A DNA stretch of 64,000 nt, from the NCBI RefSeq assembly GCF_014174405.1, contig NZ_JACEGA010000001.1, positions 3,450,501 through 3,514,500 on the forward strand, in the 5' to 3' direction. This DNA comes from Variimorphobacter saccharofermentans. Lineage in GTDB: Bacteria > Bacillota > Clostridia > Lachnospirales > Lachnospiraceae. Under the pieces are notes generated by a model. That model saw nothing but the letters and a program-made list of their open reading frames with translations. It had not been told where the DNA came from and ran no database searches. Positions 1-64,000 of this stretch are shown here, piece after piece (position 1 is the first letter of the stretch; each line of letters opens with the position of its first letter). A program made the translations under genes and the position numbers.

Positions 1-436
1 CATTGCATATGGCAAAAAACAGATATCCCAAAACCCCTCCAATGGTATTTAACAAAAGGTCGTCAACATCAAAAATCCCAACCTTTAAAAACAACTGCAT
101 GAGTTCTACGGTCAGGCTGAATAATAAGCTTAAAAACATAATGTAAAAAAAGTGACGGTATTTTGTATTTAATAATGGCAGCAGGAAACCAAATGGTGCA
201 AAGGCAAGTATATTTCCCATGATATTTACAATAAAGGTTTCCAATCCAAGTAATTCACGATATCTGATAAATCGCTTGATTTCCTTAAGAAATTCCAGAT
301 TGTATCGATAATCCTCAAGAATATAGTCTCTTCCATAGTGCTCGCTGAAGAACAGAAAATAAGCCAGCATTATGATATATAAATAAAACAAAAGCCATCC
401 GGCTCTCCTCCAACTATTTTTTGCTTGTACTTTCAA
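1..436 (-). CDS. VanZ-like membrane protein (partial, C-terminus off the window)
   Basis: The reading frame runs off the left edge, so the C-terminus is missing. It begins at a TTG preceded by GGAGAG at a good distance; an ATG just upstream in another frame stops after eleven codons. The product starts MKVQAKNSW, has a membrane segment near residues 14-30, a second near 60-80 (VNIMGNILAFAPFGFLLP) and a third near 90-106. It ends in FDVDDLLLNTIGGVLGYL, where the Asp-Asp-Leu/Asn-Thr-Gly-Gly pattern is typical of VanZ-like proteins. VanZ relatives are small membrane proteins, one linked to teicoplanin resistance, but most have no known function. No glycopeptide resistance genes are nearby, so a resistance role should not be assumed. 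Confidence 0.82.
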   Translation of the reverse strand, partial: MKVQAKNSWRRAGWLLFYLYIIMLAYFLFFSEHYGRDYILEDYRYNLEFLKEIKRFIRYRELLGLETFIVNIMGNILAFAPFGFLLPLLNTKYRHFFYIMFLSLLFSLTVELMQLFLKVGIFDVDDLLLNTIGGVLGYLFFAICN

Positions 437-733
437 TGTTTCTCTCCATATCTATTTTCTTATAAGGTTAACCCTAACAACTCGAAATATTCATTCATTA
501 GGTGACTGTTCTGTCAAATTCTTAACATTTCATTTACCATATTATAAATCAAATCCATATCCCAGTAAAGCATAATAAAGGGATTGATGTAAATAATACT
601 CTCAGAATGATTTAGATACCAAAAGCCTGATAAACAGTGAAATGAAATTCACAAGATTACAAGATGGAATAATATCTATATTTAGTGTACAATAAACTAT
701 ATATTAACATCGTTATTAAGAGAAAGGTTACCG
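437..733. other. Divergent intergenic region
   Basis: AT-rich spacer between the leftward VanZ-like gene and the rightward hydrogenase-like gene, so it should hold both promoters. On the minus strand a TTGACA occurs near 516-521 but no convincing -10 follows. On the plus strand TACAAT at 688-693 is a possible -10 without a clear -35. An operator-like interrupted palindrome, GTGAA-N6-TTCAC, lies at 637-652. No further gene seen. Confidence 0.4.
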
Positions 734-1981
734 GTGATACTTATGAAGTCATTTGAAGAATTATATTATGAGGTTCTGGTTAGAACCTTAAAAGAAAAGG
801 ATATGAATTTCTTGGACAAGCTAGAGTTGTATGATACTCATCAGCTCGATTGTCTGCTCCATCCGGAGAAGCATCCCTTGGTTTGGCGTATAGGGGATTG
901 TACCTGTGATGATCCGAATTGTGTTAAGGTCTGTCCCTTCCATGCAGTACATCCGGGTGAAGCCGGAGAAATGATTGTGGATGAGGAGCAATGTGCTGGA
1001 TGTTCTATCTGTATTCAGGAATGTCGTGCAAAGAACATAACCAGTAGCAAGGATGTCATTGCAGCGTTGCAGGCAATCCGTTCCCATAAAGGTCTTGTGT
1101 ATGCCTTAGTAGCACCCGCCTTTCTGGGACAGTTCAGCAACGAAGTGACACCTGGAAAGTTACGTTCCGCTCTAAAGCGTATCGGATTTGATGGAATGAT
1201 TGAAGTGGCTTTATTTGCGGATATATTGACATTAAAAGAAGCTCTGGAATTTGATGAGAATATTAAGACCGAAAGTGATTACCAGTTAACCTCCTGCTGC
1301 TGTCCAATGTGGATTGCCATGATAAGAAAAATATATAAAGAATTAGTTCCTCATGTCCCACCGGCTGTATCACCTATGATTGCCAGTGGAAGGGCTGTAA
1401 AAACGATGCATCCAGATGCTCTCACGATCTTTATCGGACCATGTTTGGCTAAGAAGGCAGAAGCAAAAGAAAAGGATATCAAGGATGCCGTTGATTATGT
1501 TCTAACCTTTCAGGAGATCCAGGATATCTTTGAGGTTATGGAAATCAATCCTGCCGAAATGGAGGAAAGCGAAAAGGATCACTCTTCCCGTGCCGGTAGA
1601 ATCTATGCTCATACCGGTGGTGTCAGTGAAGCAGTTCGAACTACACTGGAACGATTAAATCCTAACCGTAAAATCTCAATTAAGACACAGCAAGCAGATG
1701 GTGTTCCTGCCTGCAAAGCAATGATTAACGATTTGATATCGGGTAATACAACTGCCAATTTCTTTGAAGGAATGGGATGCGTAGGCGGATGTGTAGGTGG
1801 TCCAAGAGTCTTAATTCCCCACGAGATCGGCAGGGAGCATGTTGAGGAATATGGTAACGATGCTCCGTTTGAGACTCCAATCGACAATCCTTATGTAATC
1901 GAACTCTTACATCGTCTTGGACTCGATACCGTAGAAAGCCTTTTAGAAAAAAGTGATATCTTTACACGGACCTTTGAATAA
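734..1981 (+). CDS. [FeFe]-hydrogenase-like iron-sulfur protein, short monomeric (group B-like)
   Basis: A 415-residue protein with two N-terminal [4Fe-4S] sites (Cys56/58/63/67 region and Cys87-x2-Cys90-x2-Cys93-x3-Cys97) followed by the H-cluster domain. The three H-cluster signatures are present: TSCCCPMW at 186-193, GPCLAKK at 235-241 and EGMGCVGGCVGGP at 345-357. These carry the four cysteines that bind the active-site cluster. The triple Cys in the first motif and Gly-Pro-Cys in the second match the short group B type rather than the classic bidirectional enzymes. Expected chemistry is reversible proton reduction with ferredoxin, or hydrogen sensing; the sequence alone does not decide. 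The start is a GTG six bases after AGAAAGG; an ATG three codons later is possible. It stands alone, convergent with the hemerythrin gene. No hydE/F/G maturation genes are in the window. Confidence 0.85.
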   Translation: MILMKSFEELYYEVLVRTLKEKDMNFLDKLELYDTHQLDCLLHPEKHPLVWRIGDCTCDDPNCVKVCPFHAVHPGEAGEMIVDEEQCAGCSICIQECRAKNITSSKDVIAALQAIRSHKGLVYALVAPAFLGQFSNEVTPGKLRSALKRIGFDGMIEVALFADILTLKEALEFDENIKTESDYQLTSCCCPMWIAMIRKIYKELVPHVPPAVSPMIASGRAVKTMHPDALTIFIGPCLAKKAEAKEKDIKDAVDYVLTFQEIQDIFEVMEINPAEMEESEKDHSSRAGRIYAHTGGVSEAVRTTLERLNPNRKISIKTQQADGVPACKAMINDLISGNTTANFFEGMGCVGGCVGGPRVLIPHEIGREHVEEYGNDAPFETPIDNPYVIELLHRLGLDTVESLLEKSDIFTRTFE

Positions 1982-2292
1982 AAACGCAATACGCTGTTTA
2001 TAGCGGTTGTCACATGCAAATCCGTATTAACATATCATCGCATTATTTATACTTCACTTTATCTTCTCGTAAACTAAGAAGGGGTGAATGTACAACATGT
2101 CAGGAGCGATTATAACTTACCATAATGCACTGTCGGAAGAACATTATTGCTGTATTTTGTATATCTCATGAGAATATGCTTATCCGAATGAGACATACAA
2201 AATTAGTAATATGTTACTTCCGTCTGTGTGTGAGGTAAGTTTAATCACTCCTGATACATTACATTCGCCCCTTCTTTATTATGGCGATATTT
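1982..2292. other. Convergent intergenic region holding a long palindrome
   Basis: Lies between the 3' ends of the hydrogenase-like gene (plus) and the hemerythrin gene (minus). Most of it is taken up by the imperfect palindrome annotated at 2076-2276. No gene is supported here: the short open frame running into the hemerythrin gene on the plus strand has no ribosome binding site. Confidence 0.6.
2076..2276. repeat. About 200-nt imperfect palindrome (long hairpin or MITE-like)
   Basis: The two halves are near-complementary over about 90 bases each with an 18-base loop (2170-2187). The outer arms AAGAAGGGGTGAATGTA (2076-2092) and TACATTCGCCCCTTCTT (2260-2276) differ at one base. Inner blocks TCAGGAG-GATTA, AACTTACC, CGGAAG and TTTTGTAT-TCTCAT recur in order on the other arm, with small internal mismatched stretches. 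There is no T-run, so it is not a textbook terminator. A decayed miniature inverted-repeat element or a structured RNA would both fit. No clear target-site duplication is visible. Confidence 0.7.
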
Positions 2293-2682
2293 TTATTGTC
2301 CTATCAGCTTATCGCTACCTAAGATATGATGAATCAACCAGTCATTTAAGAAATCTAATAACTCCAGTATGGTGTCCTTTTGATTCTCATCCACATCGCT
2401 TAGGTCATAGGCCGAGATTTTTTCAATAAAATCATTATGTTCAGCCTTTTGTGAGAACAGCCTTTTGTACTGTATACTAATCATATATTCTTCTTCATGT
2501 CTAAAATGTGTTTCTGCATACTCTTTCAGCTCATTAATGATTTCTACAATATAATCATACTTATCCGGAATAAATTCATCCATTAATGTCTCATATGCCT
2601 TGTCTGCTATTTCGAATAACTTTGCATGTTCCTCATCAATTTGTGTAATCCCTGTTCGAAACTCATCTTTAAATACGTACAT
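2293..2682 (-). CDS. Bacteriohemerythrin
   Basis: A 129-residue single-domain hemerythrin, the normal length for the family. The non-heme di-iron ligands can be read: His19 (DEEH), His59 and Glu63 (HFRHE), His82 (AEHNDF), and His119 with Asp124 in the motif WLIHHILGSDK. The four-helix protein binds O2 reversibly. In anaerobes it is thought to scavenge or sense oxygen or to deliver it; no fused signalling domain is present here. AGGAGG precedes the ATG. It is monocistronic, convergent with the hydrogenase-like gene, and has the Ig-like protein gene upstream on the same strand but separated by a hairpin. Confidence 0.93.
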   Translation of the reverse strand: MYVFKDEFRTGITQIDEEHAKLFEIADKAYETLMDEFIPDKYDYIVEIINELKEYAETHFRHEEEYMISIQYKRLFSQKAEHNDFIEKISAYDLSDVDENQKDTILELLDFLNDWLIHHILGSDKLIGQ

Positions 2683-2706
2683 TGCACATACCTCCTTTTA
2701 TTAATA

Positions 2707-2750
2707 GTGCTCTCAAAACTCCTAAAATATGGCGGGGGTTCTGAGAGCAC
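2707..2750 (-). terminator. Hairpin after the Ig-like protein gene
   Basis: GTGCTCTCA (2707-2715) pairs with TGAGAGCAC (2742-2750), and the stem continues through AAAACTCC/GGGGTTC-like bases. It lies between the end of the 846-residue protein gene and the start of the hemerythrin gene. The minus-strand tail is AT-rich but lacks a clean T-run, so termination may be weak. Confidence 0.5.
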
Positions 2751-2785
2751 CTTTGCTCTAGTATTACATAATATTTATTAAAATA

Positions 2786-5326
2786 TTAATAATTAGCTAC
2801 AACACCTGTTGTTGATAGTACCGCTGCATTCCCATTCATGTCTGTCAGATTGTTTGTTACAACTTCGATTCTTAGGAACGAACCTTTTTCCGGTGTAAAA
2901 TCCAGGTTAACTGAAGCACAGCTACCCGAAACCGTTACATTGTTCGGAATTTCGATGGATGAACCACCGCTAACCTGAGTAACCTTTACTTTTAAGCTTC
3001 CTTGAATTTGCTCATTAAAGTTCAAACGTATCACATTCCTTGATGCAGTATCAAAGGTACTACTAATGAATGTAGGCTTTTTATTATCCTTTAACGGAAT
3101 AACCTTTTCAAATCCAGAAATCGCCGAATAGCTTCCGTTATATCCTAATACGCCAGAAATCTTTATTGGTCTTTCTACGGTAACATCAATATCTCCCACA
3201 GTTAATACTACGGTTGCACCATCCGTCGAGTTCTTTGTAACCTGTGCGGATACTATATTCACACCTGGTATGGTATAGTTAGCAACATTCTGTGCAGAAG
3301 CCAAATCCAATTTGTTGGCAAATTCCAGATAAATCTGGCTTAAGTTTGACTGTGATTGAGTTACGGAGTAAGGTCCCGGAAGCTCCTTAGAACCACCATT
3401 GGTATTGCTGAGTTGGATGGTTCTTGCCAATGACGGGTTATCAAAGTTATCCACTGCAAAGCCCTGATCAATTGTAATGGTATAGCTTCCTGCCAAATTC
3501 ATATTACCTAACTGCAGCTTGACTACACGAGGATCATTCAGATCTGCTATTCTGGTATATGTTACATTGGTGGCATTAATAATATCATCCGTAGCGGTCT
3601 TGATTGATGATGAAAATACACCGCTTGATGCCAATAGCTTCACATCCTCATTGAAATTCAATGTCAGGATATTCGTTGCCGGATCATATTCATATCCAAA
3701 GACCGGACTTGTCTTTTCTATTGTAAAATCCACATTGAACTTTCTTCCGTTTGCTGCCGTATTATCATTAGGATTAACATTATAGCTATCCCAGTTGCTT
3801 AGTGTAACTACTCTGGTTCCACTTAGAGTTACATCAGAGTCATTTAAAGTGTAGATAACCTTTCGATTATTCGTACTGTCCACTGTACCGGTAAGCACGG
3901 AGCCATTGTCCAGTATCGCAATACCACCATAACTGATGGATCTGGTAAAGGTTGCTGTTAGTGTTTTATGACCACTGCGGATTAAAGAAATCGGTACTGC
4001 CTGGGATTTCACAGAAGTATCCGTATATAATACCGTAGTCAATGTATAACTGGCAGGTGCATTTCCTGCCAAATCCTTAATTCCTGCAAAGGTAACAGAA
4101 TACTTCTTACCATAATCAAGGGATGAGATTTTCGACAGGTCAATGGTCATAGATTTTTTATCCTGACTTAAAATATAGTTGTATTTATTCTGAAGTGTAT
4201 TCATGGTAACAGGATCCGTGGTTGAGGTACTACCCTGTACCAATGTAACACTCGGTACCTGTAAATTAGTTATATCTACAGCTTCACTGAAACGGATGGT
4301 GGCAACCATACCACTATCATCCATATCAACTCCTAATATGGTAGGAGGAACATTGTCTGTATAGGTAATCAGCTTGGTATATTCCTGTAATGCGACACCT
4401 GCTGTTGTGATAATTTTATTACTAAATGTTATACCATATTGACCGTTAAAACGATTGGTTGACGTAATCGTTAATGTCTGACCATCTGCTGACAGACTGG
4501 CTGTTAACGCTCCGGGATCCGATGCCATAACACCTTTGCTATCCTTCTTCATCAGAATAGTGATATTATCGGAGAGTTTATTATTCGAGGTAATAACTGT
4601 ATCCCTGTTAACAGGACTGTCAAATACAACTTTAATTTCGGTAGAGCCCGTGAATTCTGCACTTCTTACCGTTGCAGTCTGACCTGTCACCTCGATAATA
4701 ATGGCATCACGTACATAGCTTGTTGCTGCATTTGCAGCTGTTGCCTTTTTTACACCCGTAGCTAACAGAATTACTTTACCCTCCTTGAGAGCGGTAACCT
4801 TACCCTCATTCGCGTCATCAATACGGATACAGGATTCATCTCCACCACCAATGGACCAGTATGCTACATCCGATGTGTTAGCAGGGAGGATTTCACACTG
4901 AAAATCAAAGGATTGTCCCACTGTAAGCTTATGGGCTCCATTGACTTCCACAGCATTTGCAATTTTAATCTGCTCAGAAGGTATGGTAACGGTAACGGTA
5001 CAAGTTAACGTCTTTGTCTTCTTATTCGGATATGTAATCTTACATTTTATTTTGGCAGTACCTTTATCAACTGCAGTAACAAGACCCTTGCTTGAGACCT
5101 TTGCAACTTTTGCATTGGAGGTAGACCACTTGTATGTACTCTTTGCTACTTGATCCTTCACAGTAAGCTGATATGTTTTACCCTTACCAGCTAAGGACAC
5201 CTTGGTCTTGTTAAATGACGGTGTTGTCGCTGCGCTTGTGATGGCTAAATTCTGATTCAGAAAAAATGGTAGTGATAACACCATTACCAAAATCAGAACT
5301 ACCTTCCTTCCTATAGTTTTCTTCAT
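2786..5326 (-). CDS. Large secreted protein with bacterial Ig-like domains (BIG2 and Big_5-like)
   Basis: An 846-residue protein with a Sec signal peptide (MKKTIGRKVVLILVMVLSL, cleavage probably near Ala33). The first domain (about 36-115) is a BIG2-type Ig fold, with KVSLAGKGKTYQLTV and YKWSTSNAKVAKVSSKGLVTA. A second, related domain covers about 120-215. The rest is a series of beta-rich units resembling Big_5/SbsA-type Ig-like repeats, with phrases such as VVFDSPVNRDTV, TIRFSEAVDI, LNFNEDVKL and LNFNEQI marking unit starts. No sortase motif, S-layer homology domain or C-terminal membrane segment is seen, so it is probably released or held non-covalently at the wall. An enzymatic role is not apparent; adhesion or surface structure is inferred. 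Strong RBS (AGGAGG) and its own SigA-type promoter. Confidence 0.85.
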   Translation of the reverse strand: MKKTIGRKVVLILVMVLSLPFFLNQNLAITSAATTPSFNKTKVSLAGKGKTYQLTVKDQVAKSTYKWSTSNAKVAKVSSKGLVTAVDKGTAKIKCKITYPNKKTKTLTCTVTVTIPSEQIKIANAVEVNGAHKLTVGQSFDFQCEILPANTSDVAYWSIGGGDESCIRIDDANEGKVTALKEGKVILLATGVKKATAANAATSYVRDAIIIEVTGQTATVRSAEFTGSTEIKVVFDSPVNRDTVITSNNKLSDNITILMKKDSKGVMASDPGALTASLSADGQTLTITSTNRFNGQYGITFSNKIITTAGVALQEYTKLITYTDNVPPTILGVDMDDSGMVATIRFSEAVDITNLQVPSVTLVQGSTSTTDPVTMNTLQNKYNYILSQDKKSMTIDLSKISSLDYGKKYSVTFAGIKDLAGNAPASYTLTTVLYTDTSVKSQAVPISLIRSGHKTLTATFTRSISYGGIAILDNGSVLTGTVDSTNNRKVIYTLNDSDVTLSGTRVVTLSNWDSYNVNPNDNTAANGRKFNVDFTIEKTSPVFGYEYDPATNILTLNFNEDVKLLASSGVFSSSIKTATDDIINATNVTYTRIADLNDPRVVKLQLGNMNLAGSYTITIDQGFAVDNFDNPSLARTIQLSNTNGGSKELPGPYSVTQSQSNLSQIYLEFANKLDLASAQNVANYTIPGVNIVSAQVTKNSTDGATVVLTVGDIDVTVERPIKISGVLGYNGSYSAISGFEKVIPLKDNKKPTFISSTFDTASRNVIRLNFNEQIQGSLKVKVTQVSGGSSIEIPNNVTVSGSCASVNLDFTPEKGSFLRIEVVTNNLTDMNGNAAVLSTTGVVANY

Positions 5327-5670
5327 TCCACTTCCTCCTATCGTTCTTCAAGTTTCTTTCCCTATGTTTCTTTGTAGCCAATCCCTCATGTACCTATACT
5401 TCCAAAATCAGCCTGTAATTACTTGCATCCATTTCATTTCATTTCTCCACTATATATAGTATCATAACCAGTAATTCTTGTCAAAATCTTGTCGATTTGA
5501 TTAATATTTTCTTACATAGAATTTCTTGGTATAATTCTGGTGTCAAAAAGTATGATTAAAGCTGTGAAATGAATATGAGGGCATATATCTTCATCTGGCT
5601 CGCCTTACCTTCAAGTAGGTCTACAAGATACCGTAATCATGTAGCAATTAATAGCTATACACTGACGGAA
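5327..5670. other. Intergenic region upstream of the Ig-like protein gene
   Basis: Holds the SigA-type promoter at 5456-5484 and an untranslated leader of roughly 120 bases for the Ig-like protein gene. The end of the glycosyltransferase gene lies on the other side; no clear terminator hairpin with a T-run was found for it. No gene seen. Confidence 0.5.
5456..5484 (-). promoter_or_regulatory. SigA-type promoter of the Ig-like protein gene
   Basis: Read on the minus strand: -35 TTGACA, exactly 17 bases, then -10 TACTAT. The match to the vegetative consensus is strong. It predicts a leader of about 120 bases before the ATG at 5326. Confidence 0.75.
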
Positions 5671-6873
5671 TCAGATTTTCTTAGTATCATAAACCGTGCG
5701 ACGACAAAATACTCTATCCCTTGACATAACCTGCTGATACACCTGTTCCACCTGGTAAGCAAATTCCTCAGAAGAGTATTTTTTCACTTTCTCAATGGCA
5801 TTCTTACTATATTCGGTGTTCTTATCCTCAAAGAATATCTGATCCAAGCCATAATACAGACCTTGTTGATCGGTAAAAGAATATCCGTTAAAGCCCTGCT
5901 CCAGGATATCCTCTAAGCACTTATCCTCTTTAGCAACGACCGGTAACCCCGACGCCATAGCTTCGATATAGGTAAGCCCCTGGGTCTCACTCTTGGAGGC
6001 GCTGACAAAAACATCTCCCAGCTGATAAAACAGACCGATTCTATCCCAAGGCTGTGCTCCAGTAAATACAAACTGTTTTTCTAAGTGAAGCTCTTTTACC
6101 AAATTCTCTAATTTCTCTAATGCCGGACCATTCCCAACAATAACAAACCTTACCTGTTCTCTTGTTTTCATATATTCCGGCATGGCATTAATGATTTCTT
6201 CGATATTCTTTTCTGGTGATACCCGACCAATATAGAGCATAATCTTATGCTCCGGTAAAAGTCCATATTTCTGTTTTAAATCCTGAACCTCTTCCTGAGA
6301 ATACTGGGTTCGATCAAATTTACTTAAATCAATCCCCGTCGGAACTACCGATATATCCTTATGCACACTGTACTGCATCAATAGATCCTTCGTTTTCTCC
6401 GTAGGAACAATCACCTGTTCCACCGTATTACAGCATACCTTCGAGTAAGTTCTTGCAAGAGCCTTGGCTCTACGATCCAGCGCTCTAAAATGCGTCATAT
6501 AATGAGTATAATCCTCATAAATCGTATGATAGGTATGAACTATGGGAAGCTTTAATTCCTTCGCCATAATCCGTCCGAAAATACCCAATGAGAATTCCGT
6601 ATGTGTATGAATGATATCCAGGTTTAGCTTTCTCATGATTTGTGCCAGCTTCGGTTGATAAAAGAGTCCTACCCTGCGTTCCGTAATGAAAATAAAGGGA
6701 ATACTGGGCACACGAAATACATTGTGTTCATATTCCGGTGCTCCGGGCGTTGTTGTTGTGAACACATAGACATGGTGTCCTCTTTTTTCCAGCTCATTTT
6801 TTAACATATATACAGAATTAGCGACTCCATTAATCTCGGGATAATAGGTTTCCGTAAATAGCCCAATATTCAT
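5671..6873 (-). CDS. Family 4 (GT-B) glycosyltransferase, diacylglycerol glucosyltransferase-like
   Basis: A 400-residue GT-B enzyme starting MNIGLFTETYYPEINGV. The frame is open 25 codons further upstream, but GGGAAGG sits ten bases before this ATG and the protein family begins here. The N-terminal half holds the acceptor-side fold (SVYMLKNELEKRGHHVYVF and HTHTEFSLG). The C-terminal half has the donor site, with YIGRVSPEKN near residue 205 and the E-x7-E-type motif SKSETQGLTYIEAMASGLPVVA. The closest recognisable group is the 1,2-diacylglycerol 3-glucosyltransferases, which make membrane glycolipid from UDP-glucose at the cytoplasmic face. Other lipid or polysaccharide acceptors remain possible. 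It is a single gene, divergent from the small acidic protein gene. Confidence 0.85.
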   Translation of the reverse strand: MNIGLFTETYYPEINGVANSVYMLKNELEKRGHHVYVFTTTTPGAPEYEHNVFRVPSIPFIFITERRVGLFYQPKLAQIMRKLNLDIIHTHTEFSLGIFGRIMAKELKLPIVHTYHTIYEDYTHYMTHFRALDRRAKALARTYSKVCCNTVEQVIVPTEKTKDLLMQYSVHKDISVVPTGIDLSKFDRTQYSQEEVQDLKQKYGLLPEHKIMLYIGRVSPEKNIEEIINAMPEYMKTREQVRFVIVGNGPALEKLENLVKELHLEKQFVFTGAQPWDRIGLFYQLGDVFVSASKSETQGLTYIEAMASGLPVVAKEDKCLEDILEQGFNGYSFTDQQGLYYGLDQIFFEDKNTEYSKNAIEKVKKYSSEEFAYQVEQVYQQVMSRDRVFCRRTVYDTKKI

Positions 6874-7219
6874 TGCGATTATACCTTCCCATTTCAAAGT
6901 ATTTGCATATAATAATATGGATTGAATATATTCAACGAATTGATGCATACCATATATTCTGCATCGTTTTTCACATTTCTATCAGTCCATTTAATCATAA
7001 AATATTTATGAATAAAAGTAAAGGTAATATTGGCTAAAAACAGTAACTACAGGTAATAGCCTGGCATGCAGATATCCGACAGAATCCCATGAATTTGTCC
7101 ATAATTATTTAGCAAATATTTCAAGTTTATAGAACTTTTACTTTATTTTTTACCATATCCGAATTATAATGAAATAATAGTATATAATTAATAATAAAAC
7201 AGAAAGGAAATTTAATCAT
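6874..7219. other. Divergent intergenic region
   Basis: AT-rich region between the leftward glycosyltransferase and the rightward small acidic protein, expected to hold both promoters. Two TATAAT boxes at 7165-7170 and 7183-7188 could serve the rightward gene, but neither has a good -35. No gene or RNA recognised. Confidence 0.4.
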
Positions 7220-7486
7220 ATGAAAAAGTTCGGTAAATTTTTATTCGGAACAATTACATTAGCATCGATTGCGGCCGGTGCCTATTATCTTTATAAGAAC
7301 TATATTAAGAAGGACTCCTCTGATGACTTTGACGATTTTGAAGATGATTTTGAGGATTTTGATGCAGATGATGAGACAGAAGACGATGAGGAAAGAGAAT
7401 ATGTTCCAATTAATATAACCACGACCGAAAGCACGGATGCTACAGAAAGCGGCACTACAGAAGACGAAGAAGTACAAGAAGAATAA
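7220..7486 (+). CDS. Small acidic membrane-anchored protein
   Basis: An 88-residue protein preceded by AGAAAGGA. It has one hydrophobic segment near the N-terminus (FLFGTITLASIAAGAYYLY, about residues 8-26) followed by Lys-rich residues, then a strongly acidic Asp/Glu tail to the end (DDFDDFEDDFEDFDADDE and a Thr/Glu-rich C-terminus). The tail is low-complexity and probably unstructured; its side of the membrane is uncertain. No family recognised. The frame is taken as real because of the RBS, the sensible membrane topology and a hairpin just after the stop. Confidence 0.7.
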   Translation: MKKFGKFLFGTITLASIAAGAYYLYKNYIKKDSSDDFDDFEDDFEDFDADDETEDDEEREYVPINITTTESTDATESGTTEDEEVQEE

Positions 7487-7491
7487 ACATG

Positions 7492-7520
7492 AGGGGCTGC
7501 TAAGATATATGCAGCCCCTT
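7492..7520. terminator. Hairpin between convergent genes
   Basis: AGGGGCTGC (7493-7501 region) pairs perfectly with GCAGCCCCT across a 9-10 base loop. It sits between the 3' ends of the small acidic gene (plus) and the anti-sigma-like gene (minus), so it may act on both. Neither side has a long T-run. Confidence 0.55.
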
Positions 7521-7567
7521 GCTATGTCATGGTAAAATGATTTTGTATTAACATACATTAATATGAG

Positions 7568-8614
7568 TTATTGTTGATAATCATGTATAAATTCTTGTAA
7601 GCTCTGTTTTAACGACATCTCATCCACTGATTGATATACACTATGGCTTACTGTATCCCCTAATACGGTCTGAATGGAAACACCGTTTCCGATGGTCATG
7701 GTGTAAATATCCTCTTCTTCCCCTTTTGCCTTGATTTCAATGGTATATTGTGATTCTACCACAACATCGGATGCAGTTTGAAAATGCTGTTGATCCATCA
7801 GATCATAGAAATTCTCAATATCGTTGCGATCTGTTAAGGTAACTCGTTCCTTATTCTTATCATCAAAAATAGTGATTTGCTCCACCTGTTGCGAATCAGA
7901 TAAGAATATATCCCGGAAGCCTAAGGTATCTGATGCGCCAGCATTCGAGTGGTAAAGTAAACTACTGGTATCGGAGTCCTCCTTCGCGAATGCCGTATCG
8001 GATGCATCAGCAGCTTCCATCTTTCTGTCTTCATTCGAATCATTGCTACCATCTTCTGTGCTTGATATTTCTGCAGTACCCATAGATTGATTTTCTGTAG
8101 CTGCAGGCTCTTCTGCCACTGATTCCGTTGAAGCTGCATCCATCGCCGTCTCCTCTTCCTGGACTGATGCAATGCTTACTTCAGCATCATTCATTGCAGT
8201 ACTTTCCGAACTTTTTTCAGCCATTTCATCCATCATCCTGGTGTCCATCTCGCTCTGTGTGCTATTATCAGCTGATTTCTTTGAGCCAATGTCCAATCGA
8301 GTAAGAGCATTAAAGCCAATTACTACTACAAAAACTGCTGCTGCCACACCGGCAACTCGACGTACATATCTGCTCCAAGGAATTATTTTTCTTTCTGCTT
8401 CCTTGGGAGTTGTTTCTTCTTCATGATCCATCTTTTCCTGTTGCTTGATGGCTTGTAATGTTCTATTTATTAAATCCTCCGAAACTTGAATTCCACTTAA
8501 ATCTAGAGAAGCGTTCAGATGGGACTTGATATTCATATCATCTATTTCCAGGTTTTGATCCATGTGATTAACTTTTTTTGAATTCAGCTCTTGATCTTTA
8601 TCATTATAATTCAT
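7568..8614 (-). CDS. Membrane protein paired with ECF sigma factor (probable anti-sigma factor)
   Basis: A 348-residue protein with a soluble N-terminal part (1-80), one transmembrane helix (about 86-105, VAGVAAAVFVVVIGFNAL), a Ser/Glu/Ala/Thr-rich linker (about 110-215) and a C-terminal extracytoplasmic domain (about 225-348). Its start overlaps the end of the sigma factor gene by 11 bases and has its own RBS (GGGAGGG), so the two are translationally coupled. That arrangement and topology are the basis for calling it an anti-sigma factor. The N-terminus lacks the His-x3-Cys-x2-Cys motif of zinc anti-sigma domains, so the inhibitory domain would be of another kind. Confidence 0.7.
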   Translation of the reverse strand: MNYNDKDQELNSKKVNHMDQNLEIDDMNIKSHLNASLDLSGIQVSEDLINRTLQAIKQQEKMDHEEETTPKEAERKIIPWSRYVRRVAGVAAAVFVVVIGFNALTRLDIGSKKSADNSTQSEMDTRMMDEMAEKSSESTAMNDAEVSIASVQEEETAMDAASTESVAEEPAATENQSMGTAEISSTEDGSNDSNEDRKMEAADASDTAFAKEDSDTSSLLYHSNAGASDTLGFRDIFLSDSQQVEQITIFDDKNKERVTLTDRNDIENFYDLMDQQHFQTASDVVVESQYTIEIKAKGEEEDIYTMTIGNGVSIQTVLGDTVSHSVYQSVDEMSLKQSLQEFIHDYQQ

Positions 8615-9152
8615 CTGAAACCCTCCCTTCTAATACTGATTTTAACTTTTCTCTGGCTCTGGAAAGCCGGCTCTTTATCGTTCCTTCCGGAAGATCCAGC
8701 AATTTTGCTGTTTCTATTAAAGACATTTCCTGATAGTATACACAAAGTACTACATCCTTATATTTATCCGGTAAGGAAAGAACTGCATTTTTAATCAGTT
8801 CCTTCGTATCCTGTTTTTCAATGTCATCATAATCAGAAGTACTGACAATTGCATCCTCCTGATATTCCATCATCGGAACTACTCTTCTATTCCATGCACT
8901 TTTCAGGTAATCCTTACAGGTATTAATTGTAATCCGTATAATCCAAGTCTTAATACTGGAATTGCCTTCAAAAGTGGACAGCTTTTGATTCACTTTAATA
9001 AATACATCCTGGAATATATCCTCTGCTGAATGTATATCCTTGACATACATATACGCTGTTCGAAGTACATCGTTACCGTACTGTCGAATAAGAGCCTCTA
9101 TGTCATATGCAGGTGATTGTTCCGGGAGTTTATTATGCACATCCTTCTGCAT
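8604..9152 (-). CDS. ECF-type RNA polymerase sigma factor
   Basis: A 182-residue sigma-70 family protein of the extracytoplasmic function type. Region 2 is at about 20-90 (RTAYMYVKDIHSAEDIFQDVF, then STFEGNSSIKTWIIRITIN). Region 4 is at about 125-175 (LPDKYKDVVLCVYYQEMSLIETAKLLDLPEGTIKSRLSRAREKL, the -35 binding helix-turn-helix). Regions 1 and 3 are missing, as expected. It directs RNA polymerase to a small regulon set by the membrane partner encoded next in the operon. ATG preceded by GGGGGAT. The stimulus and the autoregulatory promoter were not identified. Confidence 0.93.
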   Translation of the reverse strand: MQKDVHNKLPEQSPAYDIEALIRQYGNDVLRTAYMYVKDIHSAEDIFQDVFIKVNQKLSTFEGNSSIKTWIIRITINTCKDYLKSAWNRRVVPMMEYQEDAIVSTSDYDDIEKQDTKELIKNAVLSLPDKYKDVVLCVYYQEMSLIETAKLLDLPEGTIKSRLSRAREKLKSVLEGRVSDEL

Positions 9153-9324
9153 CCTATTATCCCCCTATACTATACCTTATTTAATCATGTGTCATAATTA
9201 TCTGCTTAACTATAGTATAAGTATACATAGACTGACATATGATGTAAATGATAAAATGGATGCTTGTCACTTCATTTCTTTTCTTCTTCAATGATTAGAC
9301 GTAACTTCCATATATTTCGTTCCA

Positions 9325-9385
9325 TAAAAATAGCCGGGAATCGAAATGAAATAATTGGCATAATCCATATCTTTCCCGACAAAAC
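9325..9385 (-). terminator. Possible terminator after the ABC exporter gene
   Basis: On the minus strand TCGGGAA pairs with TTCCCGG across a loop of about 30 bases, followed by TATTTTTATGG. The loop is long and the T-run short, so this is only a suggestion. Confidence 0.35.
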
Positions 9386-9389
9386 ATTA

Positions 9390-11159
9390 TTATATTGATA
9401 CTGAATTCTCAGATGAACCCTTTCTCTCAAATGTCATCCTGTAAAGTCCTGCATAGATTCCGTCCTTTGCTAATAATTCCTCATGAGTACCACTTTCCTT
9501 AATTCCCTCTTCGGTCAGTACCAGTATTTTTTTCGCATTCTTTATGGTTGAAAGTCGATGTGCAATCACAAATGTAGTACGGTTCTTAGCCAGTTTTTCA
9601 AGTGAATCCTGAACTACCTTCTCGCTTTCGTTATCTAAGGCGGAGGTTGCCTCATCAAAAATCAATATGGGCGGATTTTTAAGAAATACTCTTGCGATGC
9701 TAAGACGTTGCTTTTGTCCACCGGAAAGCTTAATTCCACGCTGTCCGATATAGGTATTATATCCATCAGGCAGTTCCATAATGAACTCATGGGCATTGGC
9801 ATTCTTAGCTGCTTCAATCACCTCTTCTTCGGTTGCATCTAATCTTCCATAGCGTATATTATCCATGACCGTACCTGCAAACAGATATACATCCTGCTGT
9901 ACGATTCCGATATTCTTTCTCAAAGATCGAAGAGTAATATCCCGTATATCCTTCCCGTCGATTGTTATACATCCTTCTGATACCTCATAAAATCGGGGGA
10001 TCAGGCTGCACATGGTGGTCTTACCAACCCCGGAGGATCCTACAAGAGCCATATAATCACCGGCTTCTACCGTAAGGTTAATCCCCCTGAAAACCTCGGA
10101 CAAGGTATCGTTATACTTAAAGGAAACATTTTTAAATTCTATTCTACCCTTAACATTCTTCAATGTAATGGCATTCGGTTTATCAAGTATATCCGGTTCT
10201 ATCTCTATGATTTCAAAGAAACGATCAAAACCAGTCATACCATTCTGGAAGGATTCAGTAAAGTTAATCAGCTTTTTCACCGGATCAATTAAGGTATTGA
10301 TATATAGCAGAAACGTCAGCAAATCCCCTACATTAATAAGTTTATTAGCTATAAATAAGCCTCCCCCGGCAATTACTGCTATATTGATGAAGCTTGTGAA
10401 CAAGTTGAGTCCAGAATGAAATATGGCCATAGTTTTATAGCTGTTTCGCTTACTGTCAACAAATCTGGAATTCCCTGTGTGGAATTTATCAATCTCAACG
10501 GATTCATTTGCAAAGGATTTTACCACTCGAATTCCGGAAAGATTATCTTCAATCTGTGCATTAATTTCAGCAATTCGTTCCCGGTTCTTACGAAAAGCCC
10601 GGTTCATCCTGCCTCTCATATAGTATGCATAGAAGAACATAATTGGAAGAAAGGCAAATACAATTAGCGTTAGCTTCACATTAATCCGCAATAGAATGAT
10701 AAATGCTCCGATAAACTTAATCAAGGATATTACGATATCCTCCGGACCATGGTGACAGAGCTCTGTAATGTCAAATAAGTCGTTGGTTACCCTGCTCATG
10801 AGCTGACCTGTCTTCTGATTATCAAAGAAGTTAAAGGAAAGCTTCTGATAATGTTCGAAGATATCATTGCGCATATCGTATTCCATTTTAGCACCCATGA
10901 TATGTCCCTGGTAAGTCACATAGAAAATGCTGAGAAACTCAATTATTACCAGCCCCAACATACCAAAAAGTAGTTTAATAATAAGTGGAATTGCTTCCGA
11001 TATTTCCTGATTTACAAGAATATCATTGGTTATGTAACGTACCACCATGGGATAAACCAGTGATACTGCTGCCGCCAGCAGAGCAAAAAACATATCTGAA
11101 AAAAACAATCCCATATATGGACGGTAATAAGACAAAAATTTTCTCGTTTTTTTACTCAT
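9390..11159 (-). CDS. ABC exporter half-transporter (fused permease and ATPase)
   Basis: A 589-residue type IV exporter half-molecule that would work as a homodimer or heterodimer. A six-helix membrane domain covers about 15-300, and the ATPase follows. Walker A GSSGVGKTT is at 374-382, the signature LSGGQ at 478-482, Walker B ILIFDE near 498-503 with the following Ala-Thr-Ser-Ala-Leu-Asp D-loop, and the switch His in IAHRLSTIKNAKKILVL. Family members export lipids, peptides or drugs; the substrate cannot be read from sequence. AAGGAGG precedes the ATG. No second half-transporter gene is adjacent, so a homodimer is more likely. Confidence 0.92.
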   Translation of the reverse strand: MSKKTRKFLSYYRPYMGLFFSDMFFALLAAAVSLVYPMVVRYITNDILVNQEISEAIPLIIKLLFGMLGLVIIEFLSIFYVTYQGHIMGAKMEYDMRNDIFEHYQKLSFNFFDNQKTGQLMSRVTNDLFDITELCHHGPEDIVISLIKFIGAFIILLRINVKLTLIVFAFLPIMFFYAYYMRGRMNRAFRKNRERIAEINAQIEDNLSGIRVVKSFANESVEIDKFHTGNSRFVDSKRNSYKTMAIFHSGLNLFTSFINIAVIAGGGLFIANKLINVGDLLTFLLYINTLIDPVKKLINFTESFQNGMTGFDRFFEIIEIEPDILDKPNAITLKNVKGRIEFKNVSFKYNDTLSEVFRGINLTVEAGDYMALVGSSGVGKTTMCSLIPRFYEVSEGCITIDGKDIRDITLRSLRKNIGIVQQDVYLFAGTVMDNIRYGRLDATEEEVIEAAKNANAHEFIMELPDGYNTYIGQRGIKLSGGQKQRLSIARVFLKNPPILIFDEATSALDNESEKVVQDSLEKLAKNRTTFVIAHRLSTIKNAKKILVLTEEGIKESGTHEELLAKDGIYAGLYRMTFERKGSSENSVSI

Positions 11160-11333
11160 GGATTACCTCCTTGATACTGCTTTCTTACATTGTTATATAT
11201 TACCCGGAAATGAATAGTCAGGGATTTCTTGATAGTTGATAATAAAGTATAGCGGAAAAATCTATGAAAAGCAATAATAAAATTGAACGATTAGAAATTG
11301 ACTAAGGAACGGGTGGTGATAATATAGATACGA

Positions 11334-11374
11334 TAAAAAACGGACTGTACTTGAATTCTTTCGAGTACAATCCG
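11334..11374 (-). terminator. Rho-independent terminator of pfkA
   Basis: On the minus strand CGGATTGTACT pairs with AGTACAGTCCG (one G-T pair), immediately followed by TTTTTT. It is a textbook intrinsic terminator about 55 bases after the pfkA stop. Confidence 0.9.
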
Positions 11375-11426
11375 GTATCCTTATATATAGAATCATTCTG
11401 TCCTTATATATTCCAGAAGCAGATAA

Positions 11427-12401
11427 CTATTTTGATAAGCGTATGGACAGTTCATACATATATTGATCAACGTCCTTCTTCATTGCTAAACCTTCTTCAA
11501 TATCATAATCAACGAACTTACCGTCTCTATATCCAACCACGCGATTTGATGCGCCTGCTACTAATAAATCAACTGCCTTGGCACCCATCATGGAAGCATA
11601 TACACGATCTCTGGCTGTAGGACTTCCACCTCTCTGAGCATGTCCTATGATAGTTGCTCTTGTCTCCATGCCGGTAGCAGCTTCAATTCTTTTTGCCATA
11701 CCATTGGAATCGCCAACACCTTCTGCATTTACAATAATATAGTGCTTCTTTCCTTTTTTACGTTTCTCTATGATGCTGTTAATGATCTTTTGCTCATCAT
11801 AATCATAACGTTCTGAAATCAGAATATCTTCTGCGCCGTTTGCTATACCACACCACAAAGCAATATAGCCCGCTTTACGTCCCATAACCTCGATAACACT
11901 ACATCTTTCATGGGATGTAGAAGTATCTCTTACCTTATCGATGGTCTCCATCGCCGTATTCACTGCTGTATCAAAACCAATCGTATAATCCGTACAGGAT
12001 ATATCAAGATCGATGGTTCCCGGAATACCTACCGTATTTATACCTCTTCTTGCAAGAGCCTGTGCTCCTTTGAAGGAACCGTCACCACCGATGACTACTA
12101 ATCCATCGATTCCATGCTTTCTACATATTTCTGCGCCGTAGTCCTGGACCTCCGGCTTTACAAATTCAAGGCAGCGTGCTGTATAAAGGATAGTACCACC
12201 TTTTTGGATAATATCCGAAACGCTTCTTGAATCCATATCTATGATGTCTTCCTCTAATAAACCATTGTAGCCTCTTCTGATACCCTTCACCTTAAGGCCA
12301 GCTGCAAGTGCCGTTCTAACCACTGCTCTAATGGCAGCATTCATACCCGGTGCATCCCCACCGCTGGTTAATACTCCTATTGTTTTAACATTGCTTCCCA
12401 T
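11427..12401 (-). CDS. pfkA: ATP-dependent 6-phosphofructokinase
   Basis: A 324-residue PfkA of normal bacterial length, catalysing fructose-6-phosphate + ATP to fructose-1,6-bisphosphate + ADP in the cytosol, the committed step of glycolysis. Visible motifs are GVLTSGGDAPGMNA (ATP binding), VIGGDGSFKGA, where the Gly after GGD marks ATP rather than pyrophosphate use, PGTIDLDI with both catalytic Asp residues, and MGRKAGYIAL with HAQRGGSP at the fructose phosphate and effector sites. The usual Asn between the two Asp residues of GTIDND is Leu here. It lies directly downstream of dnaE on the same strand, with its own RBS (GGAGG) and a strong terminator after it. Confidence 0.97.
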   Translation of the reverse strand: MGSNVKTIGVLTSGGDAPGMNAAIRAVVRTALAAGLKVKGIRRGYNGLLEEDIIDMDSRSVSDIIQKGGTILYTARCLEFVKPEVQDYGAEICRKHGIDGLVVIGGDGSFKGAQALARRGINTVGIPGTIDLDISCTDYTIGFDTAVNTAMETIDKVRDTSTSHERCSVIEVMGRKAGYIALWCGIANGAEDILISERYDYDEQKIINSIIEKRKKGKKHYIIVNAEGVGDSNGMAKRIEAATGMETRATIIGHAQRGGSPTARDRVYASMMGAKAVDLLVAGASNRVVGYRDGKFVDYDIEEGLAMKKDVDQYMYELSIRLSK

Positions 12402-12444
12402 TATTATAACCTCCGCTTCATCTACAAATAAAGACTACAGTATT

Positions 12445-15400
12445 CTAATCCATTTTCCCCATTTTTTCAATACTCTTTTCTGTAATTCTTACATTTTCGA
12501 CAGAATAAATTGTTGTTAAGCGGTGAATCAACTCTTTTTCTGCCTTTACATTCCTACTTTTTGGAAGTTTTTTTATGCATTTTTCCTCCTCACAGTAAAT
12601 GATTACTGAATCTTTTCCATCATACTCATCCAGTAAAGCATATAGAGTTTGCTCATCCTTTTGAAATTCTGACATTGAAGAATACTTGATCCAAAGCTCC
12701 TGTGGAATGTCATCAAAGGGGATAATATCCTGACATATGAGCTTTGCTGGTTTTTCTTCCTCCACTGTTACCTTTCCGCGAACGAATATTTTTGTATCAT
12801 TTTCCAGTAATGACTTATACTTTTCATAATCTCTTGGAAATAGTATAACCTCAATGGTTCCAAATAAATCTTCCAGTGTAATAAATGCCATCATACTATT
12901 AGTTCTTGTGGCTTTAACCGTTTTTGAGGTAATCATTCCGCCGATTATCACGTTTTTACCGTCCTCAACCTTCGGCCTATTCAGTTCTTCGTCAATCACA
13001 AAATCATAGGAGTATGCTGTTACATTTTTCTTGATACGACCTTCATAGGCTTCCAGCGGATGCCCGCTTACATAGATCCCTAATACCTCTTTTTCTAATG
13101 CAAGTAGCTGCTCCTTGTTGTATTCACTCACGTCGGGCAGTTCCAGTTCATAATCCAGCTTTTCCTTCTCACCCGCTAAGTCGAACAGAGTCATCTGACC
13201 AGTCAGTGCCTTTTTCTTATCTGCTGCAATAGAATCGATAATTTGAACATAGCTCATCATCAGTTGTCGCCGATTCGGATGAAGGGAGCTAAAAACACCT
13301 GCTTTGATAAAGCTTTCAATGGTCCTTTTATTCACCTCTTTACCAGAGAGTCTTGTAGCAAAATCCTTGATATTTAGGAATGGGCCGTTTTCCTCCCGTT
13401 CCTTAACAATCGCCTCTATCACCGGTCTTCCTACTCCTTTGATAGCAGATAACGCATATCGAATAGAATTGCCGGATACGGTAAATACTGAGGCTCCCTC
13501 GTTAATATCTGGTGGTAATATCTCAATATCCATCTGTCTGCAGGTATAAATATACTCGGATACCTTGCCTGGATTATCAATCACCGATGTCATAAGCGCT
13601 GCCATGAATTCCACCGGATAATAACATTTGAGATAAGCAGTTTCATATGATACTACAGCATAGGCTGCCGCATGGGACTTATTAAAAGCATACTTTGCAA
13701 AATCCATCATTTCATCAAAGATATGATTTGCCACTGCTTCCGGTATGCCATTTCCAATACAACCAGTTACTCCCTCATCTGGGTTGCCGTATACAAAAGT
13801 CTGCCGTTCCTTTATCATAACGGCTTCCTTTTTCTTTGACATCGCTCTACGGACAAGGTCACTTCTTCCGTAGCTGTATCCAGCCAGATCACGCACAATC
13901 TGCATAACCTGCTCCTGATATACAATACAGCCATAGGTTGGAGCCAGAATTGGTTCCAGCTGCGGACATTCGTATACAATGCTCCCTGCTTCATTCTTTC
14001 CTTTAATATATTTCGGAATGAAGTCCATTGGCCCGGGACGATAAAGAGCAATTCCTGCAATAATATCCTCCAGATTCCGTGGCCTGAGTTCCTTCATAAA
14101 GCTTTTCATTCCGGCACTTTCCAATTGGAAAATACCTTCTGTCTTGCCGGAGGAAATCAGGTCATATACCTTTTCATCATTAAAATCTATTGCTTTAATA
14201 TCAAATTGTTGTGTTTCACTTCGATTTTTGTTAACTAACGCTTCCGCATTCTGAATTACAGTAAGAGTACGAAGTCCTAAAAAGTCCATCTTCAGCAGAC
14301 CCAGCTCTTCCAAGGTTGTCATGGTAAACTGAGTGGTGATGGAATCATCGGAGGAACGGGAAAGTGGTACGAATTCATCGATGCTTTCCTTACCGATTAC
14401 TACTCCTGCTGCATGCATGGAGGTATGTCTCGGCAAGCCCTCCAAACGTTTTGACATATCGATTAGGTATTTAACATCGGAATTGGTTTCGTAAAGCTGC
14501 TTTAGTTCCTTATTACCATTTAATGCCTTCTCAATGGTAATTCCAATCTCAGTAGGAATCATCTTGGCAACGGTATCTACCTGAGCATAGGGCAAATCCA
14601 ATGCTCTACCCACGTCACGGAGGACTGCTCTAGCAGCCATTGTTCCAAAGGTTACAATCTGAACCACTTTTTCTTTTCCATACTTTCTTGTAACATAGTC
14701 AATTACTTCCTGCCTGCGTTCAAAGCAGAAATCAATATCTATATCGGGCATGGTAAGACGTTCCGGATTGAGAAAACGTTCGAACAATAGATTATATTTG
14801 ATGGGATCGATATCCGTTATTCTAAGACTATAAGATACTATGGAACCTGCTGCACTACCTCGTCCTGGTCCTACTATAATATTGTTATCTCTTGCATATT
14901 TGATGAAATCCCATACAATCAGGAAATAATCCACGAATCCCATGCTATGAATGGTTTCCAGTTCGTACTCCAATCGATCCGATAATTCCTTTGTCACAGG
15001 CTGGTATCTTTCTTCAAGACCCTCCTGGCAAAGCTTCTTTAAATATTCAAATGCTGTATAAGGAGCAGGAACCGGATACACCGGCAGTTTATATTCTCCG
15101 AAGGTTATGGTTACATTACACCTCTTTGCGATTTCGTATGTATTCTCCAGAGCCTCCTTTGCATATGGAAATACAACCAGCATCTCTTCCGGGGATTTCA
15201 GATAATACTGCCCTCCCTCGTAACGCATTCGATTTTCATCCGATACCTTTTTCTGTGTCTGTATGCAAAGCAGAATATCATGGGGATCTGCATCCTCTGC
15301 AAAAGTATAATGCACGTCATTGGTGGCCACCAGCTTGATTCCGGTATCCTGGGATAACCGTAACAAGCCCTGATTAACCGATTTTTGCTCCTGCATTCCA

Positions 15401-15933
15401 TGATCCTGAAGCTCCAGAAAGAAATTACCTTCTCCGAAGATTCCCTGAAGCTTTAATGCTACCGCCTTTGCTTCTTCATAAAAGCCCTTGAGAAGATTCC
15501 CTGCTACCTCCCCTGCCAGACAGGCACTTAATGCAATAATCCCTTCCCTATATTGCTGTAAGATCTCATAATCAATTCTGGGTTTATAATAAAAACCTTC
15601 AATGAAGCCCTTTGACACTATTTTCATAAGGTTATGATATCCAATATCATTCTCTGCTAACAAAACCAAGTGATGATAGCGTTCCTCGGAGGCTCCGGTT
15701 TCCCGGTCAAATCTGGAGTTCGGAGCAACATACACTTCACAGCCTATGATTGGTTTAATTCCTTCCAATATACATGTCTTATAAAAGTCAATCACACCAT
15801 ACATCACACCATGATCCGTAATGGCAAGACTGTCCATGCCAAGCTCTTTAGCTCGGTGAACCATTTCCTTAATCTTACCGGAGCCATCTAACAGGCTGTA
15901 TTCCGTATGGACATGTAAATGAGTAAAATTCAT
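12445..15933 (-). CDS. dnaE: DNA polymerase III alpha subunit
   Basis: An 1162-residue DnaE-type replicative polymerase subunit. The N-terminal PHP domain begins FTHLHVHTEYSLLDGSGK with DHGVMYGV near 40-47. The polymerase palm has GPGRGSAAGS at 355-364 and the catalytic acidic motif PDIDID at 396-401, with the third Asp further on in LLKMDFLGLR. A helix-hairpin-helix region and an OB-fold (about 975-1060, VIIGGMITSKTVKATRTNSMMAF) follow. There is no embedded exonuclease, so this is DnaE rather than PolC. GGAGGAAGAGC precedes the ATG. It shares an operon with pfkA, an order often seen in Clostridia. Confidence 0.97.
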   Translation of the reverse strand: MNFTHLHVHTEYSLLDGSGKIKEMVHRAKELGMDSLAITDHGVMYGVIDFYKTCILEGIKPIIGCEVYVAPNSRFDRETGASEERYHHLVLLAENDIGYHNLMKIVSKGFIEGFYYKPRIDYEILQQYREGIIALSACLAGEVAGNLLKGFYEEAKAVALKLQGIFGEGNFFLELQDHGMQEQKSVNQGLLRLSQDTGIKLVATNDVHYTFAEDADPHDILLCIQTQKKVSDENRMRYEGGQYYLKSPEEMLVVFPYAKEALENTYEIAKRCNVTITFGEYKLPVYPVPAPYTAFEYLKKLCQEGLEERYQPVTKELSDRLEYELETIHSMGFVDYFLIVWDFIKYARDNNIIVGPGRGSAAGSIVSYSLRITDIDPIKYNLLFERFLNPERLTMPDIDIDFCFERRQEVIDYVTRKYGKEKVVQIVTFGTMAARAVLRDVGRALDLPYAQVDTVAKMIPTEIGITIEKALNGNKELKQLYETNSDVKYLIDMSKRLEGLPRHTSMHAAGVVIGKESIDEFVPLSRSSDDSITTQFTMTTLEELGLLKMDFLGLRTLTVIQNAEALVNKNRSETQQFDIKAIDFNDEKVYDLISSGKTEGIFQLESAGMKSFMKELRPRNLEDIIAGIALYRPGPMDFIPKYIKGKNEAGSIVYECPQLEPILAPTYGCIVYQEQVMQIVRDLAGYSYGRSDLVRRAMSKKKEAVMIKERQTFVYGNPDEGVTGCIGNGIPEAVANHIFDEMMDFAKYAFNKSHAAAYAVVSYETAYLKCYYPVEFMAALMTSVIDNPGKVSEYIYTCRQMDIEILPPDINEGASVFTVSGNSIRYALSAIKGVGRPVIEAIVKEREENGPFLNIKDFATRLSGKEVNKRTIESFIKAGVFSSLHPNRRQLMMSYVQIIDSIAADKKKALTGQMTLFDLAGEKEKLDYELELPDVSEYNKEQLLALEKEVLGIYVSGHPLEAYEGRIKKNVTAYSYDFVIDEELNRPKVEDGKNVIIGGMITSKTVKATRTNSMMAFITLEDLFGTIEVILFPRDYEKYKSLLENDTKIFVRGKVTVEEEKPAKLICQDIIPFDDIPQELWIKYSSMSEFQKDEQTLYALLDEYDGKDSVIIYCEEEKCIKKLPKSRNVKAEKELIHRLTTIYSVENVRITEKSIEKMGKMD

Positions 15934-15967
15934 GCTCTTCCTCCTTCCGTCTTAGATTTATGCTAAA

Positions 15968-17449
15968 CTACCAGTCCTTTGCCGGACGCTCCGGGTCAAT
16001 AATATCCTTCACATCAAATAAATCGGATAAACGCTCCGGGAATTCCAGCATTGCCTGTCCATCCAAAGGTCTTCTGGTCATTCTCATATAATCATCCTTA
16101 ATATACATCCATGGTGACTTATATACCCCGCAAAACATGGTAAAGCCACACTCTTTCATATACTGGAATTTCTCACCACTGTAGCTACCGGTGGTGACTT
16201 CTATATCAGCACCAAAGGGAAACACATAGATCTCGGTAGGTCCAATCAGTGAGCCCACCTCTGCCATCCATTTGTCAGTATCTTTTTTAAAGACCTCAAA
16301 GCTTGCTGTAGTCATATTTAGATGTCCCCAGCTATGGGATCCAAGCTCCCAGCCATCCTCTTTGAGCGCCTGAGCCACCTTCTTTACCTGTTCCACATCC
16401 TGTTCATAGGTTGGCGATTCCGGATCATTGGTACGATATCCCAATGTGCCTTCGTAACCAGTTATAGCAAGAAGTCCTTTGGCACCCTTATAGGAAAAGT
16501 CGGGATGCTCCTCTACAAAGGCATCCAGTATAGGAACAATATCAAAATCACCTGTGATAATGGATCCGTCATCCGCTCTCATTTCACAGGTCGGCTTCCC
16601 ATCCTCACCTATGACGATACGCGTAGCAAATCCATCAGTCTCCATATATTCATAGTAATTCACATCATCCTCTGATAATACAAAGGGCTTTTTTCCTGCA
16701 GGCAAATATATCTCGCCCTCTTCGTAGATGGTTGTCCCATCCTCCTTCGTTACCTTCTTTACCAGGTCTGCCATTCTCACAAGAACATATCCGTCCTCGT
16801 ACATCTTCTGCATCATTTTCTTAAATTCCGATATAGTTGTCATATACATATTATAGCCGCGTGACATTCTGTCACCATCAAAGGCTTTTGAATTATCAGC
16901 AACCAGTGCATGAAAGAATATATGATTAATTTCTGATACGGATTGATAGGAACCCCCGTAGAGTAAAAGCTCACTCTTTTCCTTCTCAAGGCGTTCTACT
17001 GCTGCTACTAAGGTTGTGTATTTCTCATAGCTTCCTTCTGTCCCCTGATATTTCTTAAGCAGCTCAATTGCCCCTTCATAGTCATAGCTCAATGCAAGCT
17101 GATCCGCCTGATTGATTAATTCCTGACGCTCCTTCTCTTCCTGCATTAATCTTTCCTGTTCTTTGACCGCTTCAATTTCTTCAGCTGAAAGCTCATCCTC
17201 CACTTCCTCCTGTTTCCCATCCGAGGATTCGTTCTCTCCATTTTGAGAAGCATTTTCCTGAGCCGATGATTTATCTTCTTGTGAAGTAGAGTTTCCTGAA
17301 TTCGGTGAGCTTGTTTGCTTTTCCTTCCACAATACATAAATCCGATAGGATCCGATTAGCAATAAGAGAATTAGAATTTCACATACTATAATTATAACTG
17401 TTTTTTTACCTCGTTTGTTACGATGATTGTCATTTTCATTCGTATCCAT
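15968..17449 (-). CDS. Membrane-anchored polysaccharide deacetylase-like (NodB-fold) protein
   Basis: A 493-residue protein starting MDTNENDN; an ATG five codons upstream has a ribosome site abutting the start, while this one has GGGG nine bases away. A transmembrane helix (about 18-36, VIIIVCEILILLLLIGSYRI) is followed by a Ser/Gln/Glu-rich linker, a Glu-rich coiled-coil-like stretch (about 80-170), then the catalytic-type domain. NodB landmarks are INHIFFHALVAD (motif 1 position), GSHSWGHLN (the His-Ser-x2-His zinc motif) and FPFGAD. The first motif departs from the usual Thr-Phe-Asp-Asp, so activity on wall glycan is uncertain. It would act outside the cell. It sits between dnaE and the whiA-crh block with a hairpin upstream. 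Confidence 0.78.
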   Translation of the reverse strand: MDTNENDNHRNKRGKKTVIIIVCEILILLLLIGSYRIYVLWKEKQTSSPNSGNSTSQEDKSSAQENASQNGENESSDGKQEEVEDELSAEEIEAVKEQERLMQEEKERQELINQADQLALSYDYEGAIELLKKYQGTEGSYEKYTTLVAAVERLEKEKSELLLYGGSYQSVSEINHIFFHALVADNSKAFDGDRMSRGYNMYMTTISEFKKMMQKMYEDGYVLVRMADLVKKVTKEDGTTIYEEGEIYLPAGKKPFVLSEDDVNYYEYMETDGFATRIVIGEDGKPTCEMRADDGSIITGDFDIVPILDAFVEEHPDFSYKGAKGLLAITGYEGTLGYRTNDPESPTYEQDVEQVKKVAQALKEDGWELGSHSWGHLNMTTASFEVFKKDTDKWMAEVGSLIGPTEIYVFPFGADIEVTTGSYSGEKFQYMKECGFTMFCGVYKSPWMYIKDDYMRMTRRPLDGQAMLEFPERLSDLFDVKDIIDPERPAKDW

Positions 17450-17627
17450 TATACTATACCCCATTTCCTGTTATCTTTCGAAAGAAATGATTAACGTGTA
17501 GGTTCTACTTCCTTAATCACCTCTTAGTGTCACGGTTGACAGGTTCCACAGTTTAGCTACACACGAGAGTATTATAACATATATATGAAATTATTTCGTT
17601 ACAAAAGTATTAAATCATTTCAAGTAA

Positions 17628-17666
17628 TCGAAAGAGGGTTGCTGCAAATATATTTGCAACAACCCT
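17628..17666 (-). terminator. Hairpin after crh
   Basis: AGGGTTG-TGCAAATATATTTGCA-CAACCCT forms a long nearly perfect stem (17635-17666) just after the crh stop. The minus-strand tail CTCTTTCGATT is only moderately T-rich. Confidence 0.65.
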
Positions 17667-17682
17667 GTCCCTTTTGACTCGT

Positions 17683-17937
17683 CTATTTACTACTTAAATA
17701 TTTTTCAATATTCTCTATCGCCTGCTGCTCATCCGGTCCATCTGCTGTCACAGTTACGGTCTCTCCGGCTGAGATACCCAAACTCATCATGCCCATAATG
17801 CTCTTTGCATTTACTCTTTTTTCTTCACTAACTACATGAATGCTACATTCATATTGACTTGCCACCTGAACTAGTAGTGCAACAGGTCTCGCTTCCAGAC
17901 CGTTAGGAATGTTAATGACTATTTCCTTCGTTATCAT
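17683..17937 (-). CDS. crh: Crh-like HPr paralogue lacking His15
   Basis: An 84-residue HPr-fold protein. The catalytic His15 of HPr is replaced by Glu (Asn12-Gly13-Leu14-Glu15-Ala16-Arg17-Pro18), so it cannot take phosphate from Enzyme I. The regulatory Ser46 is kept in NAKSIMGMMSLGI. This is the pattern of Bacillus Crh, which has Gln15 and serves only as a HprK target and CcpA cofactor. The start lies 26 bases inside the whiA end with AAGGAGG nine bases before the ATG, and the whiA-crh order is the same as in Bacillus. A kinase (hprK) is 4 kb away. A role in catabolite repression is inferred from family and context. Confidence 0.88.
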   Translation of the reverse strand: MITKEIVINIPNGLEARPVALLVQVASQYECSIHVVSEEKRVNAKSIMGMMSLGISAGETVTVTADGPDEQQAIENIEKYLSSK

Positions 17938-18916
17938 GACTATTTTCCTCCTTAAGCTCTCTCAAATGATCTGCAATCATACTTAACTTTCTTAATCTAT
18001 GGTTTACACCGGATTTCCCAATCGGTGGCAGTAGCATTGCTCCAAGTTCCTTCAATGAAGCCTCCGGATATTCTACCCGTAATTTTGCAATGTCCTCCAA
18101 ACCTTCTGACAAATCTCCATATCCTACATGATCACGGATATAAATGATATCCTCAATCTGTTTTGTCGCAGCAGTTACTGTCTTATTGATGTTAGCTGCC
18201 TCACAATTCACCTGACGATTAATCGAATTGCGCATTTCCTTTAGTATTCTTACGTTCTCCAAGTTCATTAAAGCAATGTGTGCTTCAACAACATTGAGGA
18301 AATCAACGATTTGAGAGCCTTCCTTAATATAAACTACGTAATTCTTTTTACGCATTACTATCTTGGCATCAATGGAAAAGGCTGTTATCATTTCCCTGAG
18401 ATGCTCCGCCTTATCCAAGCTTGATACGACTACTTCCAAGTGATAAGCCTTCTTGGGATTACTCATTGATCCGGATACCAGAAAGGCACCACGGATAAAT
18501 GCTCTTTTACAACAGGTATTCTGTGTTATCAACTGACTCGAAACCTTCAGCTCATGAACTCCCTGTACTGGTAAAGGCGACACTGTCATATCGTCGCAGG
18601 ACAATTTCGTTGCCTGAAGGATATGCGTAATCGTCTCCATATTTTTAATGATAAGGGTATACGACGTATTGTTTTTAAGACTGATATTAGTTTTAACAGA
18701 AACATCATTATTTATATTAAATGTTTTTCTTATTAATGTAAAGTATTTTCTTGCTACGTCAATATTTTCCGTTTGTATTTTCAGATAATATTTCGAACCG
18801 GATTGGACAATTCTGCCCTCGTAGGATAGCATTGCAGCCAATTCTGCCAGACAACAGTGCCTTGCGCTACTATACTGTGCAGAAAGCTCTTCTTTTACAT
18901 CCTTTGAAAACGACAT
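17912..18916 (-). CDS. whiA: Sporulation and cell-division regulator WhiA
   Basis: A 334-residue WhiA of usual length. The N-terminal part is a degenerate LAGLIDADG homing-endonuclease fold (about 20-210), including KRAFIRGAFLVSGSMSNPKKAYHLEV. The C-terminal helix-turn-helix (about 270-325) has RVEYPEASLKELGAMLLPPIGKSGVNHRLRKL. It binds DNA; in Streptomyces it controls sporulation genes, and in Bacillus it affects division and chromosome segregation. The gene begins two bases after the rapZ stop and overlaps crh at its end, so all three are one transcript. Confidence 0.96.
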   Translation of the reverse strand: MSFSKDVKEELSAQYSSARHCCLAELAAMLSYEGRIVQSGSKYYLKIQTENIDVARKYFTLIRKTFNINNDVSVKTNISLKNNTSYTLIIKNMETITHILQATKLSCDDMTVSPLPVQGVHELKVSSQLITQNTCCKRAFIRGAFLVSGSMSNPKKAYHLEVVVSSLDKAEHLREMITAFSIDAKIVMRKKNYVVYIKEGSQIVDFLNVVEAHIALMNLENVRILKEMRNSINRQVNCEAANINKTVTAATKQIEDIIYIRDHVGYGDLSEGLEDIAKLRVEYPEASLKELGAMLLPPIGKSGVNHRLRKLSMIADHLRELKEENSHDNEGNSH

Positions 18917-18918
18917 CG

Positions 18919-19773
18919 TTAATCATCCCTCTCAATATCTCTATGCTCAACCTTTAAGCCATATTCCGTATTGTTCAATCTCTTGGCTAATTCATTCACC
19001 AGGGTGACAGAACGGTGCTTTCCTCCGGTACAGCCTATGCTGACCACTAGTTGGTTCTTTCCTTCTGCAATGTAGTTTGGTATTAGAAAGAGCAGCATGT
19101 CCTCTAATTTATCCATAAATTTCCCAGCCGTTCCTGAAGCCATGACATATTGCCTTACCTCTTCGTTATTACCTGTTTTTTTCTTTAATTCATCAACATA
19201 ATAAGGATTAGGTAAAAATCTTACATCAAATACCAGATCCGAGTCCACCGGTATTCCGTATTTAAACCCAAAGGAAAGAACTGTGATATAAAAATTACTA
19301 AAGCCTTCATCATTTAGATAAATTTTATTAATCTGTGCTTTCAAATCACGGATTAATAAATGACTGGTATCTATAATTACATCGGCATTCTTTCGAAGAA
19401 AATACAGTCTTTCCCGTTCCAGGGCAATTCCCTTTTCCACTCTACCAACACCGGATAGTGGATGATTTCTTCTTGTTTCCTTATATCTTTTTACCAGAAC
19501 CTCCTGTGAGCAATCCAAGAATAATATCTCCACGGGTATATTGGAACGCTTTATATCCTGAATAATCGTATCCATTTCTCTTAAGGATTGCCCGCTACGG
19601 ATGTCAAGACCCAAAGCGACCTTGCTTTGATTTCCCTGCATGATTAATTTGGAAAACTTCTTCACTAATTGAACCGGAAGATTGTCAACACAAAAATATC
19701 CTGCATCCTCAAGCATCTTCAAGGTTGAACTTTTTCCTGCTCCGGACATCCCTGTAACAATTACAAATCTCAT
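18919..19773 (-). CDS. rapZ: RNase adapter / nucleotide-binding protein RapZ (YvcJ)
   Basis: A 284-residue P-loop protein beginning MRFVIVTGMSGAGKS, with Walker A at residues 8-15. The frame is open twelve codons further upstream, but the conserved start and an AGAGG favour this ATG. The Walker B-like ILFLDCS segment and C-terminal VSIGCTGGKHRSV and VEHRDIERDD are family hallmarks. In E. coli RapZ guides RNase E to GlmZ; in Bacillus YvcJ binds and hydrolyses GTP and affects competence. The usual intermediate gene yvcK is absent between rapZ and whiA here. Confidence 0.95.
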   Translation of the reverse strand: MRFVIVTGMSGAGKSSTLKMLEDAGYFCVDNLPVQLVKKFSKLIMQGNQSKVALGLDIRSGQSLREMDTIIQDIKRSNIPVEILFLDCSQEVLVKRYKETRRNHPLSGVGRVEKGIALERERLYFLRKNADVIIDTSHLLIRDLKAQINKIYLNDEGFSNFYITVLSFGFKYGIPVDSDLVFDVRFLPNPYYVDELKKKTGNNEEVRQYVMASGTAGKFMDKLEDMLLFLIPNYIAEGKNQLVVSIGCTGGKHRSVTLVNELAKRLNNTEYGLKVEHRDIERDD

Positions 19774-19863
19774 AATACCTCTATTTCTGCACTCATACAT
19801 GTGCCACAATAAGCTGTACCGCCTGTGTAGAATTACAAACCACGTTTTATCATCGCGCTTGTT

Positions 19864-20796
19864 TCATACGACTATATTATGAAACTCTCCAAGAAATTTC
19901 ACCTCAGGCTCCAGTCTGACACCAAATTTCTCCTCTACAATACGTATAACATCGTTTACTACTGTTATAAACTCCTCTGCAGTAGCCCGATCCTTATTAA
20001 TTACAAAACCACAATGTTTTTCTGATACGGCTGCTCCCCCTACCTGATAGCCTCGAAGTCCGGCATCATGTATCAGTTTACCTGCAAAATATCCCTGTGG
20101 TCGTTTGAATGTACTTCCCGCACTATATTGATCCAGAGGCTGCTTTTCACGTCGTTGGGAGTTTAAATCATTCATTTTCTGATAGATAGCTTGCTGATCT
20201 CCTATTGAAAGCTGAATTTCAGCTTCCAACAAAACATAATTCTTTTTTTGAAGGATACTGGTACGATAACCAAGCTCCAGTTTATCATAACTGAGCTCCA
20301 GTACATTTCCCTCTTCATCCAGAACTCTGGCAAGCGTAAGGCATTGCTTCATCTCACCATCATAAGCTCCGGCATTCATAGTAACCGCTCCCCCAAGCGT
20401 TCCCGGAATTCCAGAAGCAAATTCAAAGCCTGTCAGACTATGCTTCGCAGCCACACTGGCAAGCTTGGATAACAGGACTCCTGCCTGAGCTGTAATGAGG
20501 TGTTTCTCTTCATTCACAACTATCTGTGAATAGTCCTCACCCAGCTTTACAATTAAACCGCGGTAACCAGAGTCAGAAACCAGAAGATTACTTCCATTTC
20601 CCATGATGTAATAAGGCATATTCATTCTCTTGCATAGAGCCACTACCTCTTTTACCTCTTCCACACTTGTGGGCATTACGAGATAATCCGCCTCTCCTCC
20701 AATATGAAGCGAGGTATGGTATTCCATACGTTCCTTCAATCTAACCCGTTCCTTCGGTATTATAAGAATTAGTTTCTCATAAAATTGCTCTTCCAA
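19864..20796 (-). CDS. murB: UDP-N-acetylenolpyruvoylglucosamine reductase
   Basis: A 310-residue MurB, an FAD enzyme that reduces UDP-GlcNAc-enolpyruvate to UDP-MurNAc with NADPH, the second step of peptidoglycan precursor synthesis. The start chosen is TTG, six bases after a perfect AGGAGG; the ATG six codons earlier lies upstream of that RBS and would be badly placed. FAD-site motifs are YIMGNGSNLLVSD and GIPGTLGGAVTMNAGAYDGEM. The catalytic Ser is in YSAGSTFKRP, and the C-terminal VRLEPEVKFLGEF is present. It lies between the glucokinase and rapZ genes. Confidence 0.96.
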   Translation of the reverse strand: MEEQFYEKLILIIPKERVRLKERMEYHTSLHIGGEADYLVMPTSVEEVKEVVALCKRMNMPYYIMGNGSNLLVSDSGYRGLIVKLGEDYSQIVVNEEKHLITAQAGVLLSKLASVAAKHSLTGFEFASGIPGTLGGAVTMNAGAYDGEMKQCLTLARVLDEEGNVLELSYDKLELGYRTSILQKKNYVLLEAEIQLSIGDQQAIYQKMNDLNSQRREKQPLDQYSAGSTFKRPQGYFAGKLIHDAGLRGYQVGGAAVSEKHCGFVINKDRATAEEFITVVNDVIRIVEEKFGVRLEPEVKFLGEFHNIVV

Positions 20797-20921
20797 TTTA
20801 CTCCTCCTACCCAAAAACGCCAGATCCTGTAATATTGTCTGTCCTTTATTGATATCATCTTTATTACTGCTTTGATTATTTTATGCCAGAATTACTATCA
20901 TGGTATCATTGATTTTATAGA

Positions 20922-21860
20922 TTAAGCCAAGATCAGCTTTGCCGCACCATAAATTCCAGCGTCATTGCCAAGTGTTGCAAGCCTGAACTCCTTGTTCTTC
21001 AAGGCATCCATAACATTGGCATTATAATACTTCTTCACGGTTTCTGTCAGAATCTCTCCTGCCTTGGATACTCCTCCGCCGATTACAAATGCTTCAGGGT
21101 CAACAACCTGTGCTATGTGTGCCATCGCAATGCCCAGATAGTAACAAGCCTTCTCAACCACTTCCATTGACAGCTCGTCCCCGTTCTTCGCACAGTCAAA
21201 TACTGATTTTGCACTAATTTCAGGGATATTCCGTAACGAAGAAGCCTTTGAACTATCATTCAGATAACGTTTTGCTAATCTTACGATTCCCGTAGCAGAG
21301 GCATATTGCTCCAGACAGCCCTTTTTCCCACAGCCACAGGTGTTCTCTTCCTTCTCATTAACCAGAATGTGACCCACTTCACCGGCTGCTCCTTTGCTTC
21401 CCGCTAAAACAGAGCCGTTTAATATGATGCCACCGCCAACTCCTGTTCCAAGAGTCAATAACACAACATTGCGGTATCCTTTTCCTCCGCCCATCCAGTA
21501 TTCGCCCAATGCTGCCACATTGGCATCATTGCCAGCCTTAACCTTTAAGCCAGTTAATGATCTCATTTCTTCTTCAATATTAAAATGTCCTAAACCCAGA
21601 TTCGGAAGTTCCTGTACTTCCCCATTATCCATTACAGGACCGGGTACTCCGACACCTACTCCTGCTATCGCTTCCTTTTTCAGGTTTAGCTCAGTAATTT
21701 TTTCCTTTATAAAATCTGCTGCATCACGAAGAATATCCTTACCTTCTCCTGTTCTCTTCGTTGCAAAATCCCATTTATTCAGAAGTTCTCCTTCTGTATT
21801 AAATAATCCCACTTTTACTGCAGTTCCACCTACATCAATTCCAAAGCATACCTGTTCCAT
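20922..21860 (-). CDS. glcK: ROK-family glucokinase
   Basis: A 312-residue ROK kinase starting MEQVCFGIDVGGTAVKVG; an upstream ATG 17 codons earlier has no RBS, while AAGGGAAAGG precedes this one. It has the phosphate-binding DVGGT motif, the catalytic GNDANVAALGE and TLGTGVGGG segments, the GEVGH zinc-His motif, and the ROK zinc site CGCGKKGCLEQYAS. It phosphorylates glucose with ATP to glucose-6-phosphate in the cytosol. There is no N-terminal helix-turn-helix, so it is an enzyme and not a ROK repressor. It is grouped with hprK, so sugar entry and catabolite control genes are side by side. Confidence 0.93.
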   Translation of the reverse strand: MEQVCFGIDVGGTAVKVGLFNTEGELLNKWDFATKRTGEGKDILRDAADFIKEKITELNLKKEAIAGVGVGVPGPVMDNGEVQELPNLGLGHFNIEEEMRSLTGLKVKAGNDANVAALGEYWMGGGKGYRNVVLLTLGTGVGGGIILNGSVLAGSKGAAGEVGHILVNEKEENTCGCGKKGCLEQYASATGIVRLAKRYLNDSSKASSLRNIPEISAKSVFDCAKNGDELSMEVVEKACYYLGIAMAHIAQVVDPEAFVIGGGVSKAGEILTETVKKYYNANVMDALKNKEFRLATLGNDAGIYGAAKLILA

Positions 21861-21941
21861 GTTATACACTGCCTTTCCCTTACTATTTATTCCCCTAATC
21901 TCCTTATTCATCTATATGATATGCTGTCCACATAAAGATTT

Positions 21942-22874
21942 CTAGTGCATATCCCCTTTGCGTAGATTATTGGTTACACGATTGTATAGCTCCTGAGCCG
22001 CATTATAACCCATTTTCTTCTGACGATGATTTACTGCTGCTGATTCACAGATAATAGCCAGATTTCTACCGGGGCGAATCGGAATCGAATGGCATACTAC
22101 CTTATTGCCAAGGAACTCAATATATTGCTCATCCAATCCAAAGCGATCATATTGCTTATCTTTATTAAACTCCTCCAGCTTAATCACCAGATCGATTGCC
22201 TGGGTATTCTTAACGCTTTCCACACCGAATAAGGTCTTCACGTCAATTATTCCAATTCCTCGAAGCTCGATGAAATGTCTTGTAATGTCGGGTGAGGTAC
22301 CAATCAGTGTATCATCACTGACCTTTTTAATTTCAACCACATCATCCGTTACAAGACGATGTCCTCTCTTAATTAACTCCAATGCAGCTTCACTTTTACC
22401 GATGCCGCTTTCTCCCATGATTAGAATACCTTCGCCATATACGTCTACCAGACCTCCATGAATGGTGATCCGGGGAGCAAGCTCCACATTCAGCCATCGA
22501 ATTACTTCGGCCATAAAAGAGGAGGTGGTCTTGGATGATTTTAAAATCGGAACGCCTTTTTCCACTGCCAGCTTGATAAAACTCTCGCTGACCTCAAGAT
22601 TTCTGCAGAAAATAATACATGGAACATGATAGTCCATCAGCTTGCTTAAGATCTGCAACCGTTGCTCCTGATCCATCTGCTGCATGTAAGCATGCTCCAC
22701 ATGACCAATTACCTGCACCCGCTCCGAGTCAAAATGATCAAAGAAGCCTGCTAATTGAAGTGCGGGCCTATTCACATCGGGCTGGGATAATTTAATACTA
22801 TTAATGTCGATCTCCGGAGTACAATTCTCCAAACTCATTTTTTCTATCAAACGAACCAACTCAACTGTATACAT
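21942..22874 (-). CDS. hprK: HPr kinase/phosphorylase
   Basis: A 310-residue bifunctional enzyme that phosphorylates and dephosphorylates Ser46 of HPr and Crh in response to glycolytic intermediates. The N-terminal domain covers 1-125. The kinase core has Walker A GESGIGKS (154-161), VTDDVVEIK with the catalytic acidic pair near 177, and the HprK signature FIELRGIGIIDV (201-212). Its target Crh is encoded 4 kb downstream on the same strand. A short perfect stem (AAGTAAG/CTTACTT) lies in the leader about 20-40 bases before the ATG; GGAGG precedes the start. Confidence 0.97.
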   Translation of the reverse strand: MYTVELVRLIEKMSLENCTPEIDINSIKLSQPDVNRPALQLAGFFDHFDSERVQVIGHVEHAYMQQMDQEQRLQILSKLMDYHVPCIIFCRNLEVSESFIKLAVEKGVPILKSSKTTSSFMAEVIRWLNVELAPRITIHGGLVDVYGEGILIMGESGIGKSEAALELIKRGHRLVTDDVVEIKKVSDDTLIGTSPDITRHFIELRGIGIIDVKTLFGVESVKNTQAIDLVIKLEEFNKDKQYDRFGLDEQYIEFLGNKVVCHSIPIRPGRNLAIICESAAVNHRQKKMGYNAAQELYNRVTNNLRKGDMH

Positions 22875-22895
22875 CTTATACCTCCATCTGCGAAC

Positions 22896-22915
22896 AAGTA
22901 AGTCAGAGCTTACTT
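22896..22915 (-). other. Short stem-loop in the hprK leader
   Basis: On the minus strand AAGTAAG pairs perfectly with CTTACTT over a six-base loop, just upstream of the hprK ribosome site. No T-run follows, so it is not a terminator; a role is unknown. Confidence 0.35.
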
Positions 22916-23010
22916 GAAACCTACGATATTTTGTTCGTCATTTTGCCGATAAATCATAACCTCATCTTGTCTGCTACATTCTAACACAACTATTTGATCT
23001 CTGTAAATGC

Positions 23011-24882
23011 TTATTGTGATGTCTGCTTATGAAAAAATTCATAAACCTGCTCTGCGGACTGACGGTTCATGGCAGGAACCTTCATAATCTCCTCCACCTC
23101 CGCCGCCTGAATAGCCTCCAACGATTGGAAATATTTCATCAGGGCACGTCTTCTGGTGGGTCCGATTCCACTAATGTCATCAAGAATGGAACGCACCTGA
23201 CTCTTCTGCCTTAAGGAGCGATGGTACTCAATGGCAAAGCGATGGGTTTCATCCTGTATTCTGGTAATTAATTTAAATAACTCACTGCTCTTATCTATAG
23301 GAAGTTCTTTCTCATTATAGTATAATCCCCTGGTCCGATGATTATCATCCTTAACCATACCGCAGACCGGAATATTGATGTTTAATTCCGATAGAACACG
23401 TAAGGCAATTCCAACCTGCCCTTTTCCACCATCCATAAGAATCAGGTCAGGAAATCTGGTAAAGCTTCCAAATGCTTCATCCAATTGCTTCTCCTTCTGT
23501 TCCTCCCTTTCTTTCTGACCATGGGTAAATCTTCTGTTTAATACCTCGTACATCGATGCATAATCATCCGGTCCCTGAACGGTGCGTAGCTTGAATTTTC
23601 GATAATCCGCTTTTTTAGGCTTACCCTTCTCATACACCACCATGGATCCTACGGATTCAAATCCTGCCGTATTCGATATATCGAAGGATTCAATGCGATC
23701 AACCATGGGAAGATCCAGATATCCGGCTAATTCCCTTAAGGCACCTGTTGTTTTGGCTTCTTCCCGCTTGATCTTTTCCATATCCTGATTTAATACCAGT
23801 AAAGCATTCTTCTTTGCTAATTCCACAAGCTTCTCCTTGTCACCCTTCTGGGGGACCTTAAGAAGAACCTTCTGACCTCTTCTCGCTGTAAGCCATTCTT
23901 CAATCAATTCCTGTTCCTCCGGCTCGGCACTAAGGAAAATCTCCTTCGGAATATACGGTGTTCCCGCATAAAACTGCTTAAGGAAGCTGTCCATAACCTT
24001 GCTGTCAGACTCCTCCTCCACACCGGACAGGTGAAAATGGTCCCTTCCGATCAGTTTACCCGAGCGAATAAAGAAGGTCTGTACCACAGCCTCATCCTTA
24101 TCCCTGGCAAAGGCTATAATATCCCGATCCATCAGATCCGTATATGTGATTTTCTGTTTATTTGCAATATGCTTAACACTGCCAAGCAGGTCCCTGTATT
24201 CTGCTGCCTTTTCAAACTCCATAGCCTCCGAGGCCTCTTGCATCTTCTCCTGCAGCATTTTGCCGACTCTGCTGTAATTTCCATTCAGGAACTCCAGTAC
24301 CTCATCAATATTCTTGCGGTATTCCTCTTCTGATATATATCCCATACAGGGCGCATCGCACTGACCCATGTGATAATACAGACATGGGCGTTCCTTACCG
24401 ATATCTCTCGGAAGCCTCCGATTACAGGTTCTGATTTTATATATTCGACGAATCAAATCAAGAGTATCCTTCACCGCGGTGATACTGGTATACGGGCCAA
24501 AATACTTTGATTTGTCCTTCTTCATGTCCCTGGAAAATAATACTTTAGGATAGGCTTCATTTACGGTAACACGAATATAGGGATAGGACTTATCGTCCTT
24601 CAGCATGGTATTATACTTCGGTCTGTGTTCCTTAATCAGATTACATTCCAATACGAGGGCTTCCAGTTCGGAATCGGTAATAATGTACTCAAAATGGTCG
24701 ATATGCTCCACCATTTGTCTGATCTTCTCCGTATGGTTGCGACTATTCTGAAAATACTGCCTAACACGGTTTTTCAAAACGACCGCTTTCCCAACATAGA
24801 TGATGGCATCCTTACTATCCCTCATAATATATACACCCGGTTTAGCGGGTAGCTTTTTTAATTCTTCTTCAATATTAAACAT
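23011..24882 (-). CDS. uvrC: Excinuclease ABC subunit C
   Basis: A 623-residue nucleotide-excision-repair nuclease of usual length. The N-terminal GIY-YIG domain, with GVY at 16-18 and YVGKA at 29-33, makes the 3' incision. A Cys-rich segment ([27 protein letters not shown]) follows, then a UVR motif near 205-240 for UvrB contact. The RNase H-like domain for the 5' incision has ESFDISNT and [12 protein letters not shown]. The C-terminal helix-hairpin-helix has [19 protein letters not shown]. It acts with UvrAB, which are not in this window. Confidence 0.97.
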
Positions 24883-24954
24883 TGGTTACTCCCATCTAAT
24901 TTAATCTGTATGATAGTAACTGATTGCAAGTTGGTCCGCTTTGTGCCTACATTG

Positions 24955-24998
24955 CAAAAAAGAGATAGAAACTAAAGGAGGTTTTCTATCTCTTTTCC
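24955..24998 (-). terminator. Rho-independent terminator of ftsH
   Basis: On the minus strand AAAAGAGATAGAAA pairs with TTTCTATCTCTTTT and runs into further T residues. It lies about 60 bases after the ftsH stop. The stem is near-symmetric, so it could also work in the other direction. Confidence 0.85.
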
Positions 24999-25057
24999 GT
25001 ATTTATATTACTACATTATTCTGATTAATTCAAGTGCTGGAATGGTGGAGATTGTGA

Positions 25058-26974
25058 TTAGATTGTACTACTCTCCTGAATTTGAGCCTCTTCTTCCTTC
25101 TCATCCTTCTCGGAGCTTTTTACTTCTTCCGTGATACCTTTCACTTCATTATAAATGCTCATAAACTCTTCACCTGTAATCGTTTCCTTGGTGATCAGAT
25201 GTTCTGCGATTTTATCCAAAACATCCCTGTTTTCAGCGAGAAGTTTCTCCGCTCTATCATAGCATTTTTTAAGTATCGTCATTACTTCCTGATCAATCTC
25301 AGCGGCTGTAGCGTCACCACAATTCAGTACCGGTCTACCGTCAAGATATTTACTTTCCACGGATTCCAGACCCATAAGTCCGAATTTCTCACTCATACCG
25401 TATTGGGTAACCATTGCTCTCGCAAGTGATGTAGCCTTCTCGATATCATTGGAAGCACCTGTCGTGATGGAATTAAAGACGATTTTCTCTGCGGCACGAC
25501 CGCCGTATAATGTTACAATTCTTGTCAGGATTTCCTCCTGACTCATCAGATACTTTTCTTCCTCCGGGACTTGCATAACATAACCCAGTGAACCCATGGT
25601 TCTTGGAACAATTGTAATCTTCTGAACCGGTTCGGAATGTTTCTCCAGAGCGGTTACTAACGCATGGCCTACCTCATGATATGCAACAATCCGTTTTTCG
25701 TCCTTGCCGAGGATACGATCCTTCTTTTCTTTTCCGGCGATTACAACCTCTACCGATTCAAATAAATCCTCCTGTGTAACCGCGGTTCGTCCTTGCTTTA
25801 CAGCAAGTATCGCTGCTTCATTTATCATATTAGCAAGATCGGATCCTACCGCTCCCGAGGTTGCCTTCGCTATCGCATCTAAATCAACAGAATCATGCAT
25901 TAGAACATTCTTTGCATGAACCTTCAGGATATCAACTCTACCCTTAAGATCCGGCTTATCAACAATGATACGACGATCAAAACGCCCAGGACGAAGTAAC
26001 GCTTTATCAAGCACTTCCGGTCGGTTAGTTGCCCCCAGGATAACCAATCCTTTAGAGGAATCAAATCCGTCCATGTTAGCAAGTAGTTGGTTTAAGGTCT
26101 GCTCCCGTTCATCGTTACCACCGCCGTAATGGGTATCTCTGCTCTTACCAATAGCGTCGATCTCATCTATAAAAATAATACAGGGTGCAGACTGCTGTGC
26201 CTGCTTAAATAAATCTCTTACTCTGGATGCACCGACACCTACAAACATCTCCACAAAATCAGAACCGGACAAAGAGAAAAAAGGAACCTTTGCTTCTCCG
26301 GCTACCGCCTTTGCCAACAAGGTCTTACCCGTACCGGGAGGACCAACCAGCAGAGCGCCTTTCGGGAGCTTTGCACCGATATGTGTATATTTCGCAGGAT
26401 TGTGCAGAAAGTCTACCAATTCTTTTAAGGATTCCTTCGCTTCCTCCTGTCCGGCAACATCCTTGAAGGTAACACCGGTCTGCTTTTCCACATATACCTT
26501 AGCATTGCTTTTTCCTACACCCATCACTCCGCCACTATTCTTTGATATGGTTCGAAATAAGAACCACATAACACCGTAAATTGCAATAAATGGTAATATT
26601 GATACAATAATCGTCTGAAGCAGATTTTCCTCTTCCGGGACCTCCCCAAATTCTACATCTGCATCCTTCAGTCTTTGTACCAAATCCAAATCTAAAATAT
26701 ATCCCGTATAATAAGTAATTTTAATTGGCTTATTTTCCTGTCCCTTTGGCGTAATTATTATTTTATTAGATTGTATCTCTACTTTTTGAACCTTACCATC
26801 ATCCAGCATATCCAAAAACTTATCATAAGATATTTCCTGATTAGTCCCTGACTCTATTTGCTGCGTTATAAAAGTGAACATGGACCAGATTGCTAAAGCG
26901 GATATCAACGTTATGATAATAATCGTTTTATTTGGGAAACCATTCTTATTGTTTTTTTGATTATTGTTATCCAC
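25058..26974 (-). CDS. ftsH: ATP-dependent membrane zinc metalloprotease FtsH
   Basis: A 638-residue FtsH with two membrane helices (about 17-37 and 120-140) around a short extracytoplasmic domain. The AAA+ module has Walker A GPPGTGKT at 211-218, Walker [13 protein letters not shown] and the second region of homology [19 protein letters not shown]. The zinc protease domain has HEVGH at 433-437. It forms a membrane hexamer that degrades misfolded membrane proteins and some regulators. The start is GTG after GGAGGATTTT. It stands alone, divergent from the flagellinolysin gene. Confidence 0.97.
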
Positions 26975-27308
26975 AAAATCCTCCTTACTACAGTAATTTC
27001 CTATATTTCATCGGAATGAAACACTCCTATACTGATATTCATTAATATATTATCAATAGGATGCATTACCCGATCAAAAAAATTGCTGGGTAACTTTGTC
27101 TGTTTTTACTCGCATACCTCATTATACTGATAGTCTTTCCATAAATCAATAAAATTGTTCTTAAAATTCTGTGATGAAATTGTGTGCTACTTTGAATTTT
27201 CACCTATAATAAAAAAATTTCAAATTTTAGTCAATAAGTACTATATGATTTGTCATTTTGTGTCGATAAACTTTTTAAGAGTATAAATATGAACAGGAGA
27301 TAAAAAAC
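26975..27308. other. Divergent intergenic region ftsH / flagellinolysin
   Basis: AT-rich region with the ftsH leader on one side and a SigD-like promoter for the flagellinolysin on the other. No gene or known RNA motif recognised. Confidence 0.5.
27242..27269 (+). promoter_or_regulatory. Possible SigD (sigma-28) promoter of the flagellinolysin gene
   Basis: TATA at 27242-27245, 16 bases, then GTCGATAA at 27262-27269. The -10 matches the flagellar consensus GCCGATAT/A closely and equals the -10 core before the main flagellin gene; the -35 is poorer. The start codon follows about 40 bases later with AGGAG. Confidence 0.5.
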
Positions 27309-29135
27309 ATGGTACTTGCTCATAATATGGAGGCTTTGAATGCCCTCCGATATTCCACTAATACCAGTAATAAGCTTAGAAAGTCATCGGAGCGTCTCTC
27401 AACCGGTTATAAAATCAATCGTTCGGCTGATAATGCTGCCGGTCTTCAAATATCAGAAAAAATGCGTAGCCAGATCAGAGGTCTCGAAGCTGCCTCCACT
27501 AATGCACAGGACGGGATCTCCTTCCTTCAGACTGCAGATGGCGCTCTTGGTGATGTTCAAGCATTAATTCAAAGAGGAAGAGAGCTATGTGTCCAAGCCT
27601 CCAATGATACCAATGTGGATAATGATCGAGAAGCGATACAGAGTGAAATTGATGCAATTAATGCAGAGATCAATCGTATTGCAGAGCAGACCGAATTTAA
27701 TACCATACGCTGTTTCCCTACCGGAGGTGCAACTCCTTCCAAGCTTGCTCCCATCAATAAGACAAGCTACTCGATTACCATCGACAGAGACTCAGATACA
27801 GTAATTGTAGAAGGATCTTCTTCCGATTCTGGCAGTACATTAGCAAATAAAATTGCAACCGAGTTGATTCCCAATGCTCTGACTCAGATATTAAATGCTT
27901 TTCCGGCGTTGGATACCATGGACAGGAACATTGATCTTAAGCTTGAGGTTACAAACATAGATGGTTCCTCCGGTACCTTGGCCTATGCTCAGATTTCATT
28001 TATTCCTACCACCGGTGATATCCTAACATATACTCTGCGGGTTGATTCATCGGATTTTACGGATGAAGATGCAGATGGCACGGGTTCTCGGGCAGAGATG
28101 TTGGAATCTACCATTGCACACGAAATGATGCATCACGTTATGTATAATGCGCTACGTGATGGTATGACCTCCTATGGTCCTGAAGATTATCCTGATTGGT
28201 TTGTTGAGGGGGCCGCTCAGGTAGCCGGCGGTGGTTTTACTACCGGATGGAATACCACCCTTACCGGAATAGAAAATGGCAGTTTGAGTAATGATGACAA
28301 GAACACTGCTGTAAGCAATTATTTACAGGCTCATACCCTCAATGATCGTCCCTATGGTCACGGATATCTTGCAACAATGTATCTTGGATATTTGGCAAGT
28401 GGATCCGGGGCTGTAACTGCATCAAGCATTTGTAACGGTTTAAATAAAATATTTGATTCTTTGAGAAATGGCAATACTCTAGATCAGGCTATAGCTGCTA
28501 ATACACCATTCGCTAACGCTACTGCTTTACAAAATGTCTTTTCATCCCCCACCAATGAGCTGGTCGCCTTCGTTCGCTCTCTGGCTGCCGCTAATGGTGC
28601 CGGATCTGCAATCGCACCTAGTCTGTCAACTAAGGGTACTGATATATTGGAAAATAGTACAACCGGCTTAAAAACCATGTTTGTCGTTACTGATGTACCG
28701 GACGTAACTCCTCCCGGAGGTGGCTCCACACCGGTTAATTTAAATCAAATATCCTTACAAATTGGCGCAAATTCAAATCAATCACTGCAATTTCAGTTAT
28801 ATGATATTTCCACCGGAATATTAGGACTCGATACCGTTACAGTAATTGATCATCTTTCTGCAAGCAATGGAATACATGCTTATGATGAAGCCTTGAACCG
28901 CATCTCCGGTGTTCGTTCCGCATATGGCGCCGTCCAGAACCGTTTAGAGCATGCCATCGCTAATGCAGAAAACACTGCTGAAAATCTTCAAGCGGCGGAA
29001 ACCCGCATTCGTGATGTTGATATGGCGAAGGAAATGGTTGAATACTCAATATCCAATATTCTGCTTCAGGCCGGACAAGCTATGATGACTCAGGCAAATC
29101 AAAGCAGACAGGGAATCCTAAGTTTGCTACAGTAA
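27309..29135 (+). CDS. Flagellin with inserted metallopeptidase domain (flagellinolysin)
   Basis: A 608-residue flagellin. Residues 1-140 are the conserved N-terminal D0/D1 helices (VLAHNMEALNALR, then STGYKINRSADNAAGLQISEKMR). Residues about 480-608 are the C-terminal D1/D0 part ending in QANQSRQGILSLLQ. Between them, where flagellins vary, sits a protease domain of about 290 residues with a zinc motif HEMMH (His271, Glu272, His275) and a likely third ligand Glu300 in WFVEGAA, as in collagenase-type gluzincins. Such flagellinolysins form proteolytic flagellar filaments. The domain ends in a Pro/Gly linker (PPGGGS near 468-473). It is on the opposite strand from the rest of the flagellar genes and 15 kb from the main flagellin. 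The residues needed for catalysis are intact. Confidence 0.93.
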   Translation: MVLAHNMEALNALRYSTNTSNKLRKSSERLSTGYKINRSADNAAGLQISEKMRSQIRGLEAASTNAQDGISFLQTADGALGDVQALIQRGRELCVQASNDTNVDNDREAIQSEIDAINAEINRIAEQTEFNTIRCFPTGGATPSKLAPINKTSYSITIDRDSDTVIVEGSSSDSGSTLANKIATELIPNALTQILNAFPALDTMDRNIDLKLEVTNIDGSSGTLAYAQISFIPTTGDILTYTLRVDSSDFTDEDADGTGSRAEMLESTIAHEMMHHVMYNALRDGMTSYGPEDYPDWFVEGAAQVAGGGFTTGWNTTLTGIENGSLSNDDKNTAVSNYLQAHTLNDRPYGHGYLATMYLGYLASGSGAVTASSICNGLNKIFDSLRNGNTLDQAIAANTPFANATALQNVFSSPTNELVAFVRSLAAANGAGSAIAPSLSTKGTDILENSTTGLKTMFVVTDVPDVTPPGGGSTPVNLNQISLQIGANSNQSLQFQLYDISTGILGLDTVTVIDHLSASNGIHAYDEALNRISGVRSAYGAVQNRLEHAIANAENTAENLQAAETRIRDVDMAKEMVEYSISNILLQAGQAMMTQANQSRQGILSLLQ

Positions 29136-29160
29136 TAGAGAAAATGAATGAGGTGTTAAC

Positions 29161-29556
29161 TTGGGAAAAATATTACAGATATCCTGTCCGAAATGCAATT
29201 ACTTAAAGCAGATTCATGTCGGACATGGAATGGCGGATTTTCATTTAGAACAAATCATGACATATTTTACTGAAGAAGATAGCAAACGGATTATGAAATA
29301 TCAATCCGAAGGAATGATAGAACATTTCCATTATGACCGTAAGCTAAGTATCTGCCCCGGATGCAGACGTTTGGACTCAACTCCGACATTAGAGCTAATT
29401 CTTCATTCCGGGGATACCGTAAAGTTTCATGCAAAATGTACCTACTGCAATGAGGAACCTGAAATTCTACGTGATATATCGAATGAGAAATCAGTAACCT
29501 GCCCATATTGTAACAATGGTGAGCTATCAATTCAACAAGCAGGTTATTGGGATTAA
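29161..29556 (+). CDS. Four-CxxC zinc-ribbon protein downstream of flagellinolysin
   Basis: A 131-residue protein beginning at a TTG with GAGGTG five bases upstream, 25 bases after the flagellinolysin stop, with no terminator between, so it is very likely cotranscribed. It has four Cys-x2-Cys pairs (Cys9/12, 65/68, 93/96, 114/117), enough for two zinc ribbons, resembling CpXC-type domains. There is no signal peptide or membrane segment, so it should be cytoplasmic. No function is known to me for such proteins; a link to production, folding or zinc loading of the protease-flagellin is suggested only by position. Its 3' end meets lspA from the other strand with 5 bases between. Confidence 0.78.
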   Translation: MGKILQISCPKCNYLKQIHVGHGMADFHLEQIMTYFTEEDSKRIMKYQSEGMIEHFHYDRKLSICPGCRRLDSTPTLELILHSGDTVKFHAKCTYCNEEPEILRDISNEKSVTCPYCNNGELSIQQAGYWD

Positions 29557-29561
29557 TGCTA

Positions 29562-30041
29562 TTATGTCAGATCATTAGTATTAATCGTGCTATCCTTAGT
29601 GAATATCGAAGCTATAAATACCAATAACGAACCTATCATTATAGCAAAGTCAGCGATATTGAAAATCACATTCTTAAGCTTACCAAAATTAATGCTAAAA
29701 TAATCAACCACATAGCCACGATGAATACGGTCATAGACATTACTAATCGCCCCGCCAAGTAATAATGATAATCCGAATTTCATCAGCTTATTACCTTTTC
29801 TAGGTAATACAAGTGCAAAAAGGAGTAGAATCAGGCCCAGGAAAACACAGGATATGGTCTTGACTATCTCCTTTTTATTTTCCATAAAATTAAGAAATGC
29901 TCCCTTATTATAATGTTTACGTATGGTAACTTTTCCTTGAAGGATATCTTCGTGGTCCCCAAGCTTCTTATTTTCCTCTATATAGTTCTTTATCTTATAT
30001 TCCACTAATACAATCGCAAGAACAATCAAAATATACAGCAT
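29562..30041 (-). CDS. lspA: Lipoprotein signal peptidase (signal peptidase II)
   Basis: A 159-residue integral membrane aspartic protease that removes signal peptides from diacylglyceryl-modified prolipoproteins. It has four predicted helices. The catalytic Asp residues lie in NVYDRIHRGYVVDYF (the Asp of VVDY) and NIADFAI, and the family Asn is in NKGAFLNF. It is rather short and charged at the start. TAAGGAGG precedes the ATG. It is the last gene of the glycosyltransferase operon, 50 bases after the previous stop. Confidence 0.92.
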   Translation of the reverse strand: MLYILIVLAIVLVEYKIKNYIEENKKLGDHEDILQGKVTIRKHYNKGAFLNFMENKKEIVKTISCVFLGLILLLFALVLPRKGNKLMKFGLSLLLGGAISNVYDRIHRGYVVDYFSINFGKLKNVIFNIADFAIMIGSLLVFIASIFTKDSTINTNDLT

Positions 30042-30092
30042 AGGAGCCTCCTTATCATTATGATACTCAATACTATTTATGTTTTGATACGA

Positions 30093-31025
30093 TTATTTAT
30101 TTAACGTATTAACTGACTTTAAATGTTTGGACCATGGGATCACTGATTCCAGGATTCCGACTCCCTCTTCATTTTTATGATTCCGATAGGAGGGATAGTG
30201 AATGCGATAAACCTCCTCCGGTCCCAATGTACTGACACGTTGCTTTAGTACTGATAATTCGGGATCAAAAATGATTTTTATTCTAGGGTTGATTAGCAGC
30301 TTTCGAATATCTGCAAACGCGCAGGCTAATTGTATTACATTGGGATCTGCCTCATAAATCTCGAAAAAGGCATCGGGTGCCATAGCTTGAAGCTCATCTA
30401 TATGATACCCCATTCCCAGACCATAGATAACATATTTTTTAATGTCTTCTTCATACCATTCCTCAGCCAAAAGAAAAGCCTCGGTCTGAATCTGATTATT
30501 GGTATGAAAGTAGAACTTTGCCCCTTCATTCTCTGCGGCCAGCGTCATACGTCCACAAGAGGTAAATTCAACACGATAGCCACTTTCCAGCAAGCCGGCG
30601 GTGTCAATCGGTTTAGTAAATTGCTTAGTAAAACCCACACCCCGTTCGAGAAGCAGCTTAATATTCTCATTGTAGTTTTCTTCGTCAAACACGATCTCCT
30701 CTTTACTCATAATCAGCTCCTGTACCCCTGTCAAGAAGCCGATGAGCTGTAGCTCCAATAAATCGCCAAGTAAGATGAAATCCATATTTTTCTTGGCTTC
30801 CAGAATCCCGGACAGCATCTCCAGCATCGATTCCGTCTCAACCATATGAAAATATTCTCTGTCAGAGACAATCGCCTCGATTACAAACTTAATCTGATCG
30901 ATGGAATTTGCCATAAGTTCAAGCGCCCTATCGTACTGCTGTTTTCTAAAATAATATACAGCCTTGTTCATATCTCCTAATAGCTCAATATTATGTTCAA
31001 AGATCCCTCTTATGTTTTCCGTCAA
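30093..31025 (-). CDS. Helical domain fused to MAF N-terminal-like domain, no transferase core
   Basis: A 310-residue protein starting at TTG after AGGTGAGCATAC, 6 bases after the upstream glycosyltransferase. Residues 1-110 are all-helical and resemble the 99-residue protein encoded beside flagellin (shared pattern of ILL-x-D-x-L before the end of the domain). Residues about 150-270 look like the N-terminal Rossmann-like part of MAF flagellin glycosyltransferases (YVIYGLGMGYHIDELQA, then FFEIYEADPNVIQLA). The MAF catalytic domain with AAGPS is missing, so it may bind flagellin or sugar nucleotide without transferring. Function unknown; inference from weak similarity. Confidence 0.65.
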   Translation of the reverse strand: MTENIRGIFEHNIELLGDMNKAVYYFRKQQYDRALELMANSIDQIKFVIEAIVSDREYFHMVETESMLEMLSGILEAKKNMDFILLGDLLELQLIGFLTGVQELIMSKEEIVFDEENYNENIKLLLERGVGFTKQFTKPIDTAGLLESGYRVEFTSCGRMTLAAENEGAKFYFHTNNQIQTEAFLLAEEWYEEDIKKYVIYGLGMGYHIDELQAMAPDAFFEIYEADPNVIQLACAFADIRKLLINPRIKIIFDPELSVLKQRVSTLGPEEVYRIHYPSYRNHKNEEGVGILESVIPWSKHLKSVNTLNK

Positions 31026-31031
31026 GTATGC

Positions 31032-32060
31032 TCACCTCAAATTCTCTATACTCCAGGTATCATATAATTCCTGGAATGCTTCCTCCTGCTGCTTGTTACC
31101 AAGAAAACGATAGCACTCTGCCAGACGCTTCAACGGATAGTCTCCTGCATAATGAATATTAAGCTCACATTCCGTCTCATAGGCTGCATTATAATACCAG
31201 ATGGTGGCCTCCTTATAGTCGCCATTTTCATAGAAGAATTCCCCCAACTCATAGCAGACCTCGGCTGATCCCTTTCCGTCTCCGATATTATGCAGGCTAT
31301 ACTTCATCAAGCCTGTAACGTCTCTTTTTATTCTATAGTATTTTGCCAAAATACATTCGGATATTTTACGTTCTCTCTCACTGCAATCCATATTTTCTAC
31401 AAAATCCTCATAATACTCAGCTGCTTCAAGAAAGTCCTTATCTTCTCCTGCAATGAAAAGCTCCTTTGCATACATTTCGAATAGCTTCGCAGAAAGCTGT
31501 CCCTCTCGTTCAATCACTCTCCTGTAAATTTGAAAATCTCTCGTTGCATGATTCGAGATAGGCATGTGCATAATGGTAACCTCACTGTCATATACAACGG
31601 GAGACAAAAGGACGCTTTCATGTATCGGATCCGTAAAATAGAATTTACGGATCCGCTTATAAAGCTTCGGTCTGTATTCCACATCAAAATTATAGGTAGT
31701 ATTGAATGCCAGTTGATTGGCATATTTCATCTGAACGATTTCTACTTCCGGCAATAGGTTCTGCTTTAAAAGCAGAAACCTTTGCCGGTTTTCTTCATCA
31801 ATTACTTCGTCCGCATCTGCAACATAAATATAATCCATATTGGCTTTGGAGAAGGAAAAGTTCCTTGCTGCAGCAAAATCATCAATCCATGTGAAGTCAT
31901 AAATTTTGTCCGTGTATTTTGCCGCAATATGCTTTGTTGAATCGGTTGATCCGGTATCAACAATGATCAGCTCCTCCGCTATCCCCTTAAGGGATTCTAA
32001 GCATCGCTCCAAAACCTGCTCTTCATTCTTCACAATCATGCAAATACTGATAGTAATCAT
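31032..32060 (-). CDS. Family 2 glycosyltransferase with C-terminal TPR-like helices
   Basis: A 342-residue protein. The GT-A domain (1-about 190) has ISICMIVKNEEQVLERCL at the start, VDTGSTDSTK and the metal-binding YVADADEVI (a Asp-x-Asp type motif). The C-terminal half (about 190-335) is helical and TPR-like, with repeated phrases such as EVCYELGEFFYENGDYKEA. This architecture is common in enzymes that glycosylate proteins, including flagellin. It lies in the operon downstream of the secreted 655-residue protein, so flagellin or that protein could be the acceptor. Confidence 0.85.
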   Translation of the reverse strand: MITISICMIVKNEEQVLERCLESLKGIAEELIIVDTGSTDSTKHIAAKYTDKIYDFTWIDDFAAARNFSFSKANMDYIYVADADEVIDEENRQRFLLLKQNLLPEVEIVQMKYANQLAFNTTYNFDVEYRPKLYKRIRKFYFTDPIHESVLLSPVVYDSEVTIMHMPISNHATRDFQIYRRVIEREGQLSAKLFEMYAKELFIAGEDKDFLEAAEYYEDFVENMDCSERERKISECILAKYYRIKRDVTGLMKYSLHNIGDGKGSAEVCYELGEFFYENGDYKEATIWYYNAAYETECELNIHYAGDYPLKRLAECYRFLGNKQQEEAFQELYDTWSIENLR

Positions 32061-32094
32061 AAACTGTCTCCTACGGATTAGTTGTGTGGCTCAA

Positions 32095-34062
32095 TCAATT
32101 TTTTATATGAGAAGCACTAATCTCAATACTCTTAAATGCCACTATGTTACGTGTCGTAGCATTAATCTCATAGATTGTTACATATTGACCTGCCGTTACA
32201 CTAATATCACTGCCTGATGTGTATTGCGGCACTGCACCATCCACCTTATCGCTTGTGGTCTTTCCGGTAACCTTTGTCCCTACTTCTACCACATATATGT
32301 TCCCGGCTGTCGGAGCATTCAATGTAACAGCTGTCGTGCCGACAGCAGATCCCGGCGCTGCAGTTGCATCTAAGGATGCAGCTGCTTTCGGTGTTGTAAT
32401 CGTAATGCGAACCGATGTTTTATTTACTGTTTTATTTTTAAATGTAATGGTAAGCAGCTTGTTCGTGCAAATAGCCATAGAATTCAATGAGTCACGTTTC
32501 AAGGTTACCTTCATGTAAGAGCCCGTAGAATCTGTAGCATACTCTTCCGGATAGATTTCTATCTCTTTTGTACCAAGTTTTACAGATTCAATCTTAGTCT
32601 CAGACGGTATCTTACCCGGGTCATTCAATTTTACAATAAAGTAAGGTTCCGGTGAATAACTCTCACCCTTCATATACTCTAATAATTGCGGTTCAAATGA
32701 AGGAACACTCGGATAAGTAATCGTATATGAAACATCGGTGGTGGATCCATCTACCTTCAATAAAGTAGATGCAACTTCTTTGTTTTTAATCTCTTTTAGT
32801 CTTACAACTAATTCATAATCATCACGTGCCTTAGTAGAAGAAATCTTAACGGAAGAGTTCTTTGAAATAGTAGACCATTTTGCTTTACTATAATCCGTAT
32901 CTCCCGTCTTCATAATCGCATACTCATAAGGCTTCGAGGATGAAGCTGAAGGGATTGTGATAACTAAATACTTGTTGCCACTATAAGAAACATAAACATC
33001 CTCTTTAGTCGGATCAATTACATTCGGTACGTCGCCTTTAATGATTACACCATTCGGCTCACGTTGTTCAGGCATTGATATCGTAGAGATTTTTGATGCT
33101 GCTTTCTTTGAAGTAGCATAATCTCTATACTCAATGGTTACTGACGGGAAATTGCTGTAATAACCATCACCGGATCCAACCACTTCCGTGAGATCCATGG
33201 GTTTTACTTTCTTATCTGTAATTCTAACCCATACAGGATTGGGTACAACCGTACCATTTAAACTCGTCACGCGATATTCCTGTCCATATTTTAACGTTGC
33301 CGTAAACTTAGAACCATCGATTCCCTTTACCACCCTCGGAGCCGTCGGTCTCTTTGTTATCTTGACCTTAATGTCATCACTGTAACGACGTCCATTATTT
33401 CTTCCATATTGATCAATACCAGCAGCAGAAGTAACATCTATTGCTGCAATTCGAAAGTACAAGGTTGTACCCTTAATCATATATCGTTGTAGCTTATCAA
33501 CAGTTAAATTCTTACTGGCATCAGTATTACCGATGCACTTATACCAGGTGCCACCCTCTCCCTTTTTCCATTCGAGGTCGATAAATTTTATCGGGAAATC
33601 ACCATTACCAATAGTTGCTTGGATATTTACCAGTTCAGCGATACTCGCGTTAGCAGGTAAATCATCTGCTTTCTCGTAATTGACTGTAACTTCTAATTTT
33701 TTAGCTCTCTCATTTATTATAACGCGAACCGGATCCTTTTTGTCTGCGTCACTTTCTCCTGCAAACATAAGAGTATTTGCCTTTGTAGCTGATAAGTAGG
33801 ATAAATCGATCTCTGTTGTCCCGCTGGGATTCGCAACAGCAATTTCCTCCCACACTCCTTTGTCTGCTTCTGCCTCAGATGCAAAATATATTTTACTATT
33901 ACCATTATTATTTACTATGATATTCTCTTCTGAGTAATCAATACGAGCAATTGATACCTGTGTCGCAGCAAATGCAGTCTGCTTTGGCAGGACGAATAGC
34001 ATCGCCATTGCACAGCATATTACAGCCACTAGCTGCAATCGTCTTTTGTAACCCTGATCCAT
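32095..34062 (-). CDS. Secreted multidomain protein of unknown function
   Basis: A 655-residue protein with a clear Sec signal peptide (RRLQLVAVICCAMAMLFVLP, cleavage probably after AFA near 32). The mature part is beta-rich and Thr/Ser/Lys-rich, apparently made of repeated Ig-like or fibronectin-like units, with WEEIAV, WKKGEGGTWYKC and AKWSTISKN at corresponding places. A proline/alanine/threonine-rich segment precedes the C-terminus (SLDATAAPGSAVGTTAVTLNAPTAG). No anchor, catalytic motif or S-layer domain is visible. AAGGAGG RBS. It is inside the operon of glycosyltransferases and a methyltransferase, so it may be a glycosylated surface protein; that is a guess from context. Confidence 0.72.
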   Translation of the reverse strand: MDQGYKRRLQLVAVICCAMAMLFVLPKQTAFAATQVSIARIDYSEENIIVNNNGNSKIYFASEAEADKGVWEEIAVANPSGTTEIDLSYLSATKANTLMFAGESDADKKDPVRVIINERAKKLEVTVNYEKADDLPANASIAELVNIQATIGNGDFPIKFIDLEWKKGEGGTWYKCIGNTDASKNLTVDKLQRYMIKGTTLYFRIAAIDVTSAAGIDQYGRNNGRRYSDDIKVKITKRPTAPRVVKGIDGSKFTATLKYGQEYRVTSLNGTVVPNPVWVRITDKKVKPMDLTEVVGSGDGYYSNFPSVTIEYRDYATSKKAASKISTISMPEQREPNGVIIKGDVPNVIDPTKEDVYVSYSGNKYLVITIPSASSSKPYEYAIMKTGDTDYSKAKWSTISKNSSVKISSTKARDDYELVVRLKEIKNKEVASTLLKVDGSTTDVSYTITYPSVPSFEPQLLEYMKGESYSPEPYFIVKLNDPGKIPSETKIESVKLGTKEIEIYPEEYATDSTGSYMKVTLKRDSLNSMAICTNKLLTITFKNKTVNKTSVRITITTPKAAASLDATAAPGSAVGTTAVTLNAPTAGNIYVVEVGTKVTGKTTSDKVDGAVPQYTSGSDISVTAGQYVTIYEINATTRNIVAFKSIEISASHIKN

Positions 34063-34111
34063 AAAACCTACCTCCTTAAAAATTCAGCACTTTAGTTATT
34101 GCGTATACCCA

Positions 34112-34747
34112 TTATTTACTTAATTTTGAAACTAAATATTTTTTCTCTGGATATCCAGATCTATTACGCCTAATGAAATGCATAATCATCGAATCTCCAT
34201 TCTGGATATGATTTATACATTCATATTCATTAAATATGTATTTTACATCTGACATTGATAAGTCCCAAATATGATATTTATTATAATGAGTAGTTTTCTT
34301 CGTTGGGAATGACACTATTATCTCTTTTATTTCACATCGATTTACTAGCTCAGATAACACCATCGGTTCTTCAAGATGTTCTATTGTTTCTAAGCTAACT
34401 AACATATCATATTTCCCTGTAACATTCTCAATTTTATTGTGTTCAAATGTTATTTTATCATTAGCAAAATTCGTGTTTGCAAAATTGATACTTTCAGCAT
34501 CACAGTCAACACCATGAATAGAAATAACATCAGGATTTTTTGCTAACAAATATGAACCATATCCAACTCCGCATGCTGCATCTAAAACATTACCAAACAG
34601 ATATTGTCTAACTAAAGCATATCTTTCAATATGTCTTCGAATTAGCATATCTTCTTCCATTTGGTCTACTAACGATTTGCTTAATACTATTCTTTCCATC
34701 TTATGTTGTGCTATATCCATGAAACCGCCTTCTCTTTCATTATACAT
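34112..34747 (-). CDS. Class I SAM-dependent methyltransferase
   Basis: A 211-residue protein with the Rossmann-fold methyltransferase motifs: VLDAACGVGYGSYLLAK (SAM-binding motif I, near 54-70), HGVDCDAESINFA (motif II acidic residue) and DMLVSLETIEHLEEP. It probably methylates a sugar, lipid-linked glycan or protein side chain made by this cluster; the acceptor cannot be read. The first ATG has AAGGA at good distance, 11 bases after the upstream stop; a second ATG nine codons on also has an AAGGCGG before it, so the true start could be either. Confidence 0.85.
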   Translation of the reverse strand: MYNEREGGFMDIAQHKMERIVLSKSLVDQMEEDMLIRRHIERYALVRQYLFGNVLDAACGVGYGSYLLAKNPDVISIHGVDCDAESINFANTNFANDKITFEHNKIENVTGKYDMLVSLETIEHLEEPMVLSELVNRCEIKEIIVSFPTKKTTHYNKYHIWDLSMSDVKYIFNEYECINHIQNGDSMIMHFIRRNRSGYPEKKYLVSKLSK

Positions 34748-34758
34748 ATTCTTGATCC

Positions 34759-36309
34759 TTATTCTATAACTTTCAATATATTTTGTATTACATTTTTTGT
34801 ATCTACTACCTTAGTGGCCTGTAATATAGCTTGTTCGCTCCGAGATTTATAGAACTCATAATCATCTTTATATTTTGAAATAACTTCGGGTAAGCTATGA
34901 TAAGTTTCATATATAAAATTCTCTCCTGCTGCATATGCCACATCACATTCACCAAGTGTAATAACTGGTAATCCTTGCGCCATTGCTTCTACCGCACTGG
35001 TCCCACCTCCCTTTCTTGGAGGATTTAAATAAACATCTGCTATATTTAGTACCCCTCTTAAATCTTCATGGTATCCGATATATTTTACTCTTTCATTAAA
35101 GCCAATCTTATCCTTAATTATATCAAAATTATCAAAATTACCAATAAAAACAATGCAAACAGAATTATTTCTCTCTAATACGTTTTTCAGGTCTACTATG
35201 AATTTATCATTTATTTCATACTCTAATCGGTTTCCAACAATTGCAACAACAAAACTATTTTCGTTTATGTCAAATTCCTCTCTGTTATACTTTTTAATAG
35301 GATCGTTTAATTTGTATACAAATGTACTTTCAATAATTTCTTGATTTCTTTTATAAAGGTAATCTACAATATGCTTATCTCTATCTTCAATATTTCTTGC
35401 TAAAATCAAATAGTGACCTTCCGATACCGGATATTCATAAGAAAATGGTATTGTAACTTCGTTAGTAAATGAGCCAAGTATATCTGCTATAATATTTTCA
35501 GATCCCATATTATATACTAAATATGGCTTCCAATTATAAACATATCGAATAATTTCTTTAATCTCATCTAATCTATCCTCATTTAAAATACATTGATAAC
35601 CATTTACTGTTTCATCTTGATACTTAATAGAAAACGATCCATCTAATGCATCAAGATAATAAAATTCCCTATAACTAATTCCATAATTTAAGTTTTTTAC
35701 TTTATCATGCAATGGCATCTCTGTTATTACAAGTAATAGCACTTCTTTCTTCAATACATATTTTAATGTATAGTAATAATCCAATAAGTTTCGCGAAGGA
35801 CCATGTTTAAAACTCAACAACTGTTCTGAGATTAAAACAATTCGATTGGTATTTAATTCTTCATTCGGTATCAGAGAATAAGATATACCTAACATTTTTT
35901 GTGTCTGTTTCACTAACTCAGAGTGAAGAGATGCTCGTTCTATATACAACGAGTTTTTTATGTTTAAAAGAAATAGCCTACTAATAATCTGCCATCGGTA
36001 AAAATTCGTATAAAAAACATTGAACACACCCTTACTCAGATTTTCAAGTAAAACAGTAATCTGCTTTTGAAGCACTCTACCATCAGATGTTGCTTGAAAA
36101 ATATACTCTAATAATACTACAAACATATCGGGTATATCATTACACATTTCGTATAACGACTCTAATAATTCATTCTTATCATCAATTTCAAAGTACAACT
36201 TGCCTATATTCCCAAGAAGCTTATTAAATGCATTTATATTACGGTGATTATCATCAACTAGTTTAACTAAATTAAGTATCTCGTTCAGAAACTCATTATT
36301 TTTATTCAT
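34759..36309 (-). CDS. GT-B glycosyltransferase (family 4-like) with N-terminal helical extension
   Basis: A 516-residue protein. The first 130 residues are helical and unlike known domains. The remainder is GT-B: the acceptor half (about 150-330) is followed by the nucleotide-sugar half with VVAIVGNRL, VKYIGYHEDLRGVLNIADVYLNPPR and the donor-binding GGGTSAVEAMAQGLPVITLG. First gene of the second operon of the island, after a 221-base AT-rich gap following pseB. Substrate not assignable; flagellin or surface glycan assembly is likely from the neighbours. Confidence 0.83.
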   Translation of the reverse strand: MNKNNEFLNEILNLVKLVDDNHRNINAFNKLLGNIGKLYFEIDDKNELLESLYEMCNDIPDMFVVLLEYIFQATSDGRVLQKQITVLLENLSKGVFNVFYTNFYRWQIISRLFLLNIKNSLYIERASLHSELVKQTQKMLGISYSLIPNEELNTNRIVLISEQLLSFKHGPSRNLLDYYYTLKYVLKKEVLLLVITEMPLHDKVKNLNYGISYREFYYLDALDGSFSIKYQDETVNGYQCILNEDRLDEIKEIIRYVYNWKPYLVYNMGSENIIADILGSFTNEVTIPFSYEYPVSEGHYLILARNIEDRDKHIVDYLYKRNQEIIESTFVYKLNDPIKKYNREEFDINENSFVVAIVGNRLEYEINDKFIVDLKNVLERNNSVCIVFIGNFDNFDIIKDKIGFNERVKYIGYHEDLRGVLNIADVYLNPPRKGGGTSAVEAMAQGLPVITLGECDVAYAAGENFIYETYHSLPEVISKYKDDYEFYKSRSEQAILQATKVVDTKNVIQNILKVIE

Positions 36310-36530
36310 ATGAACTCCTTTACATAGTATATCAAAGAATATAATCCCAATAAATAATTAAATTGTTAAATAAAGTATTAAAAAGAGTAGTCCCGAACTT
36401 AAACTTTTCTTTATTTAATAATATCAATTTTCAAAAACATCTAAAAAATGAGCCGGTATTTTGATTCATCTTATCTTTACTATATATAAGTATAATATAA
36501 GAAGTTTTATAATGCTAACAAACAATCCCT

Positions 36531-37523
36531 TTATAACATTTGTAATTCTCGTAACAGTTGATCAACCTCTAACCAGTTATTATTGTTACCAGAGTTATAT
36601 TCAAAGCCTTCCTCAACTAATTTACCACCTGGTAGCAGAGACTTACTTATATCCATCCATTCGAAATTAGGGTAAATTATATAATGCTTATCATATTCAT
36701 ATGTCATTCTAGAATCATCCTTTGTTACCATGACTTCATGTAATTTCTCGCCCTCGCGAATACCTATTTCAACCAATTTCGAATTAGGAAGCATAGCTTT
36801 TGCCAAATCAACTATTTTAAAAGATGGAATTTTAGAAATATAGGTTTCACCTCCTTTAGCCTCTGCTAATGCCTTGAATACCAATTCAACTCCTTGTTCC
36901 AAAGTAATCCAAAAACGTGTCATTCTAAAATCAGTGATGGGAAGGGTAGTTTCCCCTCTCTCAATTAAGTTTTTAAACACAGGAATAATGGAGCCACGAC
37001 TCCCCGCAACATTACCGTACCGTACAATTGCAAATCTTGTACCCTTTTCCCCTGAATATGCATTAGCTGCAATAAAAAGCTTATCCGATACCAGTTTAGT
37101 TCCACCATATAAATTTATTGGATTTACAGCTTTATCTGTAGATAAAGCTATTACTTTTTTTACTCCTTTATCTAATGCAGCATCAATCACATTTTGTGCA
37201 CCATGAATATTCGTTTTAATTGCTTCAAATGGATTGTATTCACATGTAGGAACCTGTTTCATTGCGGCTGCATGAATTACATAATCCACTCCTTCAAATG
37301 CTCGATAAAGACGGTCTTTATCTCTGACATCACCAATGAAAAATCTAACCTTTGTCATATCCACTTTATTTGCATATTCAGTTTTCATTATACTCTGCTT
37401 AAACTCATCTCTGGAATATATAATAACCTTATTAGGATTATATTTCGCAAATATCATCTCTAAAAATTTCTTACCAAAAGAACCTGTTCCGCCAGTAATT
37501 AGTATGTTTTTTCCGTTTAACAT
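36531..37523 (-). CDS. pseB: UDP-N-acetylglucosamine 4,6-dehydratase (inverting)
   Basis: A 330-residue SDR enzyme starting MLNGKNILITGGTGSFGKKF; twelve upstream codons are open but GGAGGG lies seven bases before this ATG. It has the NAD(P) motif GGTGSFG, the AAMKQVP signature, the catalytic STDKAVNP and the YGGTK active-site Tyr-x3-Lys. It carries out 4,6-dehydration with C5 inversion of UDP-GlcNAc, the first step to pseudaminic acid. Last gene of the pse operon (pseI-pseH-pseC-pseG-pseB), just 58 bases after pseG. Confidence 0.93.
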   Translation of the reverse strand: MLNGKNILITGGTGSFGKKFLEMIFAKYNPNKVIIYSRDEFKQSIMKTEYANKVDMTKVRFFIGDVRDKDRLYRAFEGVDYVIHAAAMKQVPTCEYNPFEAIKTNIHGAQNVIDAALDKGVKKVIALSTDKAVNPINLYGGTKLVSDKLFIAANAYSGEKGTRFAIVRYGNVAGSRGSIIPVFKNLIERGETTLPITDFRMTRFWITLEQGVELVFKALAEAKGGETYISKIPSFKIVDLAKAMLPNSKLVEIGIREGEKLHEVMVTKDDSRMTYEYDKHYIIYPNFEWMDISKSLLPGGKLVEEGFEYNSGNNNNWLEVDQLLRELQML

Positions 37524-37581
37524 GAATGCGCCCTCCAAAATTCTTGTTACGTAATACAATTATATTATATATCGACATTAT

Positions 37582-38607
37582 TCATAATAATTTTAACACT
37601 TTTTCTGCTATTCTATAGCTTCCTCGTCCATCCGTTAAATTTTGCATATTTAATGAAAGTTCCTTGCGAAGTAAAGCATCCTTCATTAATGTACTTAATG
37701 AATCGTTAACTTTTCCTAAACATGCAGAAATATCTCCTCTAATATCACCAGAATAATAGATTATTTGCTCCTGATTAAATTTATTTACTATCCATAACTG
37801 ATTATCAGCGAATGAATAACTAATGGTAGGTAGACCGCAGGCACATAGTTCATATAACGTTGAACCTCCTGCAGAAATTGCTATATCACATTCCATCATT
37901 ATATCCGCCATATTGTTGATTGCCCGATGCAGAATTATATTGGGATATAACTTAGATAGTTTATTTAGATTTTCTACATTCTTATTCAATGCTCCAACTA
38001 TAATATGAAGATTTAGGCTGTCAAACTTACTAAACTTACGAATGTACGAAAGCAACTGACCTGCCATATTATAGCTATCGGATCCTCCCGTTGTTATTAA
38101 AATATTATTTACACTAGGATTTATCGTTCTAATTCGACCACTGAATTCCTCTCTTAACGGAACATAATCGCATCCTAAAAGTAATGTTGTATTTTCAGAA
38201 TAATAGCTCGAATATTGAATATCATAAACATAGATATTATAATTGATTAATATATCTGTTGGATATACAAATTGGTTAAGATCATCCAAATAAACAATCT
38301 TAACCAAATCTTTCGCCCTCTTCATATAATTATGTGTAACATAATATGAGTCAACTATTAATACCTGAATCTTGTATTTAATAATTGCCTTTTCTAATTC
38401 TAGTAATTCACCCTCCATATTAGTCCATTGAGTATTTAGACTAATACTAGGGAAATGTTCTCTACGAATTAGCTCCTTCCCATTATCATCAGCAGTTATA
38501 AAAACAATATCTTGTTCAAGTTTTTGAAGTGCTTTCGCAATTGATAAACACCTCATAATATGACCACTACCAATTTCGGAATTAGCATCCGCACGAAATG
38601 CTATCAC
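37582..38607 (-). CDS. pseG: UDP-2,4-diacetamido-2,4,6-trideoxy-beta-L-altropyranose hydrolase
   Basis: A 341-residue GT-B-fold hydrolase that releases UDP from the diacetamido sugar, the fourth step in pseudaminic acid synthesis. The catalytic His16 is in the family motif GSGHIMRCLSIAKAL. The C-terminal donor site has ITTGGSDSYNMA and CDIAISAGGSTLYELCACGLPTI. It starts at GTG and overlaps the pseC stop by one base; AAGGTG precedes it. Confidence 0.93.
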   Translation of the reverse strand: MIAFRADANSEIGSGHIMRCLSIAKALQKLEQDIVFITADDNGKELIRREHFPSISLNTQWTNMEGELLELEKAIIKYKIQVLIVDSYYVTHNYMKRAKDLVKIVYLDDLNQFVYPTDILINYNIYVYDIQYSSYYSENTTLLLGCDYVPLREEFSGRIRTINPSVNNILITTGGSDSYNMAGQLLSYIRKFSKFDSLNLHIIVGALNKNVENLNKLSKLYPNIILHRAINNMADIMMECDIAISAGGSTLYELCACGLPTISYSFADNQLWIVNKFNQEQIIYYSGDIRGDISACLGKVNDSLSTLMKDALLRKELSLNMQNLTDGRGSYRIAEKVLKLL

Positions 38608-39740
38608 TAATAATCACCTTCTACAATTTTTATCACTTGTTCAATTACATAATCTTGTTCTTCTTTAGAAAGCTTGGGAAAAATAGGCAAACTAATAAAC
38701 CTACTATAAGCCGTTTCCGCATTAGGGCATACAACATCCGAATATCCATGGCTACGATAATATGGTTGTGTATATACAGGTATATAATGTACATTAACTC
38801 CAATCCCTTTTGCAATCAATGCTTCCACCACTCTTCTGCGATCTCTATTCATCACTTGAATAACATATAAATGCCAACTATTGTAACAACCGTCTAGTTG
38901 ATATGGAATTAGAATATTCTCGTTATCTTTAAAAGCATTATTATACCTATCTACAATCTCTAATCTTCTAGAAATAAAGAAATCTAACTTTTTCATCTGA
39001 CTAATACCTAGGGCACATTGTATATCAGTCATTCGATAATTATATCCTAATTCCAATTGTTGATAATACCATGGTCCATCATTACAACTCATCAATTCTG
39101 GATTTCTGGTAATTCCATGACTCCTTATTATGGAAAGTTTTTGATATAGCTCTTTATTATTTGTTACAATCATGCCGCCTTCACCCGTTGTAATGTGTTT
39201 AACAGGATGGAAGCTAAATGTAGTCATATCTGAAATTGTTCCGATTCTTCTGCCTTTATACACGGCGCCTAAAGCATGTGCTGCATCTTCTATAACAATT
39301 AGATTGAATTCATCCGCTATTTTTTTAATCTCATCCATATCACATGGCTGTCCTGTAAAGTGAACTGCAATTATCGCTTTTGTCTTCGCTGTTATTTTCT
39401 TTCGAATGTCTTTGGGATCTATATTATATGTTTTCGGATCAATATCTGCAAACACTGGGGTAGCTCCGCAATATAAAACACTGTTTGCTGATGCCACAAA
39501 AGTTATCGGAGTTGTAATAACTTCATCACCTTTACTTATTCCAGCAGCAAGGCATGCAACGTGAAGTGCTGCAGTACCATTTGAAACAGCAACAGCATAT
39601 TTTGCTCCAACATATTTTGCTACACAATCTTCGAATTCTGATATTTTGGGCCCAGTTGTTAAATAATCTGCTTTTAGAGTATTAATCACTGCTTGTATAT
39701 CATCATCATCTATACTTTGCGTTCCATATGGAATATACAT
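38607..39740 (-). CDS. pseC: UDP-4-amino-4,6-dideoxy-N-acetyl-beta-L-altrosamine transaminase
   Basis: A 377-residue PLP aminotransferase of the DegT/DnrJ/EryC1 family and normal length. It has NGTAALHVACLAAGI for phosphate binding, IEDAAHALGAVYKG with the PLP-ring Asp, and the internal aldimine Lys in FSFHPVKHITTGEGGM. It makes the 4-amino sugar from the PseB product. GAGGAG precedes the ATG. It lies 25 bases after the pseH stop. Confidence 0.92.
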   Translation of the reverse strand: MYIPYGTQSIDDDDIQAVINTLKADYLTTGPKISEFEDCVAKYVGAKYAVAVSNGTAALHVACLAAGISKGDEVITTPITFVASANSVLYCGATPVFADIDPKTYNIDPKDIRKKITAKTKAIIAVHFTGQPCDMDEIKKIADEFNLIVIEDAAHALGAVYKGRRIGTISDMTTFSFHPVKHITTGEGGMIVTNNKELYQKLSIIRSHGITRNPELMSCNDGPWYYQQLELGYNYRMTDIQCALGISQMKKLDFFISRRLEIVDRYNNAFKDNENILIPYQLDGCYNSWHLYVIQVMNRDRRRVVEALIAKGIGVNVHYIPVYTQPYYRSHGYSDVVCPNAETAYSRFISLPIFPKLSKEEQDYVIEQVIKIVEGDY

Positions 39741-39765
39741 AAGTAATTCTCCTCATTAACTCTTG

Positions 39766-40206
39766 TTATATTTTTTTTGAATACTCAATGTACATTTGAT
39801 TGTAATTTAGACCTTCAAATATTTTTCTTGAAGGTACATTATCTACCTTAACCTGAGCATTAATTTGTGTAATATAGGGATACTCATCTCTTAATTTTTT
39901 TTCAACGAGTAATAAGATATTCTTTCCATGTCCTTTTCCCCTATGATCTTTACTAATGCTATAATTTATATATGCTATATTATTATTAATAGAAAGACGA
40001 ACTTGTCCAATTGGAATATTGTCCATATAATAAATAAACTGCAAAATATCTTCTGACCTGATCACGTTATTAAACCACTTCTCATGTGTCTCATATGGTA
40101 TAAAATCAGTTGAAAATGAATTTAACCTTGTTTCTTCATCATTTGCCCATTTGTATAGTAATTTTTTATCTTCCAATTGAACTGATTTTAAATAACAATC
40201 TTTCAC
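39766..40206 (-). CDS. pseH: Pseudaminic-pathway GNAT N-acetyltransferase
   Basis: A 146-residue GNAT acetyltransferase. The frame is open upstream inside pseI, but the start is set at GTG because AAGGAGAG sits seven bases before it and it overlaps the pseI stop in the usual four-base GTGA arrangement. The acetyl-CoA loop is at SKDHRGKGHGKNILLLVEK, and the C-terminal VDNVPSRKIFEGLNY is typical of the fold. It would N-acetylate the 4-amino group using acetyl-CoA, the third pathway step; assignment rests on position plus family. Confidence 0.87.
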   Translation of the reverse strand: MKDCYLKSVQLEDKKLLYKWANDEETRLNSFSTDFIPYETHEKWFNNVIRSEDILQFIYYMDNIPIGQVRLSINNNIAYINYSISKDHRGKGHGKNILLLVEKKLRDEYPYITQINAQVKVDNVPSRKIFEGLNYNQMYIEYSKKI

Positions 40207-41264
40207 ATTAACTCTCCTTGCTCTACTTGATCCAACCTTAATGGTGTACCTCTTTTTATGTCGCATAATGCCTTTTTCCCTAATACAGAATTGTAATACT
40301 TTGGCTCAAGACCATAACTTGGCCTAATGACTCTGATATTATTATTTGAAAAAACATCACCCGCTTTTATGTCGTCAACGGCAAATATGGAACGGCGAAA
40401 ATTTCGATTTGACATTTCACCACATGTAATTTCATAACTTATTTTTCCTAGGGCTTTTTCTGCATTACGAATATCATTAACCATATTTTTAAACTCTTCA
40501 GGTTCCATTGAAAAGGATGAATCCGGATTTACAATATTTCTATTTAAGCAAAAATGCTTTTCAATGATACAAGCACCCAATGCAACCGCAGTAATGGCAC
40601 CGATTGATCCCATTGAATGATCTGATAATCCTACCGGTACTTGAAACGTATTTTTCATATCTACTATTGTTCTTAAATTCATATCTTCTGATATTGCTGG
40701 ATAAGCACTAGAACATTTCAATATTGCAACTTGGTTATTATTTTGCATAGTCACTGTATTTAATGCATCCCAAATTTCTTCTTTACTTCCCATACCCGTC
40801 GACATAATAATAGGTTTACCCTTTGAAGCCACATATTCAATTAATGGTATATCAGTCAACTCAAATGAAGCAATTTTGTAAAACTCAATACCTATATCCT
40901 CTAAAAAATCTACTGAACTTTTATCGAAGGGGGTAGAAAAAAAATCAATTCCCACTTTGTCAGCTTCTGCTTTCAATTCATATTGCCATTCCCAAGGAGT
41001 ATAAGCTTTACCATATAGTTTATATAAGTTTTCTCCTGACCATGTTCCTTCATTTATTCGGAAATATTTGTTATCACAATCTATTGTTATCGTGTCAGGA
41101 GTATAGGTTTGCAATTTAATACAATCGGCTCCACATTCCTTTGCCATATGGATTATTTCTTTAGCTCGATTTATACTTCCAGCATGGTTACCCGACATCT
41201 CAGCAATGATATAAGTTGGATAACCCTCCCCAATAATTCTGTTTTTAATCTTTATATTTCTCAA
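40203..41264 (-). CDS. pseI: Pseudaminic acid synthase
   Basis: A 353-residue NeuB-family enzyme that condenses the PseG product with phosphoenolpyruvate to give pseudaminic acid. A TIM barrel fills residues 1-280 (IIAEMSGNHAGSINRAKEII, CIKLQTYTPDTIT, GLSDHSMGS, ACIIEKHFCLNR). A C-terminal SAF/antifreeze-like domain (about 290-350) has RRSIFAVDDIKAGDVFSNNNIRVIRP. The start is TTG after AAGGTG. NeuB, LegI and PseI are close relatives; the neighbouring pseB, C, G and H favour PseI. Confidence 0.92.
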   Translation of the reverse strand: MRNIKIKNRIIGEGYPTYIIAEMSGNHAGSINRAKEIIHMAKECGADCIKLQTYTPDTITIDCDNKYFRINEGTWSGENLYKLYGKAYTPWEWQYELKAEADKVGIDFFSTPFDKSSVDFLEDIGIEFYKIASFELTDIPLIEYVASKGKPIIMSTGMGSKEEIWDALNTVTMQNNNQVAILKCSSAYPAISEDMNLRTIVDMKNTFQVPVGLSDHSMGSIGAITAVALGACIIEKHFCLNRNIVNPDSSFSMEPEEFKNMVNDIRNAEKALGKISYEITCGEMSNRNFRRSIFAVDDIKAGDVFSNNNIRVIRPSYGLEPKYYNSVLGKKALCDIKRGTPLRLDQVEQGELM

Positions 41265-41294
41265 TATTACACCTTCACTCTAATTATGAATCTA

Positions 41295-42029
41295 TTACTT
41301 CAGCTTCTTCTGCTCTACATTCTTATTAATATCATATATTTCGGGATGTTTTTGCATTAATAATAATATATCATCTAAATAGAAATCATGAGAACCTTGA
41401 TATAAATAATCATATATTTTTGATATTGCTAGCCAATCTTCGTTTGTATCTAATGTCCATCTATATTTTGAATTATCAGTATCAGCTTTATAATAATATA
41501 TTTTACTTGATGTTTCATATATATATGGTGTTACATGTTCCCTTTGATACTTTTCTCTTGCTTTGTAAAATGCTTCTTCAAGTATATTATAAGAAAAAAT
41601 TTCCGTATCTAAACCTCTTGGATATGTTCTATTAACTATATCATTTCCAGCATTAGAAACGATATCATATTGATTCTTCTTATAAAAACTTATCATCTCA
41701 TCTAAAACCTTAGGATCATACAGCGGACAGTCCGATGTAATTCGTATTATCACATCAGCTTTATATTCTTTCGCTGCATAATAATAGCGGCTTAGAACAT
41801 CCTCTTCACTTCCTCTATAATAGTGTACGCCTAGCCGTACTGCTTCTTCCTCTATTTCATTATCCGCTTTATTTGTCGTAGTTGCTATGATGATATCATC
41901 AATTTGTTTACATTGCCTAATTCTATCGACATCATGCTCCAATATAGTTTTATCATATAGCTTTTTCAATACTTTGCCCGGTAACCTTGATGAACCCATT
42001 CTGGCTTGGATGATTACCATTATCTTCAT
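41295..42029 (-). CDS. SpsF-like cytidylyltransferase, probably serving as CMP-Pse synthetase
   Basis: A 244-residue nucleotidyltransferase beginning MKIMVIIQARMGSSRLPGKVLK, with ITSDCPLYDP as the metal-binding acidic motif. It belongs to the SpsF (spore coat polysaccharide) branch, not to typical PseF, which starts with an PARGGSKR-type motif. It is in the operon position where pseF would be and no other CMP-sugar synthetase is in the window. CMP activation of pseudaminic acid is therefore the likely role, inferred from context. AGAGGA precedes the ATG; 30 bases before pseI. Confidence 0.8.
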   Translation of the reverse strand: MKIMVIIQARMGSSRLPGKVLKKLYDKTILEHDVDRIRQCKQIDDIIIATTTNKADNEIEEEAVRLGVHYYRGSEEDVLSRYYYAAKEYKADVIIRITSDCPLYDPKVLDEMISFYKKNQYDIVSNAGNDIVNRTYPRGLDTEIFSYNILEEAFYKAREKYQREHVTPYIYETSSKIYYYKADTDNSKYRWTLDTNEDWLAISKIYDYLYQGSHDFYLDDILLLMQKHPEIYDINKNVEQKKLK

Positions 42030-42044
42030 ACAACATTCCTCTTT

Positions 42045-43880
42045 CTACATAGGTACCACTTGTTTAATTGCATCTTCAAGTTTTGGCTTTATAAAATCAG
42101 CTGCCTCAATAATAGCTTCGTTTATTTTCTTTGTTTTCATATAAGTAATCAATTTATTCTCAGAATAATCTTCTGACAACTTATTCATTTCCAAAATATC
42201 CTGCATAGAAACAGCTTTAACATAAATATCTATTAACTTATATAAAGATGATTTTTGAATAAATTGGTTATTTTTTCTTATTTTCGTAACATACTGCAAT
42301 TCTATCCCTGAATTGAATTTTTTATGATTTATTTCGTCTATAAGAATATTACAGTATTTAATCGATCCCTTCGCTTTCTTTATTATTTTCTCAATATTAT
42401 TATAGTTCTTATCTAAATAGTGTTTTACCGCATAAATACCTTCTTGATCGAATGTATTTATATTTATATTGGCAATAGTATTGTAATCAAATTCTTGATT
42501 ACAATACTTGACCAAAACATCTTTTAATGGCATAATAGTTGATCCATTAATTTTAGCTCCCTTTGTTTTTGCATCAATAATATTAATATGGGGTTTTAAA
42601 GCAATCAAGTCTTCATACCAAATCTTAAAACTTTTCCAATCATATCTTGAGCGTATCGGTTTACCTTCAATATCCTCTAATTCTATATCTCTATTAGTAT
42701 TGGGTGATATCTCTTCTCTGCCAGAATGACTCTTATTACCATCATAAGCCAAGTCTTGACCCACGAGAATAATATCAGTAAAACCTAATTCAACACATAC
42801 TAAGCAAGATAATGTTGCAACTGAAGAACTACTTAAGACCATAGGTGGCTTTTTATTAATATTTTCATATACTTGCTTTAAGAAATCTGTGCAATTACAA
42901 AATATCTTTTTACCTATATGTCTATCCAATATTTCATGGTTTGCTTCTATAAAACATAATAACGGTATTGTAACATCTGTACGGTTAGAGAAAAATTGCA
43001 CTGGTTTCATCGGATCTAATGTAACCACAAAATCTGGTTCAATGCCGTTTTCAAGTAAAAACTCCAGAATTCTGTCAACTGCAAATATTACTACTTTTCC
43101 CTTTGCTTGTCTTATATATTCTATTTGTTCCGATACGGATGGTCCTGCAGCAATTATCATCGCTGGTATATCTGTTGGAACAATGCTTTTTAGCTCATGT
43201 ATTGAAATACTATCACGTAGGTATCGAATATTATGTAAAGTATTTTCAATAAACCTTTTACCGAAAGCAATTTCCGTATTTATATTAATTTTAGCATTAT
43301 AATAGGAGTCTTTTAGCTCCTTAAAGAATGATACTCCACTTTCAGGAAATATCTTATCGTAAAATGGATGCGTACATATAATTTGTGTTGAGATATTGTT
43401 TATATCTAATACTACTCTAAGAGTGTTATGAAATTCGATATCATTTATTTTTTCAACAGTAAACGAAACTTGCATATTTGATAGTATATCAGTAATATCA
43501 TATTCTTCTATCACATGATAAAACACCTCTATACTAGGCTCATAAATAACTAAAATATCTTTGTCTCTTATCCTGTTTATTAAAGATCGTGCGAACTCAC
43601 CATTTCCAAATCCAAACATTGATATTATTGAACTTAAACTCTTAAGCTCAAATTGGTCCGCCCAAATATTCGCTTCATTAGAAGGACTATATATGCTGTT
43701 AAGTCGGTAATATTTTGTCCCTTTCTTTATATACAACGTCTTACTATTATCCTTAGTTATGACTGATTTAATTTCACTAATTTGATCAGAGGTATCTCTT
43801 GTTTCAGTTTCAATAAGTCTTTTATACATATATGGTCTATTTTTTTTTATACATTCCATATTATTTTCCAAATAGTTCAT
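42045..43880 (-). CDS. MAF-family flagellin glycosyltransferase
   Basis: A 611-residue motility-accessory-factor protein (6-hydroxymethylpterin-pyrophosphokinase-like, DUF115). The N-terminal domain (about 50-200) has FGFGNGEFARSLINR and LVIYEPSIEVFYHV. The central catalytic domain (about 230-420) has IPAMIIAAGPSVSEQIE, VFAVDRILEFLLENGIEPDFVVTLDP and ILVGQDLAYDG. The C-terminal part is helical. MAF proteins transfer pseudaminic or related nonulosonic acids from CMP donors to flagellin Ser/Thr before export. Genes for the donor follow on the same strand 15 bases later, and flagellin is just upstream. ACAGGAG precedes the ATG. Confidence 0.9.
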   Translation of the reverse strand: MNYLENNMECIKKNRPYMYKRLIETETRDTSDQISEIKSVITKDNSKTLYIKKGTKYYRLNSIYSPSNEANIWADQFELKSLSSIISMFGFGNGEFARSLINRIRDKDILVIYEPSIEVFYHVIEEYDITDILSNMQVSFTVEKINDIEFHNTLRVVLDINNISTQIICTHPFYDKIFPESGVSFFKELKDSYYNAKININTEIAFGKRFIENTLHNIRYLRDSISIHELKSIVPTDIPAMIIAAGPSVSEQIEYIRQAKGKVVIFAVDRILEFLLENGIEPDFVVTLDPMKPVQFFSNRTDVTIPLLCFIEANHEILDRHIGKKIFCNCTDFLKQVYENINKKPPMVLSSSSVATLSCLVCVELGFTDIILVGQDLAYDGNKSHSGREEISPNTNRDIELEDIEGKPIRSRYDWKSFKIWYEDLIALKPHINIIDAKTKGAKINGSTIMPLKDVLVKYCNQEFDYNTIANININTFDQEGIYAVKHYLDKNYNNIEKIIKKAKGSIKYCNILIDEINHKKFNSGIELQYVTKIRKNNQFIQKSSLYKLIDIYVKAVSMQDILEMNKLSEDYSENKLITYMKTKKINEAIIEAADFIKPKLEDAIKQVVPM

Positions 43881-43927
43881 AGTTCTCTCCTGTTACGTGA
43901 TAGCTAACATATCTATATTTTAAAAAT

Positions 43928-44227
43928 TTATAAATCTTTGATTAAATCAGATAAATCAAACAATAATATATCCGATAGCAAAATCGTATCATTTACCTCA
44001 ATTGCTTTCATCGCTTCAGATAAAACCAAATTAATTCTCTTCTCTTTTTTTTCTATATCTTCTTCGTTCTTTTCATAATTAATAAGTTCATTTACACCAA
44101 CTATTAAAGCCTCTAACGTTTCTCCTAATTGTGCATATCCCATTTCATTTTTTTGCTGATAGAACAAGAATGCTGTATTTTTTATCAAATTCTGAATTTC
44201 ATTTATTTTACTAATAAAATTATCCAT
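43928..44227 (-). CDS. Small helical protein next to flagellin and MAF
   Basis: A 99-residue all-helical protein with no signal peptide and a cytoplasmic, FlgN/FliS-like size. Its second half (NLVLSEAMKAIEVNDTILLSD onward) resembles the N-terminal helical domain of the 310-residue MAF-like protein at 30093-31025. AATGAGG precedes the ATG. It lies 24 bases after the flagellin terminator hairpin and 47 bases before the MAF gene, so it could be read through from flagellin. A role in presenting flagellin to the glycosyltransferase, or as a chaperone, is a guess. Confidence 0.75.
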   Translation of the reverse strand: MDNFISKINEIQNLIKNTAFLFYQQKNEMGYAQLGETLEALIVGVNELINYEKNEEDIEKKEKRINLVLSEAMKAIEVNDTILLSDILLFDLSDLIKDL

Positions 44228-44250
44228 AATTACCTCATTATTTTAGATTT

Positions 44251-44286
44251 AAAAATAGGACTGACCGTTAAGTCAGCCCTATTTTT
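44251..44286 (-). terminator. Rho-independent terminator of flagellin
   Basis: On the minus strand AAAAATAGGGCTGAC, a six-base loop, GTCAGTCCTATTTTT. The stem is almost perfect and ends in T residues, so it should separate high flagellin expression from the downstream glycosylation genes. Confidence 0.88.
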
Positions 44287-44302
44287 AATAAATAAACTAC
44301 GA

Positions 44303-45121
44303 TTACTGTAATAATGATAGAACACCCTGTGTAGATTGATTAGCTTGAGCCAACATAGACTGAGCAGCCTGTTGAAGAATGTTATCCTTGGAGTATTTAA
44401 CCATCTCTTTCGCCATATCAACATCACGGATACGGGATTCAGCAGCTTGTAAATTCTCTGAAGTATTATCAGCATTAGCAATGGTATGCTCTAATCTGTT
44501 CTGTAAAGCACCAAGTGCAGATCTCTGTGTAGAAACCTGATTCAGAGCTGATTGAATAGTTGTAATAGCTGCTGTAGCATCAGAATAGTTAGAAACTTCA
44601 GATGAAATAGCGTTTACTCCAAGAGCGGTTGCTGTCATTGTATTAATGCTAAATGCAATATTCTGTCCTGAGTTTGCTCCAACCTGAAGGTTCTTTCCTG
44701 TAAAAGTACCATCTAATAACTTCATGGTATTGAACTCAGTCTCATTACCAATACGAGTTACTTCAGCAGATAATGCAACAAGTTCTTCTTCAATAGCTTC
44801 ACGATCTTCTGTAACGTTAGTATCGTTAGCTGCTTGAACAGTTAACTCTCTCATTCTTTGAAGAATGGACTGAGTCTCATTAAGAGCACCTTCTGCTGTC
44901 TGAATTAAGGAAATACCATCCTGAGCGTTAACAGAAGCCTGATCAAGACCTCTGATCTGTCCACGCATTTTTTCGGAAATTGTTAATCCAGCTGCATTAT
45001 CACCTGCACGGTTAATCTTGTAACCAGAAGATAACTTCTCAGTAGATTTAGCAAGATTTCCTGTAGTAATACCTAACTGTCTTCTTGTGTTGGCTGCTGC
45101 CATATTGTGTTGAACTACCAT
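44303..45121 (-). CDS. fliC: Flagellin
   Basis: A 272-residue flagellin made of the D0/D1 core only. The N-terminal helices (VVQHNMAAANTRRQLGI, SSGYKINRAGDNAAGLTISEKMR) and C-terminal helices (ALGALQNRLEHTIANADNTSENLQAAESRIRDVDMAKEM, ending QANQSTQGVLSLLQ) are joined by a short variable stretch of about 60 residues rich in Asn, Thr and Ser where glycosylation could occur. It polymerises outside the cell into the filament, exported by the flagellar type III system. The gene has its own SigD promoter, an unusually long leader of about 130 bases with a CsrA-type hairpin, and an AAGGAGGA site. Confidence 0.97.
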   Translation of the reverse strand: MVVQHNMAAANTRRQLGITTGNLAKSTEKLSSGYKINRAGDNAAGLTISEKMRGQIRGLDQASVNAQDGISLIQTAEGALNETQSILQRMRELTVQAANDTNVTEDREAIEEELVALSAEVTRIGNETEFNTMKLLDGTFTGKNLQVGANSGQNIAFSINTMTATALGVNAISSEVSNYSDATAAITTIQSALNQVSTQRSALGALQNRLEHTIANADNTSENLQAAESRIRDVDMAKEMVKYSKDNILQQAAQSMLAQANQSTQGVLSLLQ

Positions 45122-45128
45122 AATAAAA

Positions 45129-45173
45129 TTCCTCCTTGAAATTATATTGTATTAGCAACTTCCATGCTGCTAA
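45129..45173 (-). promoter_or_regulatory. CsrA-binding-type hairpin and Shine-Dalgarno in the flagellin leader
   Basis: On the minus strand TTAGCA pairs with TGCTAA (45152-45173) and presents GCATGGAAGT in the loop, so a GGA is exposed. About 14 bases downstream the Shine-Dalgarno AAGGAGGA supplies a second GGA. Paired GGA sites, one hairpin and one over the SD, are how CsrA represses hag in Bacillus. csrA and fliW are 4 kb away. Confidence 0.65.
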
Positions 45174-45253
45174 AACTTTTGTAAGTTTCTTCTATCTGGC
45201 CGTACGCTCCATCAAGAAGAATAATCCGTAAGATAATTTCTTACTTGTTATAT

Positions 45254-45280
45254 ATATCGACAATAATTTATAAAACTTTA
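45254..45280 (-). promoter_or_regulatory. SigD (sigma-28) promoter of flagellin
   Basis: Read on the minus strand: TAAA, 15 bases, GTCGATAT. It is one base from the flagellar consensus TAAA-N15-GCCGATAT. It predicts a leader of roughly 125 bases. Confidence 0.85.
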
Positions 45281-45299
45281 TAGTGATTTATATACTTTT

Positions 45300-45797
45300 T
45301 TAATTTTTTTTGTCATAAAAATATGATTGAGATTCATGCTGTTGAGCCATTGTTTTATAGTAATTAGTTGCTGTTTGATTGCTAATACGTAATTTCTTTA
45401 TTTCTATGCGTTTAGAAGCAATTACAGCCTCAAATTTTTCCTTATTTCTTTTTTCTATCGCTTGAAGTCTAACGCTTAGATCAGTAATCTTAGTAATCAA
45501 TTCTTTCATACAAGATATCTCTACGGAATAGTTTAATTTACCAACCACTAGCTCCTCCTTTACACTTTCATACAGCTTTGTAAAACCAGAATCAAGTGAA
45601 TTAAGGGTTTGCAATTGCTCTTCTTTCTGATCTATGATATCAAGAAATGAATCTTCATCAAAAGCTTCAGATGAAATAATCTCCTCTTGCTTTTCTGTAA
45701 GCCTCATCAGTTGTTGAAGAACTTCATATTTTCGTTGTAATGCATCACAAAGTAATTTAATATACGTATGCTTTAAAGTTTGGTTTTCTAATTCCAT
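45300..45797 (-). CDS. FliT/FlgN-like flagellar chaperone candidate
   Basis: A 165-residue, strongly helical, coiled-coil protein (QRKYEVLQQLMRLTEKQEEII, and KRNKEKFEAVIASKRIEIKKL) ending in a short basic tail. It lies directly after fliS, the usual place for FliT, the export chaperone of FliD. Sequence family is not certain: FlgN-like (hook-associated protein chaperone) is an alternative, but flgN is already present at 55086-55601. GAGAGG precedes the ATG. Its stop is 20 bases from the flagellin promoter. Confidence 0.7.
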   Translation of the reverse strand: MELENQTLKHTYIKLLCDALQRKYEVLQQLMRLTEKQEEIISSEAFDEDSFLDIIDQKEEQLQTLNSLDSGFTKLYESVKEELVVGKLNYSVEISCMKELITKITDLSVRLQAIEKRNKEKFEAVIASKRIEIKKLRISNQTATNYYKTMAQQHESQSYFYDKKN

Positions 45798-45826
45798 AGT
45801 TTTATCCTCTCACATCTTGTTACATA

Positions 45827-46207
45827 TTAATTACTACTTGCTTTACTATTTTTCATTACTTCCTTCCAAGTATCCCTCATCTCACGAATATAGCCTAATG
45901 CTTCCTCAAGCATCTCTTTGTCTTTTTTTATATTCGCATCAATGAGTCTCCTATAAATATAATCGTAGACCACATCAAAGTTCTTTGCTACCGGATACTT
46001 AAAGTCCAAGGTAACACGAAATTCCTGAATGATTTTTTCCGCCTTAATGATATTCTTACTAACTTTATCATAATCCCTCTTTTCAAGCGCTAATAAAGCC
46101 AAATTACAGAACTTTATAGCCCCTTCATATAACATCAAGGTAAGGTCCGCAGGGGTAGCAGTAAGTATTTTACTATCTTGATATGCTGAAGCCGCGTTTA
46201 TAGCCAT
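45827..46207 (-). CDS. fliS: Flagellin-specific chaperone FliS
   Basis: A 126-residue helical FliS of standard length. It has the family start AINAASAYQDSKILTATPADLTLMLYEGAIKFCNLA and the downstream VVYDYIYRRLIDANIKKD. It binds the C-terminal D0 helices of flagellin in the cytoplasm and keeps them from polymerising before export. It also antagonises FliW-flagellin pairing in Bacillus. GGAGGA precedes the ATG; its start is 111 bases after fliD with a hairpin in between. Confidence 0.95.
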   Translation of the reverse strand: MAINAASAYQDSKILTATPADLTLMLYEGAIKFCNLALLALEKRDYDKVSKNIIKAEKIIQEFRVTLDFKYPVAKNFDVVYDYIYRRLIDANIKKDKEMLEEALGYIREMRDTWKEVMKNSKASSN

Positions 46208-46274
46208 TATCCTTCCTCCAATTACAAAATTACACTAACATTGCAATTATAATTAATCACTGTTGTTCGAGTAC

Positions 46275-46304
46275 AAGATGAGTGCCATAAATAGCACTCA
46301 TCTT
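46275..46304 (-). terminator. Hairpin between fliD and fliS
   Basis: AAGATGAGTGC (46275-46285) pairs perfectly with GCACTCATCTT (46294-46304) over an eight-base loop. The minus-strand T-run after it is weak, so it may be a partial terminator or an mRNA end-protecting stem rather than full termination. Confidence 0.45.
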
Positions 46305-46318
46305 AAACATAACAATAA

Positions 46319-48346
46319 TTATTGATTCATCCCTAACATAGATAATACAGAGGAGCTTTGTGAGTTCATTTCAGCCATAGCCTTCTCCATTGCAGTGAAC
46401 TGTTTATAATATCGATCTTCCATTTTATTCAACTTCGTTTCCAACCTTTTAAGCTCTGATTGATAATCCGTAATTGATTTCGCTATTTCTTTATCGTTGT
46501 AGAATGTTAACGCACTTCTGAGCTTTGTACTGCTCATTCGTTTCGTCATATCTTCATATAAATCACCAGCCAGTTTATTGAAAACCGTCATAACTTTATC
46601 CGGATCCTCATTAATCGCCTTCATCAGTTCATCCTCAAAGGCGCCAGATAAGCTGTCCTCCTGATCTCCGTATATATGTAATTGTCCTTTTTCAGTATAA
46701 TTCATAGAACGAATTCCAAAAGAAGATAATGAATATGATTTATCATTGTATGTTACCGAGCCACTAAGGATTGTTCGCATTGATGAAACAAGAGATCCTA
46801 TAACATCATCCCTTCTTAGTAAGGAATCTTTAATTTTATCCTCCCATTTCTCAATCTGTTTATCCGTCATAGCTTCTTTTTCATCGTCAGTTAAAGGTTG
46901 ATAACCTCTTGCGGAAACAGCATTATATGCCTCATTCATCTCCTTCAGCAATTCATTGTAGGTTTTTATGAAATCCTTAATAGAATCATATATTGCCTGA
47001 CTATTTCCCGTAACTCCTACTGTAATAATCTCATCATCAGAGGGATCTGCAGTATTTGCACCTGCTGTTACACCCTTTAATGTAATGGTAAGTCCATTCA
47101 CCGTAAAATCATTGGATGAACCATTCATTTCTACTCCATCCAGAATTATTACGGCATCTCTGGCTTCAACTAAGGTGCTGTTTGATGTACTTCTGGTAAC
47201 AGATCCATCCGCATTTTTAATAACTTCATCAAGCTTTAATAAACCAAGAGAATTCGTTTTTACGATTGTGTTGTCATCAAAATCATCTGTGGAATAAGAA
47301 GTCAGCAAATTTTCCAGATCTGTCTCCGCTGATTCGAACACATTCGACGTATCTGCTGAACCAGCCTTCCATGCTTCAAATTCTGCATTGGCAGCAGCTG
47401 TTGCCTTTTCCTGAAGCTTTTTCTTTACTGCAGCATCAAGAACTTTCTGATCCAAGGTTTCTCCCTCGGGTAATTCTGCTTCTAATCTTTCACGTTCTTC
47501 CGCTGTTACCGCATCGATATTATCCTGATTATTAATATAGGAATTTATATATGACTGACGTACACTATCATGCTTGATTTTTAATAAGCTATCTTTAATC
47601 GCGGTCCTGTCCGCTTCTACCAATGTTGGATCAATATAGGATTGTAACAGCTTGTCAACTGTACTTTTCTGAGTCGACCCCAAACTGCCATAATTAAGGA
47701 AGTCTCGAATCGCATTCCGATCCTGTGCTTCCTCAGAGGAATTCATGGTTATAGAAAATGAATTATTAACACCACTTTCCTTCGAGCTGATAAAGAAACG
47801 CTTCTGTGATGTATCGTAGTTAGCGTTTAAGCCTGCATTTTTACATGCAGTTAGGAAGTCATTCACGGTAGTAGATTTACCAACATCAAGTGTTACTGTC
47901 TTTTGTCCTGCATTGATAGTAATAGTAGACCCTTCATTTGCATCAAATCCAAGATCCTTTAATAAGGTTGCTGAGGTAATCTGTTTACCGTTTATATCTG
48001 TCCCCATCTGACCACTTGTCATGATCTGTGCACTAGCCAATTGTTTAACTTGCAGGCTATGGGTTCCCTCCGGTGCATTTGTTGCTGCTGTTATGGTAGC
48101 CTTTGCCTCATTGGAAGAGGTTGCTTTCTTAGCTAAAAAGCTTCCTTGCATTCTCATTTTAGATAATGAGCCTGTATAGAAGGAATAAATCTTCGAATTT
48201 AATGCCTTCCATTTCTCCTGCTTCCATTCCAGCATTGTGATCTTATTCTCAATCTTTGTAGATTTTAACCTTTGTACTTTCATTAACTCGGTAACGATAC
48301 TTTCCGTATCCATACCGGAAGCTAATCCCGATAATCTCATTGGCAT
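46319..48346 (-). CDS. fliD: Flagellar hook-associated protein 2 (filament cap)
   Basis: A 675-residue FliD, longer than the usual 450-550 because of an added variable middle portion. It starts PMRLSGLASGMDTESIVTELM, the standard family start. It has the N-terminal coiled-coil region, the FliD C-terminal domain (about 450-660) with KTYNELLKEMNEAYN, SSFGIRSMNYTEKGQLHIY, and the C-terminal coiled coil NKMEDRYYKQFTAMEKAMAEMNSQSSSVLSMLG. It caps the growing filament tip and directs flagellin folding outside the cell. The insert about 250-320 is charged and helical. AGGAGG precedes the ATG. Confidence 0.95.
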   Translation of the reverse strand: MPMRLSGLASGMDTESIVTELMKVQRLKSTKIENKITMLEWKQEKWKALNSKIYSFYTGSLSKMRMQGSFLAKKATSSNEAKATITAATNAPEGTHSLQVKQLASAQIMTSGQMGTDINGKQITSATLLKDLGFDANEGSTITINAGQKTVTLDVGKSTTVNDFLTACKNAGLNANYDTSQKRFFISSKESGVNNSFSITMNSSEEAQDRNAIRDFLNYGSLGSTQKSTVDKLLQSYIDPTLVEADRTAIKDSLLKIKHDSVRQSYINSYINNQDNIDAVTAEERERLEAELPEGETLDQKVLDAAVKKKLQEKATAAANAEFEAWKAGSADTSNVFESAETDLENLLTSYSTDDFDDNTIVKTNSLGLLKLDEVIKNADGSVTRSTSNSTLVEARDAVIILDGVEMNGSSNDFTVNGLTITLKGVTAGANTADPSDDEIITVGVTGNSQAIYDSIKDFIKTYNELLKEMNEAYNAVSARGYQPLTDDEKEAMTDKQIEKWEDKIKDSLLRRDDVIGSLVSSMRTILSGSVTYNDKSYSLSSFGIRSMNYTEKGQLHIYGDQEDSLSGAFEDELMKAINEDPDKVMTVFNKLAGDLYEDMTKRMSSTKLRSALTFYNDKEIAKSITDYQSELKRLETKLNKMEDRYYKQFTAMEKAMAEMNSQSSSVLSMLGMNQ

Positions 48347-48358
48347 AAGCTTACCTCC

Positions 48359-48763
48359 TTATCTTCTTTCGTCAACCAGTAATCCTGCCAGTTCCCAAAT
48401 CTTCTCCAGTACCTCAAGCGATTCCTCCGGGGGTATTTCCCGAAGAACTTCTTCTGTCTCCCTGTCGTATACCTTAATGGTTACTCGATTCGTCTCCTCA
48501 TGATAAGCGAACTCACATCTGGTCCTATGGGCTTTCATCTTGTTATTAGCTCTTGTAATCGCATCACGAATTTGCTGCTCCGATGCAATTACTTCTTTCA
48601 TACCTCTGTTCTTCTCAATTCTAATATGTTTGTTCTCAGTAGCAACTTCGGTTATACTTAAATCCTTCGAAGCCATTGCCTGTGCATTGGTTTCAACCAC
48701 TGAACTTTGAATTGGCTTTGCAGAATTTTGATGTCCTGCTCCCGATAATGAATTTAATGCCAT
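48359..48763 (-). CDS. flaG: FlaG-family flagellar protein
   Basis: A 134-residue protein starting MALNSLSGAG; five upstream codons are open but GGAGGTG is placed just before this ATG. The C-terminal FlaG domain (about 70-134) has FAYHEETNRVTIKVYDRETEEVLREIPPEE. FlaG proteins limit filament length in some bacteria. First gene of the flaG-fliD-fliS group and preceded by a SigD-like promoter. Confidence 0.9.
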   Translation of the reverse strand: MALNSLSGAGHQNSAKPIQSSVVETNAQAMASKDLSITEVATENKHIRIEKNRGMKEVIASEQQIRDAITRANNKMKAHRTRCEFAYHEETNRVTIKVYDRETEEVLREIPPEESLEVLEKIWELAGLLVDERR

Positions 48764-48861
48764 TATTAACACCTCCATGTGCCATATAAAATATCTATAT
48801 ACCGATAATGCATATTGCCATCCTTGACTGTATCAGTTAATTGCATTAACATCTACTTCTT

Positions 48862-48889
48862 ATATCGGTTTTCTTTCTAAAATTATTTA
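48862..48889 (-). promoter_or_regulatory. SigD (sigma-28) promoter of the flaG-fliD-fliS operon
   Basis: Read on the minus strand: TAAA, 16 bases, ACCGATAT. It differs from TAAA-N15-GCCGATAT in one base and one position of spacing. It sits about 100 bases before flaG. Confidence 0.65.
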
Positions 48890-48935
48890 TAGCAATCAGC
48901 AAAATTTCGTCATGTCACCTTTACTTATTCCGTTT

Positions 48936-49157
48936 TTACTTGAATAATTTCTTTAGTGCTTCCTCATTACCTGTGGATTCCGCCGCTTCTTTATTGGATT
49001 CTTTAATCTGCAAATAGATCTCCTTCCGATATATCGGCACGGATTTAGGAGCACTGATGCCTATTTTCACCTGATCACCCTTTATATCCAGTATGGTGAT
49101 TTCGACATCGTTGCCAATGATTATGGATTCATTCATTTTCCTTGATAGGGCTAACAT
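48936..49157 (-). CDS. csrA: Carbon storage / translational regulator CsrA
   Basis: A 73-residue CsrA with the family start [15 protein letters not shown] and the RNA-binding beta strands [24 protein letters not shown] sequence. It binds GGA motifs in mRNA as a homodimer and blocks translation. It starts one base after the fliW stop. In Bacillus it represses flagellin (hag) and is titrated by FliW; the flagellin leader here carries matching GGA sites. Confidence 0.96.
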
Positions 49158-49158
49158 A

Positions 49159-49626
49159 TTATTTGCCCTCCTTTGCTGCCTTATATTCCATCAATTGCTG
49201 GTAGAATTCATACTTAATCAAATAATCTGAATTCTCAATTATAATCTGCGCTCCCTTTTTGGTATCTGAGTTGATAACAAAGGGAGCTTTCAAATTAGCG
49301 GATATCTTCTTGATATCCGTTGGTACTGTTACTGAGACCAGTACAACAATATTATCTTCCGTTAGATTCCCCAATGGTTGTAACAGTTCATCCTCCACCT
49401 CCGGATTATAATCCCTTTTTACAATAAACGGACTAATAACCGGAATTGCAAGTAAGGGCTCATCCAGACTCTGAAGCCATGAGATGTCCGGTCGTTTTCC
49501 ATCCTCATCATCATAAAGAATGGTATATTTTTTATAATTCTCAAATCCCAGGATTCCATTCTCGAAATAGATAATTTTATTCTCATCTAGATCAATTTCT
49601 CCAAAGTGCTTAGTATTAATTATCAT
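49159..49626 (-). CDS. fliW: Flagellar assembly factor FliW
   Basis: A 155-residue beta-barrel protein beginning with [23 protein letters not shown] and containing [20 protein letters not shown] and the [10 protein letters not shown] core; standard length. It binds flagellin in the cytoplasm, and when free it binds CsrA and relieves repression of flagellin translation. Its gene overlaps a functional unit with csrA. A long leader with a stem-loop lies upstream. GCGGGGAAG precedes the ATG. Confidence 0.96.
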
Positions 49627-49711
49627 AACTTCCCCGCCTTCCCTTCCATCGGAATCATTTGTTTATATCAACATTATTATACACGATTTGTCTTATTTTT
49701 TCATTATATAA

Positions 49712-49798
49712 ATTATCGAAAGTCTTTTGGAGGTTGCAGGCCAGTTTCCAGCCGAGTTAACAGCTTTGTCCGCATTGCAACTATGGACTTTCGATAAT
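49712..49798 (-). other. 87-nt structured element between flgL and fliW
   Basis: An exact 13-base inverted repeat, ATTATCGAAAGTC (49712-49724) and GACTTTCGATAAT (49786-49798), encloses a second inverted pair GTTGCA (49733-49738) and TGCAAC (49776-49781), with a 37-base central part. It follows flgL and precedes fliW on the minus strand. There is no T-run immediately after it. A transcript processing site, terminator or regulatory RNA are possible. Confidence 0.55.
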
Positions 49799-49901
49799 CT
49801 GATTTTTATTTAATTAGATATGCAATAACATTATTACAAATTATATAACATATCATACTTCACTGAGTATTTCATATGATAATAAAGCCAAATCCATCAT
49901 T

Positions 49902-51401
49902 CTATAGGAAATCCAGTAATGTATTCTGAACAACCCTGGAAGCAGCATTTAAGGAGGATTTATATATGGTATCAGCCACATTATATTTCACTATGGTATC
50001 AACCAAATCCACATCTTCATTCTGTGAGAGCAGCTCCTCGAAGTCAACCTTCTGGCTGGACAATCTGTTTTCCGTAAGTTCCAAACGAACATAACGGCTA
50101 CCCAGATCTGCCACTGCTGCATTCACTCGATCCTGTTCCTTTGCTGATACAGTCATTCCCTTTGCAAAAGCCTGCTGCATTACTTCTTTTTCGAGGCCTA
50201 ACTGAGTGTTCATCATTTCTTTTAATTTCTCGTAATACTCTCGATCTGCATCACTTAAGGAATTATCAGACAGACGTTTTTCTAATTCGGCAATGTTCTT
50301 CTCCGTTTCAACCACATCATTCACCGCATTAAGTATATCTTCAATCCTTCTTCCGATGGTAGGAGAGAAAGCATCCTTTGCTTCGGTATTAATCGTAAGC
50401 TTCTGATTGAAATTAACCTCATACTGGATTTTTTGTCCTTCTTTCATGTCTCTTTCAAATATAACAGGATCCTTTTCCGGAGTCAGGCTATCACTCATCG
50501 TACAATTAAAGAAATGCTCCGGTTTTAAATCTCCTCTCTGAAAGCCAGATTTATCATATTCTACTGATATCTTATCAGCAGTACGAATATCATTGTATAC
50601 GGACTCACCGAAGATGATCTCACCTGTCTCATAGATGTAATGAGCATCCGTGGCTGCCGGACTATAAGCGGAAGGATCATTTGCTGATATTGGAGCGATG
50701 GTTAAGCTCGGAAGACGTTCACTCATGGTTCCGTCCGGGTTCTTATCATACAGTCTTACAACAACCGGTTCTGTTTTACTTGTATTGTTATAAGCAAGCT
50801 GAATACGGTAATTACTAATCAACTCAGGAGCATCCGTTAGCGGGGAGGTTCCATCAATATCAGAACCAAGATATCTTCCGTTCACTTTATTCAGAATTTG
50901 AATCTGCTCCGCATCAAAATCTTCGGTAATAGAATAATTTAATGTTGGGGCATTCTCCATAAAGGTTAAGGAGCTGTCCGTCTTATAACCTGAAAATACA
51001 TATCTTCCCGCATAATTGGAGTTACCCTCCTGATAAATCTGTTCCTTCATCTGTTCCAGGTTCTGTACGATAAAGGAACGATCCTTCGGGGTTAAGGTGT
51101 CCGAACTACCCTGAACACAATAGGTATTGATCTGTTGAAGAATATCATTCACTGTATCAAGAGCACTCTCTGTGACCTCCATCCAAGACATTGCATCCGG
51201 AATGTTCTTCTCATGATATTGCTCTATCTCAGTCAGATTGGTTCTAAGCTTCAATGCACGAACAGTGATAATTGGATCATCGGATGGCTTCTGAATTTTT
51301 TTACCGGTGGCATATTGCTCCTCCAGCTTTGACATATGAAGCTTATTCCGATTAATATTGCTCATCATATTATTCGTCATCATCTTATTTGTAATTCTCA
51401 T
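49902..51401 (-). CDS. flgL: Flagellar hook-associated protein 3
   Basis: A 499-residue FlgL, larger than the usual ~300 because of an inserted variable region (about 150-330) between the conserved helical ends. The N-terminus RITNKMMTNNMMSNINRNKLHMSKLEEQYATGKKI is family-typical. The C-terminus VDLVDTIVKYNVADTIYKSSLNAASRVVQNTLLDFL is the flagellin-like D0 part. It joins hook and filament. GGAG precedes the ATG; 72 bases after the flgK stop. Confidence 0.93.
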   Translation of the reverse strand: MRITNKMMTNNMMSNINRNKLHMSKLEEQYATGKKIQKPSDDPIITVRALKLRTNLTEIEQYHEKNIPDAMSWMEVTESALDTVNDILQQINTYCVQGSSDTLTPKDRSFIVQNLEQMKEQIYQEGNSNYAGRYVFSGYKTDSSLTFMENAPTLNYSITEDFDAEQIQILNKVNGRYLGSDIDGTSPLTDAPELISNYRIQLAYNNTSKTEPVVVRLYDKNPDGTMSERLPSLTIAPISANDPSAYSPAATDAHYIYETGEIIFGESVYNDIRTADKISVEYDKSGFQRGDLKPEHFFNCTMSDSLTPEKDPVIFERDMKEGQKIQYEVNFNQKLTINTEAKDAFSPTIGRRIEDILNAVNDVVETEKNIAELEKRLSDNSLSDADREYYEKLKEMMNTQLGLEKEVMQQAFAKGMTVSAKEQDRVNAAVADLGSRYVRLELTENRLSSQKVDFEELLSQNEDVDLVDTIVKYNVADTIYKSSLNAASRVVQNTLLDFL

Positions 51402-51473
51402 ATCATTTCTCCATTCTGCCGAAACACTGTGAATTTAGTTTCGTTAATAGTAGGCTAAATGTATATCTTCCTG

Positions 51474-53327
51474 TTATACACCCATATAATTGATTAATTT
51501 ATCATAGATCTCATCCATTACCGAGATCACCTTGGCGGATAAATTGTAGGCATTCTGATAACGAACCAGGTTCATGGCTTCCTCATCAATGTCAACGCCG
51601 GATACGGATAATCTCTGATTTTGAATTATATTAAGTATGTTCGTCTGGTTATCCGAAAAGTTATTTGCCTTTAAGGTATCAATACCAACCTCCGCTACCA
51701 GGGACTGGAAAAATGCCTCTGCTGTTCCTTGTTTAAACAATTTGCTTTCCTTGATGTTAATTAAACGAAATGTCAGATCATTATTCTCCGAGCCGTTAAC
51801 CACATCAGTAGATGCTGCAAATAAGTTCGGATCCAGGATCATGTCACTGTTAATCATGAAATTCTCTGCCGTCATCAGATAATAGCTTCCATACATTGGT
51901 TCCGAATCCGGAGTCGTTTCAAAATAGCTTCCCGTCCGTGAATTAAATACGTTCTTATCATAATACATTTCGTCCGGTGATCCTTCTATAGGTCCAAAGG
52001 TATAATATCTTCCATTCACTTTATTCATAGCAGTGAATACATCCGTTCCTTTTTCCCCTTCCAGATTCACGCCTTCCCGATGTATACCATTGAAGGTCAT
52101 AGCAAAGGTTCTGATAAACTCATTCATCTGGTTCATATAATATGGAATACCCTTATAATCTATGGACTCTCCAATTCGAACCTCTGCATCTACCGAATCC
52201 CTGATAATATCTTTTTCTAATTCAAATTCATAGGTATATTCATTTGTCACTTCATCGATGGTCACTTGAAAACCAAGATATTTATAATCAATATTATCGA
52301 TGGTTATAATTCCTTGCTGCGGAATATTGAGTTTCTCAATCGAATTAATATTCGTACCGCTTAATCTGAGGGTGGAATCACCAGCAGTTGTATCTGCCCT
52401 CCCGTGAAGGTAAAACTGGTTATTCCCATCACGAACCTCCAGTAGAGCCTGTAATGTTCCGCCAAGAGTACTGCTTCTCTGATTGAAATGCTGCCCATTT
52501 GTCCAGTAGATGTCATAAATGCCATCAATATCAGTCTGATTAATTTTCTGTTCTCTGGGACGAACCTCCAATGTATTGAAGTCAGATCCATCCACTAAGG
52601 TTGAGCCATTCAATTTTACAACATAACTTGTTAAAGAAACTCCCTGTCCAATTACCTGCTCCGTAACAGTTATATTTGCTATTTCCGACAATTCATCAAC
52701 CAGTAATGCTCTTTGATCACGAAGATCATTGGCCGTGCCACCATTGACTTCAATAGTATTGATCTGTTTTGTGGCTGTCGCAATCTGCTTTGCCAGGGAA
52801 TTAATCTGATCCACTTTATTACGAATATCGAAATTACACTCTTCCTGAATACTTTTCAGGTTTTGTGATACAGAGTTAAAGTATTCGGTAAAGCTTTGGG
52901 CATAATTGATTAGCTGGGTACGAACGGTCAGATTTGCAGGGTTCTTTGACAACTCCTGTAAACAACTGTTGAAAGAGTTATATGTTGTTGTAAACCCTTC
53001 CAGACTGACCTCGTTAAAATAATTCTGTATTTCATTCATATAATATGCTTTTGTATTGTATTCACCATATGATGTACTATTCTTCCAGAACTTCTCATCA
53101 TAATAGAGTTCACGAAGCTGATTAACTCCCAACACAGTTACACCTGTTCCGGCCATTCCATAGGTACTATTTACCCTTAATGCTTTACCTGCCTGTTGTC
53201 CCATGACCTGTCTTGTGTAGCCCGGTGTCTCCGTATTCGCTATATTATGCGCCGTTGTATCGAGAGCGGCCTGATATGCATATAATCCCGTTTGTCCAAT
53301 ATTTAATCCAAAAAATGTAGATCCCAT
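51474..53327 (-). CDS. flgK: Flagellar hook-associated protein 1 (first copy)
   Basis: A 617-residue FlgK. It starts STFFGLNIGQTGLYAYQAALDTTAHNIANTETPGYTRQ, the rod/hook-type D0 motif, and ends with the D0 helix SGVDIDEEAMNLVRYQNAYNLSAKVISVMDEIYDKLINYMG. The FlgK-specific segment RDQRALLVDELSEIANITV is near residue 215. It forms the hook-filament junction. It follows a second flgK gene on the same operon. GAGGTGAAGGT precedes the ATG. Confidence 0.93.
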   Translation of the reverse strand: MGSTFFGLNIGQTGLYAYQAALDTTAHNIANTETPGYTRQVMGQQAGKALRVNSTYGMAGTGVTVLGVNQLRELYYDEKFWKNSTSYGEYNTKAYYMNEIQNYFNEVSLEGFTTTYNSFNSCLQELSKNPANLTVRTQLINYAQSFTEYFNSVSQNLKSIQEECNFDIRNKVDQINSLAKQIATATKQINTIEVNGGTANDLRDQRALLVDELSEIANITVTEQVIGQGVSLTSYVVKLNGSTLVDGSDFNTLEVRPREQKINQTDIDGIYDIYWTNGQHFNQRSSTLGGTLQALLEVRDGNNQFYLHGRADTTAGDSTLRLSGTNINSIEKLNIPQQGIITIDNIDYKYLGFQVTIDEVTNEYTYEFELEKDIIRDSVDAEVRIGESIDYKGIPYYMNQMNEFIRTFAMTFNGIHREGVNLEGEKGTDVFTAMNKVNGRYYTFGPIEGSPDEMYYDKNVFNSRTGSYFETTPDSEPMYGSYYLMTAENFMINSDMILDPNLFAASTDVVNGSENNDLTFRLINIKESKLFKQGTAEAFFQSLVAEVGIDTLKANNFSDNQTNILNIIQNQRLSVSGVDIDEEAMNLVRYQNAYNLSAKVISVMDEIYDKLINYMGV

Positions 53328-53369
53328 ACCTTCACCTCATATGTAGAAATACTTATAATGTTCTACCCT

Positions 53370-55046
53370 TTACAATCTCATTATTATGTGTTCCAGCATC
53401 TCACTTACAACATTGATATATCTGGCCGAAGCATTATAAGCATGCTGATATTTGATTAGGTTTGTCAATTCTTCATCCGATGAAACGCCTGTAATTTGTG
53501 ATCTTTGATTATCGATCGTTTCTACCATGGAAGCCTGTGTGGTACTAATGGTATTGTATTGCTCTCCACGATTGGCAATCTCCGAGATGAATGCGGTGTA
53601 ATAATCACCAAAGTTAAATTTCGTTAAATCGTTTGGAGTAAGAGTAGCAAATGGCTCCTGCCACTTGGTAACCAGTTCCTCCGCTATCTTAATATCGAAA
53701 TCTCCGGATCCGGTGTTACTGGATAGAGGTAAATATGCGTTATTCTGTAGTAGTACCGGATTTACTTCAAGCTCCCCAAGAGTATATAGGGAATACTTAT
53801 CCGCCGGGTTCTCCTCATTATATACAAGTACCGTATCCGATATAGTATTACCGTATTCATCAGTGCCTACAATGTATCTTTCCTCATAACGTTTCACTGT
53901 CTTACGATCAAACAAGGCTTCTCCGGCTATTCCATTCAAACCGACGGGAGCTTTATCTGTATCCAGTATGTATACTTCTCCGCTACCGTCTGCTAAAGTA
54001 ACCTTCTTATTCGGGCATAGAATATCATTAATTGTGGTTACGATACCATGTATGAGCTGATCAAACTGAATTTGCACTGCCATAATAGTGGAAGCATTCT
54101 TTATTTCATCATAGTTGGCAATATCCGTGTAATTTCCTTGTTTATTTCCTCTGGCAATCAGTAATCCCTTTAAGGAACCGATATCCGTATTACCCTCGGA
54201 GGTAGGAACCTGAGCAAGGTTAAATACATCCATATTCCCGTGTGCTTCCCATACCGGCTTCAGCATAGGTGAGGTTTCGTTTACCCTTTCGGTCTTCATA
54301 TGGTATACGACCTCATCACTAACAAATGGGGTTCCTTCTATACTTACATTAACAACACCAGAGGCATCTTCTTTATAGCTAATCAAGGCCATTTTACCAA
54401 GTTCATCTAATAACAGATTTCTCTGGTCACGAAGATCATTTGCCTTTTCCTGCTTGTTACTCTCATACATACGAATTTTAGTATTCAGTTCTTTGATACT
54501 GTCACCGATCTCATTGATTCGGTTTACCTGCTTTTGTATCTGGGTGTTTAAATTAATCTGATAGTCGTTCAACGCATTAGAGATATTCTCTGTACGCTCC
54601 ACTAACGTAACCGCATTCTGTATTAAGGAAGCTCTTGCAGCAATGCTGTCCGGTTCCTTCGCAAGCTCCTGCAAAGATACCCAGAACTCATTCAGACTGC
54701 TCTGGAAGGTGATTCCCTCCAATTCTCCGAATAATCCTTCCACTTCGGATACTGCCTGATATTGAGCCTCATAATATGCCTGTCTTCCGATTTCCTGACG
54801 GTAAGCACGGTCCAAAAAGAGATCTCGAACCTGCCTTACTGTTGCAAAATCCGCTCCCAGACCCTGCTGTAATGTGGATATATGATTCATACCCAGCTTT
54901 ACATAACGAAAATCAGTAATTACAGCCTGTTGTCTTACAAAACCCTTTGTATCAACATTAGCCAGGTTGTGGGACGTAATATTCAAAGCGGTCTGACTCA
55001 CATTCAAACCCGATACACCGACATATAAGCCACCAAATGAACTCAT
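53370..55046 (-). CDS. flgK: Flagellar hook-associated protein 1 (second copy)
   Basis: A 558-residue FlgK starting MSSFGGLYVGVSGLNVSQTALN; four upstream codons are open but GGAGGTACAA precedes this ATG. It has the same landmarks as the gene after it: NITSHNLANVDTKGFVRQQ near the start, LRDQRNLLLDELGKMALISY near 205, and the C-terminal ITGVSSDEELTNLIKYQHAYNASARYINVVSEMLEHIIMRL. The two copies are clearly diverged (no long identical runs). Both are in one operon, 42 bases apart. Confidence 0.92.
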   Translation of the reverse strand: MSSFGGLYVGVSGLNVSQTALNITSHNLANVDTKGFVRQQAVITDFRYVKLGMNHISTLQQGLGADFATVRQVRDLFLDRAYRQEIGRQAYYEAQYQAVSEVEGLFGELEGITFQSSLNEFWVSLQELAKEPDSIAARASLIQNAVTLVERTENISNALNDYQINLNTQIQKQVNRINEIGDSIKELNTKIRMYESNKQEKANDLRDQRNLLLDELGKMALISYKEDASGVVNVSIEGTPFVSDEVVYHMKTERVNETSPMLKPVWEAHGNMDVFNLAQVPTSEGNTDIGSLKGLLIARGNKQGNYTDIANYDEIKNASTIMAVQIQFDQLIHGIVTTINDILCPNKKVTLADGSGEVYILDTDKAPVGLNGIAGEALFDRKTVKRYEERYIVGTDEYGNTISDTVLVYNEENPADKYSLYTLGELEVNPVLLQNNAYLPLSSNTGSGDFDIKIAEELVTKWQEPFATLTPNDLTKFNFGDYYTAFISEIANRGEQYNTISTTQASMVETIDNQRSQITGVSSDEELTNLIKYQHAYNASARYINVVSEMLEHIIMRL

Positions 55047-55085
55047 TTGTACCTCCATCTTGCCGCTGTGCGGCAGTACTTTCTC

Positions 55086-55601
55086 TTACTGCATCGCATC
55101 GAACATCCCTGTTACCTGCGATTGTGAATCATATTGAGAAGCACCCTTAGTGTAAGTATTGTTCCCCGGTGACATCCTTGTACTCTGAATAAAATTCATA
55201 TTGAATTCTATCATCTCTAGGGATTGTTCTATTAACGATTTGTTTCGATTATTGATTTCGACTAACCTTTGAATGGTGCTTTTTAGATTATCATGTATTA
55301 ATGAAAGAGCTCTCTGCTCTTTTGGTTGCTTTTCCATTAAACCAATTAAGGTTTTTAAAGTAAACTCACCGTCTTTTCGATTGATTACGGTTCTGATATT
55401 GAGCATTAACTCATTGCGTTTGTGTTCCAAAGCGCTGATCTGATCCACCGCCAACTGCTCCTTAGCAGTTATCGCCTGAAGAGAAGTCAGGTCATTTTTC
55501 ACGATAACCCGAGTCTTCTCATCAGCTATCGGAATCAATTGACGGTACACCTCGTATTCCTGCTCCAGAATATCGATTAATTCTTCCATTAAGCTCGCCA
55601 A
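55086..55601 (-). CDS. flgN: Flagellar export chaperone FlgN
   Basis: A 171-residue helical FlgN-type protein (ELIDILEQEYEVYRQLIPIADEKTRVIVKNDLTSLQAIT), which binds hook-associated proteins FlgK and FlgL before export. The C-terminus NNTYTKGASQYDSQSQVTGMFDAMQ is unstructured. It starts at TTG after AGAGGG with six bases; an ATG four codons on has a poor RBS. It lies between flgM and flgK, as in other Gram-positives. Confidence 0.88.
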   Translation of the reverse strand: MASLMEELIDILEQEYEVYRQLIPIADEKTRVIVKNDLTSLQAITAKEQLAVDQISALEHKRNELMLNIRTVINRKDGEFTLKTLIGLMEKQPKEQRALSLIHDNLKSTIQRLVEINNRNKSLIEQSLEMIEFNMNFIQSTRMSPGNNTYTKGASQYDSQSQVTGMFDAMQ

Positions 55602-55661
55602 CGTTAACCCTCTCTTCTCTATGGATTTTTCACTTCTTAGCCCTTTATTCCGGTAGTACGC

Positions 55662-55931
55662 TTATCCAAAATAGCGTTCAATCAGCTTATCTGCAACATC
55701 CTGCATGCTGATATTATATGTTCCTGCATTCATTTTTTCTTTGATTTCTTTGATCTTCTCTTCTCGTACATCAGGAACACGCGCAATCACTTGCTTTGCT
55801 ATCTGATAGTCCTTTCCCGTCTGGGATATTTCCAATTTGTCACTGAAGCTGCGCCCCTTCGTCTTAGAAGTACTCTTTACATTATTTGCTTCGTAAATTT
55901 TACTAATCTTGTTAAATGCATCTATGCGCAT
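55662..55931 (-). CDS. flgM: Anti-sigma-28 factor FlgM
   Basis: An 89-residue FlgM starting MRIDAFNKISKIYEANN; four upstream codons including GTGs are open, but GGTGGTG before the ATG decides. The C-terminal sigma-binding half has DKLEISQTGKDYQIAKQVIARVPDVREEKIKEIKEKMNAGTYNISMQDVADKLIERYFG, typical of the family. It holds SigD inactive until the hook is complete. It heads the flgM-flgN-flgK-flgK-flgL operon and has a close SigD promoter. Confidence 0.93.
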   Translation of the reverse strand: MRIDAFNKISKIYEANNVKSTSKTKGRSFSDKLEISQTGKDYQIAKQVIARVPDVREEKIKEIKEKMNAGTYNISMQDVADKLIERYFG

Positions 55932-55988
55932 CCTAATCACCACCTATCTATAGGATTTTCCAAATGGTTTTTTATAACTCTACCTTAT

Positions 55989-56015
55989 TTATCGGCCGTT
56001 TTGTAATTATCATTA
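55989..56015 (-). promoter_or_regulatory. SigD (sigma-28) promoter of the flgM operon
   Basis: Read on the minus strand: TAAT, 15 bases, GCCGATAA. The -10 is a perfect match to the flagellar consensus and the -35 differs in one base. It lies about 60 bases before the flgM start and ends about 35 bases short of the IS element. Confidence 0.82.
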
Positions 56016-56050
56016 GAGTAATTTCAAAAAAAATTTATAAGATAATGTAA

Positions 56051-57947
56051 AAAGGGGCTGTCGCACTAAGTAATTAGTGCGTAGCTCCTTTTTCAAATAA
56101 AATAAATCCCAAACTTCGAAAAGTAAGGGATTTATGGTAAAATATTAGTATGCTAATACAAAATAATTTACATAAAAATTATACTTCATTTCAGAGTGGA
56201 TATCAATTAAAACTTCCACTAAATCTCGAATGTATAATCTCAGAAAATGATTCCGTTCGATTACTAAGTCAGTTTGTGGAGGAAATGGATTTGACTGACT
56301 TATATTCTACTTACGAAAGAGTAAGAGAAAATTCTGTATCGCCTAGAACACTTCTAAAGATTGTACTTTATTCTTACATGAATGGTGATTACTCTTCACG
56401 CTCCATGGAGCTTAATTGTAAGAGGGATATTAATTTCATGTTTCTATTAGAAGGTGCAAATGCTCCTGACCATGCAACTTTTGCAAGATTTCGAAGTATT
56501 CATTTTGCACCCTGTTCAAAGCGTATCTTTGCTGAAATGTCTAACCGCCTTTATAATCTAGGTGAAATATCAGGTGAGACTATTTTTATCGATGGTACAA
56601 AGATAGAAGCAAGTTCCAATAAATATACATTTGTATGGAAAAAAGCTGTTTCAAAAAATCAGGCAAAGCTACTTCTAAAACTGGCGGATTTGATAGCTGA
56701 TTGCGAGCAACTGTATGATATAAAAATAGTTTATGGAAATACTGTAAAAATGAAGCACGTTAAGAAGCTGCGCAAGAATCTTTACACATTAAAAGAACGT
56801 GAGAACCTTGTCTTTGTTCATGGAATCGGCAAGAGAAAGTCCCCGCTTCAAAAAAGCATTGAAGCATTGGAGGAGTATCTGGCAAAGTTAAAAGAATACA
56901 ATCAAAAGATATATATTTGTGGTGAAAGAAATAGTTATTCTAAGACAGACCATGATGCTACCTTTATGAGAATGAAAGAAGATGCTATGAGAAATGGACA
57001 ATTAAAACCTGCGTACAATCTGCAGCATGGAGTTGATTCTGAATATATCACTTGGCTTACCATTGGGCCACAGCCAACAGATACAACAACTCTTATTCCA
57101 TTTTTAAAAGAGGCTGAGGAATACTTGAAATTTAAATATAAAAAAATCATAGCAGATGCTGGATATGAAAGTGAAGAAAACTACTTATTTATTGAAAGTA
57201 ATGGACAAACTTCATTTATAAAACCTGCTAATTATGAAATATCCAAAACACGAAAGTATCAACAAGATATAGGAAGAATCGAAAATATGGATTATGATAA
57301 AGAAGAGGATGCTTATATTTGTCGTAATGGAAAAAAATTAAACGTTGAATATATCAAACACTCCAAATCAAAAACAGGATATATGAGCGAAAAAACAATT
57401 TATACAAGTAGTGATTGTAGTGGATGTTCCTACAAAAACGATTGTATCAAAGGAAATAATTGCAAAACACCTTTTGAAGAACGAAATAAAGTTCTTCAAG
57501 TAGCAAAAAAGTTTATAAAACAAAGGCAAGAAGGTCTTGAGCGAATACTTTCAGAGGAAGGGATACTGCTAAGAATGAATCGTAGTATACAAGCAGAAGG
57601 TTCCTTTGGAGATTTAAAGCAAGACATGCAATTCAGACGTTATCTAAGTAAAGGCACATCAAATGTTCTGGCAGAAAGTGTGCTTCTTGCTATGGCGAGA
57701 AACATAAACAAACTACATAATAAGATTCAAAATGGAAAAACTGGAATGCATTTATTCCCAATTAAAAGTGCATAGATTTTAAAATGTCTAAATAAAATTT
57801 CAAGGCCTATTATTAGGTCTATTAAATTACATCATTTTTAAGAAACATAGATGGAACTAAGATGAAACAGATAATAAAAGGCTATTTTCAGGAAAAAGGA
57901 AGCTGTCGCTTCACGATTATTTAATCGTTAAAGCGACAGCCCCCTTT
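56051..57947 (+). mobile_element. IS1182-type insertion sequence (intact)
   Basis: One transposase gene framed by inverted ends. The left end reads AAAGGGGCTGTCGC (from 56051) and the right end, on the other strand, AAAGGGGGCTGTCGC (to 57947). Each end carries a hairpin just inside: CGCACTAA-GTAA-TTAGTGCG on the left, and GCTGTCGCTT...AAGCGACAGC around an ACGATT/AATCGT stem on the right. The exact boundary and target duplication cannot be fixed from one copy; no clear short duplication was seen. It lies between ctpA and the flgM promoter. Confidence 0.85.
56150..57775 (+). CDS. IS1182-family transposase
   Basis: A 541-residue DDE transposase without internal stops or frameshift. The N-terminal domain (about 20-110) is DUF772-like (YSTYERVRENSVSPRTLLKIVLYSYMNG, FARFRSIHFAP). 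Catalytic residues can be read: first Asp in IFIDGTKIEA (about 147), second Asp in KIIADAGYESEENY, and Glu in IQAEGSFGDLKQDMQFRRY. A zinc-like Cys cluster (CSGCSYKNDCIKGNNC) precedes the Glu. The start has only a weak ribosome site, as is common for IS genes. The element looks capable of moving, if it is expressed. Confidence 0.93.
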   Translation: MLIQNNLHKNYTSFQSGYQLKLPLNLECIISENDSVRLLSQFVEEMDLTDLYSTYERVRENSVSPRTLLKIVLYSYMNGDYSSRSMELNCKRDINFMFLLEGANAPDHATFARFRSIHFAPCSKRIFAEMSNRLYNLGEISGETIFIDGTKIEASSNKYTFVWKKAVSKNQAKLLLKLADLIADCEQLYDIKIVYGNTVKMKHVKKLRKNLYTLKERENLVFVHGIGKRKSPLQKSIEALEEYLAKLKEYNQKIYICGERNSYSKTDHDATFMRMKEDAMRNGQLKPAYNLQHGVDSEYITWLTIGPQPTDTTTLIPFLKEAEEYLKFKYKKIIADAGYESEENYLFIESNGQTSFIKPANYEISKTRKYQQDIGRIENMDYDKEEDAYICRNGKKLNVEYIKHSKSKTGYMSEKTIYTSSDCSGCSYKNDCIKGNNCKTPFEERNKVLQVAKKFIKQRQEGLERILSEEGILLRMNRSIQAEGSFGDLKQDMQFRRYLSKGTSNVLAESVLLAMARNINKLHNKIQNGKTGMHLFPIKSA

Positions 57948-57993
57948 GCTGAACACAACAAATTATAGTATTTTCATTAAGTTATCTAGTTAC

Positions 57994-59268
57994 TTATTTT
58001 TTAATTTTATTCTTTAACACCTTAATCGCTTTTTGTAACTGGTTGTCTTTTTCAACCGGAATTGTTACCTCTTTTTTCATTTCCTCATCCAGTTCAATCT
58101 CAACATCTGGAGTAATACCAGTTTTATGAATATTTCGACCCTTTGGCGTATAATACTTTGATATGGTAAGCTTTACAGCTGTTCCGTCTGAAAGTGGAAT
58201 AACCTTTTGAACAATTCCTTTTCCAAAGCTGGTGGTTCCGACAATGGTTGCTGCCTTATAGTCCTGAAGTGTACCGGCAAATATTTCAGAAGCACTGGCG
58301 CTATTTCCATTAATCAACACCGCCATAGGAATATCGAGCTTGATATCGTCCTCAGCATTTTCTGGATCCCGCTTTCCATACTTATCCTCGGTATATACGA
58401 TCAAACCTTTCGGTAAAAGACGGTCCAGTATCTTTACAACAGAATCCAGTAATCCACCCGGGTTGTTACGAACGTCGACTACCAGTCCCTTCATACCATC
58501 CTTTTCTAATTTATCAATGGCTGCTTTAAACTGTGTTACGGTAATCTCATCAAACTCGGTAATCACAACATAACCGATGCCATCCTCCAGCATCTTATAT
58601 TCTATAGTGGGTACTTCGATTTCCTGTCGAACTATGGTAAAATCAATGGGATCAGTCTCTCCTTCGCGAACGATCGATATATTCACCTTCGTTCCTTCTT
58701 TTCCCTTCATTTTACTAACTACTTCAGATAAATCGTTTCCTGTTACTTCTTCCCCTTCAACCTTGTATATAATATCACCTGGAAGTAAACCAGCCTTATA
58801 TGCTGGCCCATTAACAAAAGGCTTAACGATGGTTATAATACCAGTGTCAATGTTCTGACTTACCGTAGCTCCGATACCACAATATACTCCGGATGCGCCT
58901 TCCATCAATGCCTCATATTCTTCGTGGGTATAGTAGGTAGAGTATGGATCCTTCAGGCTGCTGATAAATCCTTTATATATTCCGTCTTCAAAATTCACCT
59001 GGTCCACTTTTTCCAAATAGTAATTATCCACCAGCATTTCTAAAAATGCTAACTTCTTCACTATTTCATCATATTTATGCTCTCCCTGCGCCGCCGAGAT
59101 CTCCTCTGAATCGTCAGCTTCCCTCTCTTCAGTCGCTTCGGCTATATAATCCTTCGAATCTCCATCTGCCATACCATTACCGAACAACAATACAGCTCCT
59201 AAAACGGAAAATAAGAGCGCTGCTCCGCATATTCCAGTAATCATTCCGGTTATGAAATTCTTCTTCAT
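57994..59268 (-). CDS. ctpA: Carboxyl-terminal processing protease (S41)
   Basis: A 424-residue protein starting MKKNFITGMITGICGAAL; an open upstream stretch of 28 codons lacks an RBS, and GGAGGGACAAT precedes this ATG. N-terminal membrane anchor (about 5-30), then a PDZ domain (about 110-200, GIGATVSQNIDTGIITIVKPFVNGPAYKAGLLPGDIIYKVEG) and the tail-specific protease core with LINGNSASASEIFAG (nucleophile Ser) and TSFGKGIVQ (base Lys). It acts outside the membrane to trim C-termini of exported proteins. A long terminator-like hairpin of the IS follows its stop. Confidence 0.94.
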   Translation of the reverse strand: MKKNFITGMITGICGAALLFSVLGAVLLFGNGMADGDSKDYIAEATEEREADDSEEISAAQGEHKYDEIVKKLAFLEMLVDNYYLEKVDQVNFEDGIYKGFISSLKDPYSTYYTHEEYEALMEGASGVYCGIGATVSQNIDTGIITIVKPFVNGPAYKAGLLPGDIIYKVEGEEVTGNDLSEVVSKMKGKEGTKVNISIVREGETDPIDFTIVRQEIEVPTIEYKMLEDGIGYVVITEFDEITVTQFKAAIDKLEKDGMKGLVVDVRNNPGGLLDSVVKILDRLLPKGLIVYTEDKYGKRDPENAEDDIKLDIPMAVLINGNSASASEIFAGTLQDYKAATIVGTTSFGKGIVQKVIPLSDGTAVKLTISKYYTPKGRNIHKTGITPDVEIELDEEMKKEVTIPVEKDNQLQKAIKVLKNKIKK

Positions 59269-59417
59269 ATTGTCCCTCCTATCTGTCCGTCTGTATATTA
59301 TATTCTTTGACTTATTATTATAGCTATGCACCTTATAACTATTTAGAAGCATAAGTATCGTCCGATATGGAACTAATGCAAGCTAAGGAGAGTGTCTTGC
59401 CCGGATATAAAGCTCTC

Positions 59418-60506
59418 TTAATAGTCCAATTGCTCCATATATTTCATGTACTTTACAACCATAAGAGCAATCTTAAATGTAATGGCATCTTCAAATACCC
59501 GAAGATCTAAATTCGTGCTCTTTTGCAGTTTATCCAGACGATATACCAGGGTATTACGGTGAATATATAATTGTCTGGAGGTTTCTGATACATTAAGGCT
59601 ATTTTCAAAGAACTTGTTGATCGTGGTCAAGGTTTCCTCATCAAAATCATCTGGTGATTTTCCTTCAAAAATTTCCTTTATAAACATTTTACATAATGGC
59701 ATAGGAAGCTGGTAGATTAATCTTCCGATTCCCAGATTATTATATGCCACCACATTTCTTCCACTATAGAATATTTTTCCTACATCCAGAGCCATCTTCG
59801 CTTCTTTATAAGATCTGGATACATCCTTGATCTCGTTAACGATGGTACCATAAGCAACATGAACCTTTGTCATGGCTTCCGTATTCAGCATATCCAGTAT
59901 CACTTTTGCTGTTTTATTCAAATCTTCGTAAGTCTCATTTTGTTTTACTTCTCTCACAAGAATGATGTTTTTCTCATCAACTGCAGTGATGAAATCCTTC
60001 GTTTTACCAGAAAACAGGCTGCGAACAGTCTCAAGCGCATTCGCATCCTTTTCATTCTTCGTCTCAATTATATATACAACACGTCTAGCTTCTGTATCAA
60101 TATGAAGCTTCTTAGCCCTGTTATAGATATCAACCAGCAGAAGATTATCCAGAAGCAGGTTCTTAATGAAATTGTCCTTATCGTATCTTTCCTTGTACGC
60201 AATCAACAGGTTTTGAATCTGGAAGGAAGCAATCTTACCAATCATAAATACATCTTCGCTGTCACCCTTTGCCAAAATCACATACTCTAATTGATGTTCA
60301 TCGAAAACTTTAAAAAACTGATACCCCTGAATTGCCTGACTGTCCGCCGGAGAAGACACAAATGCTAACACTGCATTCTCATACTGTTCTGCATTCTCAA
60401 TGGTAGTAGCTAACACCTTACCCTCTGTATCCATAACACAGATGTCAATACGTGTAATGCCTTTTAATCCATCAATGGTGCTTTGAAGAATTTGATTGGA
60501 AATCAT
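59418..60506 (-). CDS. CdaR/PucR-type transcriptional regulator
   Basis: A 362-residue protein. Residues about 1-130 are the putative sugar diacid recognition domain (ISNQILQSTIDGLKGITRIDICVMDTEGKVLATT). Residues about 150-270 are a GGDEF-like helper fold, and the C-terminal PucR helix-turn-helix (about 300-355) has VSETSRQLYIHRNTLVYRLDKLQKSTNLDLRVFED. CdaR-type proteins are activators, sometimes of sugar-diacid use. No such catabolic genes are adjacent, so the target may be the sugar ABC ATPase gene upstream or elsewhere. GGGAG precedes the ATG. Confidence 0.88.
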   Translation of the reverse strand: MISNQILQSTIDGLKGITRIDICVMDTEGKVLATTIENAEQYENAVLAFVSSPADSQAIQGYQFFKVFDEHQLEYVILAKGDSEDVFMIGKIASFQIQNLLIAYKERYDKDNFIKNLLLDNLLLVDIYNRAKKLHIDTEARRVVYIIETKNEKDANALETVRSLFSGKTKDFITAVDEKNIILVREVKQNETYEDLNKTAKVILDMLNTEAMTKVHVAYGTIVNEIKDVSRSYKEAKMALDVGKIFYSGRNVVAYNNLGIGRLIYQLPMPLCKMFIKEIFEGKSPDDFDEETLTTINKFFENSLNVSETSRQLYIHRNTLVYRLDKLQKSTNLDLRVFEDAITFKIALMVVKYMKYMEQLDY

Positions 60507-60796
60507 TCATTCACTCCCTTTATATTATATTTCTATTATTTCATAAAATTCATATGTCCGAATGCTATTTTAGCACCGTTTTCGTCAGAAGTAAACTAAA
60601 TTTATAAAATTTTCACAATAATTTTCGTGTAATAGTATCAAATTTACCGCATTTGGATTTAGTTTATTCACAAAACTTTTATCCTGCAGAGTTTTTAGTG
60701 CTTCACAGATGCTTATTCAGAGTTTCGTTTGTGCCAATAAGATTAAAAAATAGGGAGCAATAATGCTCCCTATTGATAATATACTATGTTCATTAA
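60507..60796. other. Intergenic region between CdaR-like and sugar-ABC ATPase genes
   Basis: Holds the terminator of the ATPase gene (60745-60778) and the leader of the CdaR-like gene. AT-rich, no gene seen. Confidence 0.5.
60745..60778 (-). terminator. Rho-independent terminator of the sugar ABC ATPase gene
   Basis: On the minus strand AATAGGGAGC pairs with GCTCCCTATT over a six-base loop and is followed by TTTTTT. About 20 bases after the stop. Confidence 0.92.
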
Positions 60797-61912
60797 TTAG
60801 TTTGTTATAACTTCTTCTGTTTCCTTATCAAATACATGTAATTTTGACATATCAAATGCAATCTTCAATGTATCATCCGGTCTTGCTGTTGTACGAGGAT
60901 TTACACGAGCTGTAATTTCGAAGGTGTCATTTACTGTGAAGTATAAGTTAACTTCTGCACCTAATAACTCGTATACCTTAACTGTAGCTTCAATAACACT
61001 GTCAGGAGAGCTACTTAAGAATACTTCCTCATCATGAATATCTTCTGGACGAATACCGATAACAACAGTCTTTCCTTCATAACCACCTTCGATTACTTTC
61101 TTAGCTTTTCCTTCAGGAAGTTTAATCGAATTGGTACCGAAATTAGCGTATACATCGGAACCCTTCTTTGTAATTGTTGCGTCAATGAAGTTCATCTGAG
61201 GTGAACCCATGAAACCAGCAACGAATAAATTCTTTGGTCTGTCATATAAGTTCTGAGGTGTATCTACCTGTTGAATTAAACCATCCTTCATAACAACGAT
61301 TCTGGTACCAAGTGTCATAGCTTCTGTCTGATCATGTGTTACGTAGATAATGGTAGTCTGTAATCTCTGATGTAGCTTAGAAATCTCAACACGCATCTGT
61401 ACTCTCAGCTTAGCATCAAGGTTTGATAACGGCTCATCCATAAGGAATACCTTAGGATTACGAACGATAGCACGACCCATAGCAACACGCTGTCTCTGAC
61501 CACCGGATAGAGCCTTCGGCTTACGGTCTAACAAATGCTCGATATCAAGAATCTTAGCTGCTTCATGAACATATTTATCAATCTGATCTTTCGGAACTTT
61601 TCTTAACTTCAAACCAAATGCCATATTATCATATACTGACATATGCGGATACAAAGCGTAGTTCTGGAAAACCATCGCAATATCTCTATCCTTAGGTTCA
61701 ACATCGTTAACCAACTTATCTCCGATCCATAATTCGCCGGAAGTAATCTCCTCCAAACCTGCGATCATACGAAGTGTTGTTGATTTACCGCAACCAGATG
61801 GTCCTACGAAGATGATGAATTCTCTGTCTGCGATTTCAAGATTAAAATCTTTAACAGCTACAACTCCGTTAGGATATTGCTTGGTAATGTTCTTTAATGA
61901 TAAACTTGCCAT
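60797..61912 (-). CDS. ugpC: Multi-sugar ABC transporter ATPase (UgpC/MsmK/MsmX type)
   Basis: A 371-residue ATPase of the MalK family, energising ABC importers of oligosaccharides. Walker [10 protein letters not shown] (37-45), signature LSGGQ (135-139), Walker [12 protein letters not shown] (156-166) and the C-terminal TOBE regulatory domain (about 240-370) are present. There are no permease or binding-protein genes nearby, which is the situation of the shared ATPases MsmX/MsmK that serve several importers. AGGAGG precedes the ATG; own promoter and terminator. Confidence 0.92.
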
Positions 61913-61966
61913 TTTATATCCTCCTACAATTTTCTACATTCATAATTCTTGTACTATTACCATATC

Positions 61967-61995
61967 AGTATAATACACCATTTCCTATATTGAAA
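61967..61995 (-). promoter_or_regulatory. SigA-type promoter of the sugar ABC ATPase gene
   Basis: On the minus strand TTTCAA, 17 bases, TATACT. The -10 is good, the -35 is moderate. Start codon about 55 bases later. Confidence 0.55.
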
Positions 61996-62099
61996 CCATA
62001 TCCCATTTTAACAAAATAGATTTTAGGCTTTTGTTTAAATTGTATACAAAAAATTAAAATAAGTATTTTTACCGATAATCTTAATGCTATTTGCTTATT

Positions 62100-62990
62100 T
62101 TACTGTCTATATTCAATAAAACCTTCCCCCATTACCTCTCTGACATCACTGATAATAACAAAGGCACTCGGATCAATTTTCTTCGAAATTGCTATGATTT
62201 TCACGATTTCTTTCTTGGATACAACACAAAATAACATCTTTCTTTCCTTATTAGAATACATTCCAGTCGCGCTCAGACCAGTGACACCTCGATCCAGATT
62301 ATGAAGAATGGAGTCTGCAATCTGAGTATAATGATCCGATATAATATACGCCATTTTCGCATATTTTAAGCCTTCCACTATACCGTCCGAAACCTTCCCG
62401 TTAATATACACAGCAATAATGGCATATAATGCATTCCCCAGCCCGAATACGATGGCACCAATTACAATGATAATACCATCTATTATGATTAATATCTGCG
62501 GCACTGTAATGTGCCTTTTATAATAATGAAACAAGGTTGCGATCAGATCCGTTCCACCAGTAGAGGCTTGAACCGAGAATATCAAACCAATTCCGGCGCC
62601 GCCAATTGCACCACCCAAAATGGATGCCAGTAAATAATCATCTAATTTTAAATCATAGATTGGAATAACCATTAACGCCAGGACAAAGGCTATGGTTCCG
62701 AACAGTGCCGAAACCACAAAATTCTTCCCCATAATTTTTATGGCAAGAAGAAATAAGGGTACATTGCATAGGATGGTAAACAGCCAAAGGGGAAAGCCCC
62801 CTTCAATGATGTTCTTTGTCAGATGCTTTACAACAATCGCAAGACCGGATACCCCACCGGTTACCAGCTCCATCGGTTCAAATATCAAATTGACAGACAC
62901 TGCCATTAAAATGGCACCTACAATAATGATTAGGTACTTTCGTAAAATCAATATATTCCGATTTTTCATTAATTTCTTAGCCATAACCAT
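62100..62990 (-). CDS. YitT-family membrane protein
   Basis: A 296-residue protein. Six hydrophobic segments fill residues 18-200 (for example LIIIVGAILMAVSVNLIF and GGAIGGAGIGLIFSVQASTGGTDLIATLFHYY), then a cytoplasmic DUF2179 domain (about 210-296) with LDRGVTGLSATGMYSNKERKMLFCVVSKKE. The family is widespread in Firmicutes and of unknown transport function. GGCGG before the ATG; a second ATG two codons on is possible. Confidence 0.9.
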   Translation of the reverse strand: MVMAKKLMKNRNILILRKYLIIIVGAILMAVSVNLIFEPMELVTGGVSGLAIVVKHLTKNIIEGGFPLWLFTILCNVPLFLLAIKIMGKNFVVSALFGTIAFVLALMVIPIYDLKLDDYLLASILGGAIGGAGIGLIFSVQASTGGTDLIATLFHYYKRHITVPQILIIIDGIIIVIGAIVFGLGNALYAIIAVYINGKVSDGIVEGLKYAKMAYIISDHYTQIADSILHNLDRGVTGLSATGMYSNKERKMLFCVVSKKEIVKIIAISKKIDPSAFVIISDVREVMGEGFIEYRQ

Positions 62991-63090
62991 TTATCCGCCT
63001 CGTTACCAATCTTTGTCCTGTACGTTTTTATGGTACGCATATAGACTTTAGTTTATGCAAATATTTGTACTTCCCTTTATGTTACTTCTT

Positions 63091-63993
63091 CTATTCTACA
63101 ATATCAGCAGTAGTTAATTGCGCCAGTTGCATCTCTACTAGCGTTGTATTCACCACAAAAGCACTGTTCCTGTCATCTCCTCTGATCAGATCAAAGCTGA
63201 CATTATCGATTGATGTCCTGCAGTAGCTGTCCAGATAATTCATTTTATCATGAAACGAAAGGTTTGAAGTGATCTCAGAATAAAGCTCTTCAATATAATT
63301 ACTGAGATCTTCTTTTGTTTTCAGCTTCCCCATCTTCTTTTTATAGGAAGTCTTGAATACGGCTGCATGTACCATTTCTTTATTGTCATCATTGTCATCG
63401 TTCTCTGATTGCTCATCATCAATAGCAACATCCTTTGAACGGGTTATCTCATCCATTGTAAAAATCTCGTCAAAGATTTCCTGGGGAATGGCTGTATAAT
63501 AGCTAATATCAATTCTCAGAAGATCCTCCAGAATTAACACACCATAATCAAACCTTGTATCATCATCCAGATACTTTGATATGGCAGACAGTTTAATCAC
63601 CTGAGGAATCGATGGATAAACTGGTACCAGCTTCCGATATAAGGTATCCGACATGGTAAATTGTGTTCTTGTCGGAATTGTAATATAGGTAAGTTGTTTC
63701 TTTTTACAATGATATATTTCTAAAATGATATTATTAATCTCACCCGTCTTAGTATCATATCCGTATATGAGGTTCTTCGAAATGTCATCAATACTCGCTT
63801 TTGTTATAGGCTCCTGTTCCTGCTGTATTTGATTTGCCACAAGGATGTCAGCATCCGGATCTGAAAAATAGTATATGGTAAATGCATAACCGCAGATTCC
63901 AGCCGTCAATAAAAATAAGATAATTATGACATACTTTAGGATTTTGGAAACTGTGCTTTTCCCTTTGTTACGTGCCAAACGACTCACTCCCAT
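63091..63993 (-). CDS. Degenerate LytR-CpsA-Psr (LCP)-like membrane protein
   Basis: A 300-residue protein with an N-terminal membrane anchor (about 20-40, YVIIILFLLTAGICGYAFTI) and an extracytoplasmic domain. Parts resemble LCP proteins, which attach wall polymers to peptidoglycan: ILEIYHCKKKQLTYITIPTRTQF matches the usual strand and Ile-Pro-Arg-x-Thr segment, and YGVLILEDLLRIDISYYTAIP matches the helix and following strand. Most catalytic Arg/Asp positions are not recognisable, so it may be a non-enzymatic relative. An Asp/Asn-rich segment (about 195-205) interrupts the domain. The start lies only 7 bases from the window edge, so an earlier start cannot be excluded. Confidence 0.65.
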   Translation of the reverse strand: MGVSRLARNKGKSTVSKILKYVIIILFLLTAGICGYAFTIYYFSDPDADILVANQIQQEQEPITKASIDDISKNLIYGYDTKTGEINNIILEIYHCKKKQLTYITIPTRTQFTMSDTLYRKLVPVYPSIPQVIKLSAISKYLDDDTRFDYGVLILEDLLRIDISYYTAIPQEIFDEIFTMDEITRSKDVAIDDEQSENDDNDDNKEMVHAAVFKTSYKKKMGKLKTKEDLSNYIEELYSEITSNLSFHDKMNYLDSYCRTSIDNVSFDLIRGDDRNSAFVVNTTLVEMQLAQLTTADIVE

Positions 63994-64000
63994 CTTGGTG

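Follow-up and report, generated by a model that had tools for sequence, protein, structure and literature searches.

A divergent flagellinolysin of Variimorphobacter saccharofermentans and a conserved zinc-ribbon partner that may serve as its escort or guard

The window analysed here, a stretch of 64,000 nucleotides of the Variimorphobacter saccharofermentans genome, contains on its forward strand a flagellin gene with a metallopeptidase insert and, directly behind it, a small gene for a cysteine-rich protein (Table 1). As the original prediction had it, the pair lies in a divergent position, preceded on the reverse strand by a gene that we read as ftsH and followed, again on the reverse strand, by one that we read as lspA-like. 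Among 19 loci compared from the same genus (three further genomes of the genus with strong matches stand outside this count), 11 have the lspA-like gene and then ftsH on the same strand, about 130-570 bases apart, leaving no room for the pair; in the remaining eight, ftsH was not seen within the short stretch examined. We infer that the peptidase-flagellin and the small gene were acquired as a two-gene cassette at the ftsH/lspA site.

Table 1. Features of the peptidase-flagellin locus and of the plain flagellin in the window.
Feature	Position	Strand	Evidence or remark
ftsH (own reading), flank of the two-gene cassette	25058..26974	-	ORF list
SigD-like -10 box GTCGATAA	27262..27269	+	ends 40 bases upstream of the peptidase-flagellin ATG
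Peptidase-flagellin (flagellinolysin, type-2 insert), 608 aa, ATG start	27309..29135	+	ORF, profile matches, domain tree
Flagellin N-terminal D0/D1 part, aa 1-136	27309..27716	+	Flagellin_N (PF00669) 5-136, 1.3e-40; model helices; filament-subunit match
Metallopeptidase insert, aa 140-478 as delimited here	27726..28742	+	NF033876 score; tree placement
HEMMH zinc-binding/catalytic motif (predicted), aa 271-275	28119..28133	+	H271, E272, H275 invariant in alignment A7
Glu300 in WFVEG, predicted third zinc ligand	28206..28208	+	invariant in alignment A7
Flagellin C-terminal D1/D0 part, aa 523-608	28875..29132	+	Flagellin_C (PF00700) 523-607, 6.9e-24
Zinc-ribbon partner, 131 aa, eight Cys, GYWD end, TTG start	29161..29556	+	25 bases past the flagellin stop
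lspA-like gene (own reading), other flank	29562..30041	-	ORF list, same-genus loci
Plain flagellin, 272 aa	44303..45121	-	Flagellin_N match
SigD-like box GTCGATAT of the 272-aa plain flagellin	45254-45261		better -35: TAAA, 15 bases

The SigD-like promoter that had been predicted for the peptidase-flagellin stands in part: the -10 box GTCGATAA is found upstream of the ATG, but its -35 is weak (TATA at 27242-27245, spacing 16). A gene that we read as flgM-like also has a SigD-like box, GCCGATAA; all these boxes were called against what we take to be the SigD consensus. Across the 54 loci in which the small gene adjoins a peptidase-flagellin (see below), 15 have a SigD-like box close to where the pair begins (mean 1.9 and largest value 8 in 200 shuffles) and one has such a box between the two genes, the intergenic region being shorter than the upstream one. 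Co-transcription of the two window genes is presumed. The plain flagellin expected in the same cell turned out to be two, as Flagellin_N has three more matches in the genome, namely the 272-aa flagellin in the window, a 515-aa flagellin outside it, and a gene at 49902-51401 that we read as FlgL-like. Beside the flagellin cluster, we read the genes at 36531-43880 as encoding nonulosonic (pseudaminic-type) acid synthesis and a Maf-like protein, which suggests that the flagellin is glycosylated, and an ORF that we read as transposase-like (56150-57775, forward strand) adjoins the flagellar gene cluster on the reverse strand.

The 608-aa protein has the architecture claimed for it, a flagellin with a metallopeptidase middle carrying HEMMH and Glu300 in WFVEG, and its outer flagellin parts are intact, both Pfam matches on either side of the insert being over their cut-offs. 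The flagellin ends also match filament subunits in fold searches with the whole model, in each of which the best 50 matches listed were flagellins, the insert having been compared only within that model. The secondary structure predicted by the model places HEMMH within helix 262-281 and E300 within helix 296-307. The catalytic residues are invariant across the 33 full-length proteins chosen for alignment A7 (29 of the divergent type 2 described below and four canonical), and HExxH...WxxEG is present in 77 of 80 related rows and is therefore not a product of chance; among the three rows without HExxH (L061, L063, L130), L063 is cut by a contig end. The two profile comparisons proposed with the original prediction came out differently. 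In a whole-protein search the window protein scored 241.8 bits against the NCBIfam flagellinolysin family NF033876 (cut-off 205; 165.7 bits for the insert nearly alone, aa 140-477), but Peptidase_M9 (PF01752) gave no match at E<=1 for the whole protein or at E<=0.01 for the insert. Weak M9 matches were seen in the canonical proteins L029 and L030 (about 2e-4, below cut-off) and in one of the 15 rows of alignment A6. The window gene almost certainly encodes a flagellinolysin, and because its NF033876 score is over the cut-off, what we chiefly report is one more member of an already published family.

Cysteines occur at aa 94, 135 and 375 of the protein, two of the three in or near the filament-forming part, and to our knowledge cysteine is seldom found in flagellins. 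These residues, together with the two plain flagellins of the genome and the three of 80 rows without HExxH, would fit a peptidase-flagellin that is inactive here or kept out of filaments. We hold this to be very improbable, since the flagellin ends and the motif are intact and the motif spacing equals that of the active Clostridium haemolyticum enzyme; peptidase activity and filament assembly are what we would expect from the sequence.

An early comparison with a few relatives placed the insert nearest to the flagellin L033 (128 bits) and to L031, a protein without flagellin ends (101-117 bits), against 31-43 bits with canonical inserts. Scanning a genome collection (84,980 species) with three queries, the window insert, L033 and L031, yielded 56 loci, 40 of which are labelled Lachnospiraceae or Butyrivibrio; L073, a copy of L033, carries the latter label. 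In a tree of 77 domains, made by a quick method with a midpoint root and several long branches including L007 and L005, 11 canonical-type rows split from 66 type-2 rows (SH-aLRT 99); L072 (a near copy of L068), L073 (the same as L033) and L063 (partial) had been left out beforehand. The rows nearest to the window insert are L043, L042, L041, L131 and L044, and the two groups remain related (hhalign 99.4% over 218 columns). By its sequence, the window insert is a member of a divergent subfamily, type 2, most proteins of which bear Lachnospiraceae labels. The NF033876 cut-off is passed by three of 61 relatives, and L033 falls below it with 158.4 bits; eight of the 33 proteins in A7 reach E<=1e-60, about that cut-off, a count not split by type, which places at most eight of the 29 type-2 proteins there. 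This suggests that the present family model misses some of the enzymatic flagellins of Lachnospiraceae.

Related domains also occur in 12 proteins without flagellin ends (L031, L083, L087, L089, L092-L094, L114, L117, L118, L120 and L123; L083 is labelled Treponema), all on the type-2 side of the tree, where the non-flagellin label needs three changes. These hosts bear on the origin of the inserts. At the other extreme of size are seven giant flagellins of 1206-1660 aa (L062, L068, L069, L070, L072, L074, L076), which have the same peptidase domain and much extra sequence between the ends, all seven with a zinc-ribbon gene directly upstream. In L042/L133, L130 and L061, the peptidase-flagellin frame is interrupted or without its HExxH part, yet the partner gene adjoins it; such broken frames could be due to decay, phase variation or sequencing error.

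The family of the small partner is marked by four CxxC pairs, an MG start and a GxWD end, and its members are 20-34% identical to the one in the window. An alignment (A5) of 23 partners, chosen from the 43 known at that stage, has the MG start, the GxWD end and six cysteines invariant, with two more cysteines nearly so; its 13 invariant columns hold for this selection only, because L061, with a different end, and the 106-aa variants with their FYD end were excluded. The AlphaFold model of the partner (mean pLDDT 94.0, pTM 0.84) is composed of strands and short helices, and eight cysteines in four CxxC pairs probably amount to two zinc sites. The partner misses the FmdB/Zn_ribbon_8 cut-offs (27.0 against 34.4 for PF09723, 26.0 against 31.3 for TIGR02605), and the Pfam and NCBIfam sequence scans gave no match from it to the FliS and FliW families. 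Cousin small proteins with CxxC pairs (L124-L129, five of the six ending in WD) sit in stretches without flagellin, and the fold is therefore not specific to flagellin export. One cousin (L128) lies near a toxin-antitoxin-like pair and another (L124) near what we read as a possible secreted-effector region.

A profile of the small gene located it beside most peptidase-flagellins. Our comparison rests on a table of 80 rows, of which 68 match flagellin at the N-terminal end, the C-terminal end or both (six of these with only one flagellin end seen) and 12 are non-flagellin hosts; L095 and L096 (24-27 bits), the repeats L133 (=L042), L139/L140 (genomes of L029/L032) and L147 (=L030), and L146 had been dropped. 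The partner adjoins the peptidase-flagellin on the same strand in 54 of the 68 flagellin-hosted rows, seven times as the 106-aa variant, or in 53 of 67 when L033 and L073, which look like one record, are counted once. This compares with 0/12 non-flagellin hosts, an absence that is weakly tested because four of them (L031, L114, L117, L118) show only 0 to 441 bases upstream. The small partner gene of the original prediction is thus real and conserved, and the prediction's overall interpretation, a flagellinolysin with a partner gene in a cell that also has plain flagellin, is supported. The start-to-end distance between the two genes has a median of 37 (range -165 to 178). Beside type-2 flagellins, the partner is found in 47 of 57 rows, 32 times upstream and 15 times downstream, while seven of the 11 canonical-type rows, all of one genus, have the 106-aa variant downstream and the other four have none. 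Of the 10 type-2 flagellin rows without a visible partner, two (L055, L113) break off on the 3' side of the flagellin. Given these 10 and the four canonical-type rows, the partner is not indispensable.

The rows that lack it, and the published flagellinolysin contexts, whose available portions do not mention a partner, would suit an ordinary flagellinolysin with a hitchhiker, adjacent merely by common descent of one locus. We consider this explanation improbable, as the position of the partner varies within type 2 and differs by lineage: on the domain tree the upstream and downstream labels need seven changes each, and the starred branches force at least three and four position changes, losses included. 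It is likewise at odds with the absence of the partner at the related domains of non-flagellin proteins, with the 20-34% identity of partners to the one in the window, and with the fact that no other neighbour family is kept as well. When 295 neighbouring ORFs were clustered from the 37 type-2 loci with 2 kb of sequence on either side, the partner family ranked first (present at 24 loci and adjacent at all 24), and the second family, other flagellins, occurred at 16 loci and was adjacent in two. L082 and four other loci have a large ORF (median 1016 aa) adjacent on the same strand, possibly a second, lineage-specific neighbour.

Our survey of 299 genomes of the window's family gave a similar picture. 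The partner, counted at E<1e-15, is present in 10 of them (of 46 matching at E<=1e-3, the others being partial matches or the cousin family); eight of the 10 have the peptidase domain, and the two genes are adjacent in all eight. The domain itself was found at E<=1e-3 in 13 genomes. The five without the partner are G533, G521 and G726, with non-flagellin hosts, and G711 and G709, with flagellin hosts, the locus of G711 ending inside the gene. Conversely, the partner occurs without the domain in G677, where a contig end lies about 100 bases away, and in G489, where the partner-like protein is unlinked, degenerate and without the WD end, beside ABC-transporter-like genes. A Fisher test on 8/2/2/287, with G709, G521 and G726 left out and relatedness ignored, gives 1.4e-12. 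As Flagellin_N matches, those of FlgL-like genes among them, are found in 156 of the 299 genomes and the partner in only 10, the partner is not a general flagellin companion; the counts indicate that its association is with the peptidase-flagellin, not with flagellin or peptidase alone. Across 40 loci, distances between partners correlate with those between peptidase domains (Mantel r 0.65, and 0.51 with flagellin-end distances removed; 0/999 permutations as high) and follow the flagellin ends, with the domain removed, at 0.24 (0/999 permutations as high), values that, like our other association tests, are inflated by relatedness of the loci. We regard it as very probable that the partner is functionally tied to the peptidase-flagellin.

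What the tie consists of is less certain. Zinc ribbons often bind nucleic acid, and the main rival explanation is that the partner is a regulator that binds flagellin mRNA or DNA and tunes the level of the peptidase-flagellin relative to the plain flagellin. Many nucleic-acid-binding chains do have zinc fingers or ribbons that the partner profile matches, such matches being possible for any cysteine-rich profile, and unlinked cousins exist; but partner distances correlate better with the domain than with the flagellin ends, and the partner is absent from most genomes that have flagellin-type genes, so that a regulator seems to us rather unlikely. The conserved or nearly conserved cysteines could instead point to a role in zinc supply to the peptidase or in zinc sensing on its behalf. 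Flagellins are exported in an unfolded state, however, so that zinc would be bound by the peptidase outside the cell, and the non-flagellin hosts of related zinc peptidases have no partner, which makes this role as improbable as hitchhiking.

The explanation that we favour, and hold to be reasonably probable as a whole, is that of a proteolytic filament subunit with a dedicated cytoplasmic escort or guard. The flagellin would be incorporated as a subunit, probably a minor one, of the filament, its surface-exposed middle carrying the gluzincin-type zinc metallopeptidase, and the filament would thereby cut peptides near the cell. It would be encoded as a unit with the small double zinc-ribbon protein. 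The peptidase would have to remain unfolded or idle while in the cytoplasm and then pass through the narrow flagellar export channel, and the partner may bind the flagellin before export and prevent early folding, zinc loading or self-cleavage. Because this need seems to arise only for a peptidase within an exported flagellin, the partner may well act in the cytoplasm as escort or guard of this flagellin alone, a role for which we see nearly even chances. Somewhat more tentatively, in Lachnospiraceae and one other clostridial genus the zinc-ribbon protein might be a substrate-specific export helper that keeps its flagellin idle up to the moment of export and travels with it as a two-gene cassette. 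If so, this would be a dedicated helper for the flagellar export of an enzyme. The safe making and export of an enzyme-bearing flagellin is unaddressed in the available portions of the flagellinolysin papers, and the conserved partner makes the question directly testable.

Flagellinolysin as a kind is already known; what goes beyond it here is the divergent branch and the conserved zinc-ribbon partner, the latter undescribed in the literature searched. The open-licence literature, as represented by listings, abstract starts and portions of main texts, yielded no mention of a partner of flagellinolysin, nor were 'proteolytic flagellin' and 'zinc ribbon' found together in it. According to the available text on FliA(H) of C. 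haemolyticum (Eckhard et al. 2017, PMC5595980), purified filaments are proteolytic and flagellinolysin is part of the filament. Like the window protein, FliA(H) has flagellin ends and HExxH with a distal Glu, and its spacing from His233 to Glu262 (29 residues, with Ala265 at E+3) is the same as that from His271 to Glu300 in the window protein, which has Ala303 at E+3 (PMC5595980, same portions). The window insert differs in standing on the branch apart from the 11 canonical-type flagellinolysin rows, and the window locus in having a zinc-ribbon partner, which the available main text does not mention for the C. haemolyticum system (PMC5595980). HgrFlaMP of Hylemonella gracilis has the same architecture as the window protein; its gene neighbours are given as a NUDIX hydrolase, a MarR regulator 'and others', unlike the zinc-ribbon partner of the window, and neither 'zinc ribbon' nor 'operon' was found in that text (PMC7643111). 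When produced recombinantly in Escherichia coli, the H. gracilis protein ended up in inclusion bodies (PMC7643111), and a partner of the kind described here might bear on this. The clostridial collagenases of the Peptidase_M9 family share the gluzincin motif with the window insert, although the window protein itself has no M9 match. FliS and FliW are flagellin chaperones, and the role that we propose for the partner, that of a small cytoplasmic flagellin helper, resembles theirs. Unlike them, the partner is cysteine-rich and predicted to consist of strands and short helices.
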